Shown: in pieces, positions 1 to 64,000 of the stretch
Layout of the letters: every line of letters begins with the position of its first letter
How positions within the stretch are numbered: position 1 is the first letter of the stretch
Source: Mucilaginibacter sp. 44-25
GTDB taxonomy: Bacteria > Bacteroidota > Bacteroidia > Sphingobacteriales > Sphingobacteriaceae
Assembly (NCBI GenBank): GCA_001898335.1
Contig: MKTS01000004.1
Coordinates: 151,913 to 215,912, forward strand
Reading direction: 5' to 3'
DNA: 64,000 nucleotides
Notes under the pieces: model-generated
What the model was told of the DNA's origin: nothing
Seen by the model: only the letters and a program-made list of their open reading frames with translations
Database searches by the model: none
Position numbers and translations under genes: made by a program

Positions 1-381
1 GGCACTGGCTCTTTGTTAGGAACCGTTTCTATTTTATGGATGGCCATTCTGATGCTGTGCCTTATCTACCGCCAGAAGCTCGAACAGTTGGACTCCAATT
101 TTAATCTATTTTTTAATGTTTTCTGGATAGGCCTGGCTATTTATGCGGTTTCCGTTGGCTTTGGTGAGTTTGGGCGCGTTGTGATGTATTTTAAAGTAAG
201 CTATATTGTTATACTCCCACTTTTCGTACGGATATTTTTAAATTTTTACGAAAAGATCCTGTCACACACGGCCATAGGCCTGCTATGTCTTTCCTTCTTT
301 TTTACAGCTATATATACGGATACGCAATTCGCCGTTGTTAACAGATACATCCCCTATAAATCCTGGTTAATAGATGAATAA
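1..381 (+). CDS. EpsG-like polysaccharide polymerase, C-terminal fragment
   Basis: The reading frame is open to the left edge, so about 126 C-terminal residues of a longer membrane protein are visible. It has roughly four hydrophobic helices separated by short loops. The segment GRVVMYFKVSYIVILP resembles the late helices of EpsG/Wzy-like polymerases, where an Arg and a Tyr-Phe pair precede a membrane helix. Such proteins polymerise exopolysaccharide repeat units at the inner membrane. It overlaps the next gene by 8 nt and is followed by glycosyltransferases, which supports an exopolysaccharide role. A flippase or O-antigen ligase is an alternative because most of the protein lies outside the window. 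Confidence 0.55.
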   Translation, partial: GTGSLLGTVSILWMAILMLCLIYRQKLEQLDSNFNLFFNVFWIGLAIYAVSVGFGEFGRVVMYFKVSYIVILPLFVRIFLNFYEKILSHTAIGLLCLSFFFTAIYTDTQFAVVNRYIPYKSWLIDE

Positions 382-1486
382 TCGCCATTACATCATATTC
401 CATAATTCCTTTGACAAGATAGCGGGCACAGAGCGGGTAATCAGCAGTTTGCTTGAACTTTTATCATCACAGGAAGGTTCAAAAATTACCCTTCTGCTGG
501 CCAGCGAGCCTGCGCCTTTAGCACTTGATATTCATCATCATGTAAATGATATCGTCTATCTTCATAACAGAGTTACACTGGGTGGTAAACTCGCGCTGCT
601 TAAAACGCATGTAAAGCTTTATAAAGCCGCTGTTCATTTTTTGCGAAACTGCAACCCGCGTCAACAAACGGTATGCATCGTCACCAATCCGTTTTTAGGC
701 GTGGTGATGGATATCGCCAGAAAAAAGCTAAAAATGGATATGAAGATCATCGCTTGCGAGCATTTCGCGCACGCGGTATCCGGGGGCCTTTCAAAATTGG
801 CCCGTTCCATATTTTACAAAAGGATGTACGTGGTTACCTTAACCGAAAACGACCGGAAGGAAATTGAGCAACGCTACCACCCGTTGGCATGTATTTGCAT
901 ACCCAATGCCAGCCCTTTTCCGGTAACTCCGTACTTAACCGAAGGAAAAGAAAAACTCATCCTTTCTATTGGCAGGTTAACGCCGCAAAAAGGCTTCGAC
1001 CTGCTTTTACAAGCCTTTGCACCATTTACTAAGGAATACCCCGAATGGAAGTTGCTGATCATTGGCGACGATTACGGCGATAAACCTTTGCTTAACCAAC
1101 TCATCAACCAATATGAGCTGATGAACAATGTAAGTATCATACCTTCCGTTAATAATGTAGATGATTACTATAGAAAAGCTGCTTTCTACGTGTTATCATC
1201 AAGGTTTGAGGGCCTGCCTATGGTAATGATAGAGGCTATGAGCTTTAGCTTACCCATTGTTGCCTTTAACTGCCCTACCGGCCCTGCGGAACTCATTAAC
1301 GGCGATAATGGCATACTGGTAAAAAACGGCGATACCGGCGAACTGGCCAAAGCGATGGCCTTGCTGGCCGGTAACCCGGAATTAATTTTAAAACAAAGCG
1401 TGGCTGCACAGCATATGGCAGCCAACTACAGTAAAGAACGCATCAACCGGATGTGGCTTGATTTTTTTGAAAAGATAGGTGTATGA
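374..1486 (+). CDS. Glycosyltransferase family 4
   Basis: A 370-residue GT-B fold enzyme predicted to transfer a nucleotide-activated sugar to a lipid-linked glycan on the cytoplasmic side of the membrane. The N-terminal acceptor domain (IIFHNSFDKIAGTERV) is typical of GT4. The donor domain starts near ILSIGRLTPQKGFDLLL at about residue 195, and the retaining-GT signature E-x7-E (EGLPMVMIE) lies near residue 279. Length is normal for the family. It overlaps both neighbours (8 nt upstream, an ATGA-type 4-nt overlap downstream), so it is translationally linked within an exopolysaccharide operon. Donor and acceptor sugars cannot be read from sequence. Confidence 0.88.
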   Translation: MNNRHYIIFHNSFDKIAGTERVISSLLELLSSQEGSKITLLLASEPAPLALDIHHHVNDIVYLHNRVTLGGKLALLKTHVKLYKAAVHFLRNCNPRQQTVCIVTNPFLGVVMDIARKKLKMDMKIIACEHFAHAVSGGLSKLARSIFYKRMYVVTLTENDRKEIEQRYHPLACICIPNASPFPVTPYLTEGKEKLILSIGRLTPQKGFDLLLQAFAPFTKEYPEWKLLIIGDDYGDKPLLNQLINQYELMNNVSIIPSVNNVDDYYRKAAFYVLSSRFEGLPMVMIEAMSFSLPIVAFNCPTGPAELINGDNGILVKNGDTGELAKAMALLAGNPELILKQSVAAQHMAANYSKERINRMWLDFFEKIGV

Positions 1487-2961
1487 AACCATTAGTGCTG
1501 TTATTAATTCTTTTCTCTGCGCAGTTTTGTAACGTTAAAAACAAAGCCATGCACACGCAGGAGCCAACAACCCCAACCATAAATGTTAAAACAACCGGGG
1601 CGGTTGGCGATGGAAGGCATGATGATACCAGGGCCATACAAAACGCTTTATCGAGCTTATCTAAAACCGGCGGAACATTATTTTTCCCTGCGGGTAGCTA
1701 TTGTTCAAGTACCATTGTGGTTCCTTCAAAACAAAACATCAGTATTAAAATAAGCGGTGTAAAAGGCCGGTCTGTTATAAAAAGGATTGGTGGCGATGTG
1801 GCCTTATTTTTCTGTGAAACACCCGGCAGTACCATTTATTTCTCCGGCTTAACGCTTAACGGAAATGCCAGCAGCGCACCCACATCCTGGAAGCGTGCTG
1901 CGAAAGGAGCTATTGCGATAGATAATGAAGTGAATGCCATATATGTATACAATGCAGAAAGGCTGGAGGTGGTAGATTGTACCATCCGCGACTTTCATGG
2001 TACGGGTATAGCGGCTTTCAGTACATCAACGCTCATCGCTAACAATAATATCATCAGCGATGTGGAACATTCAGGCATTAATGGCCACAGGGTAAATGTG
2101 ATGCAAAGCTCAAATAACCGAATAAGCCATACCGGTTATGTACAGGAGCAGTACAGGTTAAATGGCAGGGTTTATAAAAGCAGTATTGAGCACCCTGTAA
2201 CACAGTTCGGCGATGGAATAGAAGCGGAATGTAACAAGCTTACCGCGAACAACAACGTTATAATAAACGCCGGCAGATGCGGCATTACTCATGATCTGGG
2301 TAAGGATCTTCAATACAATACCCGTAGCGCTATTATACAAGGAAATACCATTACCTATAATGATAACAGTGTTATTAATAATAACCCGCCCGCGGGTATC
2401 TGGTGCGAACAGTCTGGAGACGTGGATGTAGAAAAAAACATCGTTAATATCAAAAACTCCGCTTCGGCTATCATATCCGGAATAAGATTTTATGATGTGG
2501 ATGGTGAGATTATTTGTAACAACAACCAGATCAACGCCACCATTACCTCCAGGCAGCTAACAGCTGGTATTTCCTTGTTGGAGCCATCATCCACTTTCGG
2601 GCAGATCAATGGTAACGTCATCAACGGCAATTTCAAAAGCGGGGTGGTTTTGAGCTACGAAAAAGCAGGTTCTGCCATCAGTAAGCTTAGCTTAATGCAA
2701 AATCAAATCTCCTCAACTAAAAACAGTACAGCGTTTGATTTTGCCGTTAAAAACACTAACAACTTACCCGGGCAAATCAATCTGCAAAATAATCGTATGA
2801 CTGGGGCCCTCATTAAACCCCTCAATATACTGGTGTATGGCGGGCAGCCTAAACAGGCAAAGGCATCTACCTTAAAGAGTACAAACAATATGCTTAACGG
2901 CAAATTAGTGAATAGCATAATGCCTCAAAAGTTGGGCATTTTATCTGAGATACATGAATAA
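1483..2961 (+). CDS. Secreted right-handed beta-helix (pectate lyase superfamily) protein
   Basis: 492 residues with an N-terminal hydrophobic export signal (MKPLVLLLILFSAQFC). The Cys suggests a possible lipoprotein, though the lipobox is poor. The segment TTGAVGDGRHDDTRAIQNAL is the hallmark start of the pectate-lyase superfamily (Pfam PF12708), and Asn-rich parallel beta-helix repeats (NNNIISD, NNNVIINAG, NNNQINA) follow. Family members include polysaccharide lyases, epimerases and depolymerases acting outside the cytoplasm. Placement between glycosyltransferases suggests it trims, epimerises or anchors the exopolysaccharide made by this operon. The substrate is not determinable. It overlaps the genes on both sides. 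Confidence 0.8.
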   Translation: MKPLVLLLILFSAQFCNVKNKAMHTQEPTTPTINVKTTGAVGDGRHDDTRAIQNALSSLSKTGGTLFFPAGSYCSSTIVVPSKQNISIKISGVKGRSVIKRIGGDVALFFCETPGSTIYFSGLTLNGNASSAPTSWKRAAKGAIAIDNEVNAIYVYNAERLEVVDCTIRDFHGTGIAAFSTSTLIANNNIISDVEHSGINGHRVNVMQSSNNRISHTGYVQEQYRLNGRVYKSSIEHPVTQFGDGIEAECNKLTANNNVIINAGRCGITHDLGKDLQYNTRSAIIQGNTITYNDNSVINNNPPAGIWCEQSGDVDVEKNIVNIKNSASAIISGIRFYDVDGEIICNNNQINATITSRQLTAGISLLEPSSTFGQINGNVINGNFKSGVVLSYEKAGSAISKLSLMQNQISSTKNSTAFDFAVKNTNNLPGQINLQNNRMTGALIKPLNILVYGGQPKQAKASTLKSTNNMLNGKLVNSIMPQKLGILSEIHE

Positions 2962-3748
2962 GAAGCGTGTGGAGCAACTGGTGAGTGTAGTAATACCGTG
3001 CTACAATTCCGAAAAAACGATCATCCCCTGCCTGGAATCTGTTTGCGGGCAAGATTATGTGCCTATTGAAATAATTGTGGTTAACGATGGCTCAAAAGAT
3101 AAGAGCGCGGAGGTTATAGCAGATTTTATAAATAAAAATAGCTGTCCATGCAAGATTATCCTGCATAGCACTCAAAACGCGGGGCCATCTTCGGCCCGGA
3201 ATACCGGCATTGAACTGGCTAACGGAGAATTTATTGCCTTTCTGGATGCTGATGACCAATGGCTACCCGGAAAATTAAGCCGACAAATGAAGTTATTTGC
3301 CCAAGAACCGCAACTTGCTATGATAGGTGCGAACCACCCTTCAGGTGCGGCAAAAAAACAGGACGGTAGCTGGACACCCATTCCATTAAAGAAATTGTTA
3401 TTTAAAAATTACTTCCAAACCTCATCAGTTATCGTACGTGCTGCTCAACTGCCCGCGGCACCTTTCAGGATCGAACAAAAATACTCTGAAGATTATGACC
3501 TTTGGCTGCGCCTGGCTGTTAAAAACCAGCTGGCATTGATCCATTCGCCTGCGACAGCAGATACACGCTTACCTTATGCTGGCAGCGGCCTTTCATCACG
3601 TATATGGGAGATGGAGCGTGGTGAGTTAAGTAATTATAAAAGATTACGTCAGCGAAAAGAAATTTCGGCATACGATTTGCTTAAATCATCATCATTCTCT
3701 ATGCTAAAATTTTTTATCCGGCTGGTAAAACTTTTTACCAGGAAATAA
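2954..3748 (+). CDS. Glycosyltransferase family 2
   Basis: A 264-residue inverting GT-A enzyme. The N-terminal nucleotide-binding strand (VSVVIPCYNSEKTI) and the metal-binding DxD-type motif in FLDADDQW near residue 97 are both present. The later SEDYDLWLRLA segment is the usual ED motif carrying the catalytic base. It probably adds one sugar of the exopolysaccharide repeat unit. It overlaps the beta-helix gene by 8 nt, consistent with one operon. No membrane helix is evident beyond a hydrophobic, basic C-terminus. Confidence 0.87.
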   Translation: MNKKRVEQLVSVVIPCYNSEKTIIPCLESVCGQDYVPIEIIVVNDGSKDKSAEVIADFINKNSCPCKIILHSTQNAGPSSARNTGIELANGEFIAFLDADDQWLPGKLSRQMKLFAQEPQLAMIGANHPSGAAKKQDGSWTPIPLKKLLFKNYFQTSSVIVRAAQLPAAPFRIEQKYSEDYDLWLRLAVKNQLALIHSPATADTRLPYAGSGLSSRIWEMERGELSNYKRLRQRKEISAYDLLKSSSFSMLKFFIRLVKLFTRK

Positions 3749-3802
3749 CTTTTTACGCATAGTAGCGTTGTACACAAAATACCCCACAAGAATAATATTA
3801 CA

Positions 3803-4975
3803 ATGACTGGAAATACTAAAGTCCTGCACGTTGTATCCGTATCAATGGTGTTACCCTATTTCATTGGCGAACAGTTTACCCATTTTACAGATAAAGGCAT
3901 TAAATTTTATGTTGCCTGCCAACCATCAGAACATTTAAATCAATACGCCCAATTAATGGGTTTCGAGAAAAAAGAAATTAACATACTTAGGGAGATCAAC
4001 CTGGTTGAAGATTACCGCGCGATAAAGGAATTGGTTGCCTTTATTAAAAAAGAAGGTATTGAAGTAGTTATCGCTCACACCCCAAAGGGTGGGCTAATCG
4101 GCATGATTGCCGCTTACCTTGCCGGTGTTAAACACAGAAACTATTTCAGGCATGGCTTGGTTTATGAAACCGCTACCGGCTTTAAAAAAATGATATTAAA
4201 GGCGTGCGAAAAGTTGAGTGGCCTGCTGGCCACTAAGGTGGTTTGCGTAAGCCCGTCGGTACTCAAGATCTCAGAGAAAGAACGCCTGAACGCTTCTTTT
4301 AAAAATGTTCTTCTTAACCATGGTACCTGTAATGGCGTAGACGCTACATTCAGGTTTAATCCGTCACGTTTTAACTCAACACTGTTTACCGATCTAAAAA
4401 GAAAGCTGGGCATTGGCGATAATGAACGTGTTATTGGGTTTGTAGGCCGCCTGGCTAATGATAAGGGTGTAAATGAATTATTGGCCAGCTGGAAAATTAT
4501 CAGGGCGCAATATGCTGATGTTAAATTGCTCATTGTTGGCCCTTTTGATGAACGTGATATATTAGGCAAAGGTGTGCGCGAAGCATTAAAAAATGATGAG
4601 CGGATCATTTTCACCGGCATGATCACCGATACCAGCCCATACTATGGTATAATGGATATTTTTATACTTCCATCCTACCGCGAAGGATTCCCTACCGTGG
4701 TTCTCGAAGCTTCATCAATGGAATTGCCGGTTATTACTACAAAAGCCACTGGCTGCAAGGACTCTATTATTGAAAACGAAACAGGTCTATTTATCGACTT
4801 TGTTCCTGAAAACATTGCCAAGGCCATTAAATTTTATCTGGACAACCCCGAAATGAGGATCATTCACGGCAAAAACGGAAGAGCTTTTGTAACTGAAAAC
4901 TTTGATCAGCACATTGTTTGGGAAGAGATAGATAAACAAATACTACATGTATCCGGCCGATACCAGGTAGCTTAA
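3803..4975 (+). CDS. Glycosyltransferase family 4
   Basis: A 390-residue GT-B enzyme of the CapM/PglA type. It has an N-terminal acceptor domain, a donor-binding segment IGFVGRLANDKGVNELL and an E-x7-E motif (EGFPTVVLE) near residue 294. Proteins of this type often add the second sugar to undecaprenyl-diphosphate-linked glycans, which is inference here. It starts 54 nt after the GT2 gene and is the last gene before the strong terminator at 4991-5029, so it ends the exopolysaccharide operon. Confidence 0.87.
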   Translation: MTGNTKVLHVVSVSMVLPYFIGEQFTHFTDKGIKFYVACQPSEHLNQYAQLMGFEKKEINILREINLVEDYRAIKELVAFIKKEGIEVVIAHTPKGGLIGMIAAYLAGVKHRNYFRHGLVYETATGFKKMILKACEKLSGLLATKVVCVSPSVLKISEKERLNASFKNVLLNHGTCNGVDATFRFNPSRFNSTLFTDLKRKLGIGDNERVIGFVGRLANDKGVNELLASWKIIRAQYADVKLLIVGPFDERDILGKGVREALKNDERIIFTGMITDTSPYYGIMDIFILPSYREGFPTVVLEASSMELPVITTKATGCKDSIIENETGLFIDFVPENIAKAIKFYLDNPEMRIIHGKNGRAFVTENFDQHIVWEEIDKQILHVSGRYQVA

Positions 4976-4990
4976 TAGCTTTGACCATAT

Positions 4991-5029
4991 TAAAATAAGA
5001 GAGGCCCCAGTTGGGCCTCTCTTATTTTA
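4991..5029. terminator. Bidirectional rho-independent terminator
   Basis: A perfect 17-bp stem (4991-5007 with 5013-5029) closes on a 5-nt loop. The GC core GGCCC/GGGCC is flanked by A-rich left and T-rich right ends, so it gives a U-tract on either strand. It sits between the convergent glycosyltransferase (ends 4975) and PepSY gene (ends 5050) and should stop transcription from both. Confidence 0.9.
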
Positions 5030-5049
5030 TGCCTTAAACTGATATTACG

Positions 5050-6180
5050 CTAACCCGCAACCAATTCTCTTTTTAAAGATACCGCCGACTTGCCCTTTTT
5101 AGATGATTTTTTTTGTTTGTTAAGCCATATGATCAGCCCGGTTACGGGTAATGACGCCGCTATGAGCGAAACAAGAAAATAAATGATCTTACCCCAAATA
5201 CCAATTAACGTAAAACGGCCGGTATGCAGGTTATAGTTGCTGGCAGCTACCTTATCATAAGCATTATAGTTCTTAAACAGATCCGCTTTGATAACCCGCC
5301 CGGTATATGGGTCAAAATATAAAGTATTTTGTTGCCTCACAATGGTATAAGGGTAACGCATCTGCACCCTTATGGCGCCTTCTTTGCCCGCGGGAGGGGC
5401 TATAAATGTTTCAATAGCTCCCGGATAATTATGCTGCATGTACCGATAAGCCTCATCCACACCGTAAATCTTTTTTTTACCTGCTATAATTTTTATCTTA
5501 TCCTTTTTAGGCTTAGGACTATTAGTTACTACCGCAACGCTGCTTTTAACAGAGTCATAAACAAAAAACATCCCGGTAAAAGCAATAATAATTAAGGGAA
5601 TGGCCGCATAAAAGCCCAGTACACTATGGAGGTCATAATTAAGGCGTTTCCATTTATTAGCCTTAATTTTTATGCGCAACGCCTGTTTCAAATGCCTAAA
5701 CTGTTTTGGAAACCATAATATAAGGCCGCTCAGGCACATTACAAAAAATATGAGCACATTGGCTTTTACAATAGCGCCCCCTACCTCGCCCATTAACAAG
5801 TGCGTATGTAGCTTTAATACCACCGTAAAAAAATCGGTATTGAGGTTTCTTACTGAAATAATTTTGCTGGTATAAGGGTCAACGCTGATAGCGCGATCCT
5901 TTTTACTGAAAAAAACTACAGCGGCATCGGCTGTTTCTTTAAAACGTATACTATTGAATTTAAAATCGGGATAATGCAGTTTAATAGTGTCTGCCATTTG
6001 CTTAAACGCAGCCTTATGCTCGCCTACCCTTTGCACATGATAAAATTCGCGCTGAAAAAGCTCCCGCCCCTCGTTCTCAAATACCAAAATAGCAGCAGCA
6101 ACCGATACTATAAAAACAACAAGCCCGCTAACAAGCCCCAGTATAAGGTGTAGTTTACCTACTAATTTTTTAAAGTTCAT
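5050..6180 (-). CDS. PepSY-associated transmembrane protein
   Basis: 376 residues with four predicted helices. The first follows LVGKLHLILGLVSGLVV, and the last lies near IIYFLVSLIAASLPVTGLIIW. Two periplasmic PepSY-like segments (around LHYPDFKFNSIRF and MQHNYPGAIETF) lie between helices, and histidines occur within or next to the helices (LHTHLLMGE, LHSVLGFYA, NLHTGRFTLIG). The family (Pfam PF03929) is often encoded with TonB-dependent siderophore receptors and is thought to act as an inner-membrane reductase for ferric siderophores. No receptor is visible nearby, so the iron role is inferred from the family only. Confidence 0.82.
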   Translation of the reverse strand: MNFKKLVGKLHLILGLVSGLVVFIVSVAAAILVFENEGRELFQREFYHVQRVGEHKAAFKQMADTIKLHYPDFKFNSIRFKETADAAVVFFSKKDRAISVDPYTSKIISVRNLNTDFFTVVLKLHTHLLMGEVGGAIVKANVLIFFVMCLSGLILWFPKQFRHLKQALRIKIKANKWKRLNYDLHSVLGFYAAIPLIIIAFTGMFFVYDSVKSSVAVVTNSPKPKKDKIKIIAGKKKIYGVDEAYRYMQHNYPGAIETFIAPPAGKEGAIRVQMRYPYTIVRQQNTLYFDPYTGRVIKADLFKNYNAYDKVAASNYNLHTGRFTLIGIWGKIIYFLVSLIAASLPVTGLIIWLNKQKKSSKKGKSAVSLKRELVAG

Positions 6181-6410
6181 CTTTGAAAAATCATCATAAG
6201 TATTGCTACCCGCATTGCCTATGATAAATCACAACAAAAATATCTTTATTTAGATTAATTACAAATAAATACTAAAAAACGAGCCATGTAATTTCATTTG
6301 CAGTAAAGCACAACTAGTAGATGAAAACATATTACAGCTAAGAATAATAATAAGGCAAATTGATGGCTGATAAAGCGTTCGCTGGAAAAAACGGACATCA
6401 GCATGGTAAA

Positions 6411-6450
6411 TAAACAATAAAGGCGGCCAATTGGCCGCCTTTATTGTTTA
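6411..6450 (-). terminator. Terminator, perfect 40-nt palindrome
   Basis: Bases 6411-6430 are exactly complementary to 6431-6450. The core is GGCGGCC/GGCCGCC with A/T-rich outer arms, so the effective hairpin has a 4-nt loop. It begins immediately after the stop codon of the SDR gene at 6451, so it is a tight terminator for that gene. The symmetry would also allow it to stop transcription on the plus strand. Confidence 0.88.
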
Positions 6451-7449
6451 TCATGGTTGCCCTCCACCACCGGCTGCTCCATAAACCTGCCCGGTTGCAT
6501 AACTTGCATCGGCCGCGGCCAATTGCACATATATTGAGGCCAGTTCTGCCGGTTGGCCCGGCCTACCCATTGGCGTTTGTCCACCAAATTGTTTTAACTT
6601 TTCCATAGTAGCACCACCGCTCACCTGCAAAGGTGTCCATATAGGGCCCGGAGCCACACCATTTACACGTATACCCTTAGGCGCCAACTGCTTGGCCAGG
6701 GATTTTACATAGTTCATGGTAGCGGCTTTTGTTTGCGCGTAATCATACAGGTCTGGCGACGGATCATACGCCTGCTCTGATGTGGTACCAATTATAGCTG
6801 AACCCGGCTTTAGATGCGGCATCGCAGCTTTGATAGTCCAGAATGGCGCGTAAATATTTGTTTTCATGGTAGCGTCAAAGTCTTCGCTGCTCACATCCAA
6901 AATGGTTTTGCGGGTTTGCTGGCGGGCTGCGTTGTTCACTAAGATGTCTAACCCGCCTAATTGTTTCACGGCCTCATCAACCATTCTTTTGCAAAAGTTT
7001 TCGTCGCGCAGATCGCCGGGAATGGCAACTGCTTTCACCCCTTCCTTTTTCATCAGGGCAATTACCTCCTGCGCGTCCTGCTCTTCGGCAGGCAGGTAAT
7101 TGATGGCTACATCTGCACCTTCACGTGCATAAGCAATGGCCGCGGCACGACCCATACCAGAGTCACCGCCGGTTATTAAAGCCTTACGGCCTTTTAACCT
7201 GCCCGATCCTTTATAGCTGGTTTCCCCATGATCCGGCTTCGGGTTCATTTTGCTGGCCAAGCCCGGCCATGGCTGGCTTTGTTCCATAAATGGGGGTTTA
7301 GGATATTTAGTTATAGGATCTTCAAGTGGTTTTGCTTCCATTGTGTTATTTGTTGTATTAGCTAATGCCGGGGCTGCAACAACCGCGGCTAATGTGGTTC
7401 CTAAGCCGGCAACCGCTTGTCGCCGGGTCATTTTTTTATCTTCAGACAT
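6451..7449 (-). CDS. Tat-exported SDR oxidoreductase (YghA/YhxC type)
   Basis: 332 residues. The N-terminus MTRRQAVAGLG followed by an Ala-rich hydrophobic stretch is a Tat signal, unusual for an NADP-dependent SDR. The Rossmann motif TGGDSGMGRAAA (TGxxxGxG), the NNAA motif and the catalytic Y-x3-K (YAQTK) are all intact. The linker before the SDR domain (PGLASKMNPKPDHGE) is typical of the YghA/YhxC subgroup of aldehyde or general-stress oxidoreductases. It lies 22 nt downstream of a 43-codon ORF and 175 nt downstream of a zinc alcohol dehydrogenase on the same strand. The alternative is that the twin-Arg region is a cytoplasmic extension. Confidence 0.85.
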   Translation of the reverse strand: MSEDKKMTRRQAVAGLGTTLAAVVAAPALANTTNNTMEAKPLEDPITKYPKPPFMEQSQPWPGLASKMNPKPDHGETSYKGSGRLKGRKALITGGDSGMGRAAAIAYAREGADVAINYLPAEEQDAQEVIALMKKEGVKAVAIPGDLRDENFCKRMVDEAVKQLGGLDILVNNAARQQTRKTILDVSSEDFDATMKTNIYAPFWTIKAAMPHLKPGSAIIGTTSEQAYDPSPDLYDYAQTKAATMNYVKSLAKQLAPKGIRVNGVAPGPIWTPLQVSGGATMEKLKQFGGQTPMGRPGQPAELASIYVQLAAADASYATGQVYGAAGGGGQP

Positions 7450-7471
7450 GTTTTATTATATAAAGCTTTAA

Positions 7472-7603
7472 TTACTTTTCCTCTACAGGCTTTTGCATCT
7501 CGCCATATCCCCGGCAAAAAAGTTTACTCAACTCATACCTTATACCGCTTATCGCGCTGGTTGTTATTACGCCTTTGCTCTCATTATTCACATCTGTTTT
7601 CAT
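7472..7603 (-). CDS. Small hypothetical protein, 43 residues
   Basis: An ATG-started ORF of 43 codons fills the gap between the zinc dehydrogenase (ends 7625) and the SDR (starts 7449), leaving 21 and 22 nt on either side. The protein is soluble, with a polar N-terminus (MKTDVNNESKG), a central hydrophobic and basic part with one Cys, and the end MQKPVEEK. Its even spacing in a same-strand gene set supports translation, but I recognise no family. It could be a chance ORF. Confidence 0.4.
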   Translation of the reverse strand: MKTDVNNESKGVITTSAISGIRYELSKLFCRGYGEMQKPVEEK

Positions 7604-7624
7604 TTATTTGATAGTTGTATTTTA

Positions 7625-8788
7625 TTATTCGCATGGTTTTAAAACTACTTTAACACAGTCGTCCTCTTTGTTCTGGAACATATCATAACCTTTGGTAACC
7701 TCGCTCAAAGGCATTGTATGCGAGATGATGTCATCAAGCACAACTTTCTCCTGTTTAACCAGATCGATCAGATGATCAACATAATTGATAACCGGTGCCT
7801 GCCCCATTTTAAGTGTAATACCTTTATCAAATAAGCGGTGGAAAGGGAAGTTGTCATAAGTAGAGCCGTATACGCCAACTACAGACACGGTTCCCATGCG
7901 TCGTACCGCTTTAAAGGCAAGATCCAACACCTTCATGCTGCCTACTTCAAAGTTGATCAGGGCTTTTGCTTTATCCATAATGCTGCGTTCGGGTTCAAAG
8001 CCTACGGCATCTACGCATACATCGGCACCGCGGCCACCTGTCATTTCACGGATGGCTTCAACCACATCAACGTTATGCGGATTAAGGGTCTCCACTTTGT
8101 TAACTGTACGTGCACGCTCCAAACGGTAATCAAGCGGATCAATAGCGATAACCCTGCTTGCTCCATTAATCCACGCTGCTTTTTGAGCCATTAGGCCAAC
8201 CGGGCCCGAGCCGAATATGGCCACAACCTCGCCGCCCTTTAGTCCGGCCCAATCAATTGCTGACCATCCTGTAGGAAAAATATCGGTCAGGAAAAGCACT
8301 TGTTCGTCGGTAAGATTATCGGGCACTACCCTGGGGCTGATGTCTGCGTAAGGTACACGTACATACTCCGCCTGTCCGCCTGAATAGCCGCCGTAAAGGT
8401 CGGTATAGCCGAATAAGGCGGCGCCTTTTTGATCGAGCATATCACCATCGGGACCATAGTGTTTGTAGTTTGAATTTTCGCAGGCGGGAGATGCATCATG
8501 CTGGCAAAAAAAGCAATGGCCGCAAGCTATCGGAAAAGGCACCACCACCCTATCGCCGCGTTTAAGATTGGTAATAGAGCTGCCTACCTCCTCAACAATA
8601 CCCATAAACTCATGCCCCATTACCATTGGCTCTTTCTGTGGCACACCGCCACTTAGAATATGCAGGTCCGAGCCGCAAATGGCTGTAGATGTAACGCGGA
8701 GGATCACATCGCGCGAGTCCTCAATTCTCGGGTCTTCAACGGTATCATATCTAATATCGCCAGGTTTGTGAAATACGGCTGCTTTCAT
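7625..8788 (-). CDS. Zinc-dependent alcohol dehydrogenase (formaldehyde dehydrogenase-like)
   Basis: 387 residues from the ATG giving MKAAVFHKPG, the conserved MDR N-terminus. An upstream in-frame ATG would add eight residues that look non-native. Catalytic zinc ligands lie in ICGSDLH and GHE, and the structural zinc site has four Cys (CGHCFFCQHDASPAC). The Rossmann motif is FGSGPVGLMA. The length and the insert NYKHYGPDG match the glutathione-independent formaldehyde dehydrogenase-like group, which oxidises or dismutates small aldehydes with NAD. Its pairing with a stress-type SDR suggests aldehyde detoxification. Confidence 0.87.
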   Translation of the reverse strand: MKAAVFHKPGDIRYDTVEDPRIEDSRDVILRVTSTAICGSDLHILSGGVPQKEPMVMGHEFMGIVEEVGSSITNLKRGDRVVVPFPIACGHCFFCQHDASPACENSNYKHYGPDGDMLDQKGAALFGYTDLYGGYSGGQAEYVRVPYADISPRVVPDNLTDEQVLFLTDIFPTGWSAIDWAGLKGGEVVAIFGSGPVGLMAQKAAWINGASRVIAIDPLDYRLERARTVNKVETLNPHNVDVVEAIREMTGGRGADVCVDAVGFEPERSIMDKAKALINFEVGSMKVLDLAFKAVRRMGTVSVVGVYGSTYDNFPFHRLFDKGITLKMGQAPVINYVDHLIDLVKQEKVVLDDIISHTMPLSEVTKGYDMFQNKEDDCVKVVLKPCE

Positions 8789-8978
8789 AAATATTTGTTT
8801 GGTTTTTATCAACTACAACACTTTGTAATTCTTCATAGTTTTAATTATTATCATTTTAAGAAAAATAATTTATTTAAAACTTAACACATTTCACCATGTT
8901 GTTAAGCAAGACGTACCAAATACACTATGATTTTCTGGAACGCTAAAAAGCATTACATCTACCATAAAAGCTACCCGA

Positions 8979-10754
8979 ATGTATACACTTGGAATAAATG
9001 CCGCTTTTCATGACTCCGCGGCATGTATTGTAAAAGACGGCATTTTGCTTGCTGCCACGGAGGAAGAACGTTTTACCCATTACAAACATGGCAAGAGGCC
9101 GGTGCCTTTTTCCACCTGGGAACTTCCCTACCATGCAATTGATTATTGCCTTAAAGTGGCAGGCATTCATATCAACGATATAGATCATGTGGCATATTCT
9201 TTTGACCCGTATTTGCTTGTAGGTGAAAAGTATCGCGGTAATGAAACCATTGAGATCCCTTTTGAAGAGGGCCGGTCTCATCTGAACGAAGATTTCGCCA
9301 ATCCTTGGGAACCTTTGTTTCTGTCATCCATTATTAACGCACCCGGCCAATTGAGAGATGGCTGGCCGCATCATCTGCAGCAACGCTTTATAGGCTGCAA
9401 CATCGGCCGCGAAAATTGGCATTTTGTTGAGCATCATATTTCGCATGCGGCAAGCGCGTTCAATTGTTCACCGTTTCGCAATGCAGCTGTCATGACGGTT
9501 GATGGCCGTGGTGAGCAAGCGACTACCACCTATAATATTGGCCATGGACAGCAGTTAGACAGGATAGGCCAGGTGAATATGCCGCATTCCTTAGGTTTAC
9601 TGTACGAGGATGTTACCACACATTTAGGGTTCCTGCATTCAAGCGATGAATATAAGGTAATGGCTTTAGCATCCTACGGTAAACCGGAGTTTGTGAACGA
9701 TTTCCGGGAGATAGTGCAAATTGGCGCTAACGGCCAGTATACGATCAACAATCAAAATTTAACCGAGCGGTTTGGCCCTAAACGTTTAAGCCACGAGGAA
9801 TTCACCAAACATCATTTTAATGTAGCACACTCCCTGCAATTAGTTTTAGAAGAAGCCATGCTGGAGCTTACCGGCTGGTTACACGAAGAAACAAAGGAAG
9901 AAAACCTTTGCCTCGCGGGTGGCGTAGCGCTTAATTGTGTAGCTAATGCACGTATTCGCGACAAAGGCTTCTTTAAAAACATTTGGGTGCAACCTGCCTC
10001 CGGTGATGACGGAACCGCGCTTGGTGCCGCCCTTTGGGTTGATGCGCAACAACGCAAAAACGATGAGAAGACTTTTGTAATGGACCATTGCTACTGGGGA
10101 CCGCAATACAGTGACGCTGAAATTGAAAAGCAACTAAAGCTTTGGAAAGTACCCTATAGAAAGCTTGAAAATATTGCCGAAGAAACAGCGGACATACTAA
10201 TACAGGATAAGATCATCGGCTGGTACCAGGGACGCATGGAATTTGGCCCAAGGGCTTTGGGTAGCCGCTCTATACTGGCCTCGCCTATTAACCCGGCCAT
10301 GCAGGCAAGGTTGAACGAGGTTAAAGACCGCGAAGACTTTCGCCCGGTAGCACCTGTTGTACTACAGGAAAAAGCCGGAGAGTGGTTTAACAATGCGGAA
10401 TACTCTCCTTTTATGCTGTTTATTTACGACGTTAAGGAAGATAAGGCCGACCAAATACCTGCGGTGAGGCATACTGACGGAACGGCCCGCATCCAAACCA
10501 TAAACGAACAACAGCATAAAGATTACTATGACTTACTGAAAGCATTTGAACGCAAAACAGGTGTGCCGGTATTGGTGAACACATCCTTTAATACACTGGG
10601 TAAACCGATAGTTTGCACACCACGAGACGCGGTAGAATGTTTCTGGTCTTCCCCTTTTGATGCTTTGATCATTGGTTCATTTGTAATTGAGAAAGAAAAT
10701 GGTAACCGTATCTATAGTGATACCAACATATCAGCGGCCGAAGCTATTAGCTAA
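8979..10754 (+). CDS. O-carbamoyltransferase, NodU/CmcH family
   Basis: 591 residues, full family length. The N-terminal ASKHA-fold (YrdC/Kae1-like) domain begins MYTLGINAAFHDSAA and contains EEERFTHYKHG and the metal-binding HHISHAASAF. The C-terminal domain has GGVALNCVAN and QGRMEFGPRALGSRSIL. These enzymes use carbamoyl phosphate and ATP to carbamoylate sugar hydroxyls of Nod factors, antibiotics or surface glycans. Here it leads a glycosyltransferase cluster, so a carbamoylated glycan is the likely product. The 3' end overlaps the next gene by 56 nt. Confidence 0.92.
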   Translation: MYTLGINAAFHDSAACIVKDGILLAATEEERFTHYKHGKRPVPFSTWELPYHAIDYCLKVAGIHINDIDHVAYSFDPYLLVGEKYRGNETIEIPFEEGRSHLNEDFANPWEPLFLSSIINAPGQLRDGWPHHLQQRFIGCNIGRENWHFVEHHISHAASAFNCSPFRNAAVMTVDGRGEQATTTYNIGHGQQLDRIGQVNMPHSLGLLYEDVTTHLGFLHSSDEYKVMALASYGKPEFVNDFREIVQIGANGQYTINNQNLTERFGPKRLSHEEFTKHHFNVAHSLQLVLEEAMLELTGWLHEETKEENLCLAGGVALNCVANARIRDKGFFKNIWVQPASGDDGTALGAALWVDAQQRKNDEKTFVMDHCYWGPQYSDAEIEKQLKLWKVPYRKLENIAEETADILIQDKIIGWYQGRMEFGPRALGSRSILASPINPAMQARLNEVKDREDFRPVAPVVLQEKAGEWFNNAEYSPFMLFIYDVKEDKADQIPAVRHTDGTARIQTINEQQHKDYYDLLKAFERKTGVPVLVNTSFNTLGKPIVCTPRDAVECFWSSPFDALIIGSFVIEKENGNRIYSDTNISAAEAIS

Positions 10755-11667
10755 TTGTTTAAAGGCGCTGCTTCAGCAAAAGTTTGACAAACATCAGTAC
10801 GAAATTATTGTGGTGAGCGACGGGCCTGATGAACAAACTAAAGCTGCCATTAGCAAGTGGTCGCTTTACGATCATCCGCAGATAAAGTACCTGCCGCTTC
10901 CTCAAAAAAAGGGTCCGGCAGGTGCACGTAACTACGGATGGCTAAATGCAAAGGGCAGCATTATTGCTTTTACCGACGATGATTGCCTGCCTGATGCACA
11001 TTGGCTGCAGCAGATAGTTGCCCATTGTGACCCCGAAAAAGAAATCGCGATAACCGGCAAGGTTATAGTACCCATCAGCGGCCGCCCTACTGATCATGAG
11101 CAGAACACAGCGCATTTGCAAACGGCAGATTTTATTACAGCGAACTGCGCCTGTACAAAGAAAGCACTGATAAAGGCAGGCGGCTTTGATGAAGAATTTG
11201 AAATGGCCTGGCGCGAAGACAGCGACCTGCATTTCAAATTCATTCACAATAACGTACCTATTACCAAAGTAAAAAGCGCCCTTGTTGTACACCCGGTACG
11301 GCCATCTGCATGGGGTGAGAGCATTAAAGATCAAAAAAAGACCATGTACAATGCTTTGCTCTATAAAAAGCATCCCGACCTGTATGACAGGCTCATTTGC
11401 CAAAAAACACCATTGCTTTACTATTGCATTATCGCGGCCTTTATCATGATGGTAGCCGGTTGGATAAGTCATCATCCGGTGCTTACAACAGAAGGGTTTG
11501 CCGGATGGGCCGCGCTTACAATATGGTTTACTTATAAAAGGTTAAAAAATACCAGCCTTTCCCCAAGCCATGTTTTAGAAATGATCTATACGTCAATTAT
11601 TATCCCATTTGCCTCAGTGTTTTGGCAATGGTATGGTGCCATTAAATACCGCGTTTTATTTATCTGA
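10699..11667 (+). CDS. Glycosyltransferase family 2
   Basis: 322 residues from ATG 10699 (MVTVSIVIPTYQRP). A TTG four codons upstream is less likely. The GT-A nucleotide-binding strand, the acidic metal site AFTDDDCLP and the WREDSDLHFKF motif are present. The C-terminus has hydrophobic segments (LLYYCIIAAFIMMVAGW and another near the end), so it is membrane-bound. It begins inside the carbamoyltransferase gene in another frame, which implies translational coupling. It probably builds the glycan carbamoylated by its neighbour. Confidence 0.86.
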   Translation: MVTVSIVIPTYQRPKLLANCLKALLQQKFDKHQYEIIVVSDGPDEQTKAAISKWSLYDHPQIKYLPLPQKKGPAGARNYGWLNAKGSIIAFTDDDCLPDAHWLQQIVAHCDPEKEIAITGKVIVPISGRPTDHEQNTAHLQTADFITANCACTKKALIKAGGFDEEFEMAWREDSDLHFKFIHNNVPITKVKSALVVHPVRPSAWGESIKDQKKTMYNALLYKKHPDLYDRLICQKTPLLYYCIIAAFIMMVAGWISHHPVLTTEGFAGWAALTIWFTYKRLKNTSLSPSHVLEMIYTSIIIPFASVFWQWYGAIKYRVLFI

Positions 11668-11672
11668 AAGCC

Positions 11673-12665
11673 ATGAAGATCCCTCCCTCAGAAATAAAAA
11701 AGATAGCCATATTCCGAGCCCTCCAACTGGGCGATATGCTTTGTATTATACCGGCTATAAGGGCATTGCGGCATGCTTACCCCAAAGCGCAGATAACTTT
11801 ACTTGGATTACCCTGGGGCAAATCGTTTACAGAAAGATTCGACCAATATTTTGATAATTTTATCCATTTCCCGGGCTACCCTGGCCTGCCGGAACAGGAA
11901 TTGGATAAAGCTGTGTTCACAAATTTTTTAAAACAGGTACAGGACGAACATTTTGACCTTTGCATACAAATGCAGGGCAATGGCTCTGTGGTAAACCCTA
12001 TGGTTGAACTATTGGGGGCAAAATATATGGCCGGTTATAAAATTGAGGGACATTACGCGCCGGATGACGGCTTATTCATGACCTACCCTGATCAGGGGCA
12101 CGAGATTGAACGGCATATCCGCCTGATGGAGTTCCTGGGTATTGAATCGCAAGGTAATGAGTTGGAATATCCTTTAACAACTTCCGACTATGATGCTTTG
12201 GATGCATTGCAGTTTGACATAGAACCGAAAAAATACGTTTGCATTCACCCCGGCTCGAGGGGCAGCTACCGCCAATGGCCGGTAAAATATTTTGCTGCTT
12301 TGGCAGATTACTGCATTGACGAAGGATATAAAGCCGTGCTTACCGGTACTAAGGAAGAAAGTGACATTATTGACGCCGTTATAAGCCATATGAGGCATGA
12401 ACCCATTAACACCGCTGGCAAAACGTCGATGGGTGCTGTTGGTGTGCTGATACAAAATGCAGCCATGCTTATCTCAAACTGTACAGGTGTTTCGCACATA
12501 GCGTCCGCATTTAAAACGCCAAGTATAGTGATCAGCATGGATGGCGAGCCGCAAAGATGGGGTCCTTTAGATACGCGCGTTCATCGCACGATCAACTGGC
12601 TGCAATCGCCGGATTTTCATCTGGTATTCCGGGAGACGGTTGAATTGATGAGCCTGGCAGGCTAA
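11673..12665 (+). CDS. Glycosyltransferase family 9 (heptosyltransferase-like)
   Basis: 330 residues. IFRALQLGDMLCIIPAIRAL is the GT9 N-terminal signature, and VCIHPGSRGSYRQWP with ISNCTGVSHIASA are the donor-site motifs. GT9 enzymes transfer ADP-heptose in LPS core synthesis and related glycans. It starts 5 nt after the GT2 gene. Its last 74 nt overlap the 3' end of a second, convergent GT9 gene, so the C-terminal 24 codons are read on both strands. Together with the GmhB-like phosphatase nearby, this supports heptose as a component. Confidence 0.88.
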   Translation: MKIPPSEIKKIAIFRALQLGDMLCIIPAIRALRHAYPKAQITLLGLPWGKSFTERFDQYFDNFIHFPGYPGLPEQELDKAVFTNFLKQVQDEHFDLCIQMQGNGSVVNPMVELLGAKYMAGYKIEGHYAPDDGLFMTYPDQGHEIERHIRLMEFLGIESQGNELEYPLTTSDYDALDALQFDIEPKKYVCIHPGSRGSYRQWPVKYFAALADYCIDEGYKAVLTGTKEESDIIDAVISHMRHEPINTAGKTSMGAVGVLIQNAAMLISNCTGVSHIASAFKTPSIVISMDGEPQRWGPLDTRVHRTINWLQSPDFHLVFRETVELMSLAG

Positions 12666-13722
12666 GCAGGCGCTTAACGGCATTTGAAATGGCTTCTGCA
12701 TCAGGCATTGCTACCGGCTGGTTGTACAACGTTCTGTTAACATACTGTATCACCTCATTACGGCTGCGCAGGTGCGCGGGCACGGCAAATGGCAAAACCA
12801 CGTGTGGAACTTTCCAGGGCGTATGCTGTGGATTAGTTTGCGCGTAAAGTACCACTACAGGCGTATTAACTGCTGCCGCTATATGAATAGTGCCGGTGTT
12901 GACCGATACAAGCAGAGCTGAATTTTTAACCAAACAAACAAACTCCTTTAAAGGAAATAGCCCTGCTGTTGAAAAGCAGGCTGCTCCTATTTCGGCTGCT
13001 AAGCGCCCGGCAAGTAGTCTTTCGCTTGCAGCACCGGTCACTACAAGTTGATAACCATCGTCCATCAATCTTTTACCAGCCTCAACCCATAGTTTAAACG
13101 GATATTCCCGCTTTTGTTCGCTTACACCGGGATGGATCAATAACCATGGCTTCGTTAAATCCACACCAAGCAGGTTAAGCCGGGTCGAGATTGCGGGCCA
13201 TGAATTATCTTTTACATTAAGGCTTAAATCATTGTTGTTGGTATGGGCGCCTATAGTTGCAACCAGGTCAAGATCGCGCTGTACCTGGTGCTTTATCAGG
13301 TCATAGGGCTCTTTTTCTGGCACCCAATTATTAATGAGTTGATAAGGATTTTCCCGGCAATAAGCCAATATATTAGGTATGCATGCCAGGTAAGCAAGCA
13401 TGGCCGTTGGTTGTGGGTTTTGGCTGTACACCGTAAATATCACCGCGGCATCAAAATCTTTACTTTTGATATCGGCAATTATATTATAGAACGCTTCTGT
13501 TTCCCCGGCTTCCGCGGTCTTCACCCAAGGTACGTCATATATCATCACTTCGTCAATCTCAGGTATCATCGGTGTAATGCTTTTAGCCATTGTTGAGGTA
13601 AGCAACGTTATACGGGCACCGAAACTTTCCTTAAGCGCACGAATAGCCGGCCCCGACATGATCAGGTCGCCCATGTTATCCGGGCGGATGCAGAGGATGT
13701 TTTTACAGCCCTGCCAGTTCAT
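12592..13722 (-). CDS. Glycosyltransferase family 9 (heptosyltransferase-like)
   Basis: 376 residues. NILCIRPDNMGDLIMSGPAIRAL is a textbook GT9 start, and LLIHPGVSEQKREYP and SVNTGTIHIAAAV are the later motifs. The C-terminus (about 40 residues after the GT domain, Pro/Ser rich) runs across the 3' end of the opposite GT9 gene. It overlaps the upstream HAD phosphatase by 20 nt, so the four minus-strand genes form one translationally coupled operon. It may add a second heptose to the same acceptor. Confidence 0.88.
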   Translation of the reverse strand: MNWQGCKNILCIRPDNMGDLIMSGPAIRALKESFGARITLLTSTMAKSITPMIPEIDEVMIYDVPWVKTAEAGETEAFYNIIADIKSKDFDAAVIFTVYSQNPQPTAMLAYLACIPNILAYCRENPYQLINNWVPEKEPYDLIKHQVQRDLDLVATIGAHTNNNDLSLNVKDNSWPAISTRLNLLGVDLTKPWLLIHPGVSEQKREYPFKLWVEAGKRLMDDGYQLVVTGAASERLLAGRLAAEIGAACFSTAGLFPLKEFVCLVKNSALLVSVNTGTIHIAAAVNTPVVVLYAQTNPQHTPWKVPHVVLPFAVPAHLRSRNEVIQYVNRTLYNQPVAMPDAEAISNAVKRLLSLPGSSIQPSPGIPDENPAIAAS

Positions 13723-14284
13723 GTTGGTTTGATTTTAACATCAGCATCGCTGCCTCGTCGATTGATTTGGCGGTAATTGTTGGTACTCTATGCTGCCCGG
13801 GCAGCCATTCGGTTTCATTACCATTGTCTATCAAAACCGTACTGCAACCTGCACGATTACCTGCTTCTACATCGTTAAGAATATCACCAATCATCCAGGA
13901 TGATCCCAAATCAATATCGTGTTCTTCTGCTGCTGTAAAAAGCATACCAGGCGCGGGCTTGCGACAATTACAATCTTTGCTGAAACCCGTTACAATACCA
14001 TCAGGATGATGTGGACAATAATAAAAACCGGCGAGTTCAATACCGTGCTCGTGCAATAGCTGACGAATACGTTGCTCTACTCCTACTAACATCTTCTCCT
14101 CAAAAAAGCCCCGCGCCACGCCCGATTGATTAGACACAATGACAAAAAGATAACCATCAACCTGTAAGCGCTTTAGCCCCTCAATGGCATCAGCCTGAAG
14201 GGTTATTAACTGCGGATCGACATTATAAGGAATGTCGGGTATCAATGTGCCATCTTTATCCAGGAAAACTGCCCTGTTCCTCAT
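13703..14284 (-). CDS. gmhB: D-glycero-D-manno-heptose 1,7-bisphosphate phosphatase (GmhB-like HAD)
   Basis: 193 residues. The HAD-IIIA motifs are intact: FLDKDGTL (nucleophile Asp), SNQSGVARG, and WMIGDILNDVEAG. The zinc-binding loop YYCPHHPDG ... CNCRKPAPGM is the GmhB signature that separates it from histidinol phosphatases. It removes the C7 phosphate in the ADP-heptose pathway. No gmhA or hldE is in the window, so it either supplies a dedicated pathway with genes elsewhere or adds capacity to the housekeeping one. It touches the GT4 gene by 1 nt and overlaps GT9 by 20 nt. Confidence 0.85.
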   Translation of the reverse strand: MRNRAVFLDKDGTLIPDIPYNVDPQLITLQADAIEGLKRLQVDGYLFVIVSNQSGVARGFFEEKMLVGVEQRIRQLLHEHGIELAGFYYCPHHPDGIVTGFSKDCNCRKPAPGMLFTAAEEHDIDLGSSWMIGDILNDVEAGNRAGCSTVLIDNGNETEWLPGQHRVPTITAKSIDEAAMLMLKSNQHELAGL

Positions 14285-15558
14285 TAAGCAGCCTGGGATT
14301 GTTTTTGAACCAACCTTGTAACCGGTGCAATACTCCGGTAAACTGCCTTAACCATATTGGCTACATTTGCCCAGGTAAAATAACGGTTAACGCGTTCAAT
14401 AGCATTCTCACCCATATCGCTTAGCAACATTTCATCGCTAAGTAAATCGTTAATAGCTTGCGCTAATTGCTGCGGGTTGTGAGGTTCAATCAATACACCC
14501 GTTTCTCCGTCTTTTACACTGTGTTTAATTCCGCCTACATTTGAACCTATTACCGGTGTTCCGCAGGCCATGGCTTCTAAAGGTGTAATCCCAAAAGGCT
14601 CATACCAAGGTGTGGTGATAAAAATATCGGCAGCCGAGTAATAGTATTTTAGCTTGTCGCGGTTTTTGCGGCCCGCGAAGATCACCTGCTCAATAACGCC
14701 ATATTTACGGGCGATGTTAAGCAGCCTTGCGTATTCAGGGCAGGTCTCCTCTTCCAGTTGTTCGCACTCGCCACCAACAATCAGCAGCCTTACCTGCTTG
14801 GTTTTAGTTTTAATGCCGGCCAACGCCTCAATCACATTATCAACCCCTTTGCGTGGCACCATACGGCCCAACTGCAAAATAATATGCTCATCCTGCGGTA
14901 AGCCTAATATCCTGCGAGCGCACTGCTTATCCATCGGCGAAAACTCTTGATGACTAAAGCCGCAAGGCACTATGGAAATTTTGTCTTCATCAGCGTTGTA
15001 ATAGTTAATCAGATCTTCTTTATCCTGCGGACATTCTGCTATAATATGATCAGCCATTTTCACGGCTCGTTCTTCAATAGCCAGGCGTTCAACAGGAAAC
15101 TTATCCGCATCGTTCTGATGGATGCGCCTTACGTGGCCAAGTGCATGAAAGGTAACTACTAAAGGTATGCCTAACTGCTCTTTTATGCCCATAGCCACCA
15201 ACGCCGACATGAAGAAGTTGGCATGCACCAAGGTGTATTCGATCTCTTCCTGCCTGATAAATTTAAGCATGCTTGCTTTAAATGCTTTCATGTAAGGTAA
15301 TAATTCCTCTTTAGGGACATTAGCCACCGGACCAGCTTCTATATTAATGACGCGTACACCGCTAACCCAGTTTACCACATCGGGCAAAGCGATGTCATCT
15401 TTTCGGGTAAACACATCAACCAGGTAACCTTGTGTTGCCAGTTGCCTGGCTAATTGGGCAACATATACGTTTTGCCCGCCGGTATCAACGCCGCCAAGGT
15501 TTGCAAGCGGCGAAGCATGGTCGCTGATCATCGCGATTCTTTTCTTTTGATATTTCAT
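14284..15558 (-). CDS. Glycosyltransferase family 4 (sucrose synthase/MshA-like)
   Basis: 424 residues. The N-terminus MISDHASPLANLGGVDTGG followed by QNVYVAQLARQLA is characteristic of the sucrose-phosphate synthase and MshA-like GT4 branch. The donor domain has LQLGRMVPRKGVDNVIEAL, and the E-x7-E motif is EPFGITPLE. It is a retaining glycosyltransferase. In Bacteroidota such genes often sit with GT9, HAD and carbamoyltransferase genes, as here. It overlaps the upstream GT gene by 4 nt. The acceptor is unknown. Confidence 0.87.
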   Translation of the reverse strand: MKYQKKRIAMISDHASPLANLGGVDTGGQNVYVAQLARQLATQGYLVDVFTRKDDIALPDVVNWVSGVRVINIEAGPVANVPKEELLPYMKAFKASMLKFIRQEEIEYTLVHANFFMSALVAMGIKEQLGIPLVVTFHALGHVRRIHQNDADKFPVERLAIEERAVKMADHIIAECPQDKEDLINYYNADEDKISIVPCGFSHQEFSPMDKQCARRILGLPQDEHIILQLGRMVPRKGVDNVIEALAGIKTKTKQVRLLIVGGECEQLEEETCPEYARLLNIARKYGVIEQVIFAGRKNRDKLKYYYSAADIFITTPWYEPFGITPLEAMACGTPVIGSNVGGIKHSVKDGETGVLIEPHNPQQLAQAINDLLSDEMLLSDMGENAIERVNRYFTWANVANMVKAVYRSIAPVTRLVQKQSQAA

Positions 15559-16529
15559 GATGCTGTGATTAGTGCTTCGGGTACCTGCCTGTTGGTCACT
15601 TCGCTAAAAAGTTGTTCCCAATCATTGGCAAAACGCTGTATGTTAAAGCGCTGCATAGCTACCTTTCTGCCGTTATTACCTATTTCAAGAGCCAGTTGCG
15701 GCTCTCTGATTAAAAGTTTCATTTTTTCTACCAGATAATCCACATCGGTATGGATAAAACCTGACACGCCATTTTCTATCACTGCTGATAGTTCTGTTGT
15801 GGCTAAACCAACAACAGGGATACCCATCATCATGGCTTCGCAAATGGCAAGTCCGAGGCTGGTATATCTGATCGGATTAAAAAAGAAACGGTAACGGCTT
15901 TGAAATTCGGGCAGCTGCGGATGCAGCACCTCACCAAGTCCAAGGTCTCCTGTACCCATGCCCACCAGATCAAGCGGCACATGTTTACGAACGTTCATAA
16001 ATATATCGTAACCCAGCAGGCGGCCACGCGCCGGCAGGTTATTAATTACTACAATGCCTTTATCTAAATCACCTTTGTAAACAACACCGCTATCGGTAAC
16101 GCCATGTTCAATAACACGGGTTGGTGTGTTGTTGCTATCCCACATGAGGCGGTTAAAATGGGTAACATGCACCAGCGTAACCTCCGGGTCATCAACTACG
16201 TGTTTTGTATCGGTTGGATGTTGCCGTGGCGGGTCATGCTCAATGTAAATACGCGGCAATTTGCGTTGCTCTTCTGAAAGTATCTCGTACTGGTCAGTTA
16301 AATAATTGTTGTTGGTTTGATATACGATGCAATCAAACGAATGATCTTTAACTTCTTCGGCAGGGATCTCGATAACATTTGCTCCGAAAGGAAAGGTTTC
16401 CCCCCTGCCATAATAACCTTCAGTTTTTTCAGGCTTTGTGGGGATGTAAATATCATAGTTTCCCTGAGATAGATAGAACAGATAGCTGCCGTGGATATGC
16501 CACGTAAATATCTTTAGTTGGTTTTGCAT
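15555..16529 (-). CDS. Glycosyltransferase family 4/1
   Basis: 324 residues from ATG 16529 (MQNQLKIFTWHIHGSYLFYL). An upstream ATG would add 14 atypical residues. The N-terminal WHIHGSYLYYL-like start and the later segment RYTSLGLAICEAMMMGIPVVG identify a GT-B enzyme, with an abbreviated acceptor domain. It is the first gene of the minus-strand operon running GT4, GT4, GmhB, GT9. This operon converges on the plus-strand carbamoyltransferase group. It probably acts on the same glycan. Confidence 0.82.
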   Translation of the reverse strand: MQNQLKIFTWHIHGSYLFYLSQGNYDIYIPTKPEKTEGYYGRGETFPFGANVIEIPAEEVKDHSFDCIVYQTNNNYLTDQYEILSEEQRKLPRIYIEHDPPRQHPTDTKHVVDDPEVTLVHVTHFNRLMWDSNNTPTRVIEHGVTDSGVVYKGDLDKGIVVINNLPARGRLLGYDIFMNVRKHVPLDLVGMGTGDLGLGEVLHPQLPEFQSRYRFFFNPIRYTSLGLAICEAMMMGIPVVGLATTELSAVIENGVSGFIHTDVDYLVEKMKLLIREPQLALEIGNNGRKVAMQRFNIQRFANDWEQLFSEVTNRQVPEALITAS

Positions 16530-16919
16530 GTGTGGTTGTTTGTGCCAAGAAGTAACCAAACCCAAAGCCAAATAAAAATTTAACTACTAAATAAAATTAT
16601 ATACTAATAATATCTAATTATTTACCCATAAATCAATATAGATGATAAAAGAAGTATCATTGCCTGTATTTAATGGCCCCATATAAAACTGTATAATAAA
16701 ACTACATGTTGTATACTTATCCTAACAGTAGCATGAGAACATCACACACCGGATACCTGTTGCAATTACCCTAATTAATTTCTAATTAAATGGCTTATGA
16801 TAATGCTAAGACTTTGTAAAAAAAGGACCTGTGTAAAAGATACCTATGTGCCTTGATAAAAATATGATGCTGATAAGCACCCTGTTAGCCTTTCTAAATG
16901 ATGCTTTTTAACAAAGCTC
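16530..16919. other. AT-rich intergenic region
   Basis: About 390 nt between divergent genes (GT4 operon on minus, CHC2 protein on plus). It is strongly A/T-rich near the GT side and presumably holds that operon's promoter. I see no open reading frame, RNA gene or clear repeat in it. Confidence 0.5.
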
Positions 16920-16951
16920 ATTGCCGGTAAAAACGGGCTTTAGTATATTTG
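16920..16951 (+). promoter_or_regulatory. Bacteroidota-type promoter for the CHC2 gene
   Basis: ATTG (16920-16923) and TATATTTG (16944-16951, an exact TAnnTTTG match) are separated by 20 nt, matching the spacing of the Bacteroidota sigma-70 consensus. The predicted start of transcription lies about 25 nt before the CHC2 start codon. Confidence 0.55.
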
Positions 16952-16982
16952 AGGCCCGATTTTTTGATAATATATTGTGAGT

Positions 16983-17240
16983 ATGAATCTGGTTGATATC
17001 GTTTCAAAGCATGTACTTTTACAACAAAGCCGTAAAGCATTAAAAGGGAGGTGCCCGTTTCACAAAGATGAAACCACCTCATTGATGGTGAATCCGTCAA
17101 GCAATGTATTTAAATGCTTTGGCTGCGGAATTGAAGGCGGCCCCATCGAGTTTTTGATGGCTCTTGAAGGTAAAAGCCGTAATGAGATCATTGCCAAACT
17201 GGCTAATAAAAATTTCCCTAAAGAGAAGGCTTCCGTGTGA
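16983..17240 (+). CDS. Solo CHC2 zinc-finger protein (DnaG N-terminal domain-like)
   Basis: 85 residues from ATG 16983; a GTG two codons upstream is also possible. The protein is essentially one primase zinc-binding domain: CPFHKDETTSLMV provides Cys and His, and FKCFGCG provides two Cys. It begins with the helix VDIVSKHVLLQQS and ends with helix EFLMALEGKSRNEII. In DnaG this module recognises template DNA, but no TOPRIM or helicase-binding part follows here. It is complete, with its own promoter and stop, so it is not a truncated primase. It may bind nucleic acid as an adaptor or regulator. Function unknown. Confidence 0.85.
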   Translation: MNLVDIVSKHVLLQQSRKALKGRCPFHKDETTSLMVNPSSNVFKCFGCGIEGGPIEFLMALEGKSRNEIIAKLANKNFPKEKASV

Positions 17241-17246
17241 TAAGCT

Positions 17247-18128
17247 CTAACGGTTACTGTATCTGCTGATCGTTATCCGTTCCAGGTCGGTGCTGTCACC
17301 TTTGAAAACATCAAAGTCGACCGTGTGGGCTATTCCATTTACATGGCTCCTTTCCGAGTGCTGCCAGAACTTCCAATCGGTGCCCTTTTGTAAATTAAGC
17401 TTTGGCTGGTCGTAATGGGCTATCCATAAAGGGTAGCCATCAAAAAAGCCCCGCAGGTAGTCGTTATAAAAACTGATACCTGTATAAATAATCGGCTTAA
17501 CCCCTGTTTTCGACTCCACATGCCGTATAAATTCCTTTAATTCCTTACGCATGGCCGCAGGCAATTTTCCATCAAGCCGTTCAATATCTACCACCGGAGG
17601 CAGGTCGCCATTTTCTATCTCCACATTCTGCAGGAAAAACCGGGCCTGCCACAAACCATTCTTCTTGGGCCTAAAAAAATGGTAAGCCCCGCATTTTATT
17701 CCCACTTTAGCGGCCTCGCGCCAGTTTCTCTTGAAATAGGGATCAACCTTGAGCAGGCCCTCCGTTGCTTTAATATAGGCGAATGAGATACGGACGCTAT
17801 CTTCATGCATATGACGCACCTTTTGCCAGTCGATCTTACCCTGGGCATAAGAAACGTCTATGCCATGTACGCTATAACCCTCAGGTATGCTGATGCCGAA
17901 GCTCTTGTAAATGCGGCCCGAAGCAGGTGTGCCAATGTCCTCTATCCAGCGCCAGGCTGAAGAAAAGGTCTTAAATACATATCCGTAATAGAAAGGAGAA
18001 AAAAGCACGGCAAAGCCAAGCGTAATGAGATACCATCTTAAGTAAGGATACTGGCTTTGGAGTTTCTTTTTACGACCTGTAGGCTTTCTCCTTGCCGTAG
18101 TGGTCGTTTTCTTTTTAGGAACAGGCAC
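17247..18128 (-). CDS. Membrane-anchored GH25 muramidase (lysozyme)
   Basis: 293 residues. A basic Lys/Arg/Thr-rich cytoplasmic N-terminus leads to one transmembrane helix (WYLITLGFAVLFSPFYYGY). The GH25 barrel follows: GIDVSYAQGKIDW, FAYIKATEG, GAYHFFRP and the active-site strand PPVVDIERLDG. It would cleave the glycan backbone of peptidoglycan in the periplasm. Phage endolysins share this fold, but the membrane anchor and the absence of phage genes favour a housekeeping remodelling enzyme. It converges with the CHC2 gene, whose stop is 6 nt away. Confidence 0.9.
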   Translation of the reverse strand: MPVPKKKTTTTARRKPTGRKKKLQSQYPYLRWYLITLGFAVLFSPFYYGYVFKTFSSAWRWIEDIGTPASGRIYKSFGISIPEGYSVHGIDVSYAQGKIDWQKVRHMHEDSVRISFAYIKATEGLLKVDPYFKRNWREAAKVGIKCGAYHFFRPKKNGLWQARFFLQNVEIENGDLPPVVDIERLDGKLPAAMRKELKEFIRHVESKTGVKPIIYTGISFYNDYLRGFFDGYPLWIAHYDQPKLNLQKGTDWKFWQHSERSHVNGIAHTVDFDVFKGDSTDLERITISRYSNR

Positions 18129-18231
18129 AATGCAAATATAATTAGCTACAACTGCAAATCATTGGCTATTAATAAACGAGGGTTACTTTCCTGCTTTCAA
18201 ACAATTATCAGGATATATGATTGATATATAC

Positions 18232-18420
18232 ATGAGCAAGCAACACAAAACCATACCTACTGAGCCGGAAGAAATGCCTGTGCACATAGAAGGGCCGGAA
18301 ATTAAACAACCCACAGACCCTAATATCAGGGAGATACCTACTGAAGCGCCGGACAACCAGCCACCTGAAATTACACCTGATACGCCTAAGCCCGATGAGG
18401 GCGTTGTACACCCGGGTTAG
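18232..18420 (+). CDS. Small proline-rich acidic protein
   Basis: 62 residues from ATG 18232 (MSKQHKTIPTEPEE); an upstream ATG at 18217 would add five. It has no signal peptide or membrane helix and is dominated by Pro, Glu, Asp and Thr, with a PE/PD-rich disordered chain (ITPDTPKPDEGVVHPG). Such proteins recur in Sphingobacteriaceae as uncharacterised small proteins, but this is from memory of similar sequences. It is divergent from the GH25 gene and convergent with uxuA. No function can be assigned. Confidence 0.55.
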   Translation: MSKQHKTIPTEPEEMPVHIEGPEIKQPTDPNIREIPTEAPDNQPPEITPDTPKPDEGVVHPG

Positions 18421-18433
18421 CTAAGATATTCTG

Positions 18434-19621
18434 TTAATAATTAAAGGCTTTTTTAATGCCCAGTTCAAGCCCTCTTAATTCCGCAAGTCCACGCAAACGG
18501 CCTATGGCGGAATAGCCTGGATTGGTTTTCTTCTTGAGATCGTCGAGCATTTTATGCCCATGATCGGGCCTGAAAGGTATTTGGGTATCTTTTCTTCCTG
18601 AAGCAACCCGCTTTTGCTGTTCTTCAAGCAACGCCTTCATTACTTCATACATATCTACATCACCGGCCAGGTGGTCGGCTTCGTAAAAACTGCCCAGATT
18701 ATCTCTTTTAGTACTGCGTAAATGCACAAAATGTATGCGGTGACCAAGGTTTTTTACCATCTCCGGGAGGTTATTACCCGGAATAACGCCAAAGGAACCT
18801 GTACAAAAAGTTAAACCATTACTGTGGCTATCAACAGCATTATAAATATCACATATATCCTGCTCATTGCTTACCACTCGCGGCAAACCCAGTATATCAT
18901 AAGGAGGGTCGTCCGGATGTATGCACATCACCACCCCGGCCTGTTCTGCCGCCGGTATCACCTGCCGCAAAAAATGCGCGAGATTAGCCTTTAAGATAGT
19001 CGCGTCTATATTTTTATAGGAAGCCAGTACCGCTAAAAACTCATCGAGCGTATAGCCTTCTTCGGCACCAGGTAAGCCGGCTATGATATTTGCGGTGAGT
19101 TTTTTTTTGCCTTCAACATTGAGGGAATGGACATATTCTGCCGCAAGCTGCCGGATATGCTCCGGATAATCCTGCTCCGCGTTGGCCCGCCTGAGGATAT
19201 GCATATCAAAAGCGGCAAAATGTACCATATTGAAATGCAGGGCTGTTGAGCCATCAGGCATAGGGTAATCCAGATCGGTCCGCGTCCAATCAAGCACGGG
19301 CATAAAATTATAGCAAACGGTATGTATACCGCACTGGCCCAGGTTGATCAATGTTTGGCGGTAGTTATCAATGTAAAGCTCAAAATTGCTGCTGCGCTTT
19401 TTAATATCTTCGTGCACAGGAACGCTTTCTACCACAGACCATTTTAAACCGGCAGCTTCAATAAGCTGCTTGCGCTGCATGATCTCGTCAACAGGCCAAA
19501 CGGCGCCATTGGCAATATGGTGCAGCGCGGTAACTATGCCGGTAGCCCCTGCCTGCTTAATATCATTTAATGATACCGGGTCAGATGGCCCAAACCAGCG
19601 CCAGGTTTGTTCTAAACTCAT
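18434..19621 (-). CDS. uxuA: Mannonate dehydratase
   Basis: 395 residues from ATG 19621 ([16 protein letters not shown]). The longer ORF adds five unlikely residues. The [12 protein letters not shown] start, [18 protein letters not shown] and [10 protein letters not shown] segments are diagnostic of UxuA. It dehydrates D-mannonate to 2-keto-3-deoxygluconate in hexuronate catabolism using a divalent metal. It is transcribed divergently from mannonate oxidoreductase, KDG kinase and KDPG aldolase, so the shared 212-nt gap probably co-regulates both arms. Confidence 0.93.
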
Positions 19622-19645
19622 AAGCGTAAATAACAAAAATAATTT

Positions 19646-19661
19646 AGCATAACCTTATGCT
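19646..19661. promoter_or_regulatory. Palindromic operator candidate in hexuronate intergenic region
   Basis: AGCATAA and TTATGCT form a perfect 7-bp inverted repeat with a 2-nt spacer, 25 nt from the uxuA start. An ACCGGT palindrome follows directly. Such symmetry next to divergent hexuronate genes suggests a repressor site. No regulator gene is in the window, so the binder (GntR or LacI family) is a guess. Confidence 0.35.
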
Positions 19662-19833
19662 ACCGGTTACAAAATAAAAACCGTTGTTTTGACAAGTATT
19701 TAGCGGTATTTCAAATAAATAGTGCAAAACATGCATAATTTATTACTTTTTCAACTTGCATTGTATTACATTGCCAAGCATTTAAACCATTATCGACCTA
19801 AAATTTAACTGCAAAATATAATAAACACTCCTC

Positions 19834-20649
19834 ATGAACAACTCATTTTCGCTTGAAGGGAAAGTTATCATAGTTACCGGTGGCACCGGCATTTTAGGCA
19901 ACGCGTTTATTAACGGCATTGTTGAAGCAGGCGGTATCGTGGGTATACTTGGCCGCAATAAACAAATAGCAGATGAACGCGCTGAGGCCATCAATGCAAA
20001 AGGCGGTAAAGCCATTGCCTTGATTGCCGACGCTCTTGACGAAGCGGCACTTTTACAAGCTAAAACCCATATCTTAGATAAATATGGCCGTATTGATGGC
20101 CTGGTGAACGGTGCCGGCGGCAATATGCCCGCGGGTGTTATACAGCCTGATGAGGATATTTTTAAGATCAATATCGACGGCATGAAAAAGGTATTGGATG
20201 TAAACCTTTGGGGAACTATCCTGCCTACACAGGTATTTGGCGAAGCCATAGCGCAAACCGGCAAAGGAAGCATCGTTAACATATCATCCATGAACTCTAA
20301 ACAGGCCGTTACCAAAGTATTAGGCTATAACATGGGCAAGGCCGCCGTTGATTGTTATACCGAATGGTTCGCGGTTGAGCTGGCTAACCGTTATGGCGAT
20401 GCCATCCGTATGAATGCACTTGCTCCGGGCTTTTTCCTTACCGAGCAAAACCGCAATTTGTTGACCACACCTGATGGTGGTTACACCAGTCGCGGAGAGT
20501 CTGTGATTCGTAAAACACCATTTAAACGCTTTGGGCACCCTGACGAATTGATCGGCGCACTGGTATGGCTACTTAGCGATGCCTCGGCATTTGTAACCGG
20601 CTCCATGATATGCGTTGATGGTGGCTTTTCTATATTCAGCGGGGTTTAA
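19834..20649 (+). CDS. D-mannonate oxidoreductase, SDR type (fructuronate reductase)
   Basis: 271 residues of the classical SDR fold. The cofactor motif is TGGTGILGNAF, followed by NGAGGN. The usual catalytic Ser is in VNISSMNSK, with Y-x3-K in YNMGKAA. Bacteroidota commonly use an SDR rather than the long-chain UxuB to interconvert D-fructuronate and D-mannonate. Its position, divergent from uxuA and upstream of KDG kinase and aldolase, makes this role very likely. A gluconate 5-dehydrogenase-like activity is the alternative. Confidence 0.85.
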   Translation: MNNSFSLEGKVIIVTGGTGILGNAFINGIVEAGGIVGILGRNKQIADERAEAINAKGGKAIALIADALDEAALLQAKTHILDKYGRIDGLVNGAGGNMPAGVIQPDEDIFKINIDGMKKVLDVNLWGTILPTQVFGEAIAQTGKGSIVNISSMNSKQAVTKVLGYNMGKAAVDCYTEWFAVELANRYGDAIRMNALAPGFFLTEQNRNLLTTPDGGYTSRGESVIRKTPFKRFGHPDELIGALVWLLSDASAFVTGSMICVDGGFSIFSGV

Positions 20650-20663
20650 TTACATTAGCAGTT

Positions 20664-21683
20664 ATGGTAGGCAAGGTTTTAACGTTTGGTGAATTATTGC
20701 TTAGGTTTTGCCCCGATGCGGATAGCCATTGGCTAAATAATAATGCCATGCCGTTCCACGTTGGCGGCGCCGAACTCAACGTAGCTACCGCACTGGCCAA
20801 TTGGAAAGTACCGGTAAAATATTTTACCGCACTGCCCGACAACGGCCTCACCGAACAGTTGATCAATTATCTGTATAAAAGAAATATCGACATATCGGCT
20901 ATTGTAAAAAGCGACGGCCGTTTGGGAACTTTCTATTTAACAAAGGGTAAAGACATGAAGCACGATACCGTAATATACGACCGTGCAGAATCGTCATTTG
21001 CCAAATTAAAAACCGGCACCGTTAATTGGGACGAGGTTTTGCATGATATAAGCTGGTTTCATTTCAGCGCTATTTGCCCGGCATTAAGCCCGGAGGCTGC
21101 CGATATTTGCGAAGAAGTGCTTAAAGCTGCATCTGATAGAGCCATATTTATTTCCGTTGATCTGAACTACCGCGCAAAACTTTGGCAATATGGCAAACAA
21201 CCTGTTGAGGTGATGCCGCAGCTCGCTAAATATTGTGATCTTATCATGGGTAACATCTGGGCAGCGGAGAAATTATTGGGTATTGCCGTTTTGGGCGATA
21301 TTCATGAATCCGGACAGAAAAGTATTTATCTTAAAGAGGCCCAACGCTCATCACAAGACATTAAAAAGGCATTTCCAAAATGTAAAGTGGTAGCCAACAC
21401 CTTCCGGTTTGATGCGCAGGACGGCATTGATTATTACACAACGATATATGCGAACGATGAGTTTCATCACTCTGCTGAGTACCACGCCGGTAATGTAGTG
21501 GATAAAGTTGGCAGCGGCGATTGCTTTATGGCCGGCCTGATATATGGATTATACAATCAATTATCCTACAAGGAAACTTTAGACTTTGCTACCGCGGCGG
21601 CATTTGCAAAACTTTTTATTGAAGGCGATGCAACAACAAGTAAAGTTGATGATGTTTTAAAAACTATTCGGTATGAAAACTAA
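20664..21683 (+). CDS. kdgK: 2-keto-3-deoxygluconate kinase (PfkB family)
   Basis: 339 residues. The PfkB N-terminal motif (FHVGGAELNVATALANW) and the ATP/anion-hole motif DKVGSGDCFMAGL with catalytic Asp are present. It phosphorylates KDG to KDPG. It starts 14 nt after the SDR gene and overlaps the aldolase gene by 11 nt, fitting its step between UxuA and Eda. About 340 residues is typical for KdgK in this phylum. Confidence 0.88.
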   Translation: MVGKVLTFGELLLRFCPDADSHWLNNNAMPFHVGGAELNVATALANWKVPVKYFTALPDNGLTEQLINYLYKRNIDISAIVKSDGRLGTFYLTKGKDMKHDTVIYDRAESSFAKLKTGTVNWDEVLHDISWFHFSAICPALSPEAADICEEVLKAASDRAIFISVDLNYRAKLWQYGKQPVEVMPQLAKYCDLIMGNIWAAEKLLGIAVLGDIHESGQKSIYLKEAQRSSQDIKKAFPKCKVVANTFRFDAQDGIDYYTTIYANDEFHHSAEYHAGNVVDKVGSGDCFMAGLIYGLYNQLSYKETLDFATAAAFAKLFIEGDATTSKVDDVLKTIRYEN

Positions 21684-22335
21684 ACAGCGAATTACTGATG
21701 CCATAATTGCCCAAGGCATGCTGCCCCTTTTTTACCATGCCGATAAGGAAGTGAGTTTACACGTAACCCGAACGCTTTACAAAGCCGGCATCCGAGTAAT
21801 AGAATACACCAACCGCGGCGAGGCGGCACTCGAAAATTTTAAAGCGTTAAAACAGCTACAGCAAACCGAACTGCCCGACCTGATATTAGGTATAGGCACC
21901 ATTAAAACGCCTCAGGACTTTGATAATTACGCCTTAGCCGGCGCTGATTTTTTTATATCGCCCATAGTGGCAGAAGAAGTAGGCCATTTAGCCGTTACCA
22001 ACAACTATTTATGGATACCGGGATGTATGACACCTACAGAAATTGACAAGGCTGCCAGACATTTTGATGTATCCTTTGTAAAATTATTTCCTGCAAATGT
22101 TTTGGGACCGGGCTTTGTTTCGGCAGTAAAAGATTTGTTCCCGGCTGTTAAGATGATGCCTACAGGCGGTGTAGATATGAGCGCTGAAAACATTAACGCC
22201 TGGTTTAAGGCGGGTGTGGTAGCTGTTGGTATGGGGAGCAAGCTGATCACCTCTGATGTACTGAACGAGAAAAATTATAACCAATTATATACCAATACCC
22301 TGCTCGCTTTAGAACTGGTTAAAGGGGCGCGGTAG
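21673..22335 (+). CDS. eda: KDPG/KHG aldolase
   Basis: 220 residues forming one class I aldolase barrel. The general acid/base Glu lies in RVIEYTNRG, and the Schiff-base Lys is in VKLFPANVLG. GIGTI, ADFFISP and PGCMTPTE, plus the phosphate-binding MPTGGV, complete the active site. It splits KDPG into pyruvate and glyceraldehyde 3-phosphate, the last step of hexuronate breakdown. It overlaps kdgK by 11 nt and is followed 15 nt later by the transporter. Confidence 0.9.
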   Translation: MKTKQRITDAIIAQGMLPLFYHADKEVSLHVTRTLYKAGIRVIEYTNRGEAALENFKALKQLQQTELPDLILGIGTIKTPQDFDNYALAGADFFISPIVAEEVGHLAVTNNYLWIPGCMTPTEIDKAARHFDVSFVKLFPANVLGPGFVSAVKDLFPAVKMMPTGGVDMSAENINAWFKAGVVAVGMGSKLITSDVLNEKNYNQLYTNTLLALELVKGAR

Positions 22336-22350
22336 CGGCAACCTTACATC

Positions 22351-23646
22351 ATGAGCCAAACACAAAGAACCAACTACCGCTGGACGGTAGTTGTGCTGCT
22401 ATTTTTTGCCACCACTATTAATTATCTCGACAGGCAGGTAATAGGCTTGCTTAAACCTACCCTTGAAAAGCAATTCAACTGGTCTGAAAAAGATTTCAGC
22501 GACATCGTAATGGCCTTCCAGGCAGCGTATGCCTTAGGTTTACTGGTGTTTGGCGCATTTATAGATAAGCTGGGCACCAAGCTGGGGTACAGCCTGTCGC
22601 TTATCATCTGGAGCCTTGCTGCAATGGCCCACGCTTTGGTAAAAAGCACGTTTGGTTTTGGCGCCGTGCGGGCAGTTTTAGGAGCTGGTGAAAGCGGCAA
22701 CTTCCCGGCGGCTATTAAATCTGTTGCGGAATGGTTTCCTAAAAAAGAGCGTGCTTTTGCAACCGGGATATTTAATTCGGGAGCCAACATTGGCGCGGTT
22801 GCAGCACCTATACTGGTTCCATGGATATTAGGCATTTACGGCTGGCAAATGGCATTCATCATCACCGGCGCCATAGGGTTTATATGGTTGATATTCTGGT
22901 GGGTCTATTACGAAATACCTTCCCGCCACAAAAAAATTAACAGCGAGGAGTTAGACTATATCAATAGCGATGCTGAAGAAGAAGTAGCCGAAAGCGAACT
23001 GACTACAGAAAGGATTGCCTGGAGCCGCTTATTTACGGTAAAGCAAACATGGGCCCTGGTAGTAGGTAAGTTTTTAACAGACCCTATGTGGTACTTCTTC
23101 CTATTCTGGCTGCCTTCCTATTTTTCAAGCACCTTTAACCTCGACCTTAAAAAGCCTACGCTGCCATTGATACTCATTTACACAGCTACCACTATTGGTA
23201 GTATTGGCGGCGGCTACCTGTCATCGTGGTTTATTAAGCGGGGGATGCCGGTGTTTAAGGCTCGCAAAGCAGCCATGTTTATTTTCGCGTTTTGTGTGGT
23301 GCCTATTTTTACGGCAAGATATGCTACCAATATCTGGCAATCTGTGGCACTCATTGGTTTAGCCGCGGCTGCCCACCAGGCCTGGAGCGCTAACATTTAT
23401 ACAACGGCATCAGATATTTTTCCTAAAAAAGCCGTTAGCTCCATAATAGGTATCGCTGGCATGGCAGGTTCGGTAGGCGGTATTCTGTTCCCCTTCTTTA
23501 TCGGCTGGGTGCTTGATTCGGCTAAGGCAGCGGGTAATGTAACGGCAGGTTATAATATATTGTTTACCATTTGCGCCTGCGCGTATGTGGCAGCCTGGTT
23601 GCTGATGCATTTTCTGATGCCCAAGCGTACGGCTGTAAATTTGTGA
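22351..23646 (+). CDS. MFS hexuronate transporter (ExuT-like, ACS family)
   Basis: 431 residues with about 12 membrane helices. The first loop has NYLDRQVIGLLKPTL, the usual anion:cation symporter (ACS) family signature, and GESGNFPAAIKSVAEWFP is the family's helix 4 motif. Homologues import glucuronate or galacturonate with protons. As the last gene of the operon before a terminator, it would supply the substrate for the preceding enzymes. The exact sugar acid is not certain. Confidence 0.88.
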   Translation: MSQTQRTNYRWTVVVLLFFATTINYLDRQVIGLLKPTLEKQFNWSEKDFSDIVMAFQAAYALGLLVFGAFIDKLGTKLGYSLSLIIWSLAAMAHALVKSTFGFGAVRAVLGAGESGNFPAAIKSVAEWFPKKERAFATGIFNSGANIGAVAAPILVPWILGIYGWQMAFIITGAIGFIWLIFWWVYYEIPSRHKKINSEELDYINSDAEEEVAESELTTERIAWSRLFTVKQTWALVVGKFLTDPMWYFFLFWLPSYFSSTFNLDLKKPTLPLILIYTATTIGSIGGGYLSSWFIKRGMPVFKARKAAMFIFAFCVVPIFTARYATNIWQSVALIGLAAAAHQAWSANIYTTASDIFPKKAVSSIIGIAGMAGSVGGILFPFFIGWVLDSAKAAGNVTAGYNILFTICACAYVAAWLLMHFLMPKRTAVNL

Positions 23647-23682
23647 TCAGTATTGAAACTATTGACTACACGCATGGGTATT

Positions 23683-23718
23683 AAACGATAATGCCCGCTA
23701 ATGCGGGCATTATTGTTT
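23683..23718. terminator. Bidirectional terminator
   Basis: A 16-bp stem (23683-23698 with 23703-23718) has one G-T wobble, a 4-nt loop (TAAT) and the core TGCCCGC/GCGGGCA with A/T-rich flanks. It lies between the convergent hexuronate transporter (ends 23646) and the minus-strand secreted protein (ends 23738). Confidence 0.87.
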
Positions 23719-23737
23719 ACCGTCATATCAAAACCCA

Positions 23738-24181
23738 TTAGAAAGTACTCCAGGTAAGCGAGTTTTTATCAAATAGTATACCATGCGAAAAATCAGGAGC
23801 GGTAGAAGTGCTGCCGTCCGCGCATTTCGCCAGGATGGCTACACGCCCGCCTGTTGCTGAAGACGGAATGGTGAGCGTAAGGCTGTTTGCTGATGTGCTG
23901 CCACTTGGCGGCGGAAGCGATGCACCCGTAGTATTCCAATATCCCCCTATGCCATATGAACTGGCCGAACTCGTGTTCCACTCTATGGTTATTGAATAAG
24001 CTGAAAAAGAGGTAACATGTATGTTGATAACCGCGCCACACGAAGGGAAATTTTGCGGTGCCACAACTGCATTTTTCTTGGTAGTTTTCTTTACCGGCGG
24101 TTTAGTATCAACCGGTGTAAAAGATGGTAACGCGAATAGCAATACAGCTACCAGCGTTGATAACATAAAATTCCTTTTCAT
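23738..24181 (-). CDS. Secreted fibronectin type III-like protein
   Basis: 147 residues. A signal peptide (MKRNFMLSTLVAVLLFALPSF) is followed by a Lys/Pro/Thr linker and a small beta-rich domain. The domain carries hydrophobic alternation like an FnIII fold (SITIEWNTSSASSYGIGG, LTLTIPSSA) and two Cys (PSCG and AKCADG). It probably functions at the cell surface or outside. I recognise no enzymatic motif. It is a single-gene unit between a terminator and a 344-nt intergenic region. Confidence 0.65.
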   Translation of the reverse strand: MKRNFMLSTLVAVLLFALPSFTPVDTKPPVKKTTKKNAVVAPQNFPSCGAVINIHVTSFSAYSITIEWNTSSASSYGIGGYWNTTGASLPPPSGSTSANSLTLTIPSSATGGRVAILAKCADGSTSTAPDFSHGILFDKNSLTWSTF

Positions 24182-24525
24182 AAAATTGGTTTAATTGATT
24201 AAAAATGAGAGCAGTAGAACTTACTTGACGGTAATCAAATAAAGTTATAGAATAAATTTAATTTAAAAAACATTTTTATTGAATTATTTTAATCTTAGAG
24301 AAATATTGTGTAGCCATCACGAATAGATCTGAAAACTCAATGCTCTTTATCGTCGTAGAAATGTTAAAAGATGTGAAATATTCCACATTGGTGTATTTCA
24401 CAATGGTTAGTTGCTATATTTATCTCAACGAAGCGCGAAGTACGATATAATGCGTTTTGTTATTGTTACTGATAGGGATTCCCCTTCGCCCAAAAAACGC
24501 GTTACCTGATCAATTGCAATTAAGT
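24182..24525. other. Intergenic region with an inverted repeat
   Basis: 344 nt, very A/T-rich, between divergent genes. No ORF or RNA is recognisable. The notable element is a perfect 9-bp inverted repeat, TGTGAAATA (24372-24380) and TATTTCACA (24394-24402), separated by 13 nt. It lies about 125 nt before the plus-strand start and could be a protein-binding site (part resembles the TGTGA half-site of CRP-type regulators). Confidence 0.4.
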
Positions 24526-25680
24526 ATGATTAACCGTATACATTTACCGTTTTTTAAAATCTTCTCCGCAGTTGCTTTAACATTTGGCACGCTCAGCGCC
24601 AATGCACAAATGTCTGCATCGCTACCCTACAAGCAAGATGCTGCCGATACATCAGCAATCAATAGTGAGTACATCGAGGAAAAGGATTTTACCTCAGTCA
24701 AGACAAAACCCTCTGTCAGCATTTTTGACAATGTGAGTGAGAATGATCTGCAAAAAAAGGTATCGCTAAGTCTTAATAACTCAGGCGACCGCAAGCAGTT
24801 GATGAATTATCTCAAACAGCTTGAGGTAGGTGATAACGGATCTGCCGGCAACGAAGCCCGCAACAAAACGCTTTTTAAATTTGCCAATCTTTTTGCCCGG
24901 TTAAAGCTTTACCCGCTGGCTATGAAGTGTTTCTTTAAAACCTTACAAAAAAACAAGCAGAAACATAGTAACGAGGAGGTCGCAGTATCAGACAGTATGG
25001 GTATAGATGACAGCCCAAGCCCCGACCTGCCTATCAATACCAAAGATGATTCATTAGCTTACGTTCAGAGTTTACAAGTACGAAGCGAAAAATCCGTTAG
25101 AACCACTTATGAAAATATTTCGGGTACTTTTAATGATGGAAAACAGGCGGTGGCCTACGCATTGCTGTTCCATGTAAAACAGCCTTCTCCGGGTAAAAAG
25201 AAGGTGCATGTATTGGCTTATACCGGGCATACCTATATCACCCTGATCAAATACAATACAGATTCTACCTACGTTTCCTGTTCATTTGGCTTCTACCCTA
25301 AAAAAGATCACATATTTTCTGCTACGCCCTGGTTCCCATCAACTTCGTCGCAATTTAAGAATGATGCCGGCCACAAATGGGACGAGATCATTGGCAAGTT
25401 TATATCCAAGAAAAGCTTTGATAAGATACTCAAGCTTACCAAAGAATATAATGATGTTGATTACCACCTCAGCTATAACAATTGCACCGATTTTTCATTA
25501 CAGGCGGCAGGCATGGCAGGTATTAGCATCAGCAATACGGAAGGTAAGTGGTTTATGGGGCATGGCAACAACCCCGGCGTAACCGGCCAAAGCATTTTGC
25601 AAGGCGGCTACGGCACTACTGATAAACAACCCGTTGCTACCTTGTTTAAAAGTTTAAACACATCTGTGACAGAAAAATAA
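24526..25680 (+). CDS. Secreted protein with permuted papain-like C-terminal domain
   Basis: 384 residues from ATG 24526, which gives a clean signal peptide (MINRIHLPFFKIFSAVALTF ending ANAQ). The longer ORF starts at TTG and spoils the signal. An alpha-helical middle region precedes a C-terminal domain with LAYTGHTYITLIKYN (His) and then YNNCTDFSLQAAGMAG (Cys preceded by Asn-Asn). His before Cys in this order is what a circularly permuted NlpC/P60-like (YiiX/LRAT/DUF4105-like) fold would show. That makes a periplasmic thiol hydrolase or acyltransferase possible. The assignment rests only on these two motifs. Confidence 0.6.
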   Translation: MINRIHLPFFKIFSAVALTFGTLSANAQMSASLPYKQDAADTSAINSEYIEEKDFTSVKTKPSVSIFDNVSENDLQKKVSLSLNNSGDRKQLMNYLKQLEVGDNGSAGNEARNKTLFKFANLFARLKLYPLAMKCFFKTLQKNKQKHSNEEVAVSDSMGIDDSPSPDLPINTKDDSLAYVQSLQVRSEKSVRTTYENISGTFNDGKQAVAYALLFHVKQPSPGKKKVHVLAYTGHTYITLIKYNTDSTYVSCSFGFYPKKDHIFSATPWFPSTSSQFKNDAGHKWDEIIGKFISKKSFDKILKLTKEYNDVDYHLSYNNCTDFSLQAAGMAGISISNTEGKWFMGHGNNPGVTGQSILQGGYGTTDKQPVATLFKSLNTSVTEK

Positions 25681-25683
25681 ATA

Positions 25684-25720
25684 TAAGTCCAAAGTCTTTA
25701 GTCGGAAAGTCTGAAGTTTT
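25684..25720. repeat. Short degenerate heptamer repeats
   Basis: AAGTC or AGTC recurs every 7-8 nt (AAGTCCA, AAGTCTT, AGTCGGA, AAGTCTG, AAGTTTT) just after the papain-like gene. A related CAAAAGT/CAAAAGC series occurs at about 35452-35485 and near 40029. They appear only in gaps between genes. Confidence 0.4.
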
Positions 25721-25758
25721 ACTTACGGCATTGTTAAGGAAGGCCTTGCACTTAATAA

Positions 25759-26514
25759 TTACTGCTTAACACCCGCCGCCCAGAAAATGGCATTGGTGAA
25801 CAATTTGGTGTAAGCCGGATTATCAAACAGCTTAGGCGAATGCCCCATAAAAATGTAAATGTTGCGGGCTTTGTACTTTGGGTTTGTCCATACCACAGGG
25901 TGGTCGCCCATTTTAATAGTACCGTTTGGCTGGTAGGTATGCTCATCAACGCTGGCTAACACTTTTACGTTTGGTCGCGGGCTTTTATCATAAGTATACC
26001 ACTCCTCCTGTTTGATCAGAAATTTGTCGGGAATGCCACGCATCACCGGGTGTTGCCTGTCTTCCACTTTTACTTCGGCAGAGGCAAATGTCGCGATGTA
26101 ATCTTTGAACAGGATATCGCCCATAAAGTGGTAAAACCAATCCCACATCGGGAAGCCGTCAAACTCACCCAGCAGCGTCGCATGGTGAAAGCCTATCCAT
26201 CCACCCCTGCCATTGTTGATGTATTGTTCAAAGGCCTTTACCGCTTTATCTTTCCATCCGTATGGCGGATAGTCTAATTGAATAAAAAGTTGGTATTTGC
26301 TTAGATAAGCAGAATCAATATTATCGGTATTCTGAATATAATCAATTGTAAAGCCTTTGTTTGCAGCAAGCCCGTTCAACCAGGTTTTTGCTCTTTTGGA
26401 ATACTCAACATGATGGCCGCCATTCTCATAAATAGCCAGCACCTTGAAAGGTTTACGCTGCGCAAAGCAGTTAAAACCAACAAAAAGCAAACATGACAAA
26501 AGCAGCGTTCTCAT
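25759..26514 (-). CDS. ThuA-domain secreted protein
   Basis: 251 residues with a signal peptide (MRTLLLSCLLFVGFNCFAQ). The ThuA/GATase-like fold is seen in FKVLAIYENGGHHVEYS, GRGGWIGFHHATLLGE and ARNIYIFMGHSPKLF. ThuA-like proteins (Pfam PF06283) occur widely in Bacteroidota sugar loci and are thought to act in carbohydrate turnover, but the biochemistry is unsettled. It starts 15 nt downstream of the kinase stop at 26530 on the same strand, so it may be co-transcribed with the FHA-kinase pair, without obvious functional link. Confidence 0.82.
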   Translation of the reverse strand: MRTLLLSCLLFVGFNCFAQRKPFKVLAIYENGGHHVEYSKRAKTWLNGLAANKGFTIDYIQNTDNIDSAYLSKYQLFIQLDYPPYGWKDKAVKAFEQYINNGRGGWIGFHHATLLGEFDGFPMWDWFYHFMGDILFKDYIATFASAEVKVEDRQHPVMRGIPDKFLIKQEEWYTYDKSPRPNVKVLASVDEHTYQPNGTIKMGDHPVVWTNPKYKARNIYIFMGHSPKLFDNPAYTKLFTNAIFWAAGVKQ

Positions 26515-26529
26515 TTTTAAGTGAATACG

Positions 26530-27933
26530 TTAGAAGATCCCCAGGAACTTTTTGCGCTTTTTCTTCTTAACCGGTGGCGCTACGGTAACCGAATCGGCCA
26601 ATACCTTTTTAGATTTCCAAACCCTCTTTTTGGCAGCAAGCAGGGCGGCGTGTTTTGCACGGGCCACACTATCGTAATTATATTGTTTGGGTATGTAAGG
26701 GGGCCGCAAATAGTTAGTGGCGGGTACATAAACCACATTACCTGTACTGGCTGGGCTTCTAAAGAAAGCGTATAATGATATAGCAACAAATATCAGCCCT
26801 AAGGTAATAATGACACCAAGCGTTTTCTTAGGCATAATAACAGTTGCCCGATTGCTCTCGTATACACCTTTATTGCCATTGAAATGCGCTCCGATTTCTT
26901 TTGCAAGTGTTTGAAGGGAGGCCAGTTGCCGGTTCTTTTCGGCATCTTCTTTTTCAAACTGCTCAACCAGTTTTCTTAAGCGTTCGTTTTCGGCAAGTAC
27001 AGCAGCGTTACCGGCTTTACTTTCGCCCGAGAAATTGGCTTCAACAACAGCATCCAGCAAGTCAACACCACTTGCATAGCGTTGCGTAGGGTTTTTTTGC
27101 AAGCATTTATCTATAATGTTTAACAACCAGCGCGGTAACTGCATTTCCTGGTCGCGCTTTTCTGCGGTCCAGGTGCGGGGCAGATTATTCTGGCGCATAA
27201 TGCGCAGGTCGGGTACCGGTGATTCCAGGTGCGCCATTCGCACGTTGTTACGGGCGGTTTCGCTATTGCCTGTAAGCGGGAATGGCACGCTGCCGGTAAG
27301 CATTTCGTATAAGATGATACCGTAAGCATACACATCAGATTGCGGTAGCATCTGGCCATCTGTTTGCTCCGGTGCCATAAATTCTATCGCCCCGGCATGC
27401 CTGATACTGGTACGGCGCTCCTCATCGGTAAGGATGGCTAAGCCAAAATCTATCAGTACATAATTACCTGTTTGGGCATAGTACTTAACGTTATTGCTTT
27501 TAACATCGCCGTGTTTGATACCTATTTTATGGCAATGGGCCAAAGCGCCTGCCAACTGGTATGCCAGCCTTATCGTTTCTTTGATGGTGAAAACACGGTC
27601 ATTAGGTGGTTGGAGCAGGTCGCACAGATCGGGACCATCAATGTACTCCATCTCAATGTATGGCAACGATCCGCTTTCGGTTATACCCGAACTTAATATC
27701 TTTACCACATTGGGATTAGGCACCTCATTTACCTTTTGCAGCTTACCCACTTCGTTAATAAAGTTGCGATAGTTGCGGTCCTCAGTGTTTTCGGCGTAAA
27801 CGGGGGTAGGCAATATCTTTACGGCGGTGATCATTGGCCCCATGCGCCGGCCTTTGTATACCGAGCCCTGCCCGCCCGTGCGTAGCGCACCCAGGTTCTC
27901 TAATCCTTCGGTTATGGTAAATACTTTACTCAT
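26530..27933 (-). CDS. Membrane-anchored Ser/Thr protein kinase (kinase 1, non-RD)
   Basis: 467 residues. Kinase domain 10-300: glycine loop TGGQGSVYKG (19-28), Lys39 in AVK, catalytic loop HGDVKSNN with Asp143 and Asn148, DFG at 162-164, APE at 187-189. The usual Arg of HRD is Gly, so it is a non-RD kinase. A coiled coil (about 310-347) links to a single helix (371-391). A basic C-terminal tail (KKKKRKKFLGIF) would lie outside, with no PASTA repeats. It overlaps the FHA gene by 8 nt. The first 35 residues nearly match kinase 2, so the two are duplicates. Likely substrates are the neighbouring FHA and SEDS-PBP proteins, by analogy with PknA/PknB. Confidence 0.92.
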   Translation of the reverse strand: MSKVFTITEGLENLGALRTGGQGSVYKGRRMGPMITAVKILPTPVYAENTEDRNYRNFINEVGKLQKVNEVPNPNVVKILSSGITESGSLPYIEMEYIDGPDLCDLLQPPNDRVFTIKETIRLAYQLAGALAHCHKIGIKHGDVKSNNVKYYAQTGNYVLIDFGLAILTDEERRTSIRHAGAIEFMAPEQTDGQMLPQSDVYAYGIILYEMLTGSVPFPLTGNSETARNNVRMAHLESPVPDLRIMRQNNLPRTWTAEKRDQEMQLPRWLLNIIDKCLQKNPTQRYASGVDLLDAVVEANFSGESKAGNAAVLAENERLRKLVEQFEKEDAEKNRQLASLQTLAKEIGAHFNGNKGVYESNRATVIMPKKTLGVIITLGLIFVAISLYAFFRSPASTGNVVYVPATNYLRPPYIPKQYNYDSVARAKHAALLAAKKRVWKSKKVLADSVTVAPPVKKKKRKKFLGIF

Positions 27934-28717
27934 GGCCTGCTGGTTGATAGCTGAACTCTAAAACTGCCGACTGCCCTAAAATGATCTGGTCGCCTTCCTG
28001 TAATTGATGACCAATGTGGGTAGAGCTTAGTTTGATCACATCCTTACTTTTTTCTGAACGGATCTTTATCTTATTTCTCGGCGGGATACCACCTTCATCC
28101 GCGTAGATATAAAATTTGCCTGCCTCATCGCTCCATTCTATGTGAGCATGCTGGCGACTCACATATTTGTTTGCCTCATCGGCTGCATCACTCGGGAAAG
28201 CTATGTGGTTGTTACGAAAGAAGCCGTCATCGGCCTGTGCCTTTTTGTCCCTGCCGATATTGATCTTATCTTTTCCGGATTGGATATGGTATTCCTTCTG
28301 TTCCGTTTCACCACCCAAAACCCTTATGTACGCCGAAGCTGATTGCTTAATAAAATTGCTGGCTGTCTTTATAAAAAACGCTGCATCAACATTTTTCGCG
28401 CGTATGGCTTCTGCCGGTAGCTCCTCATCGATTATCACCTCCAATTGCCAGTTTTGTGGCAGGTTAACTGCATAATCATCTGCAATGCGCTGTACCTCAT
28501 CTTTAAAAACTCCCGGCTCTTCGGTATGCACTGCAGCTTCGTAAAGAGATTTATCTGCCGCAGGGGCATTAATATACAGGTTGAGGCCGCGGATGTTTCC
28601 ACCCTCGCCTCCTTCTGCTTTTTGTAACTCCTGTTTAATAAATTGAAGCAGCTCGTACCGTATACCCTTAACATCAGCAGGCCGATCCGCCTTATCGTTT
28701 TTAAAAAAATTGAACAT
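27926..28717 (-). CDS. FHA-domain protein (FhaA-like)
   Basis: 263 residues. The N-terminal 120 residues form a helical/beta region that might correspond to the unknown domain preceding FHA in actinobacterial FhaA (weak resemblance only). The FHA domain covers about 130-260, with the phosphothreonine-contact residues GR at 155-156 (NIGRDKK) and SRQH at 187-190 (YVSRQHAHIEW), and ends QIILGQSAVLEF. It should bind phosphothreonine peptides, for example on the kinase encoded directly downstream with an 8-nt overlap. No membrane segment is present, so it is a cytoplasmic adaptor. Confidence 0.88.
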   Translation of the reverse strand: MFNFFKNDKADRPADVKGIRYELLQFIKQELQKAEGGEGGNIRGLNLYINAPAADKSLYEAAVHTEEPGVFKDEVQRIADDYAVNLPQNWQLEVIIDEELPAEAIRAKNVDAAFFIKTASNFIKQSASAYIRVLGGETEQKEYHIQSGKDKINIGRDKKAQADDGFFRNNHIAFPSDAADEANKYVSRQHAHIEWSDEAGKFYIYADEGGIPPRNKIKIRSEKSKDVIKLSSTHIGHQLQEGDQIILGQSAVLEFSYQPAGHE

Positions 28718-28840
28718 CCTATCCAGTAAAGTAATTTACCTAAATTTTAGTGCTTAACTGACCCTAATCTAAAAAAGTATCTCTCAAATAATTATGGCTT
28801 AATGCTGTTTATAACATCCTTAAGCCCCGCACTGGCATAC

Positions 28841-28856
28841 GGTATAGCACTATACC
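28841..28856. promoter_or_regulatory. Perfect palindrome between the two kinase operons
   Basis: GGTATAG and CTATACC flank a CA dinucleotide. The site is 14 nt downstream of the SEDS-PBP stop codon and 124 nt upstream of the FHA start. It has no T-tract and a very small loop, so an operator fits as well as a weak terminator. Confidence 0.3.
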
Positions 28857-28869
28857 ATAAACCAACGCA

Positions 28870-31800
28870 TTATTCAGTTGTTTGGTCTGTGATGCTTTTA
28901 ATGTAGCCTTTTCCCTTTAAGAACGGTATTACATGCCGCCCTGCCAACTTAACCGCGTCAGACGACCCTTTGGTTGATTCTATCCTTACGCAAACCACCA
29001 TATTACCCACTCCGTTAGCCTTGGGCGCAAAGAATACATACCAACCGTCGTTTATTTGCTCGCCTTTCCAGATACGCTCAGGTGTACCGGTTTTACCGGC
29101 AACTGCAAGGCCCAGTGTATATTGTTTTGGCGCGCTTTGCTCTATCATATAATGGCGCATCAGCCCTGCATAACGCGGATCGTTCATCAGCTTGATGCCC
29201 GGTTTCACCTGCGTTGCAGAATCGCTCACCTTAAGCACATAACGGTTTTGCGGCATGGTACCATTGTTGGCAATACCGGCGGCCATGCGTGCCACAGCGG
29301 CAGGTGTGGCAATCAGTTCGCCCTGTCCCCAGGCCATACCGGAGATACCTTTGGCCCTTGTTTTACGGATGTTGTTAGGGTTATAACGTGGCCTGGTATT
29401 GAACTCCGTTTTGCGCCAGAGCTTACGCCATTTTTCTTCTTGCTGTGCATTCTCCTTATCGCGGCCATAGTAATAACCGCCAACGCCATGTAAAAACATA
29501 CCGGTTTTTAAGTAAACGGTTGCCATATCTTCCTGCAGGTGTTCCTCGTTAGCCAGCTTGATGAAGTATACGTTGTTTGATTTGGCAACGGCACGCTCCA
29601 GCGTAATTACACCGGTTTCATCAGGCTCCAGGCCTTTAGTGCGGATACGCTCATAGCTGGCCACGTTAAACTTGCGGTTAGCTGCAGCCATACCCAGTTT
29701 ATTGAACGATGCGATGGAAGTTGCCAGTTTAGCAGTTGAACCGGGTTGCGTTGCGAGAGTAAAACCAAGATCCTGTGTGGTGATCCAGCCGGAAAGCTGA
29801 TTTTGGTCGGCATAGCTCATGGTCAGTTTTTCCCAATCATGCACAGGTGGCAGCGGATAAGTGGCCGATGTTAACACATCTCCCGTATTGGATTCCATTA
29901 CTACGACCGATACACGGTTATCCAACAAAGATGTATCCTGTGCTATCGAGTTTTGTATCTCGGTTTGCAGTTGGGCATCCATGGTGAGCCTTACATCGCG
30001 GTTCCGTTTTTTGAAGTCTTCCACTTCCTTGCTGTTTATACCTGCAAGCAATAAAGGCGCAATGGCACTGTAATCGCGCTTTACAACCGTCATTTCCTTA
30101 ACGCCTCTCGCCAGGAACCTGTCTTCCCGGTATCGGTTGGCGGTTACATTGAATTTCTCAGTCGGCATTTGGAAACCCCGCAGTTCCGCAGCGTGTTCGT
30201 ACTCCGCAAAGTAACCGTTAGGGCTACCGTTGAAAACGCCGGTATTGGCATCTCCTATCCAAAAAAACATTTTATCATCAAACGGATAATACCGGTCTAA
30301 ACGTTTGTGCATCGCCGAATCGATATTGTAATCGGCCGCACCTGCGAGGACCAACTTACGGTGTTGTTGCTTTACCAGGTTGGGATCGCTTGTTGCTAAT
30401 AACACACCATCTCGATCGTAAAGATTACCAGCCTCAAGGCGGTTCATTAATATGGCGATACGCGGGTTGTAACTGAACATCCGGGCTCCGCTTTTATCAG
30501 CCACCAGTGATGGCTTCACCACCCATTTTTTATTATTGAACGAATACCTGGATACGCTCACCGATAGCAGAACCACCCCACTTAAAGCGGCCATGAGTGC
30601 CGGCACGAGGTTCTTATCCTGCTGCTGCGAAATGTAATTCATTTGCACAGGCGTACCCCTCACCTTCGATGCTGACAGCAAAAAGCCGGAAGCCAGCAGG
30701 TTAGCCACTAATGATGAACCACCATAGCTTTCAAACGGCAATGACACGCCGGAGAGCGGTAACGCCCCTGTGGAGCCGCCTGCTATCAGCAAAAACTGCA
30801 CAAAGGTTGATATCCCTATACCCGCACATAAGTAAAACAGAAATGGTGTACCAGTTCGCCGCCCTATGATAATAGAACGGTGCAAATAAAGCAGAAAGAG
30901 GATAAAAATACAGGTCATACCCGTCCATCCGAACTCTTCACTCATCGAAGGCAGTATCATATCGGTATGTGCCTCAGGGATGGTTTTGGCAAAGCCTTCA
31001 CCGACGCCTTGCCCCGCAACGCCACCGCTGGACATGGCCCAGAGCCCGTTGGCTACCTGGTCGCCGCCATAGACCTCGTTATTCCAGGCATCCTGCCAAA
31101 TGGCCTTACGGTCTACTAAACGCTGCACCGGCCCCGGGAATAATTTGCCTAATAAAGGCACTTGGTCTATGGTAACAAACGCTGCCATAATAACCAGCAC
31201 CATAATGGCCGATTCGCTTAACGAGCGGCGGTTGAACAGCATCATCAATGAAACGGCAACCGCGGTGATGAGCGCGGCAAGCCACACATTTTTGACAAAC
31301 CAGCTTACCAGTACATACAGTACTACGGCTATCGCCATGAACATGAAATCACCGCGCGAAAAGGAAAACAAAACGATGAAAGTAAATAGTACCACCATTG
31401 CCGGCCCAAGGTCGCCCAGGATAAGGAACAGGAACAACGTTACCAATATGGCTATCAGCGCGAACGAGAAAAACTGCCAGCGTTTGTTCCAACTGGTATA
31501 TTCGCTAATGAGTTTCTCGTTAGCCGCAAAGAAACCAGCCAGGAACAAAATGATAAGATATTTCACGATCTCGCTGGGTTGGAACCCGAATAAGTTAACC
31601 TTTACACCGCTGCCCTCAGGCCCTGTACCAAACTTGATGGTAAGCGCCAGTAAGGTTGCTGCTAAAGCCACCCAGGGCCAACCGTTTGCTGCCGCGCGGT
31701 TCTGTTTAAATACCAGCATGCGGTACACCCATGAATCGGGTGTAAACCGGCGGAGGTTGAAAAACAGCATCACCAGCATGGCAACCAAACCAATGCCTAA

Positions 31801-32940
31801 ATAAAAGAGCATATCCTTAGCCAGGAAGCGGTCGCGGAGAGGATCTTGTAAGCTGAGTAAGGTAATGAATGATAACCCGGTCAAGGTCATGATCACCGGC
31901 AGGATCAGTTGATCGGCGTTTCTGAAACCTATCGACAATACTATGTGTACCAACAGAAAGGCGCCCAAAAAGCTGCCGACTATAATGTAAAACCAGTGGT
32001 TAAAATCGTCAACGGTGCGTATGGTGAGCGATTTTTCCTTTTTAAGGATATTGAAATCGCGGGTGGAGAATAAGCGTATTGTATGTGGCTGCTGGTTAAA
32101 AGTAAAAGTGGCATCGTCATCCAGTTCCTGTATCCCTTGCGATGTACCAAACTGGTATCCGGGCTGCAGGGGTAACACTTTAAACGCCTTGCCGTTTGGC
32201 AGATGCGTAAACTGCGCCACACCTTGCTCATTAGTGCGGGCATAGGCAATTAGTTCCTGCAGATGCGGCCGGCCGGCACTATCCGGTGTAAATACCCTGG
32301 TAAAACCATTGCCGTTCTCACGCGTCCGTTTAACCTCTTCTATCTCCTCATCATTGTAAATGCTATCCTGGGGCAGTACCATTTGCAGGCGTACCAACAC
32401 ACCTCCAACTGGTTGCTGTTTATTTAAGATATTTACAGCTACAACTCCACTACCCATATTGAGGTCAGTACTTTGCGGCACCTGCTTTGGGTTACTTTTC
32501 TCGCTCACAAACAACGATGAATCCGCGCCTGTGTAACCTAATAAAGCCCGTGAAGCTTCTACCCTGCTTTTGAACGACTTGCCACCCTGCGCGAATGCCT
32601 CATCGGCAACAATAAAATATTTGCGTTTGTTCAACTCACCGATGTTATCAATCTGTAAGTGATTATCAGTAGCGTTGGCAACAGTTGAGGTGATGAGGTC
32701 GATATCCTTTTTATCCTCAAAATAATAGCCTTTAGTAAGGAGGCGCTTAAGTTGGCCTGCCGGATGACCTGCGTTGAGGTTGATCATGGTGCCATCCTGC
32801 AAACGTTTATCCACATCGGTAAAACGGGTTTGCAATACAGTGTGTAGCCGCAGGAAAAGGCATACAAACAATGCCGTTAACAGTACTATGAAAATGCGCT
32901 CGGTCCATCGACCGGGTTGTTGCACTTTATCTGCTTCCAT
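28870..32940 (-). CDS. Bifunctional SEDS (RodA/FtsW) glycosyltransferase-class B PBP transpeptidase fusion
   Basis: 1356 residues. One helix (16-36) and an extracytoplasmic domain (about 37-315) precede a SEDS core (about 316-830) with FGFQPSEIVKY, SGGVAGQGVGEG and PEAHTDMILPSMSEEFGW, the last carrying the invariant Asp region. A further helix leads to a class B PBP domain with all three active-site motifs: S1068-T-A-K1071, S1121-N-N1123 and K1283-T-G. One chain could thus polymerise and crosslink peptidoglycan. SEDS and PBP2/FtsI are normally separate partners; here stoichiometry is fixed at one to one. It overlaps the PP2C gene by 14 nt. The 280-residue ectodomain is unassigned. Whether it serves elongation, division or another process is unknown. 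Confidence 0.95.
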   Translation of the reverse strand: MEADKVQQPGRWTERIFIVLLTALFVCLFLRLHTVLQTRFTDVDKRLQDGTMINLNAGHPAGQLKRLLTKGYYFEDKKDIDLITSTVANATDNHLQIDNIGELNKRKYFIVADEAFAQGGKSFKSRVEASRALLGYTGADSSLFVSEKSNPKQVPQSTDLNMGSGVVAVNILNKQQPVGGVLVRLQMVLPQDSIYNDEEIEEVKRTRENGNGFTRVFTPDSAGRPHLQELIAYARTNEQGVAQFTHLPNGKAFKVLPLQPGYQFGTSQGIQELDDDATFTFNQQPHTIRLFSTRDFNILKKEKSLTIRTVDDFNHWFYIIVGSFLGAFLLVHIVLSIGFRNADQLILPVIMTLTGLSFITLLSLQDPLRDRFLAKDMLFYLGIGLVAMLVMLFFNLRRFTPDSWVYRMLVFKQNRAAANGWPWVALAATLLALTIKFGTGPEGSGVKVNLFGFQPSEIVKYLIILFLAGFFAANEKLISEYTSWNKRWQFFSFALIAILVTLFLFLILGDLGPAMVVLFTFIVLFSFSRGDFMFMAIAVVLYVLVSWFVKNVWLAALITAVAVSLMMLFNRRSLSESAIMVLVIMAAFVTIDQVPLLGKLFPGPVQRLVDRKAIWQDAWNNEVYGGDQVANGLWAMSSGGVAGQGVGEGFAKTIPEAHTDMILPSMSEEFGWTGMTCIFILFLLYLHRSIIIGRRTGTPFLFYLCAGIGISTFVQFLLIAGGSTGALPLSGVSLPFESYGGSSLVANLLASGFLLSASKVRGTPVQMNYISQQQDKNLVPALMAALSGVVLLSVSVSRYSFNNKKWVVKPSLVADKSGARMFSYNPRIAILMNRLEAGNLYDRDGVLLATSDPNLVKQQHRKLVLAGAADYNIDSAMHKRLDRYYPFDDKMFFWIGDANTGVFNGSPNGYFAEYEHAAELRGFQMPTEKFNVTANRYREDRFLARGVKEMTVVKRDYSAIAPLLLAGINSKEVEDFKKRNRDVRLTMDAQLQTEIQNSIAQDTSLLDNRVSVVVMESNTGDVLTSATYPLPPVHDWEKLTMSYADQNQLSGWITTQDLGFTLATQPGSTAKLATSIASFNKLGMAAANRKFNVASYERIRTKGLEPDETGVITLERAVAKSNNVYFIKLANEEHLQEDMATVYLKTGMFLHGVGGYYYGRDKENAQQEEKWRKLWRKTEFNTRPRYNPNNIRKTRAKGISGMAWGQGELIATPAAVARMAAGIANNGTMPQNRYVLKVSDSATQVKPGIKLMNDPRYAGLMRHYMIEQSAPKQYTLGLAVAGKTGTPERIWKGEQINDGWYVFFAPKANGVGNMVVCVRIESTKGSSDAVKLAGRHVIPFLKGKGYIKSITDQTTE

Positions 32941-34384
32941 TTACTTTTGCGGTGGTTTTGGGTTTAGCGGTGTTAGTGTTTGTAATGATCATAGGGAAAC
33001 TCGCCGTGATGTTTTTATCCTGCGCAAACACATAGTTGTTACGCACTGGCAAACGGCAATTGCTGAACTGCACGTTGACTAACGACAAGCCATTATTGGC
33101 AAATTCAACCGCCACGTCAAAATCTTTAAACCTGAGGTTTTCAATTACAATAACCTTGGCTTTTCCACCCAAAGCCAGCGCAGGGCCATGATAGGCGGTA
33201 TCACGCTGCAAAACAAAGTTCCCTTTGGTTTTAAGGTAAAGCGTATCCTGATCGATGTGCAAAGTATCGGTTAACAATACCGGCTGCTTAAAAGCCGTAT
33301 CTGTTAAAACGAGGGTGTCTCCTTTAAAAGCATCTATAGCGTCCTGTAGTTTAACTTCGTTGCTATTGCGCAGCTTTGCCGTATCAGCAACCGGTTTTGT
33401 CACTTTTACAGCAGGCTGCCCTTTCATGAACAGCCAAACGGTACTTCCTAAAAACAACAGGCATAGCAGCCCTAATATGACGGTTAAACCGCTGTTTCCG
33501 CTTTTACGCATCTGGGGGTCGGGTTTTGTTGTAGATGGTTTTATATCTTCCTGGTTGGTTCTTTCTTTGCTTTCCTCGGGTTCTTCTTTCTTTACCTGGT
33601 TAGTTATGGGCGCAACCACCTGAGGCTGATGCCGGGGTTTATCGTTATATACCAGCACAACGGTCACGTTATCCCGACCACCGTTATTGTTAGCAGCGGC
33701 TATCAGCTCGCGTGCTTTTTCCTGTAACGAAGCGTTTAAGGTAAGTATGGATAAGATGCCTTCTTTATCAACCAGATCGGTAAGGCCATCACTGCAAAGC
33801 AACAGAAGATCTCCGGGCAGGAAAGGTGATTCACCGGTTTCAACAAAGCTATCGTCTGTTTCTATCTGGTTGCTGAAGCCTAAGGCTTTGTTTATTTCGT
33901 TACGCTTAGGGTGGTTCATGGCGGCATCTTCTGTCAAGCGTCCGCTATCCTCCAAAAAGCCAACAAAAGAGTGGTCTTTGGATATTTTGACTAAAGACTG
34001 ATCGCGCAGCAGGTATAAACGCGTATCACCTACGTGAGCGTAATAAAAGCGGTTATTCTCAATATCGGCAATGGCCATGGTGGCTACGCACGCCATGCTT
34101 TCCAGCTCTTTATCTTCCGCTTTTTTCGCGGCTATATCCCGGCTGGCTTGCTTAAAAGCTTCAATCATCCCCTCAATGATATTGGTTTGGGGCCTACTGA
34201 GCTGCTCCGTAAAAACAGTCTGCGCAATTTCGGCAGCTACCTCTCCGCCATTATATCCGCCGACACCATCAATTACGGCGGCAAGCACCAACTTGTCATG
34301 CATTATTCTGCGGGCAACAAAAGTATCTTCATTGTTGCTGCGTACCCTGCCGGTATCGGTTTGTCCAAAGTAGTTTTCAGCCAT
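32927..34384 (-). CDS. PP2C phosphatase with membrane anchor and extracytoplasmic domain
   Basis: 485 residues. The PP2C domain (1-247) keeps the metal-site motifs RSNNED (Asp20), VIDGVGG (Asp39), CSDG (Asp199) and GGRDN (Asp238). A charged linker and one helix (298-320) lead to about 165 extracytoplasmic residues with repeated short strands (DTLVLTDT, DTLYLKTKGNFVLQRDTAYHG, NGLSLVNVQFSNC), which look like a small right-handed beta-helix. The arrangement mirrors mycobacterial PstP, which reverses PknA/PknB phosphorylation, though the ectodomain is different. Start overlaps the stop of the upstream 32-residue ORF; end overlaps the SEDS-PBP gene. Confidence 0.92.
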   Translation of the reverse strand: MAENYFGQTDTGRVRSNNEDTFVARRIMHDKLVLAAVIDGVGGYNGGEVAAEIAQTVFTEQLSRPQTNIIEGMIEAFKQASRDIAAKKAEDKELESMACVATMAIADIENNRFYYAHVGDTRLYLLRDQSLVKISKDHSFVGFLEDSGRLTEDAAMNHPKRNEINKALGFSNQIETDDSFVETGESPFLPGDLLLLCSDGLTDLVDKEGILSILTLNASLQEKARELIAAANNNGGRDNVTVVLVYNDKPRHQPQVVAPITNQVKKEEPEESKERTNQEDIKPSTTKPDPQMRKSGNSGLTVILGLLCLLFLGSTVWLFMKGQPAVKVTKPVADTAKLRNSNEVKLQDAIDAFKGDTLVLTDTAFKQPVLLTDTLHIDQDTLYLKTKGNFVLQRDTAYHGPALALGGKAKVIVIENLRFKDFDVAVEFANNGLSLVNVQFSNCRLPVRNNYVFAQDKNITASFPMIITNTNTAKPKTTAKVNGSR

Positions 34385-34475
34385 TGCGTTTACCCGATCT
34401 TTTTATATCAGCAAAGTGGGTGAGCAACATTAGCCCGCCAATTACCAATAAGCCTATAGATAATATTTGTGACAT
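34377..34475 (-). CDS. 32-residue single-helix membrane protein
   Basis: ATG at 34475 lies 3 nt after the stop of the FHA-like gene, and its TGA overlaps the PP2C start by 8 nt (ATGGCTGA). The peptide is MSQILSIGLLVIGGLMLL then THFADIKRSGKRNG: one hydrophobic helix with Gly residues and a positively charged tail, predicted N-out C-in. The tight packing between two genes of the operon strongly suggests that it is translated. It may be a structural partner or regulator of the phosphatase or of the SEDS-PBP. No family is recognised. Confidence 0.6.
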   Translation of the reverse strand: MSQILSIGLLVIGGLMLLTHFADIKRSGKRNG

Positions 34476-34478
34476 TAA

Positions 34479-35441
34479 TTATGCTTTAAACAGGTTTAAA
34501 CCTATAATACCGTTAAGCAGCATGCGCGAGTTTACAGGCAATTCCACCCATTTAGGCGAGTTGATATCGCTGCGCTCTAATTTAACTTCGTTCAATGTGG
34601 TCATCTCACCGAAAGATGCCAGATAGAATTTACCATCAGAACGGTTATACTTGATCTGCAAATGCGGCGCGTTAACCCAATCTGAAGGTATGGTAAATAT
34701 GTTGGAATCTTCGCGCGTTTCCTCACTGCCTGATACGATGATCTCATCGTCTTTCATCAGGTACTCCACCTTTTTACCGGCAAACTGCTGGTCGGGAATG
34801 ATGGTTTCCAGTTTGGCAAGGCTATCTTTTGGCGGCTTTGCAGATGCTTTTTTCTCTTCTTCCGCAGCCTGCAGATTATCTTCGTAAGGTATCTCGAAAT
34901 ACCCTTCGCTGTAATAGTTAAAGCCCTTTAATACATCCTGGCTCACATCAAAAGTTTGCGCGATACCGGTTTGGCGCGGTATAAAGGTTACCCGCAGATT
35001 CTGCTCTTTTAGTGGTTCATTATTATCAGGTAATAACTTACCGATAAAACCTTTATCACCACGGGCATAATCCGGGTGCGACACCAGCCTGAAAACCCAT
35101 TTAGAACCGGATGGTTTAACCGTTTTGCCGGCATCCCGATACTCTTTCAGTATCTCGTAAAACTTCTCTACCGTTTCCTGAACGATCAAGCCGAAGATGC
35201 CCTGCTTATCGGCGATGAATTCCTTGTAATCATCCGGGTTAAAGCTGATGATGAATTCATGATAGAAAACCACCCTATCGGCAAACGATAATTGCTTGAT
35301 AGATTCCCTGAATTTTTCGACGATGTAACTGTAAACAGTATCAGGTGTAAGGGCGTTTGCTTTAGCCTTTTCGGTAGTTTCGTTAGTGAGAAACCAATCC
35401 TGTAAACCAATGCGTTGCCAAAAATTAGGTGTAGATGCCAT
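34479..35441 (-). CDS. Protein with a divergent FHA-like C-terminal domain
   Basis: 320 residues without membrane helices. The N-terminal part (1-120) is helical with WQRIGLQDWF at the start. Residues 190-210 are a charged linker (AAEEEKKASAKPPK). The C-terminal 225-320 follows the strand order of an FHA domain: DDEIIVSGSEE, NIFTIPSDWVNAPHLQIKYN, KFYLASFGEMTTLNEV, RMLLNGIIGLNLF. His260 could match the conserved FHA His, but the Gly-Arg and Ser of the phosphothreonine site are missing. It lies between kinase 2 and the PP2C, so an adaptor role is plausible. The FHA call is inference from pattern only. Confidence 0.6.
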   Translation of the reverse strand: MASTPNFWQRIGLQDWFLTNETTEKAKANALTPDTVYSYIVEKFRESIKQLSFADRVVFYHEFIISFNPDDYKEFIADKQGIFGLIVQETVEKFYEILKEYRDAGKTVKPSGSKWVFRLVSHPDYARGDKGFIGKLLPDNNEPLKEQNLRVTFIPRQTGIAQTFDVSQDVLKGFNYYSEGYFEIPYEDNLQAAEEEKKASAKPPKDSLAKLETIIPDQQFAGKKVEYLMKDDEIIVSGSEETREDSNIFTIPSDWVNAPHLQIKYNRSDGKFYLASFGEMTTLNEVKLERSDINSPKWVELPVNSRMLLNGIIGLNLFKA

Positions 35442-35551
35442 CGGGTAAATTCAAAAGTTAAAATCCAAAAGTCAAAAGCAAGTCTTTGAAAACCTTGCCA
35501 ACCTTAAATGTTTGTGGTAGTCTCATTGAACACATTTAGCTAACAGATGTT

Positions 35552-36928
35552 TTATTGTTCCTGCCGCGCACCAGTAGTGTCCGGCTGCTGATTGTTAATG
35601 CTATCTTGTACCGGCCTTTGCGGCTCTACCACAGGCTTCTTTACAACCGGCGTATCACGCTTAACAGGCATACTATCTGCCTGGCTATTCTGATCTTGCG
35701 GATATTTTGAGCCGTAGTTAACTCCGGTAGTATCAGGTTTGTTTTGTAAACTATCCTGATTTACCTGTTTATCCTGCCCGTGCTTTTTAAGGAAAGTGGC
35801 GTAAACCGAGAAGCCCATAAACAGTACCAGCAGCACCATTATGGTATAGTAATAAGGCTTGGAAAGCGACACGCGCGATTCATCCTCAACAGGCTCTGTT
35901 TGAGCAGGCTCCGGCGGCGGGCCGCTTTGCTGATACTGTAGCAACAGGTTATGTAAACGCTCGTTCTCGCTGCGCAGGGCCGCATTGCTTAACCCCCCGT
36001 TAAAATCATGACTGTCGGCCGCAGCCATGCTACCGCGCACGATGGCATCATGCAATTCGGTGCCGTTCCTGAACCGTTTATCAGGATCTTTTTGCAGGCA
36101 CTTATCAATAATTTTTAAAAACCATTGTGGCACCTGCATTTCCTGCGCTTTCTTTTCATCGCTCCACGATGCAGGCAAAGCAGCGCGACGGGCGTTAAGC
36201 AGATCTGGCACCGGCGACTCGATGTGTGCCAGCATTACCTGGTTGCGGGCGCTGTCACCGTGTCCTTTTAATGGGAAAGGCACTTCACCGGTTAGTAATT
36301 CGTAAAGGATAATACCATAGCTGTAAATATCGGTTTCCTGCAGCATTTTACCTTCGTGCTGTTCCGGAGCCATAAACTCTACTGCACCCGCATGCCTTAT
36401 GCTTGTACGGCGCTGCTCTTCCGTCATCACGGCAAGGCCAAAATCCAGAAGTACATAGTTGCCGGTATGTACGTTATATTTTACGTTATTGCTTTTAACA
36501 TCGCCATGCTTTACACCTACCTTATGGCAGTGCGCAAGCGCGCTGGAAAGCTGGTCGGCCACGCGGATGGCCTCCTTAAGCATAAATATTTTTTCATGGG
36601 GCTCTTTTAACAGCTCGCAAAGGTCAGGGCCTTCAATGTATTCCATTTCAATGAACGGGAAAGAGCCACTATCGGTAAGCCCCCAGCTCAATATTTTCAC
36701 CACATTAGGGTTAGGCTCCTCGTTTACCTTTTGCAGTTTAGTAACCTCGTTTTTAAAATTGCGGTAGTTACGGTCGTCATCGCTTTCGTTGAGTATAGGG
36801 GTGGGCATCAGCTTAATAGCGGTAAGCACCGGCCCCATACGGCGCCCTTTATAAACGGAACCCTGCCCGCCGGTGCTCATGGCACCTAAATTTTCAAGTC
36901 CTTCGGTTATAGTAAAAACTTTGCTCAT
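35552..36928 (-). CDS. Membrane-anchored Ser/Thr protein kinase (kinase 2, non-RD)
   Basis: 458 residues, a paralogue of kinase 1 with the same architecture: glycine loop TGGQGSVYKG, Lys39 in AIK, HGDVKSNN catalytic loop with Gly instead of the RD arginine, LDFGLA and MAPEQ. A short coiled coil (RSENERLHNLLLQYQ) and a single helix (MVLLVLFMGFSVYATFL) follow. The roughly 75-residue external tail is Pro/Gln/Asp-rich and disordered, unlike the basic tail of kinase 1. It is the first gene of the operon leading to the FHA-like protein (110 nt gap), small membrane protein, PP2C and SEDS-PBP fusion. It may be the primary kinase of the module. Confidence 0.92.
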   Translation of the reverse strand: MSKVFTITEGLENLGAMSTGGQGSVYKGRRMGPVLTAIKLMPTPILNESDDDRNYRNFKNEVTKLQKVNEEPNPNVVKILSWGLTDSGSFPFIEMEYIEGPDLCELLKEPHEKIFMLKEAIRVADQLSSALAHCHKVGVKHGDVKSNNVKYNVHTGNYVLLDFGLAVMTEEQRRTSIRHAGAVEFMAPEQHEGKMLQETDIYSYGIILYELLTGEVPFPLKGHGDSARNQVMLAHIESPVPDLLNARRAALPASWSDEKKAQEMQVPQWFLKIIDKCLQKDPDKRFRNGTELHDAIVRGSMAAADSHDFNGGLSNAALRSENERLHNLLLQYQQSGPPPEPAQTEPVEDESRVSLSKPYYYTIMVLLVLFMGFSVYATFLKKHGQDKQVNQDSLQNKPDTTGVNYGSKYPQDQNSQADSMPVKRDTPVVKKPVVEPQRPVQDSINNQQPDTTGARQEQ

Positions 36929-37027
36929 GGTAGATATTTTCCGTTACAGGTGACGGCAATTTACAGACTAATCTACATTTTACCACACCATTTTGTTGTG
37001 ATAATTTTTAGTGCGGAACTGATGGCA

Positions 37028-37062
37028 TAAAAAAAGCCCGTTGCTTCTAAAAAGCAACGGGC
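37028..37062 (-). terminator. Rho-independent terminator of the LLM oxidoreductase gene
   Basis: An 11-bp perfect stem (GCCCGTTGCTT, 37036-37046, with 37052-37062) and a 5-nt loop are followed on the minus strand by a run of seven T. It lies 22 nt beyond the stop codon of the LLM gene at 37085 and upstream of kinase 2, so it insulates the kinase operon. Confidence 0.9.
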
Positions 37063-37084
37063 CATTATATCTTCGTAAAGCAGC

Positions 37085-38113
37085 CTAATTTAAAGGCGCA
37101 TATGCCGATTTACGTATAACATCGGCAAGCAGCTTTACCGAATACATGCGCGATTGAATATCAAATATGGGCGAAGTAGCCATTATTTCATCAACGCCTG
37201 TTTCTTCAATAAAACCGCTCAGCTTATTTTTTATGGTTTCGGCACTGCCAACAAAAGAGTAAGCCAGCATCTGCATAACGGCCTCCTCTTCGTATGGCGT
37301 CCAAATTTCGCTCATATCTTTTACCGGCGGCGGCAACAATTGGCGACGGCCTGTCACTACGCCAAGGAACATCTGCTTCATGGATGTAGCCAGGCGTTCT
37401 GCTTCAATATCAGTATCTGCTGCAATAACATTAACACATGCTATTACGTAAGGCTCTTTCAACTTATCTGACGGCCGGAAATTATCATGGTAGATCTTTA
37501 TCGCCTCCCTAAAATACGTCGGCGCGAAGTGGCTGGCAAAAGCATAAGGCAAACCCATAGCGGCAGCAACCTTTGCACTATCTGTACTTGAACCCAGCAC
37601 CCAGATAGGAATATCCAAACCTTCGCCGGGGATTGCCCTTACCTTGCTACCCGCGTTATCGGCAGAGAAAAAGGTTTGCAGCCTTAGGATATCCTTTGGA
37701 AAATTTTGAACAACGTTAAAGTTTTCACCACGAATAGCCAAAGCGGTAAGCTGGTCGGTACCTGGCGCACGACCAAGGCCGAGGTCTATCCTGCCGGGGT
37801 AAAGCGACTCTAAAGTGCCAAACTGTTCGGCTATGATCAAAGGCGCATGGTTGGGCAGCATAATACCGCCTGAACCTACACGTATTTTTGATGTGCCACC
37901 GGCAACATAGCCAATTAATACAGACGTGGCAGAACTGGCCACGCTAACCATGTTATGATGTTCAGCAAACCAATAGCGGGTATAGCCAACCTTTTCGGCT
38001 AACTGGGCAACCTCCAGGCTCGATTTAAAACTGGTGCCGGGTGTGCCACCCCGTACAACGGGTGCCAGGTCAAGAATGGAATATTTTATATCAGATAACT
38101 TTTTTGTGCTCAT
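37085..38113 (-). CDS. LLM class flavin-dependent oxidoreductase
   Basis: 342 residues from ATG 38113 (MSTKKLSDIKYSILDLAPV). The longer ORF adds 15 Cys-containing residues that look unrelated. The luciferase-like barrel motifs RYWFAEHHNM, GGIMLPNHAPLIIAEQFGTL and YPGRIDLGLGRAPG identify the family. These enzymes use reduced FMN to oxidise small organic substrates; the subgroup is close to E. coli YhbW, whose substrate is unknown. It is a monocistronic unit with its own terminator. Confidence 0.88.
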   Translation of the reverse strand: MSTKKLSDIKYSILDLAPVVRGGTPGTSFKSSLEVAQLAEKVGYTRYWFAEHHNMVSVASSATSVLIGYVAGGTSKIRVGSGGIMLPNHAPLIIAEQFGTLESLYPGRIDLGLGRAPGTDQLTALAIRGENFNVVQNFPKDILRLQTFFSADNAGSKVRAIPGEGLDIPIWVLGSSTDSAKVAAAMGLPYAFASHFAPTYFREAIKIYHDNFRPSDKLKEPYVIACVNVIAADTDIEAERLATSMKQMFLGVVTGRRQLLPPPVKDMSEIWTPYEEEAVMQMLAYSFVGSAETIKNKLSGFIEETGVDEIMATSPIFDIQSRMYSVKLLADVIRKSAYAPLN

Positions 38114-38337
38114 GATCAATGCTCCCAGTTGGGAATGTTTTAAACAGGTGTAACACAAATTTACGGCGAATACGGCGCCCTGCGAACGACTTTGGTGTTA
38201 TATGACGCTGCACATACACTGGGACATAGGGGTGACAAAGTAGCATGTGAGATGCCTCACATAAAATTTTTCAAACGAGAGTACTTTAAATTGTTAAGGG
38301 TTCGATCTGCCTGATACCAACTTTATCGGGTATTTAA

Positions 38338-38345
38338 TATCTTAG
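38338..38345 (+). promoter_or_regulatory. TAnnTTTG-like box for leaderless start
   Basis: TATCTTAG differs from TAnnTTTG at one position and lies exactly 4 nt before the ATG of the HD gene, the same spacing seen at three other starts in this window. No clear -33 element is seen. Confidence 0.3.
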
Positions 38346-38349
38346 CAAC

Positions 38350-38937
38350 ATGATCCATACCCCGGAAGGACAGTATATTTTACACCGGCTCAAAACGGAG
38401 CTGCCGGAGCATTTTTATTATCATAATGTTGACCATACGCTGGATGTATACCACGCCGCAGCAAGCATTTCCGAAAAGGAGCACATCAGCGAAGAAGACA
38501 AAAAACTATTATTAGTTGCTGCACTATATCACGATAGCGGCTATCTCAACCATGTTAAAGATCACGAAAAAGCATCCTGTGATATCGCGCGGGAAGCCCT
38601 ACCCAACTTTGGCTATACAAATGAGCAGACAGACCATATTTACGCCATTATTATGGCAACCCAACTCCCGCAACAGCCTAAAAATAAATTAGAGGAAATT
38701 ATCTGTGATGCCGATCTGGATTATTTAGGTCGCGCGGATTTTATCGACACGGGTGACAAACTTTACCGGGAAATGAAAGCTTTAGGTAACATAAGCGATA
38801 AAAAAGCCTGGGATGCGTTGCAGATTTCTTTTCTAACACAGCACCGCTATTTTACTAAAACGGCTGTTGAAAACAAGGAGCCAAAAAAACAAGAAAATTT
38901 AAGAGCTTTACAAAACAAACACCTACTGCCGAAATGA
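38350..38937 (+). CDS. HD-domain phosphohydrolase
   Basis: 195 residues. The metal-binding HD residues are visible: His in FYYHNVDHTLDVYHAA, His-Asp in ALYHDSGYL, and a later Asp in ICDADLDYLGRADF. Small HD proteins hydrolyse nucleotides or other phosphate esters; the precise substrate cannot be read. Its 3' end overlaps the YitT gene by 4 nt (ATGA), so the two are co-translated. The C-terminus is basic and disordered. Confidence 0.82.
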   Translation: MIHTPEGQYILHRLKTELPEHFYYHNVDHTLDVYHAAASISEKEHISEEDKKLLLVAALYHDSGYLNHVKDHEKASCDIAREALPNFGYTNEQTDHIYAIIMATQLPQQPKNKLEEIICDADLDYLGRADFIDTGDKLYREMKALGNISDKKAWDALQISFLTQHRYFTKTAVENKEPKKQENLRALQNKHLLPK

Positions 38938-39809
38938 GTACAGCGCCAACTGCAAAATCAATTATTACCGATACCATTTACACCATTGCAGGTATCCTGT
39001 TCTGTGGCTTTGCTTTAAAAAGTTTTTTGATACCCAACGCTTTCTTTGATGGCGGTGTAACCGGAATTTCGCTGTTGATACATGAGCTGTACCACGTTAA
39101 TATTGCCTACGTGATCATCCTGGCTAATATTCCGTTCGTGGTTATGGGTATGTTTCAGGTGAATAAAACCTTTGCTGTACGTACGTTTTTGGCTATCATC
39201 GGTTTGGCCCTTTGCCTGCTTTATATTCCTTATCCGGATAAAATAACCTCCGACAAGCTGCTGGTTTCCATATTTGGCGGGGTTTTTATGGGTACGGGTA
39301 TCGGCTTGGCTATACGCGGTGGTTGTGCCCTGGATGGTATTGAAGTTTTGGCACTTTATACCGGTAAGCGTATCAGTTTCACCATTAGCGAGATCATCTT
39401 AGGCATCAATATCGTTATCTTCCTGATAGCGGCATTTGAGGTTGGCTTTACCACTTCTTTATACTCTATTATCACTTATTTTACCGCCTCCCGGATGATC
39501 AACTTTGTGATAGAAGGCTTGGAAGAATACACAGGGGTTACTATTATCTCGGGCCAAAACCAGGCTATTAAAGAAATGCTGGTGATGCAGTTGGGCCGCG
39601 GTATTACTATTTACAAAGGCGAGCGCGGCTTTTTAAAGGAGACCTTTGATGTTCATCACCCGGTTGATATTGTATTCACTGTTGTAACCCGTTTAGAATT
39701 GCGCCGCCTGAAAGATATGGTACACGAGATAGACCCTAAGGCATTTATCTTCACCAGTATTATTAAAGAGGCTGCCGGTGGCGTTTTGAAGAGAAGAGCA
39801 AGACATTGA
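38934..39809 (+). CDS. YitT family membrane protein
   Basis: 291 residues. Five or six membrane helices (DUF161, for example TIAGILFCGFALKSFLIPNAF and GGVFMGTGIGLAIRGGCALDG) are followed by a cytoplasmic DUF2179 domain of about 90 residues starting VTIISGQNQAIKEML. The family is of unknown transport function. It is coupled to the HD hydrolase. Two palindromic repeats directly downstream separate it from the convergent cyclase gene. Confidence 0.87.
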   Translation: MSTAPTAKSIITDTIYTIAGILFCGFALKSFLIPNAFFDGGVTGISLLIHELYHVNIAYVIILANIPFVVMGMFQVNKTFAVRTFLAIIGLALCLLYIPYPDKITSDKLLVSIFGGVFMGTGIGLAIRGGCALDGIEVLALYTGKRISFTISEIILGINIVIFLIAAFEVGFTTSLYSIITYFTASRMINFVIEGLEEYTGVTIISGQNQAIKEMLVMQLGRGITIYKGERGFLKETFDVHHPVDIVFTVVTRLELRRLKDMVHEIDPKAFIFTSIIKEAAGGVLKRRARH

Positions 39810-39823
39810 TTAAGCCACCCTTT

Positions 39824-39906
39824 TTGTCATGTTGAACGTAGTGAAGCATCTATTAGCCAACTTGCATAGCTGATAACAGATTCTTCGCTGTCGCTCAGAA
39901 TGACAA
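39824..39906. repeat. Palindromic intergenic repeat, copy 1
   Basis: 83 nt. The left arm begins TTGTCATGTTGAACGTAGTG and the right arm ends CTCAGAATGACAA, an imperfect inverted repeat that would form a long hairpin on either strand. It shares nearly all of its sequence with copy 2, starting 114 nt later. Such TGTCAT...ATGACA palindromes are common intergenic elements in Bacteroidota as far as I recall. It may also stop convergent transcription. Confidence 0.8.
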
Positions 39907-39937
39907 GCGTGTGTAATGGATATCCCCAGATTTTCCT

Positions 39938-40020
39938 TTGTCATGCTGAACGTAGTGAAGCATCTATTAGCCAATTTACATAGCTTGTAATAAATTCTTC
40001 GCTGTCGCTCAGAATGACAA
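39938..40020. repeat. Palindromic intergenic repeat, copy 2
   Basis: 83 nt with the same arms and centre (CATCTATTAGCCAA, CTTCGCTGTCGCTC) as copy 1. Differences are a few substitutions in the loop, such as TTTACATAGCTTGTAATA against CTTGCATAGCTGATAACA. Equal length and orientation show a direct duplication, probably by a REP-like or MITE-like process. Confidence 0.8.
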
Positions 40021-40049
40021 GAGCGTGTTTTTAACTTTTGAATTTTGAC

Positions 40050-41096
40050 TTACTCCACAACCTCGTAAGTATTAACCGGCAGTGCCTTGTTCTTCAGCGT
40101 AAACTGACCATTCTCTTTGCAGTGGAAAGACTCTTTAGCCTTTTCATAAACGGCTTCGGTGATGATGATCTGGCCGGCCTTAGCAATGCCTTGCAATCTT
40201 TGGGCAAGGTTAACAGAGTCGCCTATTACGGTATAATCCAATCGTTTTAAGGAGGCAGAGCCGATGTTGCCGGATATCATTTCGCCGGAGTTGATACCTA
40301 CCGAAATTTCCGGCTTAAATATTTTACCGTTGCCGGCATCTATTTCGGGCTCATTAGCTAATTCTTGCTTAACGGCCAAAGCGGTATCAATGGCCCTGTC
40401 CAAGTGGTATTCACCGCGGAACACAGCCATAATGGCATCACCCATAAACTTATCTACGTGGCCACCCTGGGCTATGATTTCTTTAACAATTTTATCAAAC
40501 AATCCATTTAACAAATTAACCACGGTATTAGCCGCCACATGTTCGGTAATGGCAGTGAAGCCGCAAACATCCACAAACATTACAGTAGCCTCAAGCAGCT
40601 CATTTTTCATTAGGCTGTGCTCAGCCTCTTTATGGGTCATAAAGTTGAGCACATTCTCGTCCACATACATCTTCAGGATGTTGTTTTCTTTGATGGCTTT
40701 AAGGGTTTCCTGCAACTGCCGCACGTGGGTGATGGTCTTTTGCATGGTAAGGTCCAGATCATCAAAATCCACCGGCTTCATGATAAAATCAAATGCCCCG
40801 CGGTTCATTGCCGTGCGTATGTTCTGCATATCGCCGTAGGCCGATACTACAACCGCTTTTAATGTAGGGTTGGCTTCCGGCAGTCGCGATAGCAGCGTAA
40901 GACCATCCATCACAGGCATATTAATGTCTGACAGGATGATGTCCAGATCAGGGTGTTCCTTTATACGTTCAAGCGCCTCTGCCCCATTCTGCGCGAAGAT
41001 AAACTCATACTCATTCTCCCTTATCTTGCGCCTGAATTTCTGTTTCACCAGTACTTCCAGGTCGGCCTCGTCGTCTACTACCAGTATCTTAGCCAT
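40050..41096 (-). CDS. Response regulator with class III nucleotidyl cyclase output
   Basis: 348 residues from ATG 41096; a GTG one codon earlier is possible. The receiver (1-120) has VVDDEAD, phosphoacceptor Asp in ILSDINMP and a conserved Lys in MKPVD. The cyclase domain (about 170-345) keeps both metal Asp residues (MFVDVCGFTA and GDAIMAVF), the purine-contact Lys in HVDKFMGD and the catalytic Asn/Arg in VIGDSVNLAQRL. Thr in DYTVIGD favours ATP over GTP. A phosphorylated receiver would switch cAMP synthesis. The ATG overlaps the stop of the upstream receiver gene by 1 nt. Confidence 0.92.
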   Translation of the reverse strand: MAKILVVDDEADLEVLVKQKFRRKIRENEYEFIFAQNGAEALERIKEHPDLDIILSDINMPVMDGLTLLSRLPEANPTLKAVVVSAYGDMQNIRTAMNRGAFDFIMKPVDFDDLDLTMQKTITHVRQLQETLKAIKENNILKMYVDENVLNFMTHKEAEHSLMKNELLEATVMFVDVCGFTAITEHVAANTVVNLLNGLFDKIVKEIIAQGGHVDKFMGDAIMAVFRGEYHLDRAIDTALAVKQELANEPEIDAGNGKIFKPEISVGINSGEMISGNIGSASLKRLDYTVIGDSVNLAQRLQGIAKAGQIIITEAVYEKAKESFHCKENGQFTLKNKALPVNTYEVVE

Positions 41097-41476
41097 CACT
41101 CGCTAATTGTTTTAAGTTTTTCTTTTAATAGGTTGAAGTCAAGCGGTTTTGTCAGGAAATCGTTCGCTCCTTTTTCCATCGCCTGCTTATAGTTTTCTTC
41201 GTCGCCGTAGGCCGTAACCATCATGACAACAGGTGGTGGCGGCGTGGGAAAATCTTCGCGGATATGCCCTAACAGCTCAATACCACTCATACCCGGCATA
41301 TTGATATCCGATAGGATCAATACCACTTCAGAATGTTTCTCTTTCAGATATTCCAAAGCTTCCTCACCAGAATGTGCGAAGTCGAGTTCTACTTCGTTAT
41401 TGCGTATCTCTTTTCTAAAACGTTGTAAAAATAAGGGCTGTACATCCTCCTCGTCGTCTACTACCAATATTTTCAT
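41096..41476 (-). CDS. Single-domain response regulator (CheY-like)
   Basis: 126 residues, only a receiver domain: VVDDEEDVQPLF, phosphoacceptor in LILSDINMPGM, Thr in MMVTAYG and Lys in LTKPLDF. It lacks an output domain. It lies between the histidine kinase (58 nt upstream) and the receiver-cyclase, so it may share or relay phosphate, or compete for the kinase. The reading frame touches the cyclase start. Confidence 0.9.
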   Translation of the reverse strand: MKILVVDDEEDVQPLFLQRFRKEIRNNEVELDFAHSGEEALEYLKEKHSEVVLILSDINMPGMSGIELLGHIREDFPTPPPPVVMMVTAYGDEENYKQAMEKGANDFLTKPLDFNLLKEKLKTISE

Positions 41477-41534
41477 GCGAAAATAATTATTGATTTAAAT
41501 AATGTTGATTAATGAATTATAAAGACCACTCAAA

Positions 41535-42863
41535 CTAATTGACCGGGAGCGTGATGATAAACTCCGAGCCTTCACCTTCCTTACTGTTGATGTTGATGGT
41601 ACCTTTATGCGCTTTTACGATGATGTCATAACTTAGCGAAAGGCCCAGTCCGGTACCCTCGCCTGCCGGCTTGGTGGTAAAGAAAGGCTGCATGATCTTG
41701 TCTTTTATAGCATCAGGTATACCGGTACCATTATCGCGAACAATGATCTCGACGCCCGCCTTGCCCCCTGAAGGAAGAGCAGGAACGGATTTGGTAGACA
41801 CCTCTACCCTCGGTTTGAAATCGCCGCCAATAGTTTTTTGCTTCTGGTGTACCGCATAGAACGCATTGGTAAACATGTTGAGTAAAACGCGGCCTACATC
41901 CTGCGATACCATATTCACCAAAGGCAAATGCTCATCAAAGTTGCTCACCAGCTCAGCGTTGAATGATTTGTCTTTTGCCCGCAAACCGTGGTAAGCCAGG
42001 CGGAAATACTCGTCGGCAATAGTGTTAAGATTAGTAGGTTCCTTAACATTACTACTGGCGCGACTATGTTGCAACATGCCCTTTACAATACCATCCGCGC
42101 GCTTGCCGTGGTGGCGTATCTTCTCCAGGTTTTGTTTAATGTCTGCAGCTATCGCGTTAGCCTCTTCCATATCACCTTTGGCGATCTCGGCCTCCATCTC
42201 GTCGATAAGTTCCATACTTACTTCAGAGAAGTTATTTACAAAGTTTAATGGGTTCTGTATCTCGTGGGCAATACCGGCGGTAAGTTCTCCTAATGAGGCC
42301 AATTTTTCCTGCTGTATCAATTGTGCTTGTGTAGCCTTAAGCTCTTTAACCGTTTCTTCAAGCGCGTTACGCTGGTTGGTTAGTTCGGCCGTGCGGGCGG
42401 CAACCATCGCTTCCAATTCGTCCTTACGCTCGCTGATGCGTTTGATAACCTGTTGCTGCTTTTTAGAGGTAGCTACACGTATAAATATCCAGACAAAAGC
42501 GGCGACCTCAGCCGAAACAAAAAAGCTTCCGTAGTTATTATAAAAATTCTTGACGAACAATTCGGCTAAACCATTTATTAAGGCAGCAGCAACCAAAGGC
42601 AAGTGCGCAGTAAGTAAAATTGAAAAAGACTTAAAGTCATCCTGACGCTTTAGATATTCTATTGTTCCTAAAAGATAAGCCGCGGCAATAATGCAAGAAA
42701 CACGATCCTCGAAATTGTCATCACACAATATAAAGCCGCCAATTGCCAGAGCTGCAATACCCCATAATGGCCAACGCCACTTAGCGCGAAGAGCAGTAAA
42801 TTTAATTGCTTTGTTAAGCCTTAAAGCAAGCAGAAAAGCTGCTAAAAAAGGGAAAAAATGCAT
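41535..42863 (-). CDS. Membrane sensor histidine kinase
   Basis: 442 residues. The N-terminal 140 residues form several membrane helices with no large sensor domain. A coiled coil (ERKDELEAMVAARTAEL) leads to the DHp box with the phospho-accepting His (AGIAHEIQNPLNFV). The ATPase domain has NMFTNAFYAVHQ (N box), VRDNGTGIPD (G1), FFTTKPAGEGTGLGLSLS (F and G2). It should phosphorylate the two receivers encoded downstream. The signal detected is unknown. Confidence 0.9.
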   Translation of the reverse strand: MHFFPFLAAFLLALRLNKAIKFTALRAKWRWPLWGIAALAIGGFILCDDNFEDRVSCIIAAAYLLGTIEYLKRQDDFKSFSILLTAHLPLVAAALINGLAELFVKNFYNNYGSFFVSAEVAAFVWIFIRVATSKKQQQVIKRISERKDELEAMVAARTAELTNQRNALEETVKELKATQAQLIQQEKLASLGELTAGIAHEIQNPLNFVNNFSEVSMELIDEMEAEIAKGDMEEANAIAADIKQNLEKIRHHGKRADGIVKGMLQHSRASSNVKEPTNLNTIADEYFRLAYHGLRAKDKSFNAELVSNFDEHLPLVNMVSQDVGRVLLNMFTNAFYAVHQKQKTIGGDFKPRVEVSTKSVPALPSGGKAGVEIIVRDNGTGIPDAIKDKIMQPFFTTKPAGEGTGLGLSLSYDIIVKAHKGTININSKEGEGSEFIITLPVN

Positions 42864-42916
42864 ACTTATGCTTAGGGTTTAAATTAACACCTAAGTTAGT
42901 TATTTAAACTGAACCT

Positions 42917-43399
42917 TTACTTAATGTTTAAATCTAACGCAGCATTTCCATGAAGGTTTAAGAAATATACTATTACCTGCAAAACTATGTTGCCATAAAC
43001 ACCGGCCAGCACGTCATCCATCATAACACCGGTACCACGGGGGAGCGCCTCCATTTTACGGACACCAAGCGGTTTCAAGATATCAAAGAAGCGGAATAGC
43101 ACAAAACCTATTATAAGGTAGTAAAAATTTGCCGGAATAAATAACATGGTCACCATCATACCGGCTACTTCATCTATCACCACCCGGTAGCTATCCTTTC
43201 CCCAAAAAGGTTCTACTTTATTGCCTACGTAAATGCCCAATAGCGTAACAATAACAGTAGCCAAAACCAAGTGCAAAGGATTAGCCGCCCACGGCTGTAG
43301 CCACAGCAGGTAAATGAACGGACAGGTTACCAAAGCAGCCAATGTTCCACCACCCTTTACATAACCAATACCGAAAATAGAAGCGATTAATTTGTTCAC
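42917..43399 (-). CDS. pgpA: Phosphatidylglycerophosphatase A
   Basis: 160 residues with about four membrane helices. The start IFGIGYVKGGGTLAAL matches PgpA, and the metal-binding motifs VIDEVAGMMV and GVMMDDVLAGVYG are intact. It removes phosphate from phosphatidylglycerol phosphate in inner-membrane phospholipid synthesis. It starts 6 nt after the TerC gene, so the two are co-transcribed. Length is typical of the family. Confidence 0.9.
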   Translation of the reverse strand: MNKLIASIFGIGYVKGGGTLAALVTCPFIYLLWLQPWAANPLHLVLATVIVTLLGIYVGNKVEPFWGKDSYRVVIDEVAGMMVTMLFIPANFYYLIIGFVLFRFFDILKPLGVRKMEALPRGTGVMMDDVLAGVYGNIVLQVIVYFLNLHGNAALDLNIK

Positions 43400-43405
43400 T
43401 GTGTT

Positions 43406-44236
43406 TTATTTTTTGCCTCTTACCTTATCAGCATCCTCTGTCAAATCCGGCTCTTTCGCACTCTTTTTAGGAAAATTAAAAAATAAAGATGTAAGCACCG
43501 GAATAATAAAAACGGCTACAGTGAAAATTGACACTGCGGCGTCGGCCACTTCGCTTTCGAGGAACCTGCCAATTTCAGAGTCCGGGTAAAAATGTACAAA
43601 TAATGATGCCGTTAGCTTTATACCCAAAACACCGATAACAATGAAAGCAATAGTTTCCAAAAAGCTGAATTTCTCCATCAGTTTAACAAAAGCCTGCGCC
43701 ACAAAACGCATAGCCAGTATGCCAATGAACACGCCTGTATATATCAAAAATACATGATCAGTAAAGGCTACGGCTGCAAACACGTTATCAATAGAAAAGG
43801 CTAAATCCATCAACTCTACCAAAGCAACGGTTGCCCAAAAGGTGCCGATTAAACCAACGGTTGAGCGGTAAAACCAGTTCTCTTTCTTATCAACAGACTC
43901 TTCTGCATCCTCTTCCGCTTCTTTTTTCTTTTTTGAGGCTTTACCTTTAAAATAATCAAATGCCAGGTAAAGCAGATACAAGCCACCCAAAGGTTTTAAC
44001 CACCAGATCTTTACCAGCCATGTGGCTAAAAGCAAACATAGGCCACGTAAAACATATGCGCCAATAATACCGTAGCGTAATGCTCTCGCACGTTGCTCCT
44101 TTGGCAGATCAAGCACCATGGTGGCCAGTACCGCGGCGTTATCTACCGATAAGAGGCTCTCGATAACAATGAGATTGAGAATGATAAGTAATCCGGCTTT
44201 TATGTCTTCGCCAAGCAGCGTGTGTAAAATGTCCAT
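43406..44236 (-). CDS. TerC family integral membrane protein
   Basis: 276 residues, about eight helices. The TerC signature acidic residues appear in VIESLLSVDNAAVLA and ELMDLAFSIDNVFAAVAF. A charged cytoplasmic loop rich in Lys/Glu separates the halves. TerC homologues are linked to manganese or calcium export and metal loading of secreted proteins rather than tellurite. It forms an operon with pgpA. Confidence 0.9.
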   Translation of the reverse strand: MDILHTLLGEDIKAGLLIILNLIVIESLLSVDNAAVLATMVLDLPKEQRARALRYGIIGAYVLRGLCLLLATWLVKIWWLKPLGGLYLLYLAFDYFKGKASKKKKEAEEDAEESVDKKENWFYRSTVGLIGTFWATVALVELMDLAFSIDNVFAAVAFTDHVFLIYTGVFIGILAMRFVAQAFVKLMEKFSFLETIAFIVIGVLGIKLTASLFVHFYPDSEIGRFLESEVADAAVSIFTVAVFIIPVLTSLFFNFPKKSAKEPDLTEDADKVRGKK

Positions 44237-44344
44237 TAATAATGGTTTGGTACCTACTTTTAGCTAACTATTAATAAAAGCAACGGTTTTATGCGAATGC
44301 TAAAATAAAAAAACTATGCATATCTTCGGGACTGCAAAAAGCAA

Positions 44345-45163
44345 CTATTGTGCATTAAGCACATTACGATAAGCTACAACAGCCCTTATAATAGATTGCA
44401 CAATGGCGTTTTGCCCTTCTTCTGAGTTGAGATATTCTTCTTCGTCAGGGTTATTGATAAATCCGGTTTCAATAAGTACCGATGGCATAGCGCTGTTAGC
44501 CAGTACATATACCCCCTGCTCACGCACCCCTAATGATACACGGCCATCAGTATCGGTAAACTCGTTCATTAACAGATCACCAAATTTGATGCTTTGTTTG
44601 CGGTATTTTTTGGTAAAAGCATCCAATATAATGGCATTAGCAGGGTCGGTTTCGTCAAGCGCCTGGTAGTTTTGCTGATAGTTCTTTTCCTCAAAAATAG
44701 AAGCATTCTCTCGCATGGCCTCCTCCTGCTCACGTACGCGGTGCAAACCATAAACCAGCACCATTACCCCGCTTTGCTTATGCGCCCTGTAGGCTGTCCC
44801 CTCAGCAGACGAGTTACAATGAATGGATATAAACAGGTTGCCCTTTGATTGATTAGCAATGGCCGACCGCCTGCGTAACTCAATAAAGGTATCATCGCTA
44901 CGTGTTAATACCGTATTCAGATCAGGGATTTGGGCGTGGATAGCAGCATCTAATTTCTTAGCAATGGCAAGCGTAACATTCTTCTCAAAAGAATACTGAC
45001 CGCGGGCACCTGCATCCTTACCACCATGGCCTGCATCAATAATTACATTCTTTATTTTATACCCCGTAGTAACAATGGTATCAGCCGGGGCAAAAGAACA
45101 GAAGAGAATATATAAAGATAAAATGCTGATGCTACAGATCAGCCTTGCGTATTTTTGTTGCAT
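44345..45163 (-). CDS. N-acetylmuramoyl-L-alanine amidase (AmiC-like)
   Basis: 272 residues from ATG 45163 (MQQKYARLICSISILS), which gives a proper signal peptide. The Amidase_3 zinc ligands are His in IIDAGHGGKDAG, Glu in YSFEKNVTL and His in FISIHCNSS. The catalytic Glu lies in LIETGFINNPDEEEYL. It cleaves the amide between MurNAc and L-Ala in the periplasm, usually during daughter cell separation. A near-perfect promoter precedes it. Confidence 0.92.
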   Translation of the reverse strand: MQQKYARLICSISILSLYILFCSFAPADTIVTTGYKIKNVIIDAGHGGKDAGARGQYSFEKNVTLAIAKKLDAAIHAQIPDLNTVLTRSDDTFIELRRRSAIANQSKGNLFISIHCNSSAEGTAYRAHKQSGVMVLVYGLHRVREQEEAMRENASIFEEKNYQQNYQALDETDPANAIILDAFTKKYRKQSIKFGDLLMNEFTDTDGRVSLGVREQGVYVLANSAMPSVLIETGFINNPDEEEYLNSEEGQNAIVQSIIRAVVAYRNVLNAQ

Positions 45164-45181
45164 TGAATTAATCAGGGGACA

Positions 45182-45213
45182 CAAATTTATCAGCCACACT
45201 ATCAAACTGCAAA
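45182..45213 (-). promoter_or_regulatory. Promoter of the amidase gene
   Basis: On the minus strand TTTG (45213-45210), 20 nt, then TAAATTTG (45189-45182) match the Bacteroidota TTTG-N19-21-TAnnTTTG consensus exactly. The ATG lies 18 nt after the -7 box. Confidence 0.65.
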
Positions 45214-45291
45214 CGTAAATAAAGGTTTGCTATTGTTGAATTTGACGATGATATTTTGCAATGGATTAACGTACTAATGGCCAAGTAGTGT

Positions 45292-45741
45292 TTAGTTAAC
45301 AGAAGATGCATTCTTCTTGCTGCACTTAGGGCATAAACCCGACGCGTAGAGTGTAAAGCTGTCAGCCTTAAAACCTTCGGGCAAATTTAAACGTGGCATA
45401 TGCAGTTCATCGAGACAGTAAACGTTTTTGCAGTTGGTGCAATTAAAATGCAGATGCTCATCGTGGTGATGGTTTTCGCCGCAATCAGCATGGCAAACCG
45501 CGTAGTTGGCCGTACCGTTCAAATCAAAAACTTTATGGATAATACCCTTCTCCTCAAACACGTTAAGGATACGGTATAACGTAACCCTGTCAATATCACT
45601 CATCACGCTCTCCAGATCGGGCTGTGAAGTAGCCGTATTTTTTGAATACATCATAGAAAGAACGCGCAGCCGGGCACCGGTTTTCTTTAAATGGTGCTTG
45701 TCCAGCAATTCTTCAAAACGGAAATTCTTTATTTGTGCCAT
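45292..45741 (-). CDS. Fur family metal-responsive repressor
   Basis: 149 residues from ATG 45741 (MAQIKNFRFEELLDKHHL). The winged-helix region (SDIDRVTLYRILNVFEEKG) and the His-rich metal site (CGENHHHDEHLHFNCTNC) are followed by a second Cys pair (GLCPKCSKK). Two CxxC pairs give a structural zinc site. It is more like Zur or a Fur relative than classical ferric Fur, but metal choice is inference. It starts 25 nt after the MerC-like gene, so it is probably co-transcribed, with a possible own box TAAATTTG 5 nt before its ATG. Confidence 0.88.
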   Translation of the reverse strand: MAQIKNFRFEELLDKHHLKKTGARLRVLSMMYSKNTATSQPDLESVMSDIDRVTLYRILNVFEEKGIIHKVFDLNGTANYAVCHADCGENHHHDEHLHFNCTNCKNVYCLDELHMPRLNLPEGFKADSFTLYASGLCPKCSKKNASSVN

Positions 45742-45766
45742 TCGTCCAAATTTAAGCAAAATTCAG

Positions 45767-46204
45767 TTAAGCAGCCTGTTTATTGTCGTGTTTGTGTGAG
45801 TGTTTAATGTGCAAAAAGTTATCACCTGCATCGCAGGCACCGGCCAATTTATAATTAAGATAGTGCGCCGTTGCTATCATTAATCCGCCAATGGGTACTA
45901 TCACCGCTTCTGCCCAATTATGAATAAAAACATGGCCGCCAATGATCAAGGCAAAGCCTGCACACAGCATAACTAAGGGCAAACTTTTACGGTATTGATG
46001 GTAAGCACTGCCAATAGACCATACCCCTATCACCAACGCAAACAGGATCATTGTCCACTCCACCCAGGGGTTGGCTAAAAACCCAAGGCCCAATAGAGGT
46101 AAGCTTGTAAAAAACACCGGCACGGCGGCACAGTGTATGGCACATAGCGCCGAGGCGGTCATGCCTATATTATCAAGCTTTATGGCTTTTCGTGGAGGTA
46201 ACAT
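45767..46204 (-). CDS. MerC-domain membrane protein with His-rich tail
   Basis: 145 residues with four helices. The MerC-type start MTASALCAIHCAAVPVF carries two Cys near the first helix. The C-terminus HIKHSHKHDNK is a metal-binding tail. MerC is a mercury carrier in mer operons, but no merR or merA is here. Partnership with a Fur-type regulator and a Fur-like box suggests zinc or another cation instead. The ATG lies 4 nt after a TATCTTTG box, so the transcript may be leaderless. Confidence 0.8.
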   Translation of the reverse strand: MLPPRKAIKLDNIGMTASALCAIHCAAVPVFFTSLPLLGLGFLANPWVEWTMILFALVIGVWSIGSAYHQYRKSLPLVMLCAGFALIIGGHVFIHNWAEAVIVPIGGLMIATAHYLNYKLAGACDAGDNFLHIKHSHKHDNKQAA

Positions 46205-46208
46205 GCTA

Positions 46209-46242
46209 CAAAGATAATTATAAATGCAACATAATTACATTT
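46209..46242 (-). promoter_or_regulatory. -7 box and Fur/Zur-like operator of the MerC-Fur pair
   Basis: TATCTTTG (46216-46209, minus) is an exact TAnnTTTG match. Just upstream lies a 9-3-9 inverted repeat (46222-46230 with 46234-46242, AAATGCAAC / ATTACATTT), with 7 of 9 pairs matching. The repeat occupies the promoter spacer, where bound repressor would block polymerase. Autoregulation by the Fur protein is inferred. Confidence 0.45.
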
Positions 46243-46404
46243 AGATTTGTTTAGTTTTTGTCAGGATTACTCAACTCATTCCCGCTATCCACCCCTCAAA
46301 CAGAAAAGTTTTATTTTCCTATTCACTAAAAGAGTATCATACTTATCTCAAAACCCGCCATATCACCAGTGTATTTTGTACATTTAGCTGCCAATTATTT
46401 ATTT

Positions 46405-47091
46405 ATGAAAAAGTTTTTATTGATGCTGATAGCCTTACCGGCTTTGGCAAAGGCGCAACAACGGCCAACCAATCAGAATTTATTTGATACCATCCCTTTT
46501 ATCCCCGACCATACCGTAGATAGGTTAAAGGTATTTGCCGCACAGCCGGTTAAGAAAGCAAACGTTATCTTTTTTGGCGACAGCATTACCGAAATGGGTG
46601 ATTGGGGAAGCCTTACCGGTGATACTACGGTTATTAACCGTGGCATAGGCGGCGACATCACCTTTGGTGCCTTAAAACGCCTGGACGATATCATTGCACG
46701 CCAACCTAACAGGCTGTTCATCCTGTTCGGCATAAACGATATTGGTAAGGACATTCCCGATGCGGTAATTGCCGATAACTATTTCAATATCATTAAACGT
46801 GTACACGCTCAAAGTCCGCAAACCCGTATCTACATACAAAGTATATTGCCTGTAGACCCTACGCACCTGAAATTTCCGCAACATTATGATAAAGGAGCAC
46901 ATGTCCCGGTCGTAAACAAGCTGCTAAAAGCCAAAGCAAACGAGTTGAACTTCACCTGGGTGAACCTGGCTCCGCTCTTTACTAATAAACGCGGCTTGCT
47001 GGATAATCGGTATACCCTTGAAGGCCTGCACCTTAATAAAGATGCCTACAAAATTTGGGTAGCTTATCTTAAAAAAATGAACTATTTATAA
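46405..47091 (+). CDS. Secreted SGNH/GDSL hydrolase
   Basis: 228 residues from ATG 46405, giving signal peptide MKKFLLMLIALPALAKAQ. Block I FFGDSITEMGDWG supplies the catalytic Ser, block III is FGINDIGKD (GxND), and block V is LEGLHLN, with Glu where Asp usually precedes the catalytic His. It probably removes acetyl or acyl groups from sugars in the periplasm. It lies 13 nt before the Gfo/Idh/MocA gene, so it belongs to the three-gene operon. Confidence 0.85.
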   Translation: MKKFLLMLIALPALAKAQQRPTNQNLFDTIPFIPDHTVDRLKVFAAQPVKKANVIFFGDSITEMGDWGSLTGDTTVINRGIGGDITFGALKRLDDIIARQPNRLFILFGINDIGKDIPDAVIADNYFNIIKRVHAQSPQTRIYIQSILPVDPTHLKFPQHYDKGAHVPVVNKLLKAKANELNFTWVNLAPLFTNKRGLLDNRYTLEGLHLNKDAYKIWVAYLKKMNYL

Positions 47092-47104
47092 TACCTGAAA
47101 AAAC

Positions 47105-48187
47105 ATGAACAGAACCAAAGTAGCCATTATTGGCGCGGGCTTTATATCAGACATTCACCTGGAATCGTACCACCGGTTTGTACCCGAGGCCGAGGTTGTG
47201 GCCGTTTACGCTCGTAACGCGGATAAAGCAAAAGCCTTTGCCGATAAATACCATGTACCAACCTGGTTTAACGATGTAGATCAACTGCTTGCCGAAACTG
47301 ATGCTGAGGTAATAGATATTTGCGTGCCCAATTACCTGCACGCCGAAGTTTGTATCAAAGCCGCCAAAGCCAAAAAACACATCATTATAGAAAAGCCATT
47401 AGCTGTAACCATTGAGGAAGCTGATGAAATGATTGCGGTTTGCAAAGAGAACAACGTAAAACTGATGTACGCCGAGGAGCTTTGCTTCGCGCCGAAATAC
47501 GAGCGTGCGCGCAGTTTGGTTGACGAAGGCGCCGTTGGTGAGGTATATATGCTTAAACAGGCGGAGAAACACTCCGGCCCGCATACCGACTGGTTTTATG
47601 ATATTAATTTGGCTGGCGGTGGCGTATTAATGGATATGGGCTGCCATGCCTTAGGTTGGTTTCGCTGGGTGCTCAAACACGCAAAAGTGAAAGATGTATA
47701 CGCTACCATGAGTACCGTATTGCATAAAGGCCGCACCAAAGGCGAAGATAATGCCGTGGTTGTGGTGGAATTTGAGAATGGTGTTACCTGCGTTGCCGAA
47801 AGCAGTTGGGCCAAGCACGGCGGCATGGATGATCGTTGCGAAATTTACGGTACTGGTGGCGTAATTTACGCTGATCTGTTTATGGGCAACTCCGCGCTTA
47901 CTTATAGTAAGAATGGCTACGGCTACGCGATGGAAAAAGCGGATAGCTCTGCCGGCTGGACCTTCACCATTTTTGAGGAGGCCTTTAACCAGGGCTACCC
48001 GCAGGAGCTAAAGCATTTTATTGAATGCGTGCGTGAAGACAAAACCCCTATTGTTACAGGCGAAGACGGACGTGTAGTGTTAGAGATGATCTATGCCGCT
48101 TATGCTTCCGCGGGTCTGGGAAAAAAGATAACCCTGCCCTATTATGCTAAAGTAGAGAAACCTGTTGACCTTTGGTTGAACCCTTAA
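47105..48187 (+). CDS. Gfo/Idh/MocA family oxidoreductase
   Basis: 360 residues. The Rossmann motif IIGAGFISDIHL, VPNYLHAEVCIKAAKAKKH and the signature IIEKPLA are present, and the C-terminal alpha/beta domain has GGGVLMDMGCHALGWFRW. These enzymes oxidise or epimerise sugar derivatives with NAD(P). No Tat signal is present, so it is cytoplasmic. Operon context with an amino-sugar-type deaminase suggests a sugar derivative entering glycolysis. Confidence 0.88.
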   Translation: MNRTKVAIIGAGFISDIHLESYHRFVPEAEVVAVYARNADKAKAFADKYHVPTWFNDVDQLLAETDAEVIDICVPNYLHAEVCIKAAKAKKHIIIEKPLAVTIEEADEMIAVCKENNVKLMYAEELCFAPKYERARSLVDEGAVGEVYMLKQAEKHSGPHTDWFYDINLAGGGVLMDMGCHALGWFRWVLKHAKVKDVYATMSTVLHKGRTKGEDNAVVVVEFENGVTCVAESSWAKHGGMDDRCEIYGTGGVIYADLFMGNSALTYSKNGYGYAMEKADSSAGWTFTIFEEAFNQGYPQELKHFIECVREDKTPIVTGEDGRVVLEMIYAAYASAGLGKKITLPYYAKVEKPVDLWLNP

Positions 48188-48199
48188 AAAGACTAAAAC

Positions 48200-48931
48200 A
48201 TGGAAGTAAAAATATATCGCGACTACGACGAAATGTCAAAAGCGGCAGCCGAACTGGTTGCAAGGCAATTAGCAGAGAAGCCGGATGCTGTATTAGTTTT
48301 TCCTTCAGGCGACTCACCAACCGGAGCCCTAAATTATTTGGTTAGCTGGGCCAATGAAGGCCTTATAGATTTTACTAAAGCTTTTATTGTTGGGTTAGAT
48401 GAATGGGTAGGCATGGATGAGAATGATAAAGGCAGTTGCAAATATTACCTTACAAATACTTTTTTTAATAAGCTGAATACCAAGCTCAACAACATAACTC
48501 TGTTTAACGCTAAAGCGGATAACCTGGAAGCGGAGTGTGAGCGCATGAACGCATTCATCGCTTCAAAGGGCGGCATTGATGTGATGATGGTTGGTATTGG
48601 CATGAATGGTCACTTGGGCTTGAACGAGCCGGGTACACCTTTTGATCTTTACGCTCACCGATCAGCACTTGACCCGGTGACCGTTGAAGTTGGACAGAAA
48701 TATTTTGACAAAACTACGCCACTTACCGAAGGCATCACCTTAGGGCTGCAACACCTTGCAGAAGCTGGCAAAGCGGTGCTGATAGCCTCGGGGGCCAAAA
48801 AAGCGAAAATCATCGCGAAAAGCCTGCAAGGAGAAGTTAGTACTCAGGTGCCCGCATCCATCCTGCAAACACTGGATAATGCGGTGGTTTTGCTGGATGA
48901 AGATGTGGCGGTAAAATTGAAGAAAAACTAA
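48200..48931 (+). CDS. Glucosamine-6-phosphate deaminase/isomerase family (NagB-like)
   Basis: 243 residues. VFPSGDSPTGAL binds phosphate, FIVGLDEWVGMD holds the catalytic Asp, and VGIGMNGHLGLNEPGTPF carries the His-Glu pair of NagB. The family also covers 6-phosphogluconolactonases, but NGHLGLNEPG favours the deaminase. It would convert an amino-sugar phosphate to fructose-6-phosphate. It follows the Gfo/Idh gene by 12 nt. Confidence 0.85.
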   Translation: MEVKIYRDYDEMSKAAAELVARQLAEKPDAVLVFPSGDSPTGALNYLVSWANEGLIDFTKAFIVGLDEWVGMDENDKGSCKYYLTNTFFNKLNTKLNNITLFNAKADNLEAECERMNAFIASKGGIDVMMVGIGMNGHLGLNEPGTPFDLYAHRSALDPVTVEVGQKYFDKTTPLTEGITLGLQHLAEAGKAVLIASGAKKAKIIAKSLQGEVSTQVPASILQTLDNAVVLLDEDVAVKLKKN

Positions 48932-49529
48932 CAACCATGTCATGCGGGTTACTAAGCAATCTCAAAGGCGGTTCTTCGTTAGGAATGGCAGTGAGTGATA
49001 TAATTGTTAGTGGATGTGACTTTCTTTTTCCGCAAAAGAAAGTCACCAAAGAAAACTCGCGGCTACGGTAACGCGCTACAAAGTTTCTGCTGCTGCAATG
49101 CTTGTACGATCCGCACGTTACACTATGCCGCATTTTTTGCTAGCGTTCTGTTCCGTGCTTTTTTATTTACACGTCAGCAAAAAGCTTCGGGCGAAAATGG
49201 GCAGAACAATGGTGGGCCTGTGCGGCGGCAAGGGCATAGCAATACTTGCCGAAGCGGTGACTTTGCGGGAACAAAGTAGCGGCAAGATTTTGCAGCCCGC
49301 GGTTCTGCTCGTTTGCAGGGCAAAAGCCTCGTGTGCAAAGAAGCCTCTTTACTGACTTGAACTTTTACTTCTTTTGTTTCAAGACAAAAGAAGTAGCTCC
49401 TGCGGCGATGGCAGACTAACGTTGATACTTGCAATCAGTTAAGAGAAGAGCCGTTGTAAATTCGACATGACGTAATTAGTACTTGTTAATTTTTAATCGC
49501 ATATTTAGTTGCCAATTATCAAATAAATT
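48932..49529. other. Non-coding region with hairpin-bounded element
   Basis: 598 nt between the NagB-like gene and the GMC gene. Two short plus-strand ORFs and minus-strand shadows exist, but with no coding signs (compositionally odd, very Cys/Arg/Ala-rich). The main content is the hairpin-bounded element at 49016-49395. The remaining flanks are plain. Confidence 0.55.
49016..49395. repeat. Interspersed element bounded by two perfect hairpins
   Basis: The left end is a 13-bp hairpin (GTGACTTTCTTTT, 49016-49028, with 49034-49046, loop TCCGC). The right end is a 12-bp hairpin (TACTTCTTTTGT, 49366-49377, with 49384-49395). Both share a CTTTT/AAAAG core. The 320 nt between them is GC-richer than the surrounding spacer and lacks a credible ORF. 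It resembles a non-autonomous or decayed mobile element; similar sequences in other Sphingobacteriaceae genomes come to mind, unverified here. Confidence 0.55.
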
Positions 49530-51254
49530 ATGCTTACCGATACGCCTGAAAATACTTCGGCAACTTCTGCCGCGCAAACATACGATGCCATAGTTATAGG
49601 ATCCGGAATTAGTGGTGGATGGGCCGCAAAAGAACTTTGCGAAAAGGGCCTTAAAACGCTGGTGTTGGAACGCGGTAGGGATGTGAAACACATCAAGGAT
49701 TACCCTACCGCTACAAAGGCGCCATGGGAATTCCCCTACCGCGGCCGGGTGAGCCTCAAACAGATGCAGGACAACCCGCTCATCACCAAGGCTGCCGGGT
49801 ATGGGGATGATTGCGACCACTTCTTTATCAAGGATGCCGACCATCCTTATGTACAGGAAAAACCGTTCGACTGGATACGCGGTTACCAGGTTGGGGGTAA
49901 ATCACTCACCTGGGGGCGCGCCACACAACGCTGGAGCGATTTTGAATTTACCGCCCCTCATCGTTTTGGCTACGGCATAGAGTGGCCCATCGGTTATAAC
50001 GATGTTGCTCCCTGGTATTCGCACGTAGAGGAGTTCATCGGCATCTGCGGAAATAAAGATGGTTTGGAAGCGATGCCAGACGGCGAATTTCTGCCACCTT
50101 TTGAAATGAGCGCGCCACTCAAGTTTATGCGCGATAACATTAAGCAAAACTTTAACAGGCATTTGGTGCACGCGCGATGGGCGCACCTTACCGAACCTCA
50201 GCAAATACACCTTGATCAGGGCCGCGGTAAATGTCAGGCGCGTAATATGTGCATGCGTGGCTGCCCCTTTGGCGGTTATTTTAGTTCGGTAAGTTCTACC
50301 CTGCCCTGGGCGGCAAAAACAGGTAATTTAACCATTCGCCCCCATTCTGTGGTACATTCCATCATTTATGATGAGCAAACAGGCAAAGCATCAGGCGTAC
50401 GCGTGATAGACGCGCAAACTAAGGAAACTATTGATTTTAAGGCGAAGGTGATCTTCATGAACGCCTCGGCGTTGAATACCAATCTTATCCTGCTCAATTC
50501 CAAATCCAAACGTTTCCCCAATGGCTTGGGTAATGATAACGGCTTGTTGGGCAAATACATCGCCTTTCATAATTACCGCGCATCGGTAAGCGGAACGCTG
50601 GATGGCTATGAAGATAAATACTACTTTGGCCGCAATCCCACCGATCTGATATTGGTGAACTACAAAAACCTGCGTAAACGCGAAACCGATTATTTTGGCG
50701 GTTACACTACCTTCCTTAATGCCTATCGTGAACAGCATGCAAAAGACCTTCCGGGTGAACATATAGGTGCCGCTTATAAGGATAATTTATCTGAACCGGG
50801 CGGCTGGAATGTGTTTGCCTATCTGCAGGGTGAAACCGTTCCGGTTGAAGAAAACCACGTCCGTTTGAGTGATACCGAAAAAGACCAGTGGGGAATACCT
50901 TTGCTGGTAACCTCGGTTGCTTATCATCCTAACGATGATAAAATGACCGAGGACTTCCTGAATGAAACGGCCGCCATGTTTGAAAAAGCCGGTGTAAAAA
51001 ACATTAGCAAACACAACAGCATGCAGGCACCTGGGTTGGATATCCACGAAATGGGTGGCGTTCGTATGGGTAAAGACCCCAAGAACTCACTGCTTAACCA
51101 GTGGAACCAGCTACACCTTTGCCAAAACGTTTTTGTTACCGATGGGGCCTGTATGACCAGCACGGGTAACCAAAGCCCATCAATTTTATACATGGCCTTA
51201 ACCGCCAGGGCTGCTAACTACGCTGCGGAGCAGGTAAAAGCAGGCCGGTTATAG
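49530..51254 (+). CDS. GMC family oxidoreductase
   Basis: 574 residues. The FAD motif VIGSGISGGWAAKEL begins at about residue 21, and the Cys-rich segment ARNMCMRGCPFGGY is typical of the bacterial sugar-dehydrogenase branch. The C-terminal active-site region VTDGACMTSTGNQSPSILYM is present. No Tat or Sec signal is evident. Relatives oxidise sugars or glycosides at C2 or C3, with electrons going to cytochrome c. No small subunit is adjacent. It is followed 16 nt later by a rhamnosidase. Confidence 0.86.
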   Translation: MLTDTPENTSATSAAQTYDAIVIGSGISGGWAAKELCEKGLKTLVLERGRDVKHIKDYPTATKAPWEFPYRGRVSLKQMQDNPLITKAAGYGDDCDHFFIKDADHPYVQEKPFDWIRGYQVGGKSLTWGRATQRWSDFEFTAPHRFGYGIEWPIGYNDVAPWYSHVEEFIGICGNKDGLEAMPDGEFLPPFEMSAPLKFMRDNIKQNFNRHLVHARWAHLTEPQQIHLDQGRGKCQARNMCMRGCPFGGYFSSVSSTLPWAAKTGNLTIRPHSVVHSIIYDEQTGKASGVRVIDAQTKETIDFKAKVIFMNASALNTNLILLNSKSKRFPNGLGNDNGLLGKYIAFHNYRASVSGTLDGYEDKYYFGRNPTDLILVNYKNLRKRETDYFGGYTTFLNAYREQHAKDLPGEHIGAAYKDNLSEPGGWNVFAYLQGETVPVEENHVRLSDTEKDQWGIPLLVTSVAYHPNDDKMTEDFLNETAAMFEKAGVKNISKHNSMQAPGLDIHEMGGVRMGKDPKNSLLNQWNQLHLCQNVFVTDGACMTSTGNQSPSILYMALTARAANYAAEQVKAGRL

Positions 51255-51270
51255 TATTTCTAAACTTATC

Positions 51271-53928
51271 ATGAAGTCACGTTTACTTTACAGCATCTTA
51301 TTAACCGCAGGAGCGATTTTACCTTCGGTTTTATTCGCGGCAAGACCGGTAAATTTAAAAACCGAACACCTTACTAATCCAATTGGGCTGGATAATACCC
51401 ATCCGCGCTTTACCTGGATGATGGATGATAACAGCGTTGGTGCAGCACAAACAGCCTACCAGATCATCGTAGGTACAGACTCTGTTGGCGTGAGCCAAGG
51501 GAAAGCTGATGCTTGGTCTACCGGCAAAATCAATTCGCGGAATATTCGGGCAGTATACAACGGCAAGGCATTACAACCCTTCGGCAGGTATTACTGGCGG
51601 GTACAGCTTTGGAATGCTAAAGGCCAGCCTACCCTACCATCGGCGGTAAACAGCTTTGAAATGGGCATGATGAACATGACCAGTTGGAAAGGCATGTGGA
51701 TAAGTGATGGTGAAAGCCGCAATACAGGGCCGGCGCCATATTTCCGCACCACATTCGGCACAGGGAAAAAAATAAAAATGGCCAGGGCGTACATTGCCGT
51801 AGCCGGCCTGTATGAACTATATATGAACGGTTCGCGGATCGGCGACCACCGGCTTGACCCTATGTATACCCGTTTTGACAGGCGCAATTTGTATGTGACC
51901 TATGATGTTACCCCGCAAATACAGCCCGGCAAAAACGCCATAGGTGTGCTTTTAGGAAACGGCTGGTACAACCATCAAAGTACAGCCGTTTGGGATTATC
52001 ACCTGGCCCCATGGCGCCAGCGACCCGCTTTCTGCCTCGATCTTCGCATTACCTATACCGATGGCACAGTGGAAACCATCAGTTCTAACGATCACTGGAA
52101 AACAGACCTGAGCCCTGTTGTCAAAAACAACATCTACACCGGCGAACACTACGATGCACGCGAAGAACAACCCGGGTGGAACACTATAAATTTTAATGAC
52201 ACTAAATGGAAACCGGCCGTTAACCGCCAGGCGCCCTCACAAAATATCGTTGTCCAGGCAATGGTGCCAATTAGAAATGTACAGGAGATACAAACGGTCG
52301 CCTTAATCAAATTTAACGACAAGGATTATGTGTTTAACCTGGGAAGGAACATCGCGGGCGTAAGCAAACTTACGGTGAGCGGCAAAGAGGGTACCATTAT
52401 ACGCCTCAAACACGGCGAACGGCTGCAGAAGGATGGGCATGTGGACCAATCAAACATTGACATGCATTACCGCCCCACTGATGATAAAGACCCATTTCAG
52501 GTAGATATATTTATACTTAAAGGCAGCGGTAGCGAAACCTTTATGCCTCGTTTTAACTATAAAGGTTTCCAGTACGTGGAAGTAACCAGCAGCGAACCCA
52601 TTGAACTGAGCCAGAATAGCCTTACCGGCTATTTTATGCATAGCGATGTTAAACCGGTAGGTTATCTCCACACATCAAATCCTGTTATCAATAAAATATG
52701 GGCCGCTACCAACAATTCTTACCTGAGCAACTTGTTTGGATATCCTACCGACTGCCCTCAGCGGGAGAAAAACGGGTGGACGGGTGACGCGCACATAGCC
52801 ATTGAAACCGGACTGTACAGTTTTGATGGCATTACCGTTTATGAAAAATGGATGGCCGACCACCGCGATGAGCAACAGCCTAATGGAACGCTGCCTGCTA
52901 TTATCCCTTCACCGGGATGGGGTTACGATTGGGCCAACGGACCGGACTGGACCAGCACCATTGCCTTGATCCCCTGGAACACTTATCTCTTTTATGGTGA
53001 CACTAAAATATTAAGCGATAATTATGAACGTATCAAGCGCTATGTTAACCATATCAATGATCTGTATCCAACCGGGTTAACCACCTGGGGCCTGGGCGAT
53101 TGGGTACCGGTAAAATCCAAATCTCCGGTAGAGATGACCTCAACAGCCTATTATTTTGCCGATGTAACCATTGCTGCCAAGATAGCGGCCATATTAGGCA
53201 AAAAAGACGAACACGCACTGTATACAGCACTGGCAGATAAAATTAAGAATGCTTTCAACCGTAAATATCTTAACCCAAATACCGGCAATTATAACACCGG
53301 CTTGCAAACGGAACTGGCCGTGCCTTTGTACTGGGGTTTAGTGCCCGAAAATTACAAGGCGCGCACAGCCGCATTATTGGCTCAAAGAGTAAAAGCAGAC
53401 AATTATCATTTGGATGTAGGCATCCTTGGCGCTAAAGCCATCCTCACCGCGTTGAGCGATAACGGTTATGCCGATATAGCTTACCGCATTGCCTCACAGG
53501 AAACCTATCCTTCATGGGGATGGTGGATAGTGAATGGCGCTACTACACTCTACGAAAATTGGGATATTAACGCTAAAAGCGATATATCGCTTAACCATAT
53601 CATGTTCGGCGAAATCGGTGCATGGCTATACAAAGGTATTGGCGGTATCCGGCCGGACGAGCAGCATCCCGGGTTTGGAAATGTTATTTTACAGCCAAAT
53701 TTCGTAAACGGGCTGGATAGCTATAACTCCAGCCACACTGGCCCCTACGGAAAGATCAGCGCGGCATGGAAACGCGATGGTAAGGTAATAACATACCAGG
53801 TAACCATACCTGCTAACTCTACCGCTGATGTAATTATCCCTAATGGTAAAACAGCCGGTTTGAGCGGTAAACCCGTAGCCAACAGGTACCACATAACCGC
53901 GGGAAGCTATGTATTTATCATCCAATGA
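51271..53928 (+). CDS. Secreted alpha-L-rhamnosidase, GH78
   Basis: 885 residues. A signal peptide (LLYSILLTAGAILPSVLFA) precedes the fibronectin-like domain (NLKTEHLTNPIGLD). The catalytic (alpha/alpha)6 barrel carries TDCPQREKNGWTGDAHIA, with the general acid in the usual Asp/Glu region, then LPAIIPSPGWGYDWANGPDW. The C-terminal beta domain is complete. It removes terminal L-rhamnose from plant or microbial glycosides outside the cytoplasm. Operon partnership with a GMC oxidoreductase suggests linked use of a rhamnosylated substrate. Confidence 0.93.
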   Translation: MKSRLLYSILLTAGAILPSVLFAARPVNLKTEHLTNPIGLDNTHPRFTWMMDDNSVGAAQTAYQIIVGTDSVGVSQGKADAWSTGKINSRNIRAVYNGKALQPFGRYYWRVQLWNAKGQPTLPSAVNSFEMGMMNMTSWKGMWISDGESRNTGPAPYFRTTFGTGKKIKMARAYIAVAGLYELYMNGSRIGDHRLDPMYTRFDRRNLYVTYDVTPQIQPGKNAIGVLLGNGWYNHQSTAVWDYHLAPWRQRPAFCLDLRITYTDGTVETISSNDHWKTDLSPVVKNNIYTGEHYDAREEQPGWNTINFNDTKWKPAVNRQAPSQNIVVQAMVPIRNVQEIQTVALIKFNDKDYVFNLGRNIAGVSKLTVSGKEGTIIRLKHGERLQKDGHVDQSNIDMHYRPTDDKDPFQVDIFILKGSGSETFMPRFNYKGFQYVEVTSSEPIELSQNSLTGYFMHSDVKPVGYLHTSNPVINKIWAATNNSYLSNLFGYPTDCPQREKNGWTGDAHIAIETGLYSFDGITVYEKWMADHRDEQQPNGTLPAIIPSPGWGYDWANGPDWTSTIALIPWNTYLFYGDTKILSDNYERIKRYVNHINDLYPTGLTTWGLGDWVPVKSKSPVEMTSTAYYFADVTIAAKIAAILGKKDEHALYTALADKIKNAFNRKYLNPNTGNYNTGLQTELAVPLYWGLVPENYKARTAALLAQRVKADNYHLDVGILGAKAILTALSDNGYADIAYRIASQETYPSWGWWIVNGATTLYENWDINAKSDISLNHIMFGEIGAWLYKGIGGIRPDEQHPGFGNVILQPNFVNGLDSYNSSHTGPYGKISAAWKRDGKVITYQVTIPANSTADVIIPNGKTAGLSGKPVANRYHITAGSYVFIIQ

Positions 53929-54004
53929 AAGGCTAAACTCTATAGATGATTTAAGTCACGTATTTTTTTGACGTATGGATAGTTTTATTGGCCTGCAGTA
54001 TCAT

Positions 54005-54012
54005 TAATTTTG
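54005..54012 (+). promoter_or_regulatory. TAnnTTTG box, leaderless spacing
   Basis: TAATTTTG is an exact TAnnTTTG match and lies 4 nt before the truncated haemoglobin ATG. No good -33 element is present at the expected distance. Confidence 0.4.
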
Positions 54013-54016
54013 CTGT

Positions 54017-54409
54017 ATGCAGGCACAAAACGATATTTTATCGCTTACAGATATTAAACTTTTGGTAGATACCTTTTATGAACGTATTCAAAAAGATGGG
54101 CTATTAGGCCCAATATTTAACGAACGTATAAAAGATAACTGGCCCGAGCACCTGGATAAAATGTACCGTTTCTGGCAAACCGTTTTGCTGGAAGAGTATA
54201 CTTATGGCGGCCGCCCCTTCCCGCCCCATGCCCAAATGCCTATTGATGAGCAGCACTTTGATCAATGGCTGGCCTTATTTACCAAAACGGTTGATGAGCT
54301 GTTTACCGGTGATAAAGCAGTCGAAGCCAAGTGGCGCGCCAATAAAATGGCTACCATGTTCCAAAGCAAGCTGGCTTATTTGAAAAACAATCCTTTTAAT
54401 ATTGTTTAA
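54017..54409 (+). CDS. Truncated haemoglobin, group III
   Basis: 130 residues. The helices follow the two-on-two globin pattern. The segment GRPFPPHAQMPIDEQHFDQW contains the proximal haem His and the group III signature, and FWQTVLLEEYTYGG precedes it. Group III proteins bind oxygen or NO and are associated with redox or microaerobic physiology. It is a single-gene unit. The start follows a -7 box by 4 nt. Confidence 0.9.
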   Translation: MQAQNDILSLTDIKLLVDTFYERIQKDGLLGPIFNERIKDNWPEHLDKMYRFWQTVLLEEYTYGGRPFPPHAQMPIDEQHFDQWLALFTKTVDELFTGDKAVEAKWRANKMATMFQSKLAYLKNNPFNIV

Positions 54410-54500
54410 AGATCTGAAAATACACTGTTCGTGTAAGACATATTTCCTTAAATTGAAACCCGCCCCAGCTCTCGCTCTTTACACCTAAATACCTATCTGC

Positions 54501-54890
54501 TCACATCGTTTCTACCTCATCCGGATGGCGTGGCTGCCAGATAACATAATAGAATCCCAGGCAAAGTACACCCAGCAAGAAAGGTATCAATGCCAAATGT
54601 TTATAAGTGAACCACCCACTGATAGTGATGTGATCAAAACCCATAAATTCGCTGATCATCCAGTACGAGTTTGCACTGATCCAAAAGGTAATCGCCAGGT
54701 TATGGCAAAGTTCAGACATTAATTGCCTTGTACGATAAGCGATCACTACCGATATCACCAAAGTAGGAATGATCATCATAATACCCAATGGTTTCCATAT
54801 CATGCACCAGCCAATATCCTTAAAAAGCCAGAATACAATGTGGAGGTTTTCCATCTTGCGATACTTGAGCGGGATAACGTATTGTGACAT
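54501..54890 (-). CDS. Small integral membrane protein
   Basis: 129 residues, about four helices (MIWKPLGIMMIIPTLVISVV, NLAITFWISANSYWMISEF, LALIPFLLGVLCLGFYYVIW). It has many Trp and a conserved-looking Glu/His pair in the loops (WMISEFMGFDHITI). I recognise no named family. It lies 29 nt beyond the stop of the NAD-dependent epimerase-like gene and may be co-transcribed. Confidence 0.65.
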   Translation of the reverse strand: MSQYVIPLKYRKMENLHIVFWLFKDIGWCMIWKPLGIMMIIPTLVISVVIAYRTRQLMSELCHNLAITFWISANSYWMISEFMGFDHITISGWFTYKHLALIPFLLGVLCLGFYYVIWQPRHPDEVETM

Positions 54891-54919
54891 GCTCAGCTAA
54901 TTAATAGTTTTTTGAAGTT

Positions 54920-55738
54920 TTAAAATTTGTGATCAAGGGCTGTGTACCAGTCATCTGTTTGGTACTCGTACGCTAATATTCGCGGCACGTTTTTGCTTTC
55001 TACTATCTTCCAGTTATCCAGCTTTAAAATAAAGCCCGGTAAAGCCAATCCTCCTTTTTCTGCAGCTTGGGTGTAAAAATCCGCACGTGTTGGATGATGC
55101 GGTGCTACGGCATTAAAAATATGCCCATAAGCGTTTTTATCAATTATAGCTCTGGTAATACCTATGCAATCATCCAGATGTATCAGGTTAACCGGCGCCA
55201 ATCCGTTAGCAACATCCTGTTTACCTGCAAAAAACCTACCCGGGTGCCTGCCCGGGCCTACCAGTCCGCCAAAGCGGATGATAGCTGTTTTAAAGCCGCT
55301 TTGCTGTTGAAACAGCGTTTCGGCGGCTAATAATATTTTACCGGATGTGGTATCAGGTGCAGGCGGTGTATTTTCATCTACCAACTTGTTCATATCAGCA
55401 TAAACTCCTGTAGAACTAATGAGGATAACCTTGCTGATTTGATGTCTTTTTACGCTTGCTACCACCTTCTCCATTTTAGAAAGATACTCCTCCCCCTCGC
55501 CCGAACGGGTTTTAGGAGGGATAGCAATTACCAAAACATCAGTATCAAAAAAATCATCAGGAAAAGTAGATCGATCAGCAGAAAGGTCTAATATGTATGG
55601 CTCAATTCCTGCATTAGCCAATTGCTCAATCTTACCTGCCGTTGTAGTGCTACCCTTAACCTCATAACCACTGTTAACCAAAGCTTTCGCCAATGGCAGC
55701 CCGTACCAGCCGCATCCTAAAATACTTATCATCGTCAT
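54920..55738 (-). CDS. Atypical SDR / NAD-dependent epimerase-like protein
   Basis: 272 residues. The Rossmann motif ISILGCGWYGLPLAKAL is of the YeeZ/DapB-like type (GxGxxG variant), followed by VLISSTGVYADMNKL and GLVGPGRHPGRFFAG. The usual Y-x3-K cannot be placed confidently, so it may be an atypical SDR. E. coli YeeZ is the best-known relative with unsettled function. A second ATG two codons in (MISILG) is also possible. It is divergent from the YceH gene. Confidence 0.78.
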   Translation of the reverse strand: MTMISILGCGWYGLPLAKALVNSGYEVKGSTTTAGKIEQLANAGIEPYILDLSADRSTFPDDFFDTDVLVIAIPPKTRSGEGEEYLSKMEKVVASVKRHQISKVILISSTGVYADMNKLVDENTPPAPDTTSGKILLAAETLFQQQSGFKTAIIRFGGLVGPGRHPGRFFAGKQDVANGLAPVNLIHLDDCIGITRAIIDKNAYGHIFNAVAPHHPTRADFYTQAAEKGGLALPGFILKLDNWKIVESKNVPRILAYEYQTDDWYTALDHKF

Positions 55739-55769
55739 ACCGGCTTAAAGATAATATAAAAGCAAGTAA

Positions 55770-55777
55770 TATATTTG
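55770..55777 (+). promoter_or_regulatory. TAnnTTTG box, leaderless spacing
   Basis: TATATTTG, an exact match, lies 4 nt before the YceH ATG. The same 4-nt spacing occurs at the truncated haemoglobin and MerC genes. Confidence 0.45.
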
Positions 55778-55781
55778 CCCT

Positions 55782-56429
55782 ATGGATACGCCACAAACTT
55801 TGCCTGTTTTAAACGATACCGAATTAAGAGTATTAGGCTCACTAATGGAAAAGAGCAAGATAACGCCCGATTATTACCCCATGACCATCAACGGCCTTAC
55901 CGCAGCCTGCAACCAAAAAACTGCGCGTAAACCTGTGGTAGACTATGATGAGCAGACTGTCGCGCTGGCTTTAGACACTTTAAAACGCAAGGGGTTGGTA
56001 TCAACGGCTACGGGCGGCTCCAGTCGCGCGGTAAAATACAAACACAACTTTGGCATCGTGTTCCCGGTGATGCCATCAGAAGTGGCGGTTATCTGTTTAC
56101 TTATCCTGAGAGGGCCGCAAACGCCGGGCGAGATCAATACCAACTCGGGCCGATTGTACGAGTTTGAAAACCTGGACGAGGTAACTGAGATGCTCGAGAA
56201 ACTGGCCGGTGGCGACCTCCCTTTTATTGAGCAAATGCCGAAAAGACCAGGTCAGAAAGAGGTTAGATATCGCCATCTATTAGGCGGGACAGTCCCGGCA
56301 GATGATGCGTTTGATGAACCTCAGCACCGCACATCAAATACCGATCTTGAAGAACGTTTAAGCAAACTGGAAACTGATTTTGCTCAATTGAAAGAAGCGT
56401 TTGATAAATTGATGAAGGAGCTGTCTTAA
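55782..56429 (+). CDS. YceH family protein (DUF480)
   Basis: 215 residues. The start LPVLNDTELRVLGSLMEKS and PDYYPMTINGLTAACNQK are diagnostic of YceH/DUF480, a duplicated winged-helix fold. Function is unclear; DNA or RNA binding is inferred from the fold. A coiled coil (ERLSKLETDFAQLKEAF) ends the chain. Its stop overlaps the stop of the convergent channel gene by 4 nt. Confidence 0.92.
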   Translation: MDTPQTLPVLNDTELRVLGSLMEKSKITPDYYPMTINGLTAACNQKTARKPVVDYDEQTVALALDTLKRKGLVSTATGGSSRAVKYKHNFGIVFPVMPSEVAVICLLILRGPQTPGEINTNSGRLYEFENLDEVTEMLEKLAGGDLPFIEQMPKRPGQKEVRYRHLLGGTVPADDAFDEPQHRTSNTDLEERLSKLETDFAQLKEAFDKLMKELS

Positions 56430-57019
56430 ACGGCTTCGCCGCCGTGCTGTACCATTTTACGTTCTATACGCCTGTCAGGGAGAAACCAAATGCAGGCTAC
56501 CAGCACATACAAACCTACTGCAAGCCAGGAGTGTATGAAAGAAACAGCAATAGCCGAAGCATATATCATCAGTGATAGCTTTCCCTTAGTATCATTCCCC
56601 AATGCACTTGCAAGTAATGAATTTTCGCCATGATGTTTGATCAGTAACCGCGCAAGTATAGTGTAAGCCAGCGCGCACATAATCAACACAATACCGTAGC
56701 ATATCACCGGAACTTGTGCAAAATGGTTCTCCCCCATCCAACCGGTAACAAAGGGTACTAAAGATAGCCAGAATAAAAGAAACAGGTTGGCCCATAGTAC
56801 ACCACCATTGATAGATTTTACGGCATGCAGCATATGGTGGTGGTTGTTCCAATAGATACCTACGTAAATAAAACTCAGCACATAGCTTAAAAATACAGGC
56901 GAAAGCTGCTTTAACTCGTTCCAGCCGGCATGGTGCGGTACCTTAAGTTCAAGTACCATAATCGTAATAATAATGGCAATAACGCCATCGCTAAAAGCCT
57001 CTAAACGACCTTTACCCAT
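56426..57019 (-). CDS. TMEM175-type potassium channel protein (DUF1211)
   Basis: 197 residues, about six helices. GRLEAFSDGVIAIIITIMVLEL is the defining R-x3-FSDG motif of helix 1 that lines the pore. Bacterial members have one such repeat and form tetrameric K+ channels. The tail is basic. It is convergent with YceH. No regulator or partner is evident. Confidence 0.9.
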   Translation of the reverse strand: MGKGRLEAFSDGVIAIIITIMVLELKVPHHAGWNELKQLSPVFLSYVLSFIYVGIYWNNHHHMLHAVKSINGGVLWANLFLLFWLSLVPFVTGWMGENHFAQVPVICYGIVLIMCALAYTILARLLIKHHGENSLLASALGNDTKGKLSLMIYASAIAVSFIHSWLAVGLYVLVACIWFLPDRRIERKMVQHGGEAV

Positions 57020-57077
57020 ATTGTGATCAATTTGAGTTAAAGATACAATACGGCCCAGTGCTTTGCAATGGCAATAG

Positions 57078-58523
57078 TTATAGTTTTACGCTGATGCCAA
57101 AGACATCTTTAAGCGCTTTTTTGGCGGCATTGTAACCACACATACCATGCACACCACCGCCTGGCGGCGTGGACGCAGAACAGATATATAAACCTTTCTC
57201 TGACGTTTTGTATGGCGACAAGCGCAAGGCCGGGCGTGTGAATAACTGCCCAAGATCAATAACACCTCCGTTAATATCACCACCGATGTAATTGGGATTG
57301 TACTCTTCCAATTCTGCGGTATTAAAGGTGTGTTTAGCAAGAATGGTATCCCTAAAGCCGGGTGCATAGCGTTCTATTTGCTTTTCAATGGCATCGGTCA
57401 TGTTTTTGGTTGAGCCGTTGGGAACATGGCAATAAGCCCAGGCTGTATGTTTGCCCTCCGGTGCACGGGTACTATCAAACAAGCTTTGCTGTGCCAGCAG
57501 CACAAAGGGTTTATCAGGGTGCTTGCCATTCCAGGTTTGCTGCTCGGCATCGCGTATCTCGTTAAGGGTGTTGCCCAGGTGTACGGTACCTGCTTTACGG
57601 CAAGCTTCCGATATAAACGGAATTTTTTCGCTCAAGGCAAAATCAACCTTAAAAGCACCCATCCCATAGCGGTATCTACTAAGCTGCCATTTGTATAAAA
57701 CAGAAAATTTGTGCCCGGCTATCTCCAGTAACTGCTTCGGTGTTACATCAAACAACACGGCATGTGCCGATGGCAATTGTTCCAAAGACTTTACATAAGT
57801 ATTCGTCTCTATCTTGCCGCCAATTGACGTAAAATATCCGGCTAAGGCATCCGCAATACTTTGTGAGCCTCCCTTAGGAAGTGGCCAACCCCGCAAATGC
57901 CCCGCAGCCATTAAAACCAATGTTATAGCCGATGTAGCCGCGTTAGTAAGTGGTTGCATGCTATGTGCAGCCATACCTGCCAGTAAAGCCTTAGCCTGTT
58001 TGGTTTTAAACTGCTTTGCCAGCATAGTAACCGGCTTCAACGCGTCTAAGCCAAAAGAAGCCAATGCCAAGGGATGCTTAGGGAAATGCAACGGACCAAG
58101 CACATCAGCATCTATCAAAGGCCAGTTTTTAGTAACAGTTCCTACCAGCTTTAGATACGCGTTTTCATCGTCGCCCAAATATTTAGCCGTCAGTTCCATA
58201 TCACGGCACAGTATGGCAGAGTTATGGTGCTCTAAGGGATGCGCGGCGTCTATTTCAGGATAAATGTATTCCAGACCGTGATCAGCCAGGGGCAGCGTTT
58301 TAAAAAACGGCGATGCTACCCCAAGTGGATGAATTGCCGAGCACACATCATGCTTAAAGCCTGATAGGGTTAGTTCTTTGGTCCGCAAACCACCGCCAAT
58401 GGTGTCTTTGGCTTCAAGCAAGAGTACAGACAAGCCCTGCTGCTGCATCAGGATAGCAGCTGCAAGGCCATTTGGGCCACTACCCACTACAATGGCATCG
58501 TAATCGCGTTTTTCGAGCGCCAT
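57078..58523 (-). CDS. FAD-dependent oxidoreductase, PYROXD2/phytoene desaturase-like
   Basis: 481 residues. The FAD motif YDAIVVGSGPNGLAAAI with the ribose-binding Glu in LLLEAKDTIGGGLRT, plus the C-terminal ICSASTPPGGGVHGMCGYNAA, are typical of the carotenoid-desaturase-like amine oxidase family near PYROXD2. No carotenoid genes (crtB, crtY) are nearby. The substrate is therefore unknown. It lies 14 nt beyond the stop of the NIPSNAP gene upstream on the same strand. Confidence 0.85.
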   Translation of the reverse strand: MALEKRDYDAIVVGSGPNGLAAAILMQQQGLSVLLLEAKDTIGGGLRTKELTLSGFKHDVCSAIHPLGVASPFFKTLPLADHGLEYIYPEIDAAHPLEHHNSAILCRDMELTAKYLGDDENAYLKLVGTVTKNWPLIDADVLGPLHFPKHPLALASFGLDALKPVTMLAKQFKTKQAKALLAGMAAHSMQPLTNAATSAITLVLMAAGHLRGWPLPKGGSQSIADALAGYFTSIGGKIETNTYVKSLEQLPSAHAVLFDVTPKQLLEIAGHKFSVLYKWQLSRYRYGMGAFKVDFALSEKIPFISEACRKAGTVHLGNTLNEIRDAEQQTWNGKHPDKPFVLLAQQSLFDSTRAPEGKHTAWAYCHVPNGSTKNMTDAIEKQIERYAPGFRDTILAKHTFNTAELEEYNPNYIGGDINGGVIDLGQLFTRPALRLSPYKTSEKGLYICSASTPPGGGVHGMCGYNAAKKALKDVFGISVKL

Positions 58524-58537
58524 AGGCTATATCGTTA

Positions 58538-59335
58538 TCAATAGTCAGAGTAATCAGTTGGATAAAGAAATATAATATCCGCTTTTGATACGTTATTTTT
58601 GTATTGCGCGTCGCCTATCAATCCCTTCCACTGCGCGTCCGCTTCAAAAGCCTTCCAATGCTCATCCCTGCTTTGTTTATCATTAAACGTTGTCAAATAC
58701 ATCAGGTTAGGCATTCTACTACCTGCAATTACGCTGCCATAAAAAACCGGGTTAAAACCTAAGCGCTCAAAAATATCAGTTTCGCCGCTGTTAAACATCT
58801 TCACCTTGTTATGGTGGTAAGCCTCTGTAGGACTTTCGTAGCTGCGTAATTCATAAACACGTTTTGAACGCTCTCCGCTAAGTTTAGGCAGCATCAAATG
58901 CGGGCGGGTAACAAACGGGCTCAGCAATATAGTTTCAATGCGTGTGTAAGGAGCATCATTGTAAGCAGCATCATTATAGGTTTTGTTATCAGCCGTTGAG
59001 GTTACAGGTTTAGTTGCTGAAACATTATCAGGTTCAACATCCTTCCAGGATGCATATGACATCAATATATAGATCTTTCTATCTGCGGTATCCGTTTCAA
59101 CAGGCTTAAAAACACCAATGCTTTTAATGCCTTTCTTGTGCAACGCCGGTATAAAACTTTTTTGCAGATAGGCATCCAGCACTGCCCCCTGCTGCTGTGT
59201 TTTATAGTGATAAATCTTTATCTGATAATAATCGCCTTTGATAGTTTGTGCGATTGATACCTGATTAAACAGGATAAAAGCAGCCAATAGAAAAGCCCCA
59301 CATAAACGCCTCGTTATAAAAGAAATGGTAGACAT
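58538..59335 (-). CDS. Secreted NIPSNAP-domain protein
   Basis: 265 residues. A signal peptide (LCGAFLLAAFILFNQVSIAQ) is followed by two NIPSNAP-type ferredoxin-like halves (YQIKIYHYKTQQQGAVLD and RVYELRSYESPTEAYHH). Bacterial secreted NIPSNAP proteins often sit in sugar-acid or keto-sugar loci, as here, but their role is unknown. It is 14 nt upstream of the flavoprotein gene. Confidence 0.85.
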   Translation of the reverse strand: MSTISFITRRLCGAFLLAAFILFNQVSIAQTIKGDYYQIKIYHYKTQQQGAVLDAYLQKSFIPALHKKGIKSIGVFKPVETDTADRKIYILMSYASWKDVEPDNVSATKPVTSTADNKTYNDAAYNDAPYTRIETILLSPFVTRPHLMLPKLSGERSKRVYELRSYESPTEAYHHNKVKMFNSGETDIFERLGFNPVFYGSVIAGSRMPNLMYLTTFNDKQSRDEHWKAFEADAQWKGLIGDAQYKNNVSKADIIFLYPTDYSDY

Positions 59336-59412
59336 ACTATTTTGATTTGTATTGATTTAAATTTATTGATCATTTAAAGTAAAAGAGGACAAAAAATAAC
59401 CCGATCATAAAC

Positions 59413-59439
59413 AAAAAAAGCCTGCACTAAGGCAAGCTT
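59413..59439 (-). terminator. Rho-independent terminator of the DUF1080 operon
   Basis: An 8-bp stem (59418-59425 with 59432-59439, one G-T pair) with loop ACTAAG is followed on the minus strand by a T7 tract (complement of 59413-59419, overlapping the stem foot). It lies 19 nt after the DUF1080 stop. Confidence 0.7.
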
Positions 59440-59458
59440 CTCTGTATACTTAAAATCG

Positions 59459-60232
59459 TTACTTGATTTCTCTCACCCATATATTACGGAAACTAAGCGG
59501 TTCGCTTTTATCTCCATGTGCTTGTAATTTAATAGGGCTGTCGCCGTGGGCTTTTCTGTAGCCTGGCTTGCCAATATATTGGGTTGGGCCAAGCAGTTCC
59601 ACATTATTTTCAACCAACACGCCGTTAAAAATAACCGTTACACGTGCGGGGGTTTTTAGCTGGTCGCCATCAAATGTTGGAGCGGTCCAGATAACATCGT
59701 AAACATTCCAACTGCCCGGAGGGCGGGTTGGGTTGGCCAGGGGTATAAACTGTTTGTAAATACTACCAGCCATGCCGTTAACGTAAGTTTTGTTGTTGTA
59801 TGAGTCTAACACCTGCAGCTCATAACCGTCATCGCCTTTGCCAATAGATGCCAGGAAAACACCACTGTTACCGCGAGCCTGGCCTGTGCCGCTAATGTTT
59901 GCAGGTACTTTCCATTCAATATGTAATTGGTAGTTACCAAATTTCTTTTTGGTTTCGATGTTACCGTATTGCTTGTTAACGGTTAGCACATCGCCTTTCA
60001 CATCCCATTTCGCAGCATCGCCACTGGCAACGTCAACCCATTCAGAAAGGCCTGTTTTACCATTGAAGAGTATAACGGCATCAGACGGTGCGTCACCCAT
60101 AACCTTACCCGGGGTAACAACCGGTGGTACGGGTTCCCATTTTTCGGTATCTTCGGGTTTTGCAGCTTGCTGTGCATTCGCCATATAAAAGCCTCCGCAA
60201 AGTAAAGCTGTTAAAATTAATTTATGTTTCAT
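59459..60232 (-). CDS. Secreted DUF1080 (3-keto-disaccharide hydrolase-type) protein
   Basis: 257 residues with signal peptide (MKHKLILTALLCGGFYMANAQ). The concanavalin-like DUF1080 fold shows VILFNGKTGLSEWVDV, YQLHIEWKVP, GNSGVFLASIGKGDDGYELQ and FRNIWVREI. Members split or eliminate across the glycosidic bond of 3-keto-glycosides. Neighbouring TIM-barrel isomerases, MFS transporter and cytochrome c match the proposed 3-keto-sugar pathway. Last gene before the terminator. Confidence 0.88.
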   Translation of the reverse strand: MKHKLILTALLCGGFYMANAQQAAKPEDTEKWEPVPPVVTPGKVMGDAPSDAVILFNGKTGLSEWVDVASGDAAKWDVKGDVLTVNKQYGNIETKKKFGNYQLHIEWKVPANISGTGQARGNSGVFLASIGKGDDGYELQVLDSYNNKTYVNGMAGSIYKQFIPLANPTRPPGSWNVYDVIWTAPTFDGDQLKTPARVTVIFNGVLVENNVELLGPTQYIGKPGYRKAHGDSPIKLQAHGDKSEPLSFRNIWVREIK

Positions 60233-60258
60233 ATTTCAGTTAGTTAATTGGTGGCGTG

Positions 60259-61137
60259 TTATAGATAAAGCTTGGTTTTAAGATATTTGGCGCTTTTGGC
60301 TATGCTCACAAAAGGATCAATGTTGGTAAAATTCTCCTGCTCAACAATGTAATGCTTTATGCCTGCCAGTTTAGCTTTAGCCAATATACCTTTGTAATCA
60401 ATAGCACCGCTACCGATCTCGGTATTTAACTCGTGGTTAGCCTTATCCATATCTTTTATATGAACCATGGCAAAACGGCCCGGGTGCTTTTTAAATATCT
60501 CTACAGGGTCTTTACCGGCACGTACTACCCAATAAATATCCATTTCCATAGCTACCAGTTTAGGATCGGTATGGTTAAGTATGGTATCGTAAAAAGTAGT
60601 GCCTTCGGTTTCTTTCCACTCAAAATTGTGGTTATGGTAACCTAACTTTAAGCCATGCGCTTTGCAAATCCTGGCAGCTTTATTCATTTTCTCCGCGATG
60701 GATCTAAAATCCGCGGCAGTTTTTATGAGGTCGTGGTTAAGACTGGGTACAACAATATAAGTTTGGCCGAGGGCTTTAGCAGCTTCAATATAGCTGTTAA
60801 ACTCGTCCATACTGCCGGTACCAAAATATTCATCCAGGCCGTAATGCCCGCTTGGGCTTTTTAAACCATTAGCCTTTAACAGGGCGGCAAATTCTTTAGC
60901 ACTTAAGCCCCAAAAACCATTCTGTTTGGAGTAACCAAAGGTTTCTACCTCTTTGTAACCGGCTTTAGCCACTTTAGCAATAACGCCCTTTACATCTTTG
61001 GGCAGTTCATCGCGCAGTGAATATAGCTGCAGGCCAATGCCATTAAGGCTTTTAGCCGATGCCAATTGTGGTGCAAGCATAAGGCCTGCCGCAGCCATAC
61101 CGGCCTGCGCTAAGAAAGTTCTTCTGGTAGTAGTCAT
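60259..61137 (-). CDS. Tat-exported TIM-barrel sugar isomerase/epimerase
   Basis: 292 residues. MTTTRRTFLAQAGMAAAGLML is a Tat signal. The AP-endonuclease-2 type barrel has GLQLYSLRDELPKDV, LGYHNHNFEWKE and EMDIYWVVRAGKDPVE, with metal-ligand Glu/His residues. The family isomerises, epimerises or dehydrates keto-sugars; a 3-keto-glycoside dehydratase or hydratase role is possible in this locus. It lies 26 nt before the DUF1080 gene. Confidence 0.87.
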   Translation of the reverse strand: MTTTRRTFLAQAGMAAAGLMLAPQLASAKSLNGIGLQLYSLRDELPKDVKGVIAKVAKAGYKEVETFGYSKQNGFWGLSAKEFAALLKANGLKSPSGHYGLDEYFGTGSMDEFNSYIEAAKALGQTYIVVPSLNHDLIKTAADFRSIAEKMNKAARICKAHGLKLGYHNHNFEWKETEGTTFYDTILNHTDPKLVAMEMDIYWVVRAGKDPVEIFKKHPGRFAMVHIKDMDKANHELNTEIGSGAIDYKGILAKAKLAGIKHYIVEQENFTNIDPFVSIAKSAKYLKTKLYL

Positions 61138-61189
61138 GTATTAGTTAGAATTGATATTTCTGTTACAGACCCGCCATAACAGTAATGGT

Positions 61190-62074
61190 TTAAACATCAC
61201 AGATCTGTATCGCCTTACGCAGCGATGCAAGTTTGTCTTTAGCTGTAGGTATAAACTCCTGCGCTACAAAGCCTTTATGTCCCACTTCAACAATGGCACG
61301 CATAATGGCCGGATAAAACAGTTCCTGGGTATCGTCAATCTCATGACGGCCCGGAACACCGCCGGTATGGTAATGGGCTATGTACTGATGATGATCGCGT
61401 ATATTACGTATCACGTCGCCTTCATCTATCTGCATATGATAAATATCATAAAGCAGCTTAAAGTTTTCAGAACCCAGTCTTTTACACAGTTCGGCTCCCC
61501 AGGCGGTGTGGTCGCATTGGTAGTCCTTATGGTCAATTTTACTGTTCAGCAGTTCCATTACCAATACCACATTATGCTTTTCGGCAAGCGAAACCATTGG
61601 TTTAAGCCCTTCTACGCAGTTCTTCCAACCTTCCTCATCGGTTTTACCACGGCGGCTGCCGCTAAAACAAATCAGGTTTTTGTAACCGGCGGCTGCTACC
61701 TTAGGTATCATCTCGCTGTATTGCTTATGCAATTGCGCATGGAAACGGGTATCGCCGAAACCATCAGTAAGGTTAATTTCCGCGCCATTGCACATAGATG
61801 AGGTAAGACCATACTTTTTAAGGGTAGGCCAGTCATTAGGGCCAACCAGATCGATCCCTTTTATGCCTATCTCTTTGGCGGCTTTGCAAAGGTCCTCAAC
61901 CGATAGGTCACCATAGCACCAGCGACAAACCGCATGGTTAATGTTACCTTTGAGTTTTCCGCTCATTTGTTCCTGGTTATTGCCCTTATATGCCGATAGC
62001 ACACTGCCTGCACTTATGGCGGCTGTACCGGCAAGTATGCCTTTTATAGCCGTTCTTCTGTTTGTTGTTGCCAT
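61190..62074 (-). CDS. Tat-exported hydroxypyruvate isomerase-like TIM-barrel protein
   Basis: 294 residues from ATG 62074 (MATTNRRTAIKGILAGTAAI), which gives a twin-Arg signal. The 39-residue longer ORF would run into the MFS gene and is not used. GINHAVCRWCYGDL-like start (INHAVCRWCYG), ELLNSKIDHKDYQCDH and LYDIYHMQIDEGDVIRNI are hallmarks of the hydroxypyruvate isomerase-like branch. It follows the MFS stop by 4 nt. A periplasmic keto-sugar isomerase is likely; hydroxypyruvate itself is not. Confidence 0.87.
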   Translation of the reverse strand: MATTNRRTAIKGILAGTAAISAGSVLSAYKGNNQEQMSGKLKGNINHAVCRWCYGDLSVEDLCKAAKEIGIKGIDLVGPNDWPTLKKYGLTSSMCNGAEINLTDGFGDTRFHAQLHKQYSEMIPKVAAAGYKNLICFSGSRRGKTDEEGWKNCVEGLKPMVSLAEKHNVVLVMELLNSKIDHKDYQCDHTAWGAELCKRLGSENFKLLYDIYHMQIDEGDVIRNIRDHHQYIAHYHTGGVPGRHEIDDTQELFYPAIMRAIVEVGHKGFVAQEFIPTAKDKLASLRKAIQICDV

Positions 62075-62078
62075 TGTG

Positions 62079-63332
62079 TTATATGTCTGCTCTGCCGGTT
62101 CCGGGTTCTTCAATATCCAAGCCTGGCTTGGTCTGTATCTGATTGGTATCTTTAAAGAAGATAACAAATACCAGGAATACAAAGCCAGCAATACCTGCTG
62201 GTATTAACCAGATATTCGTCCAGTTATGGGCTGTTTCTGATAGCTTGAATTTATCTACTACAGGGCCTGATATGTATGACCCCATCAACATACCTACGCC
62301 GTAAGTAGCCAATGTGATAAAGCCTTGTGCAGCACTTTTAAATTTCTCACCTGCGAGGTTATCTGTGTAGATCTGCCCCGTTACGAAGAAGAAGTCATAA
62401 CAGATACCGTGCATTACGATACCGGCTATCAGCATCCAGTAATTACCGCCAACATTGCCATAAGCAAAGAAAATATAGCGGATCACCCAGGCTAACATAC
62501 CCACCGCAAGCATCTTTTTAACGCCTAAGCGCACAAAGAACAGCGGCATCAGTGCCATAAATAAGAACTCAGATACCTGTCCCAGTGATTGTACACCTGC
62601 CGCGGCTTTCATACCTACCTCGTTCAGGAACGGATTGGTAAAGTTGTAATAGAATGCCAAAGGCACGCAAATAGCTACAGAAGCCAGGAAAAATACCAGG
62701 TACGACCTGTTTTTTAATAAGCCAATAGAATCCAAGCCAAGGATATCGCCAAGGCTTGCTTTCTGACCTTTTTTCGCCGGAGGCGTAGCTGGCAATGTAA
62801 AGCTTAACAAACCTAAAATAAGGGACGCACCCGCGGCCATTTTAAAGGTAAGCACCAGCGAGTTACTTTGCTCCCAGCCTAACCAGCCAATTACCAGGCC
62901 GGCGATGATCCAGCCTAATGTACCAAATACACGGATGGGCGGAAATTCCTTGCTTGGGTTTTGCATTTGCCTGAATGACACCGAGTTAACCAAAGCGAGA
63001 GTAGGCATATAAACAACCATGTAGGCGAAGATGATCGGAAAAAATCCTTCAAAATTTGTTTGGGTAGTAATGTAGTATAATAAAGCAGCACCGGTTAAAT
63101 GCAATATACCCAGTACTTTTTGTGCCGAAAAAAATCTGTCGGCAATAAGCCCGATAACAAATGGCGCTATAATAGCACCCCATGATTGTGTTGCATAAGC
63201 ATTACCGTTTTGTACGCCCGTAGCGTTCAACGTTTTGCCTAAGTACGTTCCCATAGTTACAAACCACGCACCCCAGATAAAAAACTCCAGGAACATCATG
63301 GTTGATAACTTAACGCGTGTAGTTAAGGTCAT
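62079..63332 (-). CDS. MFS transporter, nucleoside:H+ symporter-like
   Basis: 417 residues, twelve helices. The start TRVKLSTMMFLEFFIWGAWF and PFVIGLIADRFFSAQKVLG match the nucleoside:H+ symporter-like group (NupG fold), common in Bacteroidota sugar loci. The cargo here is more likely a keto-sugar or degradation product than a nucleoside, by context. It lies 41 nt after the cytochrome gene and 4 nt before the isomerase. Confidence 0.87.
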   Translation of the reverse strand: MTLTTRVKLSTMMFLEFFIWGAWFVTMGTYLGKTLNATGVQNGNAYATQSWGAIIAPFVIGLIADRFFSAQKVLGILHLTGAALLYYITTQTNFEGFFPIIFAYMVVYMPTLALVNSVSFRQMQNPSKEFPPIRVFGTLGWIIAGLVIGWLGWEQSNSLVLTFKMAAGASLILGLLSFTLPATPPAKKGQKASLGDILGLDSIGLLKNRSYLVFFLASVAICVPLAFYYNFTNPFLNEVGMKAAAGVQSLGQVSEFLFMALMPLFFVRLGVKKMLAVGMLAWVIRYIFFAYGNVGGNYWMLIAGIVMHGICYDFFFVTGQIYTDNLAGEKFKSAAQGFITLATYGVGMLMGSYISGPVVDKFKLSETAHNWTNIWLIPAGIAGFVFLVFVIFFKDTNQIQTKPGLDIEEPGTGRADI

Positions 63333-63373
63333 AATTGGTATTGGTTTAAATTAGTCAGGTTGGTTAGTTAGTA

Positions 63374-63817
63374 CTATTTTACGGTAAGGATGTACTTTAC
63401 CATTGCTTTGGCATCATCTATAGAAAGATCAGGGTGCGCGGTCATAGGTACAGTGCCCCAGTTACCACTACCACCTGAAATTACCTTTTTAGCCAGCATA
63501 TCCACATCGCTTTCTTTGTATTTTTTAGCGATATCAACCAGTGCAGGGCCAATTACTTTGCTTTGCGCGTTGTGGCAGGTATTACAGTCGTTATTAGCCA
63601 TTAATGCTTCGCCTTTATTATCAGGCGTACCAGCGGCTTTAGTGGTGCCAATGTTATTAGCTGCTGTATCATTGGCAGCGTTAGAGTTTTGAGCAACTGC
63701 TGCCTGGTCTGTTGCTTTCGCGCTATCAGTTTCGCTGTTACCTGCCGATTTATCTTTATTTCCCCCACAAGCTGCTAATGCAAGGCTTATCCCTAATATT
63801 ACAAATAGTTTTTTCAT
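63374..63817 (-). CDS. c-type cytochrome lipoprotein
   Basis: 147 residues. The lipoprotein signal ends LALAACGG (lipobox LAAC). An Asn/Ala/Thr-rich linker of about 50 residues leads to a single haem domain with CNTCH and a Met ligand candidate in VPMTAHPDLS. It would carry electrons in the periplasm, for example from a sugar-oxidising GMC dehydrogenase to the respiratory chain. It precedes the MFS gene in the same operon. Confidence 0.9.
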   Translation of the reverse strand: MKKLFVILGISLALAACGGNKDKSAGNSETDSAKATDQAAVAQNSNAANDTAANNIGTTKAAGTPDNKGEALMANNDCNTCHNAQSKVIGPALVDIAKKYKESDVDMLAKKVISGGSGNWGTVPMTAHPDLSIDDAKAMVKYILTVK

Positions 63818-63860
63818 GATGTGTTATTCTGTTGTATTGTATTTTATTAATTCTAATCTA

Positions 63861-64000
63861 TTATAGTCCAATCAATGATCTGTTAAAAGCTTCGTTACTG
63901 CCCGATGCGGCAAAATCATCGAAAGCCTTGTCAGTAACCCTGATGATATGATCTTTAATGAACTGTGCTCCTTCGCGTGCGCCATCCTCAGAATTTTTTA
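63861..64000 (-). CDS. Unidentified protein, C-terminal fragment
   Basis: An open frame enters from the right edge and ends with TAA at 63861, giving about 46 residues: GAREGAQFIKDHIIRV then TDKAFDDFAASGSNEAFNRS and LIGL. The helix-rich end would suit a TIM-barrel isomerase or oxidoreductase of the same locus, but this is too short to name. It is 44 nt upstream of the cytochrome start and likely co-transcribed. Confidence 0.6.
   Translation of the reverse strand, partial: KNSEDGAREGAQFIKDHIIRVTDKAFDDFAASGSNEAFNRSLIGL

Follow-up and report, generated by a model that had tools for sequence, protein, structure and literature searches.

A putative phosphorylation-controlled peptidoglycan synthase module in Bacteroidota, possibly related to the actinobacterial kinase-linked wall cluster

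A seven-gene locus of the Bacteroidota bacterium Mucilaginibacter probably encodes (about 0.6) an accessory, self-contained peptidoglycan synthase module under phosphorylation control, which would have its ancestry in common with the Gram-positive cluster and in which the counterparts of RodA and PbpA are fused. The computed basis comprises gene content, catalytic motifs, conservation, co-occurrence, the grouping of the SEDS domain in trees, and an FHA fold in the model of one protein (FHL). Control of wall growth by Ser/Thr kinases is chiefly known from Gram-positive bacteria. The kinase-linked wall clusters of actinobacteria are already known, and the module looks like a fused-synthase variant of them; what looks new, judging from sequence, is a distant cousin of such a cluster in Gram-negative Bacteroidota, as an optional extra.

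The window, a stretch of 64,000 nucleotides, carries seven confirmed same-strand ORFs on the minus strand at 26530-36928. In order of transcription they are:

35552..36928, minus strand: K1, membrane Ser/Thr kinase, 458 aa; kinase domain about 17-286, one transmembrane segment (TM) about 362-380
34479..35441, minus strand: FHL (P0006), FhaA-like, 320 aa; candidate FhaA-N-like domain 28-140, FHA fold 205-320
34377..34475, minus strand: MP, 32-residue single-TM peptide; TM about 4-22
32927..34384, minus strand: PP2C (P0004), PstP/Stp1-like phosphatase, 485 aa; one TM about 302-320, conserved outside domain 322-455
28870..32940, minus strand: SEDS-bPBP fusion, 1356 aa, with SEDS PF01098 and transpeptidase PF00905; N-terminal part with TM 18-36 and outside N-domain 38-312; SEDS part about 340-765; PBP part with TM 778-796, pedestal about 797-970 and transpeptidase about 975-1335
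27926..28717, minus strand: FHA protein (P0002), 263 aa; N-domain 1-127, FHA domain about 153-248
26530..27933, minus strand: K2, membrane Ser/Thr kinase, 467 aa; Pkinase, non-RD loop

Three pairs of ORFs overlap, by 8 nt (34377-34384), 14 nt (32927-32940) and 8 nt (27926-27933). The ORF positions bear out the coordinates, single strand and overlaps given in a first-pass annotation, and its list of parts (two kinases, an FHA protein, an FHA-like protein, a PP2C with a TM, the 32-residue peptide and the fusion) is confirmed by Pfam, TM segments and the FHL model. An Rfam scan of the window gave 0 matches, and a Bacteroidota-type promoter pattern occurs in the window 3 times against 3.3 expected, with no occurrence within or adjoining the cassette.

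The locus recurs as a unit. Among 79 distinct fusion loci, taken from the best 80 of 91 relatives, 74 hold the complete core gene set; FHL is found in 76, MP in 75, PP2C in 78, the FHA protein in 77 and one or more kinases in 77, and several of the missing core genes belong to loci cut by contig ends. A kinase stands in front of FHL in the window and in 53 of these 79 loci, and in nine others (L077 and L079 among them) there is no front kinase and two membrane kinases follow the core. Two Spirosoma-type genomes and one Spirosoma plasmid carry a rearranged version, FHL-PP2C-K-K-fusion-FHA. Across the family the fusion is patchy, present in 25 of 151 genomes, and the module is not universal in its genus. 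All six fusion genomes examined retain canonical FtsW and RodA, as assigned by the SEDS tree, so the fusion is read as an accessory third SEDS-bPBP machine.

Co-occurrence bears on what the kinases serve. A kinase lies within 12 kb of the fusion in 25/25 fusion-bearing family genomes, whereas 26/126 family genomes that lack the fusion have any kinase at all; an independent distribution of the components, which the first-pass annotation had held would speak against its proposal, is not what we see. The association also weighs against an improbable reading in which the kinases run general physiology, with the synthase as one output of many and the fusion as a passenger. That reading draws on the fact that the module genes are the sole Pkinase, PP2C_2 and FHA Pfam matches of the 4.17 Mb genome (E <= 0.001), which counts equally for the preferred reading of a self-contained module, and on the effect of mycobacterial PstP on global phosphorylation, described in PMC6554272; beyond the kinase linkage, it has to contend with a PP2C-to-fusion gap of 30 nt or less in 73 of 78 loci, counted from longest-ORF starts. 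Patchiness and the one plasmid location could instead suggest a mobile defence locus, anti-phage or other, centred on kinases, and PADLOC kinase models (PD-T4-6 and mad6, for example) do match the kinases. We consider this very unlikely: those matches cover the kinase domain and were judged generic, at an E threshold of 0.001 no PADLOC model matches the fusion, the FHA protein or FHL, the PP2C matches just one, weakly (2e-7), and a wall synthase forms the conserved core.

Conservation was read from reference lists of 73-74 entries, with five partial or duplicate loci left out (L027, L041, L046, L064 and L084); the alignments drawn from them have 63, 62, 35, 39 and 63 rows, window included. That the SEDS-PBP pair is a single polypeptide, as had been proposed, holds: PF01098 and PF00905 lie in one 1356-aa ORF. 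In its SEDS part, the HTD of RodA/FtsW (H658-T-D660) is invariant in 39 rows, as are S1068-T-A-K1071 (SxxK) and S1121-N-N (SxN) in its PBP part; K1283-T/S-G1285 has T in 35 of the 39 and S in 4. On these features the protein classes both as SEDS (PF01098 with HTD) and as a class B PBP (transpeptidase with SxxK/SxN/KTG). For its outside N-domain, PF13620 gives sub-threshold matches in three Spirosoma-type rows (best E 5.5e-6), a weak one in a single Chitinophagales row (0.006) and none for the copy in the window.

The two kinases match Pkinase in Pfam (E 5e-38 and 5e-36) and are 57% identical, in line with their earlier description as paralogues. The claim that they lack PASTA repeats also stands: Pfam finds no PASTA domain in K1 or K2, and the NCBIfam PASTA-kinase model gives 156 and 152 bits, far below its cut-off of 450. 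The K1 catalytic loop is HGDVK (non-RD), and all 129 cassette kinases are non-RD; 120 have a DFG string and the other 9 DLG. The outside tail of K1 is of low complexity, and kinase tails span some 80 residues. Mean identity to the window is 57% for the fusion N-domain, 43% for the outside part of the PP2C and 16% for the kinase tails, the last with K1 and K2 copies pooled and compared against K1.

The pThr-binding motif of FHA domains includes the GR and SRxH positions. In the FHA protein, which matches Pfam FHA at 24.5 bits against a cut-off of 20.7, G155 R156, S187 R188 x H190 and N215 are invariant across 62 rows; two Spirosoma-type homologues fall under that cut-off (16.7 and 19.4 bits). 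FHL from the window has no Pfam FHA match, and its model adopts an FHA fold (Z 14.5, 101 residues, 1.9 A); two Spirosoma-type homologues of FHL do exceed the cut-off, with 22.2 and 22.0 bits. By eye, the usual pThr-binding residues are not retained in the FHL fold and are partly retained in the Spirosoma-type proteins. This loss, together with the non-RD kinases, could be taken as the mark of a degenerate, inactive remnant. Such a reading is scarcely credible: the motif residues of SEDS, PBP and FHA are kept across the aligned rows, every folded domain of the module is conserved, and all 129 kinases have a DFG or DLG string.

Ancestry is addressed most directly by the SEDS domain. In trees from two taxon sets, the fusion SEDS groups with RodA of the kinase clusters and with an FHA-linked SEDS of Monoglobus (support 99/97 and 100/96), and the grouping is stable in four leave-outs (95-97). 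AU tests reject placement of the fusion SEDS with host RodA (p 0.0037 and 0.0009) or with host FtsW (p 0.018); union with the actinobacterial rows alone (p 0.071) or with Monoglobus alone (p 0.074) is neither favoured nor rejected. These trees are midpoint-rooted and involve long branches, and since the root falls on the branch that sets off this group, the group is a well-supported split rather than a proven clade. Eleven fusion rows entered the SEDS and PBP trees; Arthrobacter RodA was omitted from the SEDS trees because of a split frame, for Nocardia RodA just the last 485 residues were used, and one taxon set omits five long-branch SEDS rows.

A second line comes from the N-domain of FHL. 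The N-domain of FhaA (2lc0), which had been named as the target before the fold searches, was the first match to the modelled domain both by Foldseek (350,542 chains) and by VIA. Taken by itself the match is weak: the Foldseek E is 0.11, and VIA gives Z 6.4 over 99 aligned residues at 3.3 A, as against Z 5.9 for an unrelated encapsulin, a tie by the rule of the tool. Comparison of profiles with FhaA_N yields a probability of 4.9% (P 0.008), and the FhaA_N Pfam HMM (PF12401) has no match in FHL. In the same profile comparison, the N-domain of the FHA protein matches neither FhaA_N nor the FHL N-domain.

Other components appear uninformative. The branch of the fusion transpeptidase is very long (2.77), and AU tests do not reject its union with host PBP2 (p 0.19) or with host FtsI (p 0.16), so that the PBP domain would give no signal on origin. 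For the phosphatase, P0004 has a PP2C Pfam match and scores 210.7 bits with NCBIfam NF033484 (Stp1/IreP-type PP2C), below the curated cut-off of 230; PstP leads other solved PP2C chains by just 2 bits, and in tblastn actinobacterial, Paenibacillus and Rhizobium phosphatases rank alike at 102-105 bits, so neither comparison tells much about its origin. Kinases likewise carry no signal on module ancestry: against a profile of window-type kinases, those of the Spirosoma version score 81-97 bits, no closer by sequence than actinobacterial PknB (97; PknA 58).

These ambiguities leave room for convergent assembly, in which Bacteroidota brought a host SEDS and PBP independently into a kinase-FHA-PP2C locus: the PBP placement is ambiguous, the kinases look exchangeable, other settings also have PP2Cs as close as PstP is, and the SEDS group is a split of unfixed root. 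We judge it unlikely; convergence is disfavoured because the SEDS domain groups away from host RodA and FtsW, the FhaA N-domain is the first fold match of the FHL N-domain, next to an FHA fold, and the core order is colinear with the actinobacterial cluster. The first-pass annotation had left the choice at convergent or transferred. The former is disfavoured on these three counts. For a recent transfer from a living actinobacterial lineage the trees give no support: the fusion SEDS rows, on a long branch, adjoin the actinobacterial RodA rows without being nested among them.

Common ancestry, the reading we prefer, is in keeping with the proposal that the content mirrors the fhaA-fhaB-pstP-rodA-pbpA-pknA-pknB cluster, which shared gene content supports. 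With Nonomuraea (L119), Tsukamurella (L121), Nocardia (L122), Arthrobacter (L123) and Actinomyces (L124) as yardsticks, both arrangements link a PP2C, a SEDS protein, a class B PBP and a membrane kinase, and both run from an FhaA-type protein, for which FHL is the candidate here, through a single-TM element to a one-TM PP2C, SEDS and class B PBP; the two kinases after the core, as in 9 of the 79 loci, and the side of the SEDS tree are also common. The module differs in its fused SEDS and PBP with an extra outside N-domain, its non-RD kinases without PASTA, its additional FHA protein after the fusion, its frequent front kinase and its accessory standing in Bacteroidota. Where actinobacteria have FhaB (a single N-terminal TM and an FHA domain), MP occupies the place of fhaB with a TM, stops at 32 residues and has no FHA. 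The clostridial triplet of Monoglobus (L120) shares the FHA gene beside a SEDS-PBP pair and the SEDS group; its SEDS and PBP are separate, and the 22 kb examined contain no gene annotated or clearly matched as a kinase or PP2C. Host FtsW-FtsI and RodA-PBP2 belong to the same enzyme families; they are encoded by separate genes, occupy another place in the SEDS tree and are present alongside the fusion. PMC10449877 cites (its ref 18, on the Rhodococcus RHA1 genome) a natural SEDS-PBP fusion of an actinobacterium, again one ORF with both activities. According to PMC6554272, the pknB-fhaA cluster occurs in Actinobacteria and in part of the Firmicutes, and knockdown of the pstP operon halts growth in M. 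smegmatis. In open-licence PMC literature we found no paper on the Bacteroidota module, and FhaA papers among the matches listed carry no mention of Bacteroidetes.

In the mechanism we propose, the targets of the membrane kinases would be threonines, both in the kinases themselves and in cytoplasmic portions of module proteins, probably of the fusion. With its invariant pThr-type residues, the FHA protein would dock on these phosphothreonines; FHL, FhaA-like with an apparently degenerate pThr site, may form a membrane scaffold with MP; and the PP2C would reset the phosphorylation state. The output would be on/off control of the fused polymerase-crosslinker, which may make wall under specific conditions in addition to the general FtsW-FtsI and RodA-PBP2 machines. 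The outside domains of the PP2C and the fusion are the probable sensors, the kinase tails being short and of low conservation. More tentatively, some Bacteroidota may possess a third wall machine, optional and in at least one case plasmid-borne, from the ancestor of the Gram-positive PknB cluster. Sensing would there have moved from kinase PASTA domains to the outside domains of phosphatase and synthase, leaving it to the phosphatase and the enzyme itself to read wall damage or composition. If the module is related, a whole kinase/PP2C_2/FHA pathway lies in one non-universal locus of a Gram-negative soil bacterium and could be deleted whole or part by part, and a natural single-chain polymerase-crosslinker offers a ready subject for structural work.

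As to the outside domain of the PP2C, Pfam gave no match in five homologues; by eye, the domain looks beta-rich.

The first-pass annotation described seven same-strand reading frames at 26530-36928 of the window; all seven are present there, on the minus strand, and their overlaps measure 8, 14 and 8 nt, as reported. In order of transcription, they encode a kinase (K1), an FHA-like protein (FHL), a membrane peptide of 32 residues (MP), a PP2C, a fusion of 1356 aa, an FHA protein, and a second kinase (K2). Pfam assigns Pkinase to both kinases and recovers PP2C, FHA, SEDS, and transpeptidase domains, the last two in a single chain, so that the SEDS protein and the class B PBP (bPBP) are indeed one polypeptide. 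The locus is flanked by genes for a ThuA-like protein and a luciferase-like oxidoreductase. At E 0.001, the genome holds 2 Pkinase, 1 FHA, and 1 PP2C_2 matches, every one inside the module locus. The closely related fusions of M. achroorhodeus and Mucilaginibacter sp. MD40 are 97-98% identical to that of the window.

The first-pass observation is right, and its interpretation as a phospho-regulated peptidoglycan machine is largely right too, the function of the module being predicted from sequence. Among the matches listed, we found no description of such a module in Bacteroidota in the open-licence literature. What is new is the lineage that carries the module, the SEDS-PBP fusion, the lack of PASTA repeats, the accessory nature of the module, its location on a plasmid at least once, and the fact that a single locus contains the Pkinase, PP2C_2, and FHA matches of the whole genome.

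The gene neighbourhood is conserved. A scan of named genomes, from which the best 80 of 91 relatives were used, gave 79 distinct loci in Mucilaginibacter, Pedobacter, Daejeonella, Paradesertivirga, other Sphingobacteriaceae, and Chitinophagaceae-type genomes. Several of these loci run into contig ends. The fusion lies near FHL in 76/79, MP in 75/79, PP2C in 78/79, FHA in 77/79, and at least one kinase in 77/79. All members of the core run FHL-MP-PP2C-fusion-FHA are present in 74 of the 79 loci, two of which (L046 and L051) have a broken or split frame. Kinases vary in number (2 loci have none, 28 have one, 45 have two, and 4 have three) and in position, with a kinase upstream of the run in 53/79 loci and kinases solely downstream in 22. 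MP behaves as a gene, since differences from the window fall 375, 210, and 571 across the three codon positions (47 copies of 99 nt, codons 2-25). On one contig of Pedobacter panaciterrae O48, 24 kb carrying the module occur twice (L044 and L046) at 99.97% identity and in opposite orientation, with a broken FHL frame in one copy; the pair may reflect either a genuine duplication or an error of assembly. Pedobacter fusions occupy three separate positions in the fusion tree (FastTree only), two of them nested within Mucilaginibacter rows, and this scatter suggests that the module may have been transferred within the family.

Across broader samples, FHL occurs in 9/395 genomes of the phylum and the fusion (E at most 1e-60) in 10/395 of the class. 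Among 151 genomes of the family, 25 have the fusion and 51 a Pkinase match (E at most 1e-10). Independent distribution of the components, named beforehand as contrary evidence, was not seen: a kinase lies within 12 kb of the fusion in 25/25 fusion genomes, versus any kinase at all in 26/126 genomes without it (Fisher p about 1e-14, a calculation that ignores relatedness). In fusion genomes, 42 of 58 kinase matches sit within that distance. The fusion is not required by the window's genus, since 13 of 19 listed rows have it.

The fusion is an additional synthase. Two other SEDS proteins, grouping as FtsW and RodA, are kept in all six fusion genomes examined, as are PBPs grouping as FtsI and PBP2; the fusion is therefore the third SEDS-bPBP pair in these genomes. 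Across 39 aligned rows, H658-T-D660, which aligns with the HTD of E. coli MrdB, is invariant, as are S1068-T-A-K and S1121-N-N; in K1283-T-G, S replaces T in 4/39 rows. According to one paper, an engineered E. coli RodA-PBP2 single chain is functional, so a SEDS-PBP fusion can work, and natural single-ORF examples exist, for which the Rhodococcus RHA1 genome is given as reference (PMC10449877).

The content was said to mirror the actinobacterial cluster. In gene order, FHL-MP-PP2C-SEDS.PBP is colinear with fhaA-fhaB-pstP-rodA-pbpA, and in nine loci (L077 and L079 among them) FHA-K-K follows, against the full order fhaA-fhaB-pstP-rodA-pbpA-pknA-pknB. Five actinobacterial records show this classical order; in that of Arthrobacter, some of the reading frames are split. 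MP takes the slot of FhaB, whose N-terminus is also a single TM segment; the window differs in having one kinase placed in front. FHL has an FHA fold in its C-terminal part (Z 14.5). A separate model of the N-domain of FHL (pLDDT 83.6, pTM 0.81) has as first Foldseek match among 350,542 chains 2lc0, the N-terminal domain of FhaA (Rv0020c; probability 0.85, E 0.11), and the same chain, a target named in advance, comes first in VIA (Z 6.4, 99 residues, 3.3 A). Alone, this likeness is weak, with no Foldseek match at E 0.001 and an encapsulin tied in VIA at Z 5.9; sequence profiles do not settle the relation.

Phylogeny of the components, the check suggested at first pass, speaks through the SEDS domain. 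A tree of 39 rows (11 from fusions, with four actinobacterial kinase-cluster RodA, one Monoglobus SEDS, and host FtsW and RodA) has a branch with support of 99/97 that separates the fusion, kinase-cluster, and Monoglobus rows from those of host FtsW and RodA, and the grouping is stable in four leave-outs (support 95-97). AU tests reject the fusion forced with host RodA (p 0.0037) or host FtsW (p 0.018); neither fusion plus actinobacterial rows alone (p 0.071) nor fusion plus Monoglobus alone (p 0.074) is rejected. In a second set of 40 rows, which gained two actinobacterial FtsW and a Monoglobus RodA and lost five long rows, the support is 100/96, with AU p 0.0009 against host RodA. Because the midpoint root coincides with the branch in question and the tree has long branches, the grouping is a split and not a proven clade; fusion rows stand beside, not inside, the actinobacterial RodA rows. 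The Monoglobus (Clostridia) locus L120 holds an FHA-SEDS-PBP gene triplet at 8933-11918, whose SEDS is the one in this grouping. Two components count against the kinship: the tree of the transpeptidase domain does not place the fusion, and the kinases are uninformative, those of the Spirosoma type scoring 81-97 bits with a window-type profile and Nonomuraea PknB 97 (PknA 58).

The cassette kinases are of membrane type, with an HGD catalytic loop in 129/129 (non-RD) and a DFG or DLG string. The PP2C is of the PstP/Stp1 kind; among solved structures it comes nearest to 1txo and to 2cm1, which carries the name PstP, by a margin of 2 bits over other PP2Cs. In the FHA protein, G155 R156, S187 R188 x H190, and N215 are invariant. 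Kinase and phosphatase would set a threonine phosphorylation state that the FHA protein would read, FHL and MP may scaffold the complex at the membrane, and the output would be polymerisation and crosslinking by the fusion. Sensing is tentatively assigned to the outside parts of the PP2C and the fusion because these are conserved (mean identity to the window 43% and 57%), while the kinases, as claimed, have no PASTA match and their tails average 16% (K1 and K2 pooled against K1).

A divergent version, ordered FHL-PP2C-K-K-fusion-FHA, occurs in two Spirosoma-related genomes, and one such set lies on a plasmid of 136.7 kb in Spirosoma oryzicola:

NZ_CP089545.1, 12432-22988: divergent module copy (L118), Spirosoma oryzicola plasmid

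Downstream of this copy lies a two-component system and, further along, a curli-type gene set. By eye, a short TM peptide sits between FHL and PP2C in the Spirosoma type, with a weak match to the MP HMM (E 0.13), and the outside region of its fusions has a carboxypeptidase-regulatory-like domain scoring under the curated cut-off. Both module kinases of the Spirosoma-type locus L105 have HRD, versus HGD in all 129 cassette kinases.
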